DNA from: Desulfobacterales bacterium
Lineage (GTDB): Bacteria > Desulfobacterota > Desulfobacteria > Desulfobacterales > JAUCGF01
Length of the DNA: 15,561 bases
Assembly (NCBI GenBank): GCA_029940345.1
Contig: JAOZRC010000044.1
Span: 1 to 15,561, forward strand
Direction of reading: 5' to 3'
In this document: positions 1-15,561 of the stretch, in pieces
How the letters are laid out: the number at the start of each line of letters is the position of its first letter
Numbering within the stretch: position 1 is the first letter of the stretch
The notes under the pieces: generated by a model
What the model was told of the DNA's origin: nothing
The model's input: the letters and a program-made list of their open reading frames with translations, nothing else
Databases searched by the model: none
Made by a program: the position numbers and the translations under genes

Positions 1-158
1 CACAAAAACATAGGAAAATTCAAAACTAAAATCAACCATACCCCCCAATCTATATTTACGATGAATAAATGCAGCTTCTAAGTTCAGCATTATCTATATC
101 CGGGAGGTTGATTGTCTGAACGACTATAACTTATGAAATGATACATTGAAATAAACAG
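1..158. other. Leader region, no confident gene
   Basis: No gene can be supported here. The + frame starting at base 1 is open until a TAA at 79-81, so it could be the last 26 codons of an upstream gene. The opposite strand is also open from an ATG at 90-88 to the window edge (30 codons). Neither short peptide is recognisable, and one may be a shadow of the other. A purine-rich GGGAGG at 103-108 looks like a strong ribosome binding site, but the frame after it (TTG ATT GTC TGA) stops at once. The region probably holds the promoter or leader of the kinase-led block. Confidence 0.4.
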
Positions 159-1400
159 ATGAAAAAGCGTAAAAAAAAGATAAAAAGTAACCTTGGTTTT
201 GATGTTGGCCATTATTTAGGGAACTATCCGCTTAATTCCCGATTTGCAGAAGCTTACCGTACGTTACGTACGAATGTACAGTTTTCTTTTATGAAGAAAG
301 AGTTCCGCTCTCTTTTGGTTTCCAGTGCGACTCAATCTGAAGGTAAAACTGTTACCGTTGCCAATCTGGCCTATTCTTTGGTTCAAGACGGGAAATCAGT
401 ATTGATGATAGATACGGACTTGCGTAAGCCGTCGCTTAGTAAGATTTCACCTTCCCATGGTTCCTTGGGCGTAACCGGATTATTGGCGGAAGTTTTTTTC
501 AATGATATCGACAACGGTTCTTTAAGGGAATTTGGTTTGGAAGATCTGTTTAGTCTCATTTATTTACAAAAACGAAACGGTATTTTAAACCTGACTGAAG
601 GACAAGAAGAGATTGAGTTTGCATTCATGCTTGGCAAATTGGTGGATATGAATTGGATTAGCCGTCCTATTAACCAGGGATTAACCGCTTTTCTAATAAA
701 AAACAAATTATTAAGTGCCGAAAATGCCCAGGAAGCGCTACTGATTCACAAACAAACCGGCCAAAAACTGACATTTATTTTAGCGAATACCGGGCTTATA
801 AAAAAAGAAGACCTGGTTGCGCCTCTGTCCATGTATGTTATAAAGGGCTTACGCACCGCAATGCAATTTAAAAAAGGGCGGTTTGCTTTTAACAATGCGG
901 CCGAATCAGACTTTGATCCATCTTTTTTCGATCCGATCAATTATGATAAATTATATAAACAACTAAGCAGGGGGGCTGAAAATATCCCCTATATTAACAA
1001 CAAAATCACATCAAATATAATTTCAACTGAAACCGAAAATCTTTTTTTACTTCCTTCAGGCAATATTCCGCCCAATCCTTCGGAACTTTTAGGTTCTGAA
1101 CGGATGTCTTTTTTAATTGCCAACCTTGAAAAAAGATATGACGTTTTAATCTTTGATACGCCGCCTGTTCTACCTGCCAGCGATGCGCTGCTTCTTGCAC
1201 CCAATACAGATGGTGTGCTACTCATTATTAAAGCAGGTGAAGTCAACCGGGAATTAATCCTGAAGGCGGTGGAGCAATTTCGCCTTTCGCAGTCTAAAAT
1301 ATTAGGTGTCGTGCTTAACCAGGTAGACGCCAAACCCGGGAGCTATTATTATAAATACTATCAAAAATATTATTCAAGTTACTATGGGGAAAGCGCCTGA
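159..1400 (+). CDS. BY-type tyrosine kinase (CpsD/CapB/Wzc-C family) with nested PATAN/DUF4388-like insert
   Basis: Cytoplasmic bacterial tyrosine autokinase of 413 aa; the family controls polysaccharide polymerisation and export through phosphorylation of a C-terminal tyrosine cluster. Visible motifs: family N-terminal segment FAEAYRTLRTNVQFS (29-43); Walker A SATQSEGKT (56-64); Walker A' LMIDTDLRKP (82-91); family motif LFLLPSGNIPPNPSELL (295-311); Walker B DVLIFDTPP (328-336); and nine tyrosines within 396-409. Family kinase domains are about 210-240 aa. The excess lies at about 118-275, between Walker A' and the PPNPSELL motif. That insert has a PATAN/DUF4388-like start (EDLFSLIYLQKRNGILNLTE, 128-147), a helical middle like the N-terminal domain of GspE/MshE (about 175-219), and a typical PATAN ending (MQFKKGRFAFNN, 235-246). 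No membrane segment is present, so a separate Wzc-N/GumC-like partner is expected. The ATG is the first after an in-frame TGA at 147-149; no SD is seen. The kinase call is firm; the insert identity is inference from pattern. Confidence 0.9.
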   Translation: MKKRKKKIKSNLGFDVGHYLGNYPLNSRFAEAYRTLRTNVQFSFMKKEFRSLLVSSATQSEGKTVTVANLAYSLVQDGKSVLMIDTDLRKPSLSKISPSHGSLGVTGLLAEVFFNDIDNGSLREFGLEDLFSLIYLQKRNGILNLTEGQEEIEFAFMLGKLVDMNWISRPINQGLTAFLIKNKLLSAENAQEALLIHKQTGQKLTFILANTGLIKKEDLVAPLSMYVIKGLRTAMQFKKGRFAFNNAAESDFDPSFFDPINYDKLYKQLSRGAENIPYINNKITSNIISTETENLFLLPSGNIPPNPSELLGSERMSFLIANLEKRYDVLIFDTPPVLPASDALLLAPNTDGVLLIIKAGEVNRELILKAVEQFRLSQSKILGVVLNQVDAKPGSYYYKYYQKYYSSYYGESA

Positions 1401-1420
1401 ATATATTGTAATAGGCAAGA

Positions 1421-2965
1421 ATGAAACCCAATAGCGTCATAATTAAAAGTGTTATAATCAGTCTGATCGTTATTTTTTCGGGATTATTTTGCTATTTCCT
1501 GAGTCTTCGTTTCTCCGCTCAGATTTGTGACCTGCGTGCTGGTAAACTATTACAAAAAGGTTCTCATGTTGCTGCGACTGACATGTTAAAAAAAACAATC
1601 CAAATTCAGCCTTCAGATTATCAGCGTCAAAAAGCCTTGGCCGGTGCCTATAAACAATTGGCCTTATCAAAATCAGATGTGAAGCATATAAAACAATTTA
1701 TTGGAAAGTCTAAACAGCATTATCTTGCAGCGATGCAACTGAACCCTTTTGACGCCGATGGCATTTTCAACCTTGCATTGGTCGAAAGTCAATTGGAAGA
1801 AGATTTTCGCCTTAAAAACAAAAAGAATCCGGTTAGTTATAAAACTCGCACCTATTTTGATATGGCAATCCGCCTGAATCCGAATGGGACCTACTATCGT
1901 TATGCTCTCATCCAGTATCTTCATCACAGTCACCAGACTCAGGAAATTTTTCAGTATGTTAGTGCGATGACACGTATTGTACCCGAAACATATCATCTTC
2001 TTGAAAAAGAACCTTTCTGGCCTTTAGCTAAAAACGCCGCGGTCAAAGGATTATACCAGTCAATAAATGATAATATCAGGCCGTTGGAAGCTTACCAGGT
2101 GCTATCCGACCTATTCGACCGAGATAAGCAATGGAAACAGGCTGTGCAAACCAAAGAGAAAGTCATTGCTTTAAAGTCTGCTTCAGGTCTGATGACAATT
2201 AGAGACTATATTCGTTTGGGACAATTGAACATCAGAAGGAATCGTTACCGATATGCCGTTCAAAACTTTTTAACTGCATTGGATTTAAGTAAAAGCCGGA
2301 ACGATACGCTTGAACAAATATATCGTATTTACGAGAAGGAAAAATGTAGTGAACGGTATGTATGGCTGCACATGAATTTGAAACAGCATCTTCTTGATCC
2401 CGTAAAAACAGAACTGATCCATGCGCGTTCTTTGTTGGATTCTAATAACCATATAAAAGCGAAAAATATCCTCGAAGAATTAGTCGAGACAAAGAAGGTA
2501 GCGCAGGCTTATTACTTACTGGCTCGTATTGCTCAAATTGATAAAAATTGGAAGGCTATGGAAGAAGCCATCTTGGAAGCGATGGTGCTTGATCCCGCTA
2601 ATATCCGTTACATTCAGACGCTATACGGATTGTATTGGAGACAGGGTCAGCTCAATGTATTGGAAAAAAAACTAAATAAAGCCATTGAACGGCCTAGTTC
2701 AAACTCTACATGGTTTTATCATACCCGCGCCCGATTACATTTTAGGCGCAAGGACTTTTCCAAAGCGATAAAAGACTGGAAGGCGGCGATACGCCTGGTA
2801 CCGAAAGATGCTCATTATTATGCCGAGATAGCGGAAAGTTATTTAAAATTAGGGGATATAAATAAGGCGTTGACCTATTATCAGCAGGCTATTCAAATCA
2901 ATCCTCGCAATAAGAATTACCCCAAACGATTAAAGGCGATCAAAGTAAAAGCATCTGAAGTATGA
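1421..2965 (+). CDS. Membrane-anchored TPR-repeat protein
   Basis: A 514-aa protein with one N-terminal hydrophobic segment (about residues 7-28), followed by a long soluble helical region; probably anchored in the inner membrane with the repeats in the periplasm. TPR-type helix pairs are clearest at about 36-66, 362-395, 431-462 and 464-497; the last two carry the consensus pattern (A-x-x-Y near the start, A-L-x-Y-Y-x-x-A-I-x-I-N-P near the end). The middle (about 160-340) is more degenerate. TPR proteins of this build often sit beside polysaccharide polymerases and act as scaffolds or polymerisation cofactors; that role here is inferred from position only. It starts 20 bases after the kinase stop, with only a weak AGG upstream, and its stop overlaps the start of the ligase gene by 4 bases (ATGA), so the three genes are very likely co-transcribed and possibly translationally coupled. 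Confidence 0.85.
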   Translation: MKPNSVIIKSVIISLIVIFSGLFCYFLSLRFSAQICDLRAGKLLQKGSHVAATDMLKKTIQIQPSDYQRQKALAGAYKQLALSKSDVKHIKQFIGKSKQHYLAAMQLNPFDADGIFNLALVESQLEEDFRLKNKKNPVSYKTRTYFDMAIRLNPNGTYYRYALIQYLHHSHQTQEIFQYVSAMTRIVPETYHLLEKEPFWPLAKNAAVKGLYQSINDNIRPLEAYQVLSDLFDRDKQWKQAVQTKEKVIALKSASGLMTIRDYIRLGQLNIRRNRYRYAVQNFLTALDLSKSRNDTLEQIYRIYEKEKCSERYVWLHMNLKQHLLDPVKTELIHARSLLDSNNHIKAKNILEELVETKKVAQAYYLLARIAQIDKNWKAMEEAILEAMVLDPANIRYIQTLYGLYWRQGQLNVLEKKLNKAIERPSSNSTWFYHTRARLHFRRKDFSKAIKDWKAAIRLVPKDAHYYAEIAESYLKLGDINKALTYYQQAIQINPRNKNYPKRLKAIKVKASEV

Positions 2966-4251
2966 ACGCCGCATCTGTCGAAGTAAATAGCCTTACCGCT
3001 GCTCGAAGTTTTTTTTCGGGTATTGTACGTTATTTCATTTACTTTCTTCTTCTCTTTACACCGCTGGTGCGTGGTTCTGAACCCCCATGGGCAGTGTCAA
3101 TTATTCATTTCGTCACTCTGCTTGCTTTAACAGCGGTGTTGATCCAAAGAAGCCTTTTGTGGGATTGGCAACTTCCACGAATAGTGATGAATAAGCCGAT
3201 TGCTGTTCTCCTGTTGATTGTCTTTTGCGCGACTTGTTTTTCAAAAATTCCGCATATCAGTACCTGGTCTGCCATTTTATTTGGCAACTATATTATTCTC
3301 TTTTATTTGGTGATTGATACTGTCGCTAAACGCACTCATCTGCGCCAATTGGTTTATGTTATTATCGCTGTTGCCGCTTTCCTGGCAATTGTAGGGCTTC
3401 TAAAAATATCCGGGAATAATCCCTTCCCATGGTGGAATTATGCGCCTGGCACACTAAATCTTGATTTGGCATCCGGTTCATCCACTTTTAGCAATCCGAA
3501 TCGATTCGCCGGCTATATGGAGATGGCGTTTCCGTTGACACTCGGAATGCTTTTTACCGGTTTTAAAGGTGGTAAACGTTTTCTGATAGTGTACTTATCT
3601 TTGATGATGCTGATTGTGCTTGTTTTCACACGTAGCCGAGGTGCCTGGATTAGCACCATTCTGAGTATAACTTTTATCACGATACTTTACGTCAGAAATT
3701 ATCCAAAGAATCGTTTTAAACTGCTTGCGGCTGCCATTACCGGTTTTATTTTTTTTGGTATTGTTATTTTGTCTAGCAGGGGTGTGGTTGAAGAATTTAA
3801 AACACTGAAATCCGTACAATCGGATGCCAGTTTCACTTCTCGCCTGACCTTATGGAAACATCTCGCGGAAATGATTCGAGACTATCCGTTGCTTGGAACC
3901 GGTCCGGGTACATTCAGCACAATGTTTACGCAATACCAACCAGCGGGTTTCCAGGTGCGCTTTTACAGGGCGCATAACGATTATCTTCAGTTCATCACGG
4001 AAGTAGGACTTCCACTGATGATTGTATATATATGGATAATATATCTGTTCTTCAAGAGAGGTTTAAAAAAAATAAAACATCCGAGTCGTCTAGTGCGGGG
4101 GACTACCTTGGGGGCCATGACCGGTGTAATGGCTACGCTCATTCACAGTATGTTCGATTTTAATCTCAGGATTCCTGCGGATGCGATTTTATTCACCGTA
4201 CTGGTGGCGATTGTGGTCGCACGATCGCCCAAATCCTTAGAGCCTGTTTGA
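2962..4251 (+). CDS. O-antigen ligase/polymerase family membrane protein (Wzy_C-like)
   Basis: A 429-aa polytopic inner-membrane protein with roughly ten to twelve hydrophobic segments. Family signatures are SNPNRFAGYMEM (177-188), TRSRGAW (223-229), the long periplasmic loop before RAHNDYLQFITEVGLP (336-351), and a late HSMFDFNLRIPA (395-406). The His of AHND is the conserved residue implicated in WaaL ligases. The family transfers undecaprenyl-linked glycans to lipid A-core or protein, or polymerises repeat units; which reaction applies cannot be told from sequence. The start overlaps the TPR stop (ATGA). The last codons (GAG CCT GTT TGA) belong to the inserted MITE. Joining the DNA across the element at its TTA duplication restores TTA GCC TTG ATT GTA TAG, so the pre-insertion protein would have ended LALIV at 430 aa. 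Function is probably unaffected. Confidence 0.9.
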   Translation: MNAASVEVNSLTAARSFFSGIVRYFIYFLLLFTPLVRGSEPPWAVSIIHFVTLLALTAVLIQRSLLWDWQLPRIVMNKPIAVLLLIVFCATCFSKIPHISTWSAILFGNYIILFYLVIDTVAKRTHLRQLVYVIIAVAAFLAIVGLLKISGNNPFPWWNYAPGTLNLDLASGSSTFSNPNRFAGYMEMAFPLTLGMLFTGFKGGKRFLIVYLSLMMLIVLVFTRSRGAWISTILSITFITILYVRNYPKNRFKLLAAAITGFIFFGIVILSSRGVVEEFKTLKSVQSDASFTSRLTLWKHLAEMIRDYPLLGTGPGTFSTMFTQYQPAGFQVRFYRAHNDYLQFITEVGLPLMIVYIWIIYLFFKRGLKKIKHPSRLVRGTTLGAMTGVMATLIHSMFDFNLRIPADAILFTVLVAIVVARSPKSLEPV

Positions 4252-4499
4252 AAAGTCTTAAATCGGCTGCAAAAGTGTGAGAACGGTTCTGATTTCAGCA
4301 AATTTTACAGCAATAGGGGTATTTCCCCTGAGCGGAACGGCTTTCCGCGCGTGAAGGGTGCGCGGGAAGCTGTCCCGCGTTAGCTTAAACGTAGGGGTGT
4401 GAACGGCTACAAATAGGCTGGCTATTACCACAAAATTTGCGAAAATCAGCCCTCGTTCTCACACTTTTTTGCTTCGATCACGACTTATCAAACGGGCTC
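4240..4499. mobile_element. 260-bp MITE-like element, complete copy, TTA target duplication
   Basis: Non-coding element with long imperfect terminal inverted repeats. The left end reads GAGCCTGTTTGAAAAGTC and the right end, reverse-complemented, reads GAGCCCGTTTGATAAGTC; similarity continues inward for about 75 bp with small gaps, including a shared AAAAGTGTGAGAACG block. TTA flanks both sides (4237-4239 and 4500-4502) as a likely 3-bp target duplication. The interior carries short hairpins: AGGGG/CCCCT (4315-4329), GCGGAA/TTCCGC (4332-4348) and CGCGGGA/TCCCGCG (4361-4379). No transposase is encoded, so a helper in trans is implied. GAGCC-type ends with a TNA-like duplication recall the IS1031 group of the IS5 family, a tentative match from memory. 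A second copy begins at 15508 in the same orientation. Confidence 0.82.
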
Positions 4500-4536
4500 T
4501 TAGCCTTGATTGTATAGAAAGACAAATCGTAGCAAT

Positions 4537-5520
4537 ATGAAAAATAAAACGATTCTCATCACGGGCGGAGCTGGCTATATTGGTTCACACGCCAATAAAA
4601 TGCTCAATGAAAAGGGATATGAGACTGTCGTTCTTGACAACCTCGTGTATGGGCATAAAGCGTTTGTGCAATGGGGTGAATTTGTTCTCGGCGACCTGGC
4701 TGATTACGATCTGCTAGACATGGTGCTTGAACACCATTCGATTGATGCCGTTATGCACTTTGCAGCCTATGCGTATGTCGGTGAATCAGTCACCAATCCG
4801 GAAAAATATTACTATAATAATGTTGTAAACACGTTGAATTTGCTCAAAGCGATGCGCAGGCATAATGTCAACCAATTCATTTTTTCCTCCTCATGCGCGA
4901 CTTATGGAATTCCGCGAAAAATTCCCATTCCTGAAGATCATTCTCAAATTCCGATTAATCCTTACGGGCAGTGTAAACTGATTGTAGAAAATATCTTACA
5001 TGATTATGCAAATGCTTATGACCTGAAGTATGTATCTCTCCGATATTTCAATGCTGCCGGTGCCGACCCGGATGGAAAGATCGGCGAAGCGCATGAACCG
5101 GAAACCCATTTAATACCCCTGATTTTGGATGCAGCGTTCGATAAAAGCAAACATATATCTATATTTGGTGCGGATTATAACACACCTGACGGTACATGCA
5201 TCCGGGATTATATCCATGTGAATGATCTGGCCCAGGCCCATATTCGGGCGTTAGAGTATCTTGAAAATGGCGCTGATTCAGATGTATTCAATTTGGGCAA
5301 CGGGAACGGCGTCTCCGTCAGAGAGATGATTGAAACAGCGCGTCAGGTTACCGGAAACACAATTCGAACGATCGAGTCTTCAAGAAGACCGGGCGACCCG
5401 GACATTCTCGTGGGAAGCGCCATTAAAGCGATTGAGCTTTTAGGATGGCATCCGCAATACACCGATTTGAAAGAAATCATTGAGACGGCTTGGCACTGGA
5501 AGCTAAAGTCGCTATTCTGA
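4537..5520 (+). CDS. galE: UDP-glucose 4-epimerase
   Basis: Extended short-chain dehydrogenase/reductase of 327 aa, the usual GalE length. It interconverts UDP-glucose and UDP-galactose (some members also the N-acetyl forms) in the cytoplasm, supplying donors for the glycosyltransferases downstream. Visible: NAD-binding GGAGYIGSH (10-18); VLDNLVYGH (32-40), with the Asp that binds the NAD ribose; HFAAYAYVGES (74-84); catalytic region SSSCATYG (117-124); the YxxxK pair Y143/K147 in NPYGQCK; RYFNAAGADPDG (169-180); and CIRDYIHVNDLA (221-232). I chose the ATG at 4537 because family proteins begin just before the Rossmann glycine motif. A TTG at 4510 would add nine unlikely residues and lies in the old ligase tail and target-site flank. 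No SD is visible. The MITE separates it from the ligase gene, so its transcription may have changed after the insertion. Confidence 0.95.
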   Translation: MKNKTILITGGAGYIGSHANKMLNEKGYETVVLDNLVYGHKAFVQWGEFVLGDLADYDLLDMVLEHHSIDAVMHFAAYAYVGESVTNPEKYYYNNVVNTLNLLKAMRRHNVNQFIFSSSCATYGIPRKIPIPEDHSQIPINPYGQCKLIVENILHDYANAYDLKYVSLRYFNAAGADPDGKIGEAHEPETHLIPLILDAAFDKSKHISIFGADYNTPDGTCIRDYIHVNDLAQAHIRALEYLENGADSDVFNLGNGNGVSVREMIETARQVTGNTIRTIESSRRPGDPDILVGSAIKAIELLGWHPQYTDLKEIIETAWHWKLKSLF

Positions 5521-5564
5521 TTTTTCCCTGTTTTTCTTCCGACCTATTAACTGGTAACTGGCAA

Positions 5565-7367
5565 ATGTGCGGCATTGCATGTATATATTCCTATAATTCG
5601 GTCGTTTCCCCAACAACAGATGCCAATGCGCTTTTGCGTATCTGCGACTCAATGCGAAAGCGTGGTCCTGATGGAGAAGGCCAATGGTTTTCCAGCGACA
5701 GACGGATTGCCTTGGGCCATCGTCGATTATCGATTATAGATCTTTCCGATCTGGCGGCGCAGCCGATGTGTAGTGACAATGGTGATGTCGTAATCAGCTT
5801 TAACGGGGAAATTTACAATTACGCGTTTCTCCGCGATGAGTTGATCGAAAAAGGATATCGTTTCCGTTCTCATAGCGATACGGAGGTGCTACTGCATCTT
5901 TATGCTGCCAAAGGACGTGCAATGCTTCATGATTTACGAGGAATGTATGCTTTTGCGATATGGGATAATCGACGTCAGGGGCTTTTTTTAGCCCGGGATC
6001 CGTTTGGAATCAAACCGCTTTATTACTACGATGACGGGCATACTTTCAAAGCGGCTTCACAGGTGCGGGCACTGCTTGCCGGGGGTAGGATTGATACAAC
6101 GCCGGACCCTGCCGGCCATGTCGGTTTTTTCCTCTGGGGGCATATCCCTGAACCGTTTACGCTTTACCGCAATATCCGTTCTCTACCTGCCGGCACTTAT
6201 TTATGGGTCGATGCCAACGGTACCCATGAACCAAAGACCTTTAACCAAATTACCGACACGATTACTTGCTCATCTGACGCAGTTAACCGGGATGACAGTA
6301 TAGTTCAGGAAGTATTGCGACATGCGCTTTTAGACAGCGTTAAGCACCATTTGATTGCAGATGTCCCGGTGGGGCTGTTTCTATCGGCGGGTCTTGATTC
6401 TGCCACTTTAGCTGCTTTGGCTGCGGAATGTGAAAGCCGGATTGTTACCGTCACCCTCGGATTTGATGAATATCTGGGGACACATAATGATGAAACAGTT
6501 TTAGCCAAAAAAATAGCCTCCCGTTATGGCACCCAACATCATTCAGTCCGTATTCGTAAGCAAGATTTTGAAAAATCATTTGAACATTTTTTTGATGCCA
6601 TGGATCAGCCGACCATTGATGGTGTTAACACTTTCCTGGTCAGTCAAGCCGCATCCCAATGCGGACTGAAGGTGGCATTATCCGGCTTAGGCGGAGATGA
6701 ACTTTTTGGCGGCTATCCGAGTTTTTGTCAAATACCTCGGACGGTCAAGCTATTTAGACATTTACCTCAGTTTTCAATTCCGGAAAAAGCCTTGCACACC
6801 ATCAGTTCATCTGTGCTTAATCGTTTTACTTCTCCCAAATATGCCGGGCTTTTTAACTACGGAGCTACTTGGAGCGGCGCATATTTATTGCGCCGAGGAT
6901 TGTACATGCCTTGGGAATTGACTGATGTTCTGGATGCTGACATGGTCAGAGAAGGGTTGGATACGCTAAAGACGATGTGTATGCTTGAACGAACTGTAAA
7001 AAGAATTAAAAACGAACATCTAAAGGTTGCAGCATTGGAATTAAACTGGTATTTACGCAACCAACTGTTGCGTGATGCTGATTGGGGCGGTATGGCGCAT
7101 TCATTGGAAATTCGAGTGCCGTTCGTTGATTTGACTTTATTCCAAACTATTGCCGGAATGGCGCACGACCATCATGCACCCACGAAACACAATATGGCGC
7201 AAACCCCCTCCAAACCGCTTCCGGCTGAAATGTTTCAGCGTGCCAAAACCGGATTCACGGTACCAATAAGAAAATGGCTTCTGGAAATGTCTGGCGTTTC
7301 ATGTAATGAAAGGGGACTACGCGGTTGGGCAAAAAAGGTGTATGAAATTTTTTCTAAAACACGATAG
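5565..7367 (+). CDS. asnB: Glutamine-hydrolysing asparagine synthetase-like amidotransferase
   Basis: A 600-aa class II glutamine amidotransferase fused to an ATP-pyrophosphatase synthetase domain. The start is fixed by the nucleophile: MCGIA puts Cys at position 2, exposed after Met removal; a longer TTG start at 5490 would bury it and overlap galE. Glutaminase motifs: RKRGPDGEG (31-39), GHRRLSIIDL (51-60), SFNGEIYNY (78-86), SHSDTEVLL (102-110) and RDPFGIKPLYY (144-154). Synthetase motifs: the PP-loop FLSAGLDSA (272-280), with Ala where SGGxDS usually has Gly; SGLGGDELFGGY (373-384); and RAKTGFTVPIRKWL (559-572). Stand-alone AsnB makes asparagine from aspartate. Homologues inside polysaccharide loci are thought to amidate sugar acids or other precursors, and that role is more likely here from context. 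It starts 44 bases after galE, without an SD. Confidence 0.92.
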   Translation: MCGIACIYSYNSVVSPTTDANALLRICDSMRKRGPDGEGQWFSSDRRIALGHRRLSIIDLSDLAAQPMCSDNGDVVISFNGEIYNYAFLRDELIEKGYRFRSHSDTEVLLHLYAAKGRAMLHDLRGMYAFAIWDNRRQGLFLARDPFGIKPLYYYDDGHTFKAASQVRALLAGGRIDTTPDPAGHVGFFLWGHIPEPFTLYRNIRSLPAGTYLWVDANGTHEPKTFNQITDTITCSSDAVNRDDSIVQEVLRHALLDSVKHHLIADVPVGLFLSAGLDSATLAALAAECESRIVTVTLGFDEYLGTHNDETVLAKKIASRYGTQHHSVRIRKQDFEKSFEHFFDAMDQPTIDGVNTFLVSQAASQCGLKVALSGLGGDELFGGYPSFCQIPRTVKLFRHLPQFSIPEKALHTISSSVLNRFTSPKYAGLFNYGATWSGAYLLRRGLYMPWELTDVLDADMVREGLDTLKTMCMLERTVKRIKNEHLKVAALELNWYLRNQLLRDADWGGMAHSLEIRVPFVDLTLFQTIAGMAHDHHAPTKHNMAQTPSKPLPAEMFQRAKTGFTVPIRKWLLEMSGVSCNERGLRGWAKKVYEIFSKTR

Positions 7368-7415
7368 ACTTAAAAAAATACGACCTGCGCAATTAAAATA
7401 GGATATTTCTAATAA

Positions 7416-7440
7416 GCTCCGAGGGAGTGGTATATTTGTA
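7416..7440 (+). repeat. REP-like unit 1
   Basis: GCTCCGAGGGAGTGG followed by TATATTTGTA. It has a short hairpin head (CTCC/GGAG with a GA loop) and a tail that matches unit 2 at 7465 in the pattern hairpin, GG, (T/C)AT(A/G)TTTGTA. It lies in the non-coding gap after the amidotransferase gene. Confidence 0.6.
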
Positions 7441-7464
7441 GTACAATTGGCTCTGATTCCATCC

Positions 7465-7492
7465 GAGTCCCATCGGGACGGCATGTTTGTAA
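7465..7492 (+). repeat. REP-like unit 2, forward arm of a 28-bp inverted pair
   Basis: GAGTCCCATCGGGACGG followed by CATGTTTGTAA. The head GTCCC-ATC-GGGAC is a perfect 5-bp hairpin. The full 28 bases match the reverse complement of 7520-7547 with three mismatches, so the two units could pair into one long stem with a loop of about 27 nt (7493-7519). A similar palindrome plus TTTGTA tail recurs in other bacterial genomes as an intergenic repeat, as far as I recall. Confidence 0.75.
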
Positions 7493-7519
7493 CAACATAA
7501 CGAAATATGCGCTATTACA

Positions 7520-7547
7520 TTACAAAAATACCGTCCTGATGGGACTC
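7520..7547 (-). repeat. REP-like unit 3, reverse arm of the inverted pair
   Basis: Read on the minus strand this is GAGTCCCATCAGGACGG followed by TATTTTTGTAA, differing from unit 2 at three positions. The opposed unit 2/unit 3 arrangement is the classic paired layout of REP elements mobilised or maintained by RAYT-type transposases. No such transposase is in the window. It ends 45 bases before the next gene, so the long stem could influence the 5' untranslated region of that gene. Confidence 0.75.
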
Positions 7548-7592
7548 AATTGCACAGGTTGAAAAATTTAGAATTATAAAAGAAATGAGCTA

Positions 7593-8420
7593 ATGAGAAT
7601 TATTGATTGTATTACAAAAGTATTTATCATTGCATACAAGGAAGACACATCATTATTAGAGGTTGCATTAAAGAAAGAGAGATTTCTATCTATTTCGGTA
7701 ATACGTCCTTTGTATACACAGACTGAACTTGAATACTCCCGAATGTCAAGATGTTTACTAAACCATAAAAATGCATGGACGAAATGCTGTGAAAATGATG
7801 GATTGTCTATGGTACTGGAAGCCGATTTTGTCCCTGTTATTGGAATGGGACAGTTGCCATTGATGTTTGATTTCAATAAAAGAGAAAGTGCTTGGGGATG
7901 GTTATACACCGGTGGGGCAAGGCTATATGAGTTGGACAAAAACAATTATGGACGTGGTCATTCTGCATGCCCGGTTGCAACAATAATGGGGTCAAAGGCG
8001 GCTCGTGTTCTCATAGATTTTGTAGATAATGAATTTGTAAAACATGATCCCAGGGAATACACAATATGGGATACCTATATTAGAATGTATGCACAAAAAT
8101 ACGGAATTATGTCTTATCTTTCTTATAGGAATTACGGGGAACACGGAGGAATACCCAATATGGAGCATTCTGCTGCAGGTATTAAGCCTACACACAGGGC
8201 GGATGTGCTATGGGGACCGCTTCATTTCCTGCCATTATATGCAAAAGGAAGTGTAATTCAGTTTATTTTTAGTAGAATTGTAGCGAAAATGCGAGGAGTA
8301 GCGCGATTATTGGTTGGCCGTTACATTGAATTGGCCCTGCTGAAAGAATCTGATATTTCTAGTAGAAATAAAATTATTATGATTTTTTACGGTGTTAAGA
8401 GGTTAATTAGCCTTTATTGA
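7593..8420 (+). CDS. GT25-like LPS biosynthesis glycosyltransferase
   Basis: A 275-aa protein without signal peptide or clear membrane segment, resembling proteins annotated as LPS biosynthesis (GT25-like) glycosyltransferases. Visible: an N-terminal beta-strand start (ITKVFIIAY, 7-15); a polar helix with SRCLLNHKNAW (52-62); an acidic EADFVP (76-81) at the place of a metal-binding DxD-type motif; WGWLYTGGARLYEL (101-114); RNYGEHGGIPNMEH (179-192); and HRADVLWGPLHFLP (201-214). The C-terminal 50 residues are basic and hydrophobic and may bind the membrane. Sugar and acceptor are unknown. The gene is noticeably more AT-rich than galE and asnB and stands alone between 225-bp and 150-bp non-coding gaps, the first full of REP-like repeats, so it may be a later acquisition. 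The start has only a weak GAG upstream. The fold assignment is moderate confidence. Confidence 0.72.
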   Translation: MRIIDCITKVFIIAYKEDTSLLEVALKKERFLSISVIRPLYTQTELEYSRMSRCLLNHKNAWTKCCENDGLSMVLEADFVPVIGMGQLPLMFDFNKRESAWGWLYTGGARLYELDKNNYGRGHSACPVATIMGSKAARVLIDFVDNEFVKHDPREYTIWDTYIRMYAQKYGIMSYLSYRNYGEHGGIPNMEHSAAGIKPTHRADVLWGPLHFLPLYAKGSVIQFIFSRIVAKMRGVARLLVGRYIELALLKESDISSRNKIIMIFYGVKRLISLY

Positions 8421-8439
8421 TAATTGCAGTTAATTCAAC

Positions 8440-8456
8440 CTCGGGATATGCCCGAG
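8440..8456 (+). other. Intergenic hairpin CTCGGG-ATATG-CCCGAG
   Basis: A perfect 6-bp GC-rich stem with a 5-base loop, 20 bases after the GT25-like stop. There is no T-run after it, so it is not a canonical intrinsic terminator, and it lacks the TTTGTA tail of the REP-like units. It could protect the 3' end of the upstream mRNA or be a remnant repeat. The rest of the gap to 8570 shows only a weaker TGCGG/CCGCA pair (8478-8502). Confidence 0.4.
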
Positions 8457-8570
8457 CGACTCTAAAAGTTCGACTGTTGCGGATTGAAATCTTTACCCCG
8501 CATAATTATTTAGAGGGAAAAAAGCAGGCTGTCAATTTGCGTTGCCAGGATATGTAATTGTTAACAAGGA

Positions 8571-9713
8571 ATGGGGGACAAAATTGAAAACGTACACAAC
8601 ATTCACCGATCTGAAAAAATGAAGATTATTGTTTTACTCACGGACGCGTTCGGAGGGCACGGCGGCATTGCTCTTTTCAATCGGAATCTATTAACGGTTT
8701 TATGTCAACATCCTTATTGCACCCAAGTTGTGGCCATTCCTCGTTTGGCACCCCAACCATGTAACACGCTGCCTGATAAACTGATATATAATACTGAGGG
8801 CATCGACGGAAAAATAAGGTTTCTTATCACGGTTCTACAAACTGCAATGAAATGTAGGAATTTTGATTTAATTATATGTGGTCATATCCACCTCACCCCC
8901 ATTGCGTATTGTCTTCGTCTATGGCTAAGAACGCCGGTCCTATTGATTACCCATGGAATTGAAGCATGGCGACCCTCAAGAAATCGGATAATCAATTTTT
9001 GCGCAAAAAAAATTGATGCTTTTATCTCGATCAGTGAGGTAACCAAGAAACGCTATCTTAACTGGACGCACATGGGAGATAAAAAAGGGTTTATTTTACC
9101 AAATGCCATAGCTCTTGAAAAGTTCACCCCAGGCCCCAAAAAGAGATCATTATTAGATCACTATAATCTGCAAGGCAAACTGGTGCTTATGACGCTTGGT
9201 TGGATCAGGTCTGGGGAGGATAAAGGCTTTGATGAAGTGATTGATCTGCTTCCTCAATTGAGTCGTAAAATAGACAATTTAGCATATATGATTGTAGGTG
9301 AGGGCGACGATAAACCCAGACTGATGGAGAAAGTGAAACGTCTGGGCATGATGGATCGAGTGATCTTTACAGGATTTGTTCCGGAAACCGAAAAAGCGGA
9401 TTATTACCGTTTGGCCGATGTCTATGTGATGCCCAGTCGCGGAGAAGGATTCGGTTTTGTATTTTTAGAAGCTATGGCATGTGGCGCACCGGTTGTTGCC
9501 AGTAAGGCAGACGGTGGCAAGGAAGCGCTGCGTGATGGCAAATTTGGTATTTTAGTAAACCCTTGTGTTCCCCAAGAAATCCGACAAGGTATCCTTGACG
9601 CATTGAAACTGCCGCGGGGTGTGGTGCCAGAGGGCTTAGAATATTTTTCATTCAGCCAATTTGAAAAAAGGCTGCGTACGATTATTGATCAAATTCCAAT
9701 TGTTATTAAATGA
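8571..9713 (+). CDS. GT4-family glycosyltransferase (GT-B fold)
   Basis: Cytoplasmic retaining glycosyltransferase, 380 aa from this start, with two Rossmann-like halves. N-terminal half: LLTDAFGGHGGIALFNRN (22-39), the acceptor-side glycine loop, and THGIEAWRPSRNRI (127-140). C-terminal half: LMTLGWIRSGEDKGFDEV (206-223), YMIVGEGDDKPRLME (239-253), VIFTGFVPETEKADYY (264-279), and the donor-binding E-x7-E pair E292/E300 in SRGEGFGFVFLEAMACGAP (289-307). The family fold normally begins at about MKIIVLL, so the ATG at 8619 (codon 17) is a serious alternative start; the AAGGA before 8571 touches the ATG and is too close to act as an SD. The stop overlaps the permease start (ATGA), so glycosyltransferase and exporter look coupled. 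Donor sugar cannot be read from sequence. Confidence 0.9.
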   Translation: MGDKIENVHNIHRSEKMKIIVLLTDAFGGHGGIALFNRNLLTVLCQHPYCTQVVAIPRLAPQPCNTLPDKLIYNTEGIDGKIRFLITVLQTAMKCRNFDLIICGHIHLTPIAYCLRLWLRTPVLLITHGIEAWRPSRNRIINFCAKKIDAFISISEVTKKRYLNWTHMGDKKGFILPNAIALEKFTPGPKKRSLLDHYNLQGKLVLMTLGWIRSGEDKGFDEVIDLLPQLSRKIDNLAYMIVGEGDDKPRLMEKVKRLGMMDRVIFTGFVPETEKADYYRLADVYVMPSRGEGFGFVFLEAMACGAPVVASKADGGKEALRDGKFGILVNPCVPQEIRQGILDALKLPRGVVPEGLEYFSFSQFEKRLRTIIDQIPIVIK

Positions 9714-10552
9714 ATCAAAATAACCTAAATATGCAAGACAGAATAATTATTAAAGGACCCTACAACAAAGGCAGACCGAACCTCACCGAAGTTTGGAAAT
9801 ATCGTGATCTGTTATTCATGCTAATATGGCGAGACGTGTCAGTGCGCTATAAACAAAGTATCGTTGGTATCGGATGGGCGGTGATTCAACCTGTGATGAC
9901 GATGATTATTTTCAGTGTTATTTTTGGGAAATTGGCAAAACTACCGTCGGACGGAATTCCTTATCCTATTTTTACCTATTGCGCCCTGTTGCCCTGGAAC
10001 TATTTCTCACGATCGTTAAGCGATTCGAGTGATAGCCTTGTGGCTTCCGCCAATCTGATCACCAAGGTGTACTTTCCACGATTGATTTTGCCATTAAGTA
10101 AGGTGCTGGCCGCCTTGATCGACTTTGGCGTTGCCTTTGTAATCCTGCTGGGAATGATGGTATGGTATCAGATTACACCTTCTTACGGTCTCCTGCTATT
10201 GCCTTTCTTTTTATTGATTGCAATGTTGAGCGCCCTAGGCATGGGGCTATGGCTAACGGCGCTTAATGTAAGGTATAGAGACGTTAAGTTTGTAGTGCCT
10301 TTTATTACACAATTTTGGATGTACGCTTCTCCCGTGGCCTATTCCACAAGCTTGATTCCTGAGAAGTGGCAGTGGCTTTACGGTCTTAACCCAATGGTGG
10401 GTGTAATTGAGGGCTTCCGGTGGGCTCTTTTGGGAAAAGCCGCCCCCAATGCAGCTATGATGACAGTTTCCTGCGCCGTGATTGGAATAATATTCCTCCT
10501 CGGGCTTTATTACTTCTCTTCAGTAGAACAAACCTTTGCAGATCTGATTTAA
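9710..10552 (+). CDS. wzm: ABC-2 type polysaccharide export permease (Wzm/TagG family)
   Basis: Inner-membrane channel subunit of 280 aa, the usual length. It carries about six hydrophobic segments after a cytoplasmic amphipathic N-terminus. Family features: DLLFMLIWRDVSVRYKQS (33-50) leading to a GIGWAVIQPVMTMI start of the first membrane span; ALLPWNYFSRSLSDS; LITKVYFPRLILPL; LTALNVRYRDVKFVVPF near the fourth span; and a late LNPMVGVIEGFRWALLG re-entrant segment before the last span. It would form a dimer and pass lipid-linked glycan across the inner membrane, powered by the Wzt partner next door. It overlaps the GT4 stop by 4 bases. The partner ATPase is frameshifted, so the exporter may be inactive in this genome unless the break is an assembly error. 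Confidence 0.94.
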   Translation: MNQNNLNMQDRIIIKGPYNKGRPNLTEVWKYRDLLFMLIWRDVSVRYKQSIVGIGWAVIQPVMTMIIFSVIFGKLAKLPSDGIPYPIFTYCALLPWNYFSRSLSDSSDSLVASANLITKVYFPRLILPLSKVLAALIDFGVAFVILLGMMVWYQITPSYGLLLLPFFLLIAMLSALGMGLWLTALNVRYRDVKFVVPFITQFWMYASPVAYSTSLIPEKWQWLYGLNPMVGVIEGFRWALLGKAAPNAAMMTVSCAVIGIIFLLGLYYFSSVEQTFADLI

Positions 10553-10615
10553 TTAACAATAGAAATCAGCGATTAATATTAAATAATTTTCTTGATCGAA
10601 TTAAGTTTACTATCT

Positions 10616-11029
10616 ATGAACGAAGTTATAAAAGTACATCATCTAACCAAGAAATATTTACTCGGACAAACTCACACCGACTTATTGAGCGAAAAAATTT
10701 CAAATGGATTGCGCGGGATATATCGTCGTTTAACCTCTAAAAAAATTGGAAAATCAGAAAACACCACGAATTGTCAGGTAAAACGGGAAATATCCGCACT
10801 TAAGGATGTCAATTTTGAAGTTCAACAGGGAGATGTGATTGGTGTCATTGGATGCAACGGCGCAGGTAAATCAACACTTCTTAAAGTTTTATCTCGAATC
10901 ACATCACCTACTTCCGGAGAAGTGGAAATTCATGGACGGATTGCCAGTCTTCTTGAGGTGGGAACAGGTTTTCATCCGGAATTGACCGGAAAGGAGAATA
11001 TCTATCTTATGGAGCTATTTTGGGAATGA
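10616..11029 (+). CDS. Wzt fragment, N-terminal half (Walker A)
   Basis: This half has 137 codons and ends at the premature TGA at 11027-11029. It carries the first beta-strand [11 protein letters not shown] (4-14), a long variable segment typical of Wzt between strands (about 20-58), Walker [10 protein letters not shown] (79-87, with Cys where Arg or Pro is common), and [18 protein letters not shown] (111-128), which occupies the Q-loop region in Wzt proteins. The last six residues (MELFWE) are out of frame. Alone it lacks the ABC signature and Walker B and could not hydrolyse ATP. No SD lies upstream. It starts 63 bases after the permease stop, a gap in which I see nothing notable. Confidence 0.7.
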
Positions 11030-11886
11030 ACCGTAGGGAAACCAAAAAGAAATTTGATGAAATCATTTCCTTCGCCGAAATCGAAAAATTTATCAATACA
11101 CCTGTTAAAAGATATTCCAGCGGGATGTATGTACGCTTGGCCTTTTCAGTAGCCGCGCATCTCAATCCTGATATTCTGTTAATAGATGAAGTGTTGGCTG
11201 TAGGTGACCTGGCGTTTCAGAGGAAATGTCTTAACACAATTGATAAAGCGGCTCATCAGGGGCGTACGGTACTGTTTGTAAGTCATAATATGGCCAGTAT
11301 AAAAAATATTTGCAAATCCGTGCTTTACTTAAAAAACGGTCAAGTAGATTCACTTGGCCATGTCGATGCCATTATCGAACGATATTTAGGAGAAACGGTT
11401 CCTGTCGAAGCAATCCTGGAATTCCCCGACCAGTACCACTATCGCCAATCCGGTTTGCAGATCAGAAAGGCTGAAGTGTTGAATCAAGCGTATCAACATA
11501 CCAGCATAATACGTTATGGGGAAGATTTCCATATTAGATTAAGCATACAAACGATTGAGCAGGTCAAAGGAGCGCGTGTAGGATTCGGCCTTTGCACAAA
11601 CGGTGTGCGTTTAGCCACTATTCATACAGATCCGCTTGATTTTCCCGTGGATTCATCTCTTTGGCGATTAACTTGCAGAATAAAAGGCGCCATATTGCTA
11701 CCGGGATTTTATGAACTTCAATTGGGTGCCCATTCTATTGAAACGGGAAAAGAACTGGACTGGGTTTCGGAGCCAGTTAATTTCAGAATTGCATATTTTA
11801 CTAAAAATGACATCTATAGTTACGATGCCAAGGAAAAGGGATTGGTGAAGTTAAACGTCAAATGGGAAGGTGATCTGATCGGATAA
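11020..11886 (+). CDS. Wzt fragment, C-terminal half (signature, Walker B, carbohydrate-binding domain)
   Basis: A 288-codon frame whose first usable starts are TTG 11020 or ATG 11026; it may not be translated independently, since no SD is visible. It holds the ABC signature [12 protein letters not shown] (31-42), Walker [14 protein letters not shown] (51-63) and the H-loop FVSHNM (86-91). After about residue 125 comes the C-terminal beta-sandwich of Wzt proteins, with [13 protein letters not shown] (141-153), [11 protein letters not shown] (166-176), [17 protein letters not shown] (188-204) and [12 protein letters not shown] (226-237). In characterised Wzt proteins this domain binds the modified non-reducing end of the finished O-chain and sets export specificity. 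Presence of the domain suggests the glycan carries a terminal cap. Confidence 0.75.
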
Positions 11887-11895
11887 ATAATCGTT

Positions 11896-12840
11896 ATGAA
11901 GGTCGCTTTGCAAACCAATCCTTTGATTTCAATCATTATCCCAAGTTATAATCAGGGACTATATATCCGCGAAACCATAAACTCCATTCTTGCACAGGAC
12001 TATAGTCCCTTTGAAGTGCTGATTATTGACGGAGCATCAACGGATCAAACTCTTAACATCCTAAAATCATACAGCCATGCGCCGGAAGTTAGGTGGTGGT
12101 CGGCAACGGATCGGGGGGTAACGGAAGCGGTAAATAAAGGCTTGCAGCGTGCGCGTGGAGAAATATGGGCTATTCAAAGCTCGGATGATGTTTATCTTCC
12201 CGGTGCATTCTCGGCTGTAGCCGCCTTTATGGTGCGGCATGAGAATATCGCCCTGGTTTATGGCAATATTGAATATATTGATTCAAATTCTGAGGTGATT
12301 GGCGAGGAAGTGTTAGATTCTTTCAATTTACAACACTACTTAGGACGGTTCACTTATATTCCCCAGCCAACTGCTTTTTTCAGAGCATGCGTTGCAAAAC
12401 GCATAGGCGGATGGCGACAGGAAGTCAGCTTCGCCGCTGATGCCGATTACTGGTTAAGGATTGTAACTCGTTATAAAGCGGTGAAACTGAATCGTAAACT
12501 GGCTCGTTATCGTTATCACCCGGAACAGCGCAATATCCAGTCTTCTAAAATTGCATACGCATGGGAAAAAATGATAAATCACCTGATAATTGACGGACAT
12601 CTGAGCATAAAAACAAAACGCTATGCGCGAATGGGCATACATCTGGCCCATTATCATTATACTCCTGAATCTGATTGGATAAATCGCAGTTGGCATTTAT
12701 ATCGAGCCGCAGCCGCAAATCCTATGGCAATTTTAAATCCCAGGTTTCCCAAACGGGAATTAATTATAGGACGTTATCCATTATGGCAGGTTTTATCAAA
12801 AATAAAGCAAAGACTCGGATTTAAACCTCGTACGGAATAA
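11896..12840 (+). CDS. GT2-family glycosyltransferase (GT-A fold)
   Basis: Cytoplasmic inverting glycosyltransferase of 314 aa. Visible in order: nucleotide-binding strand ISIIIPSYNQGLYIRETINS (11-30); VLIIDGASTDQT (41-52), with the Asp that contacts the nucleotide; TDRGVTEAVNKGLQRARGEI (71-90); the metal-binding DxD equivalent in QSSDD (94-98, D97/D98); VYGNIEYID (121-129); the acceptor loop FTYIPQPTAFFR (152-163); and the probable catalytic base in ADADYWLRI (181-189). This is the standard arrangement of O-antigen and capsule chain-extending enzymes. No membrane segments are seen; the C-terminal 80 residues are basic. The gene lies 9 bases after the Wzt frame and 1 base before the next glycosyltransferase. 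Donor and linkage cannot be told from sequence. Confidence 0.93.
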   Translation: MKVALQTNPLISIIIPSYNQGLYIRETINSILAQDYSPFEVLIIDGASTDQTLNILKSYSHAPEVRWWSATDRGVTEAVNKGLQRARGEIWAIQSSDDVYLPGAFSAVAAFMVRHENIALVYGNIEYIDSNSEVIGEEVLDSFNLQHYLGRFTYIPQPTAFFRACVAKRIGGWRQEVSFAADADYWLRIVTRYKAVKLNRKLARYRYHPEQRNIQSSKIAYAWEKMINHLIIDGHLSIKTKRYARMGIHLAHYHYTPESDWINRSWHLYRAAAANPMAILNPRFPKRELIIGRYPLWQVLSKIKQRLGFKPRTE

Positions 12841-12841
12841 A

Positions 12842-13894
12842 ATGAAGCGCCACTCTCTCAAGCAAAAACTCGGTGTCGTTCTTTTTGATTGGCCCGCCTT
12901 TGAGTATAAATTACGCTCTTTATCCAAAAATGCTTATCGCCATCCCGCTTGGGTGGATATATGCAACCGGAATGAATCTCTGGCTAAAGCACCGAACGGA
13001 TGGGGGGTCTCATGCTCATGGAAGTGGTCTTCCACACTTTATGCAGCTAAAATTTTCCCTTCTTTGGGGGCGCGTTTAATGAAAAAAGCGTTGGCCGATT
13101 GGCCTATCAGGTTTAATGCAATGCCGTCCCTATCGTCTGACTATCCGGATATATCATTCATTATCGGTCACCGGGGTCTTGAACGGCAACCCCTTTTGTG
13201 TGTTGTTTTAAAGACGATTGCGGCCCAACGTGGAGTGGCTTGGGAATGTATCGTTGTTGAACAATCTGTAAGACCAAAGATTAAAAACGTATTGCCTTGT
13301 TGGGTAAGGTATATCCATACGCAGTTGCCATATCCTGAAATGCCTTATAATCGTTCATGGGCTTTTAATGCAGGTGCCCGTTTGGCCAAAGGAAAATTAT
13401 TAATCCTCCTTGATAATGATATTTTAATCCCTGAAGATTATAGTATTCAACTAATTAAAAAATATCATGAAGGATATGAGGTTATTAATCTAAAAAGATA
13501 TGTCTTTTACCTAAATGAGACAAACACAAAACGAATAGTCTCAACTGAAAATTTAAATCAGAAAATCGTTCCCGAAACAATTCTTCAAAATGTTGAAGCG
13601 GGTTGCAGTGTTGCTGTCAGTAAAGATGCATATCTTAGTATTGGACGATTTGATGAAAAATTTATCGGTTGGGGCGGAGAAGATAACGAATTTTGGGAAA
13701 GAGCTCAAACCCTCTCCGTATGGCCTTATGCCTATCTGCCTGTTATTCATCTTTGGCATCAAAACCAGCCTGGAAAATCAGATGCTAAAGATACCATGGC
13801 TATGAAGCGTTATCGCAAACTATCCAAAATTTCACCTGAAATTCGTATTAAACGTCTTTTGAATGAATCTTCCGGTAAGACTACTGCTGTTTAA
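12842..13894 (+). CDS. Glycosyltransferase with galactosyltransferase-like C-terminal domain (Glyco_transf_7C type)
   Basis: A 350-aa protein. After an unusual N-terminal extension of about 100 residues, rich in Trp and basic residues and of unknown role, a GT-A core begins at PDISFIIGHRGLERQPLL (102-119). It continues with WECIVVEQS (134-142), RSWAFNAGARLAKGKLLILL (171-190), the DxD motif DND (191-193), and the C-terminal signature GRFDEKFIGWGGEDNEFWER (268-287), followed by the HLWH metal/acceptor His pair (303-306). The GWGGED block is shared with beta-1,4-galactosyltransferases and bacterial chondroitin-type polymerases, so transfer of Gal, GalNAc or a related sugar is plausible, which would fit galE in the same locus; this is inference. 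It begins one base after the previous stop, so it is surely in the same transcript. Confidence 0.87.
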   Translation: MKRHSLKQKLGVVLFDWPAFEYKLRSLSKNAYRHPAWVDICNRNESLAKAPNGWGVSCSWKWSSTLYAAKIFPSLGARLMKKALADWPIRFNAMPSLSSDYPDISFIIGHRGLERQPLLCVVLKTIAAQRGVAWECIVVEQSVRPKIKNVLPCWVRYIHTQLPYPEMPYNRSWAFNAGARLAKGKLLILLDNDILIPEDYSIQLIKKYHEGYEVINLKRYVFYLNETNTKRIVSTENLNQKIVPETILQNVEAGCSVAVSKDAYLSIGRFDEKFIGWGGEDNEFWERAQTLSVWPYAYLPVIHLWHQNQPGKSDAKDTMAMKRYRKLSKISPEIRIKRLLNESSGKTTAV

Positions 13895-13978
13895 TGGTTT
13901 GTCCAGCATCCAACCCAATTGGTTATCTTGAGACGCTGAAAGATAAATTCTTAATACTTTTGCAAAAGGCTATGATAA

Positions 13979-15508
13979 TTGAAAAGAAAATTCGATAAGG
14001 CAATTTTTTATTGGGTTCTTGGCGGTCTTATTCTTACCATTTTGCATGGCCGATATTTGCACAATATTGAATTAACACCAGACAGCAAGGAATATCATAT
14101 ATTAGCTGTCAATATAATGCTTGGTAAAGGGTACTATACGGAACCTGTTAATTCAATAAATGATTATGATAATCTTACAATCCAAAATTTTTCTTTAAAT
14201 ACAATAAATAAGGATTGTATTCCTGGTGTAAATAGAACCCCGGGTTACCCTTTATTTCTCATATTCATTTATTCTCTACATGGGATAAATCCAGATGCTG
14301 TTTTACCATATCAAATAGCGTTAACATTTTGTATTGGTGCATTGATTGTTTATACAGGAACAAAACTATGGAGAAAACCCGGAATTATAGCTGGTATTGT
14401 TGCTGTTTTTCTTTTAGGTATGAATCGGGAGGCAGCTTATCCTGCAGCTCAATTATTAAGCGAATGCCTCGCTACATTCCTTTTGACAGCCTCTGCCGCT
14501 GTTGCAACATGGGCTAAAAGAGGTTCGAGCAATAGAGAATTGTTAACTGGTGTTTTCTTTGCTTTAGCTATTCTGACAAGACCTGCTTTGGTTTTTGTGG
14601 GTTTAGCTTATGGTGTTATCCTTATTATACAATCAATAAGATCATATTCGTCAATAAGGAGAGTCATTATCTTTGCGTGTCCTTGCATTGTATTATTATC
14701 ATCATGGAGTATGTTTGCTTCAATATATGCAGGCAAATTTGTTCCATTATCGGATATTGGAATATATAACTTAATTTCAGGGCTTGACCCTATTGGGGCT
14801 GCAAAAAATGATGGTATTCCACCACCAAAACTGGATGCTGTTTCGCTTGAACAATTCTGGATGGGTCCTCCTCATTCAAAAAAATGTTCATTGTGGCAGG
14901 TATTAACTGATATTCCAAAACGTTGGGAAGAAGTCTTTATGCTGTCAATTTTAAAATTCAGAGTGGGAACGTTAGGACTATCACGTTCCCTTTGGGATTG
15001 TATTCTTATAGGTTTCACTTTAATTAGCAGTGTTATTATTTACGATGTAAAGAGAAATAATAAAAGTAAAAAAAATATACAATTTTTAGTAATACCAAGC
15101 GGTTTAATCCGATCTCAAAAATGTATTGAGATTTTTTATCTGGTTGTTGCCATATTTATTTTATTAGTTGTTTTGGGATTAAGCGCAACGATAATCCAAT
15201 TATTTTTTTTGGTATTACCTGTAATAGGGCTACTTTTCAGAATCAAAATTATTCCCAAAGATATTAGGGAAAAATCCGGTAAGATGTTCTATCCATTATG
15301 GTTAAGTAGTTGGTATTGGGGATATATTTTGATGACTTTGATGACTTTTGGTTTAAGACGATTTATGCGGCCATTTTTGCCTATTTTCTATCTATGCGCA
15401 GTTGTTGCGATTCCATTGCTACTAATGTTTTTATTGGGAACCAGAAATGGGAGTATCAAGAAAAATAGGCACGTATCTATTGCTTTTAATTGGATCAACC
15501 GCTCTTAG
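13979..15508 (+). CDS. GT-C membrane glycosyltransferase (ArnT/PMT, GT39-like)
   Basis: A 509-aa polytopic inner-membrane protein with about ten or more hydrophobic segments. The signature of lipid-phosphate-sugar-dependent GT-C enzymes is present: the first periplasmic loop carries the acidic LTPDSKEYHILAVNI (32-46, D35 the expected catalytic Asp) and, after an extended loop, NRTPGYPLFL (85-94). Further conserved spots are SECLATFLLT (161-170), LAILTRPALV (197-206) and RFMRPFLPIFYL (461-472). It probably transfers a sugar from a polyprenyl-phosphate donor on the periplasmic side. The start is TTG: the codon just before it is TAA, the next in-frame Met (47) lies past the catalytic loop, and AAGG sits 9 bases upstream. 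The gene is markedly AT-rich, especially its first third. Its stop TAG is made by the target TTA and the first base of the second MITE, so its native C-terminus may have been altered. Confidence 0.83.
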   Translation: MKRKFDKAIFYWVLGGLILTILHGRYLHNIELTPDSKEYHILAVNIMLGKGYYTEPVNSINDYDNLTIQNFSLNTINKDCIPGVNRTPGYPLFLIFIYSLHGINPDAVLPYQIALTFCIGALIVYTGTKLWRKPGIIAGIVAVFLLGMNREAAYPAAQLLSECLATFLLTASAAVATWAKRGSSNRELLTGVFFALAILTRPALVFVGLAYGVILIIQSIRSYSSIRRVIIFACPCIVLLSSWSMFASIYAGKFVPLSDIGIYNLISGLDPIGAAKNDGIPPPKLDAVSLEQFWMGPPHSKKCSLWQVLTDIPKRWEEVFMLSILKFRVGTLGLSRSLWDCILIGFTLISSVIIYDVKRNNKSKKNIQFLVIPSGLIRSQKCIEIFYLVVAIFILLVVLGLSATIIQLFFLVLPVIGLLFRIKIIPKDIREKSGKMFYPLWLSSWYWGYILMTLMTFGLRRFMRPFLPIFYLCAVVAIPLLLMFLLGTRNGSIKKNRHVSIAFNWINRS

Positions 15509-15561
15509 AGCCTGTTTGAAAAGTCTTAAATCGGCTGAAAAAGCGTGAGAGCGGTTCTGAT
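15508..15561. mobile_element. MITE-like element, second copy (cut by window end)
   Basis: The last 54 bases begin GAGCCTGTTTGAAAAGTC after a TTA (15505-15507). Including that TTA, 57 bases match 4237-4293 with three substitutions (C/A, T/C, A/G), in the same orientation. The remainder, including the other end and its target duplication, lies outside the window. The two copies start 11,268 bp apart and bracket everything from galE to the GT-C gene. Confidence 0.85.

Follow-up and report, generated by a model that had tools for sequence, protein, structure and literature searches.

A BY-kinase of Desulfobacterales with a nested PATAN/DUF4388 domain, a candidate regulatory or docking module in a polysaccharide export operon

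BY-kinases bear on the length and the export of capsule and exopolysaccharide, and to our knowledge the ways in which the cell tunes them are poorly known. An octamer and tyrosine-tail cycle, together with an alpha2 oligomerisation interface, is described for these kinases in one account (PMC12220298). In NfrB, a polysaccharide synthase under the control of c-di-GMP carries an MshEN domain (PMC8669469), and PATAN response regulators of Synechocystis bind the pilus motor PilB (PMC7690835, PMC10519157), so that ligand-sensing and partner-binding roles both have precedent. Here we describe a BY-kinase gene found at one end of a stretch of 15,561 nt from a Desulfobacterales bacterium (contig JAOZRC010000044.1; the whole of it is called the window), whose product contains a DUF4388/PATAN domain within its kinase core (Table 1).

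Table 1. Features of the window, with positions in nucleotides and residue numbers of the kinase; counts in 120 are among the matches listed, window protein included.
Feature	Position	Strand	Basis or conservation
BY-kinase gene, 413 aa, with nested DUF4388/PATAN domain	159..1400	+	open frame; TIGR01007, E 2.3e-52, in two pieces
EX2RX2R motif EAYRTLR, aa 31-37	249..269	+	in 115/120
Walker A SATQSEGKT, aa 56-64	324..350	+	EGK[ST] in 119/120
Walker A' VLMIDTDLRKP, aa 81-91	399..431	+	loose pattern fits 119/120
Nested DUF4388/PATAN domain, ~166 aa (aa ~118-285)	510..1013	+	Pfam; alignment with insert-less paralogues; AF2 model
MshEN/GSPII-like helical unit in the PATAN domain (aa ~169-229)	663..845	+	sequence profile and predicted structure
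53-aa stretch at the place of the tandem c-di-GMP motif (aa 174-226), degenerate	678..836	+	motif alignment
PPNPSELL, aa 304-311	1068..1091	+	related motif in 112/120
Walker B VLIFDTPP, aa 329-336	1143..1166	+	pattern in 119/120
C-terminal tyrosine cluster, aa 396-409	1344..1385	+	9 Tyr within the last 25 residues
TPR protein, downstream, co-conserved	1421..2965	+	TPR families; same-strand relative downstream in 20/24 loci
Wzy_C-type O-antigen ligase/polymerase	2962..4251	+	PF04932, E 1.5e-25; downstream in 15/24 loci

The product of the gene has the core of a P-loop kinase with its Walker A, A' and B motifs, a tyrosine cluster and an EX2RX2R motif, which we take to be the oligomerisation motif of BY-kinases, and this places it among them. 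Walker A' and PPNPSELL are found at the residues at which an earlier note on this DNA, made from the sequence alone, had put them. The profile for polysaccharide biosynthesis tyrosine autokinases (TIGR01007) matches with 177.5 bits against a cut-off of 108.05, its two pieces being separated, and the predicted kinase core superposes on that of CapA1B1 at 1.4 A. The 120 proteins of Table 1, the window's group, are the window protein and 119 other homologues among the matches listed, from a protein search in which 4346 of 7998 scored proteins had E <= 0.001; at least four tail tyrosines occur in 119 of them. Spindlin matches of the window protein lie over its tyrosine-rich end and are probably due to chance.

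Four other BY-kinases encoded in the same genome (contigs C443, C42, C32 and C854) are without the insert and have a loop of about 10-15 residues instead. Over nearly the same profile range their cores measure 222-227 aa, against 393 aa in the window kinase, and it is from this difference in core length that the extent of the insert given in Table 1 follows. The earlier estimate of about 155 residues had the insert between the right two motifs, while the domain proves to be a little longer and to lie further to the right. That it is a PATAN/DUF4388 domain, as had been proposed, is borne out by Pfam (PF14332, aa 120-249, E 1.1e-12), the score of 48.4 bits lying above the gathering cut-off of 25; with nt 492-1013 searched alone the DUF4388 match has E 1.4e-13. 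Stand-alone DUF4388 proteins of the phylum match the insert profile up to position 179-181, and we therefore consider that a whole DUF4388 domain is nested here, not the two ends of one. In the AlphaFold prediction the insert folds on its own within an otherwise normal CapB/Wzc core, a point for which the earlier note had proposed structure prediction as a check, and the AF2 model of nt 471-1019 alone has a pLDDT of 88.3 and a pTM of 0.83.

The layout is not unique to the window: it is common to all homologues listed, in a conserved export operon, and PF14332 is found in 120 of 120 proteins among the matches listed, the window protein included. Among these matches eight homologues carry an organism name, six of them deltaproteobacterial (Desulfatibia, Desulfonema, Thermodesulfobacteriota, Deltaproteobacteria) and two given as Pseudomonadota. 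An insert-type match (E <= 1e-30) occurs in 37 of 291 genomes sampled from the window's order, and at least 7 of 297 genomes sampled from the phylum have an insert-bearing kinase, five by a full-length kinase-type match (the window's genome included) and two, L034 and L044, among weaker matches. A contig scan with one peptide pattern, which is not a census, gave at least 11 relatives, and a full-length match classed 7 of these as kinase-type. Insert-bearing kinases are also found beyond the order, in L102 (G167:C72) and in L034 (G279:C45), and the 862-aa frame of L102 also has, by eye, a Wzz-type co-polymerase-like part. In the open-licence papers searched we found no account of a DUF4388/PATAN or MshEN domain nested in a BY-kinase, DUF4388 being mentioned there only in connection with a nitrite reductase; the claim of the earlier note that it knew of no characterised kinase with this layout agrees with these searches, although many uncharacterised proteins share it. 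The insert is under purifying selection: compared with the orthologue that a second species of the genus carries, it has a dN/dS of 0.064, against 0.056 for the core.

With the fused relative P0121 (876 aa) as query we obtained 22 further GNVR-kinase proteins with DUF4388, most of which also have a Wzz part. This fused group of 23 comprises P0121 and 22 of 23 matches, P0144 (TPR and other domains, no kinase domain) having been left out, and its sources include Candidatus Scalindua, Candidatus Kuenenia, Planctomycetes, Desulfosarcina variabilis, Pseudomonadota and an Odoribacter MAG. The insert is at the corresponding place of the kinase (in five proteins by Pfam coordinates, at three loci by a split of the core profile). 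Walker A is present in all 23, EX2RX2R in none and at least four tail tyrosines in three; because the motif is absent and the tail tyrosines are few, the kinase of this group may be regulated or built differently. In a kinase-core tree (96 rows, 233 columns, with 15 of the 120 matches listed), all insert-bearing rows but one fall to the same side of a weak branch (51/92), the exception being L024, which bears the insert yet is placed with insert-less kinases. Holding all 68 insert-bearing rows together was not rejected (p-AU 0.315), nor was holding together the 45 rows of the window's group (p-AU 0.213), and a single acquisition of the insert is compatible with the data, as are two separate ones. 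Truncated, duplicate or odd sequences were left out of the tree (L066, L111, L112, L115, L125, L129, L131, L020, L012, L011, L015, L009, P0122, P0123 and P0125).

The window begins at a contig end, and the genes upstream of the kinase lie outside it. At L077, from the second species of the genus, and at most related loci the gene order is beta-barrel, Wza-type, Wzz/GNVR co-polymerase, kinase, TPR and Wzy_C ligase. Of the 24 loci counted, 21 have the barrel upstream of the kinase, 23 have Wza there, 23 have the co-polymerase (which L087 and L088 carry as a fusion with the kinase) and 7 have a CpsB/CapC phosphatase relative. These are 24 of 28 loci, L010, L012, L013 and L016 having been left out as duplicate, too short or non-kinase, and they include two copies from one genome (L090 and L091), one member of the fused group (L088), one locus that starts at a contig end (L011) and one with little upstream sequence (L096). 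The barrel is assigned from one member of its cluster (L078, PF10082, E 9.3e-18); the member from L077 had no Pfam match. With a co-polymerase conserved upstream of it in this export operon, the kinase makes up the cytoplasmic part of a Wzc-like pair that is split over two genes. In L087 (9307-12126) and L010, an Olavius symbiont, both of the window's group, co-polymerase and insert-bearing kinase are fused into 939 aa, and that both are carried as one protein supports the pairing of the separate genes. By eye, the TPR protein of the window has an N-terminal hydrophobic stretch. Further downstream, at 10592-11886, an ABC-transporter ATPase gene (Wzt-like, by eye) extends over two overlapping frames, 10592-11029 and 11020-11886, and since one gene spans the two, this looks like a frameshift or sequence error.

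The conservation of the kinase motifs, of the insert and of the operon, the nested fold, and the tandem c-di-GMP motif that the fused relatives largely keep have been established computationally. The explanation that we favor, with a little better than even confidence, is that of a cytoplasmic BY-kinase of a split Wzc-like pair in which a nested PATAN module, regulatory or docking, acts on the kinase cycle. A complete PATAN/DUF4388 domain, MshEN-like helical unit included, sits in a loop after Walker A' and before the PPNPSELL segment; the kinase would follow the cycle usual for such enzymes, in which the tyrosine tail is phosphorylated in trans and octamers assemble; and another input, received by the nested module, would raise or lower that cycle. 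Signal gating of the kinase by the insert is plausible. In the fused relatives this input would probably be c-di-GMP, whereas in the window's clade it would more likely be a bound protein partner or other ligand, because the c-di-GMP-binding residues are mostly changed there and the module is still conserved, with residues specific to the group (W166, R169 and P170) among those kept.

Alternatively, the insert could be a purely structural or docking element that holds the kinase on the co-polymerase or the TPR protein and does no switching, an explanation that we regard as possible and rather doubtful. Unfused kinases would presumably need some means to dock, and the upstream co-polymerase is nearly constant. 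Residues specific to the window's group are conserved in the insert (W166 in 114, R169 in 118 and P170 in 116 of the 120 among the matches listed), and by eye no W-x-x-R-P pattern is present in the stand-alone DUF4388 stretches compared, which would fit a docking surface. Against this, the insert is retained in L087, in P0090 and P0104 (both with the GNVR end of the co-polymerase attached) and throughout the fused group, though docking across chains would be needless for all of these.

Inside the PATAN domain lies a helical unit of the MshEN/GSPII type. A profile of 33 inserts searched against the PDB matched the GSPII/MshEN domain of T. thermophilus PilF with E 3.2e-19 (kinase aa 172-223) and, in the same kind of match, V. 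cholerae MshE with E 8.7e-9 (kinase aa 172-227). VIA-align of the insert model gave MshEN/GSPII domains, and the helical fold of an MshEN c-di-GMP receptor is thus found at modest Z and with a clear profile E-value. Foldseek of the insert gave no match under E 0.001; a Pfam search with E up to 10 listed no match of the window kinase to PF05157, which we take to be T2SSE_N, a result of little weight. The PATAN domain was reportedly described by Makarova et al. in 2006 with an alpha-helical insertion of its own, and all 21 other DUF4388 stretches compared (L033, L036 and L048 having been left out, as were the kinases L034 and L044) have the MshEN-like unit as well. For these two reasons the MshEN-like middle is probably not a third module: the earlier note had recognised both identities, PATAN at the two ends and GspE/MshE in the middle, while the helical middle probably belongs to the PATAN domain itself. 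These data suggest an MshEN-type identity for the helical insertion of PATAN/DUF4388 domains, a point that bears on many uncharacterised regulators. The unit is also present in stand-alone DUF4388 proteins (L025-L049, L016).

The tandem c-di-GMP motif, with 24 residues per motif and a spacer of 5, is also printed in a relaxed form in PMC5013675. Of the 23 proteins of the fused group 13 have this relaxed form, whereas among the matches listed it is absent from all 120 of the window's group, the window protein (P0001) included. The NCBIfam model for the MshE-related c-di-GMP motif, whose cut-off of 38 bits is exceeded by all 7 fused-group proteins scanned, matches the window protein at aa 177-221 with E 1.1e-6 and 28.4 bits, below that cut-off. 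Seven of 16 key positions are changed in the window protein (six if Ala at position 17 counts as hydrophobic), namely R1 to G, G3 to T, G10 to K, L17 to A and Q24 to H in motif I, and G3' to T and Q24' to Y in motif II. Among the matches listed, 9 of the 120 proteins of the window's group retain Gly3 of motif I, against all 23 of the fused group and all 21 of the other DUF4388 stretches, and motif II ends with Gln or Asn in 13 of 120 (again among the matches listed), 23 of 23 and 18 of 21, respectively. Canonical c-di-GMP binding by the window protein is judged unlikely from the motif score and the changed key residues, and the doubt that had been voiced about its motif was justified. To judge by its relatives, the module of the window protein probably derives from a c-di-GMP-sensing module, and it is probably c-di-GMP-blind. 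Many DUF4388 regulators may be c-di-GMP receptors, as Gly3 of motif I is kept in all of those compared.

That the window protein is nonetheless itself gated by c-di-GMP, bound in a divergent way by the MshEN-like unit, we consider improbable. The homology and fold of the unit would agree with it, as would the fact that three of the five other kinases of the group that were scanned pass the NCBIfam cut-off, if narrowly (P0006, P0031 and P0090; P0003 and L087 fail), and a consensus extended to R, K or L at position 1 is given in PMC11731258. The low motif score and the seven changed residues argue against it, and so does GSPII-A of T. thermophilus PilF, which has one near-perfect and one degenerate motif and does not bind c-di-GMP according to two sources (PMC11731258, PMC12002112); it is the closest published parallel that we found to the degenerate motif of the window protein.

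More broadly, we tentatively propose, at somewhat less than even confidence, that the insert-bearing kinases are a family of capsule tyrosine kinases, possibly from one acquisition of the domain, with a c-di-GMP-sensing PATAN/MshEN module nested in their catalytic core. If true, tyrosine phosphorylation, and with it chain length, would depend directly on the level of c-di-GMP in the fused group, which includes planctomycetes and some Desulfobacterota, and in the split-kinase group, to which the window protein belongs, the module would have been converted so as to receive another input. The nested domain, with its motif-keeping relatives, would then be a direct bridge from c-di-GMP, the main biofilm second messenger, to tyrosine phosphorylation.

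A role of the insert in linking the export of polysaccharide with type IV pili or with gliding, similar to the binding of PilB by PATAN response regulators cited above, seems to us quite unlikely as well. A DUF4388 protein of the same genome (G000:C969, L100) adjoins, by eye, a PilB/GspE-like ATPase, which would point in this direction, and against it no pilus gene is among the annotated neighbours of the kinase, which are part of all neighbours. As separate observations, the L100 protein is the sole other insert-like match in the genome at E 1e-8 or better, and the ATPase beside it begins, by eye, with an MshEN-like stretch. An assembly artefact, a neutral passenger or a lone oddity can be dismissed for practical purposes even for a genome in 1024 contigs, as the insert is present in the complete Desulfonema magnum chromosome (L013) and in all 119 other homologues listed, and its dN/dS speaks of purifying selection.

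Among known systems, the window kinase has its core fold, sequence, Walker motifs and tyrosine tail in common with S. aureus CapB (PDB 4jlv, 2ved, 3bfv), and, as in the split BY-kinases of the CapAB/CpsCD type, it is separate from the membrane co-polymerase. It differs from them in that the alignment with 4jlv has about five residues in CapB where the window protein has about 170, and in that its type of operon is Gram-negative, with Wza and an outer-membrane barrel. From the Gram-negative BY-kinases Wzc, Etk, VpsO and BceF it differs in being unfused, and a search of the PDB with the insert profile gave no chain of a BY-kinase at E up to 10. With the PATAN/DUF4388 regulators (PatA, PixG, PixE, LsiR) the insert shares the DUF4388 profile, and with stand-alone proteins a near full-length correspondence; the PATAN proteins named in the papers cited above are response regulators, whereas the domain of the window is nested in an enzyme core. 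The helical unit is shared, by profile and fold, with the MshEN/GSPII domains of MshE, PilF GSPII-B and NfrB, although in the window copy most of the polar and glycine contact positions are gone, which brings it nearer to the non-binding GSPII-A. Finally, the XrtA/PEP-CTERM kinase (TIGR03018) and EpsF/EpsG offer a related kinase, co-polymerase and export neighbours; the window kinase, with 123.4 bits against a cut-off of 230.65, was rejected as a member of the XrtA-associated tyrosine autokinase equivalog, and it differs from the XrtA/EpsG type in lying below the curated cut-offs and in that the kinase models match in two parts, one on either side of the insert.
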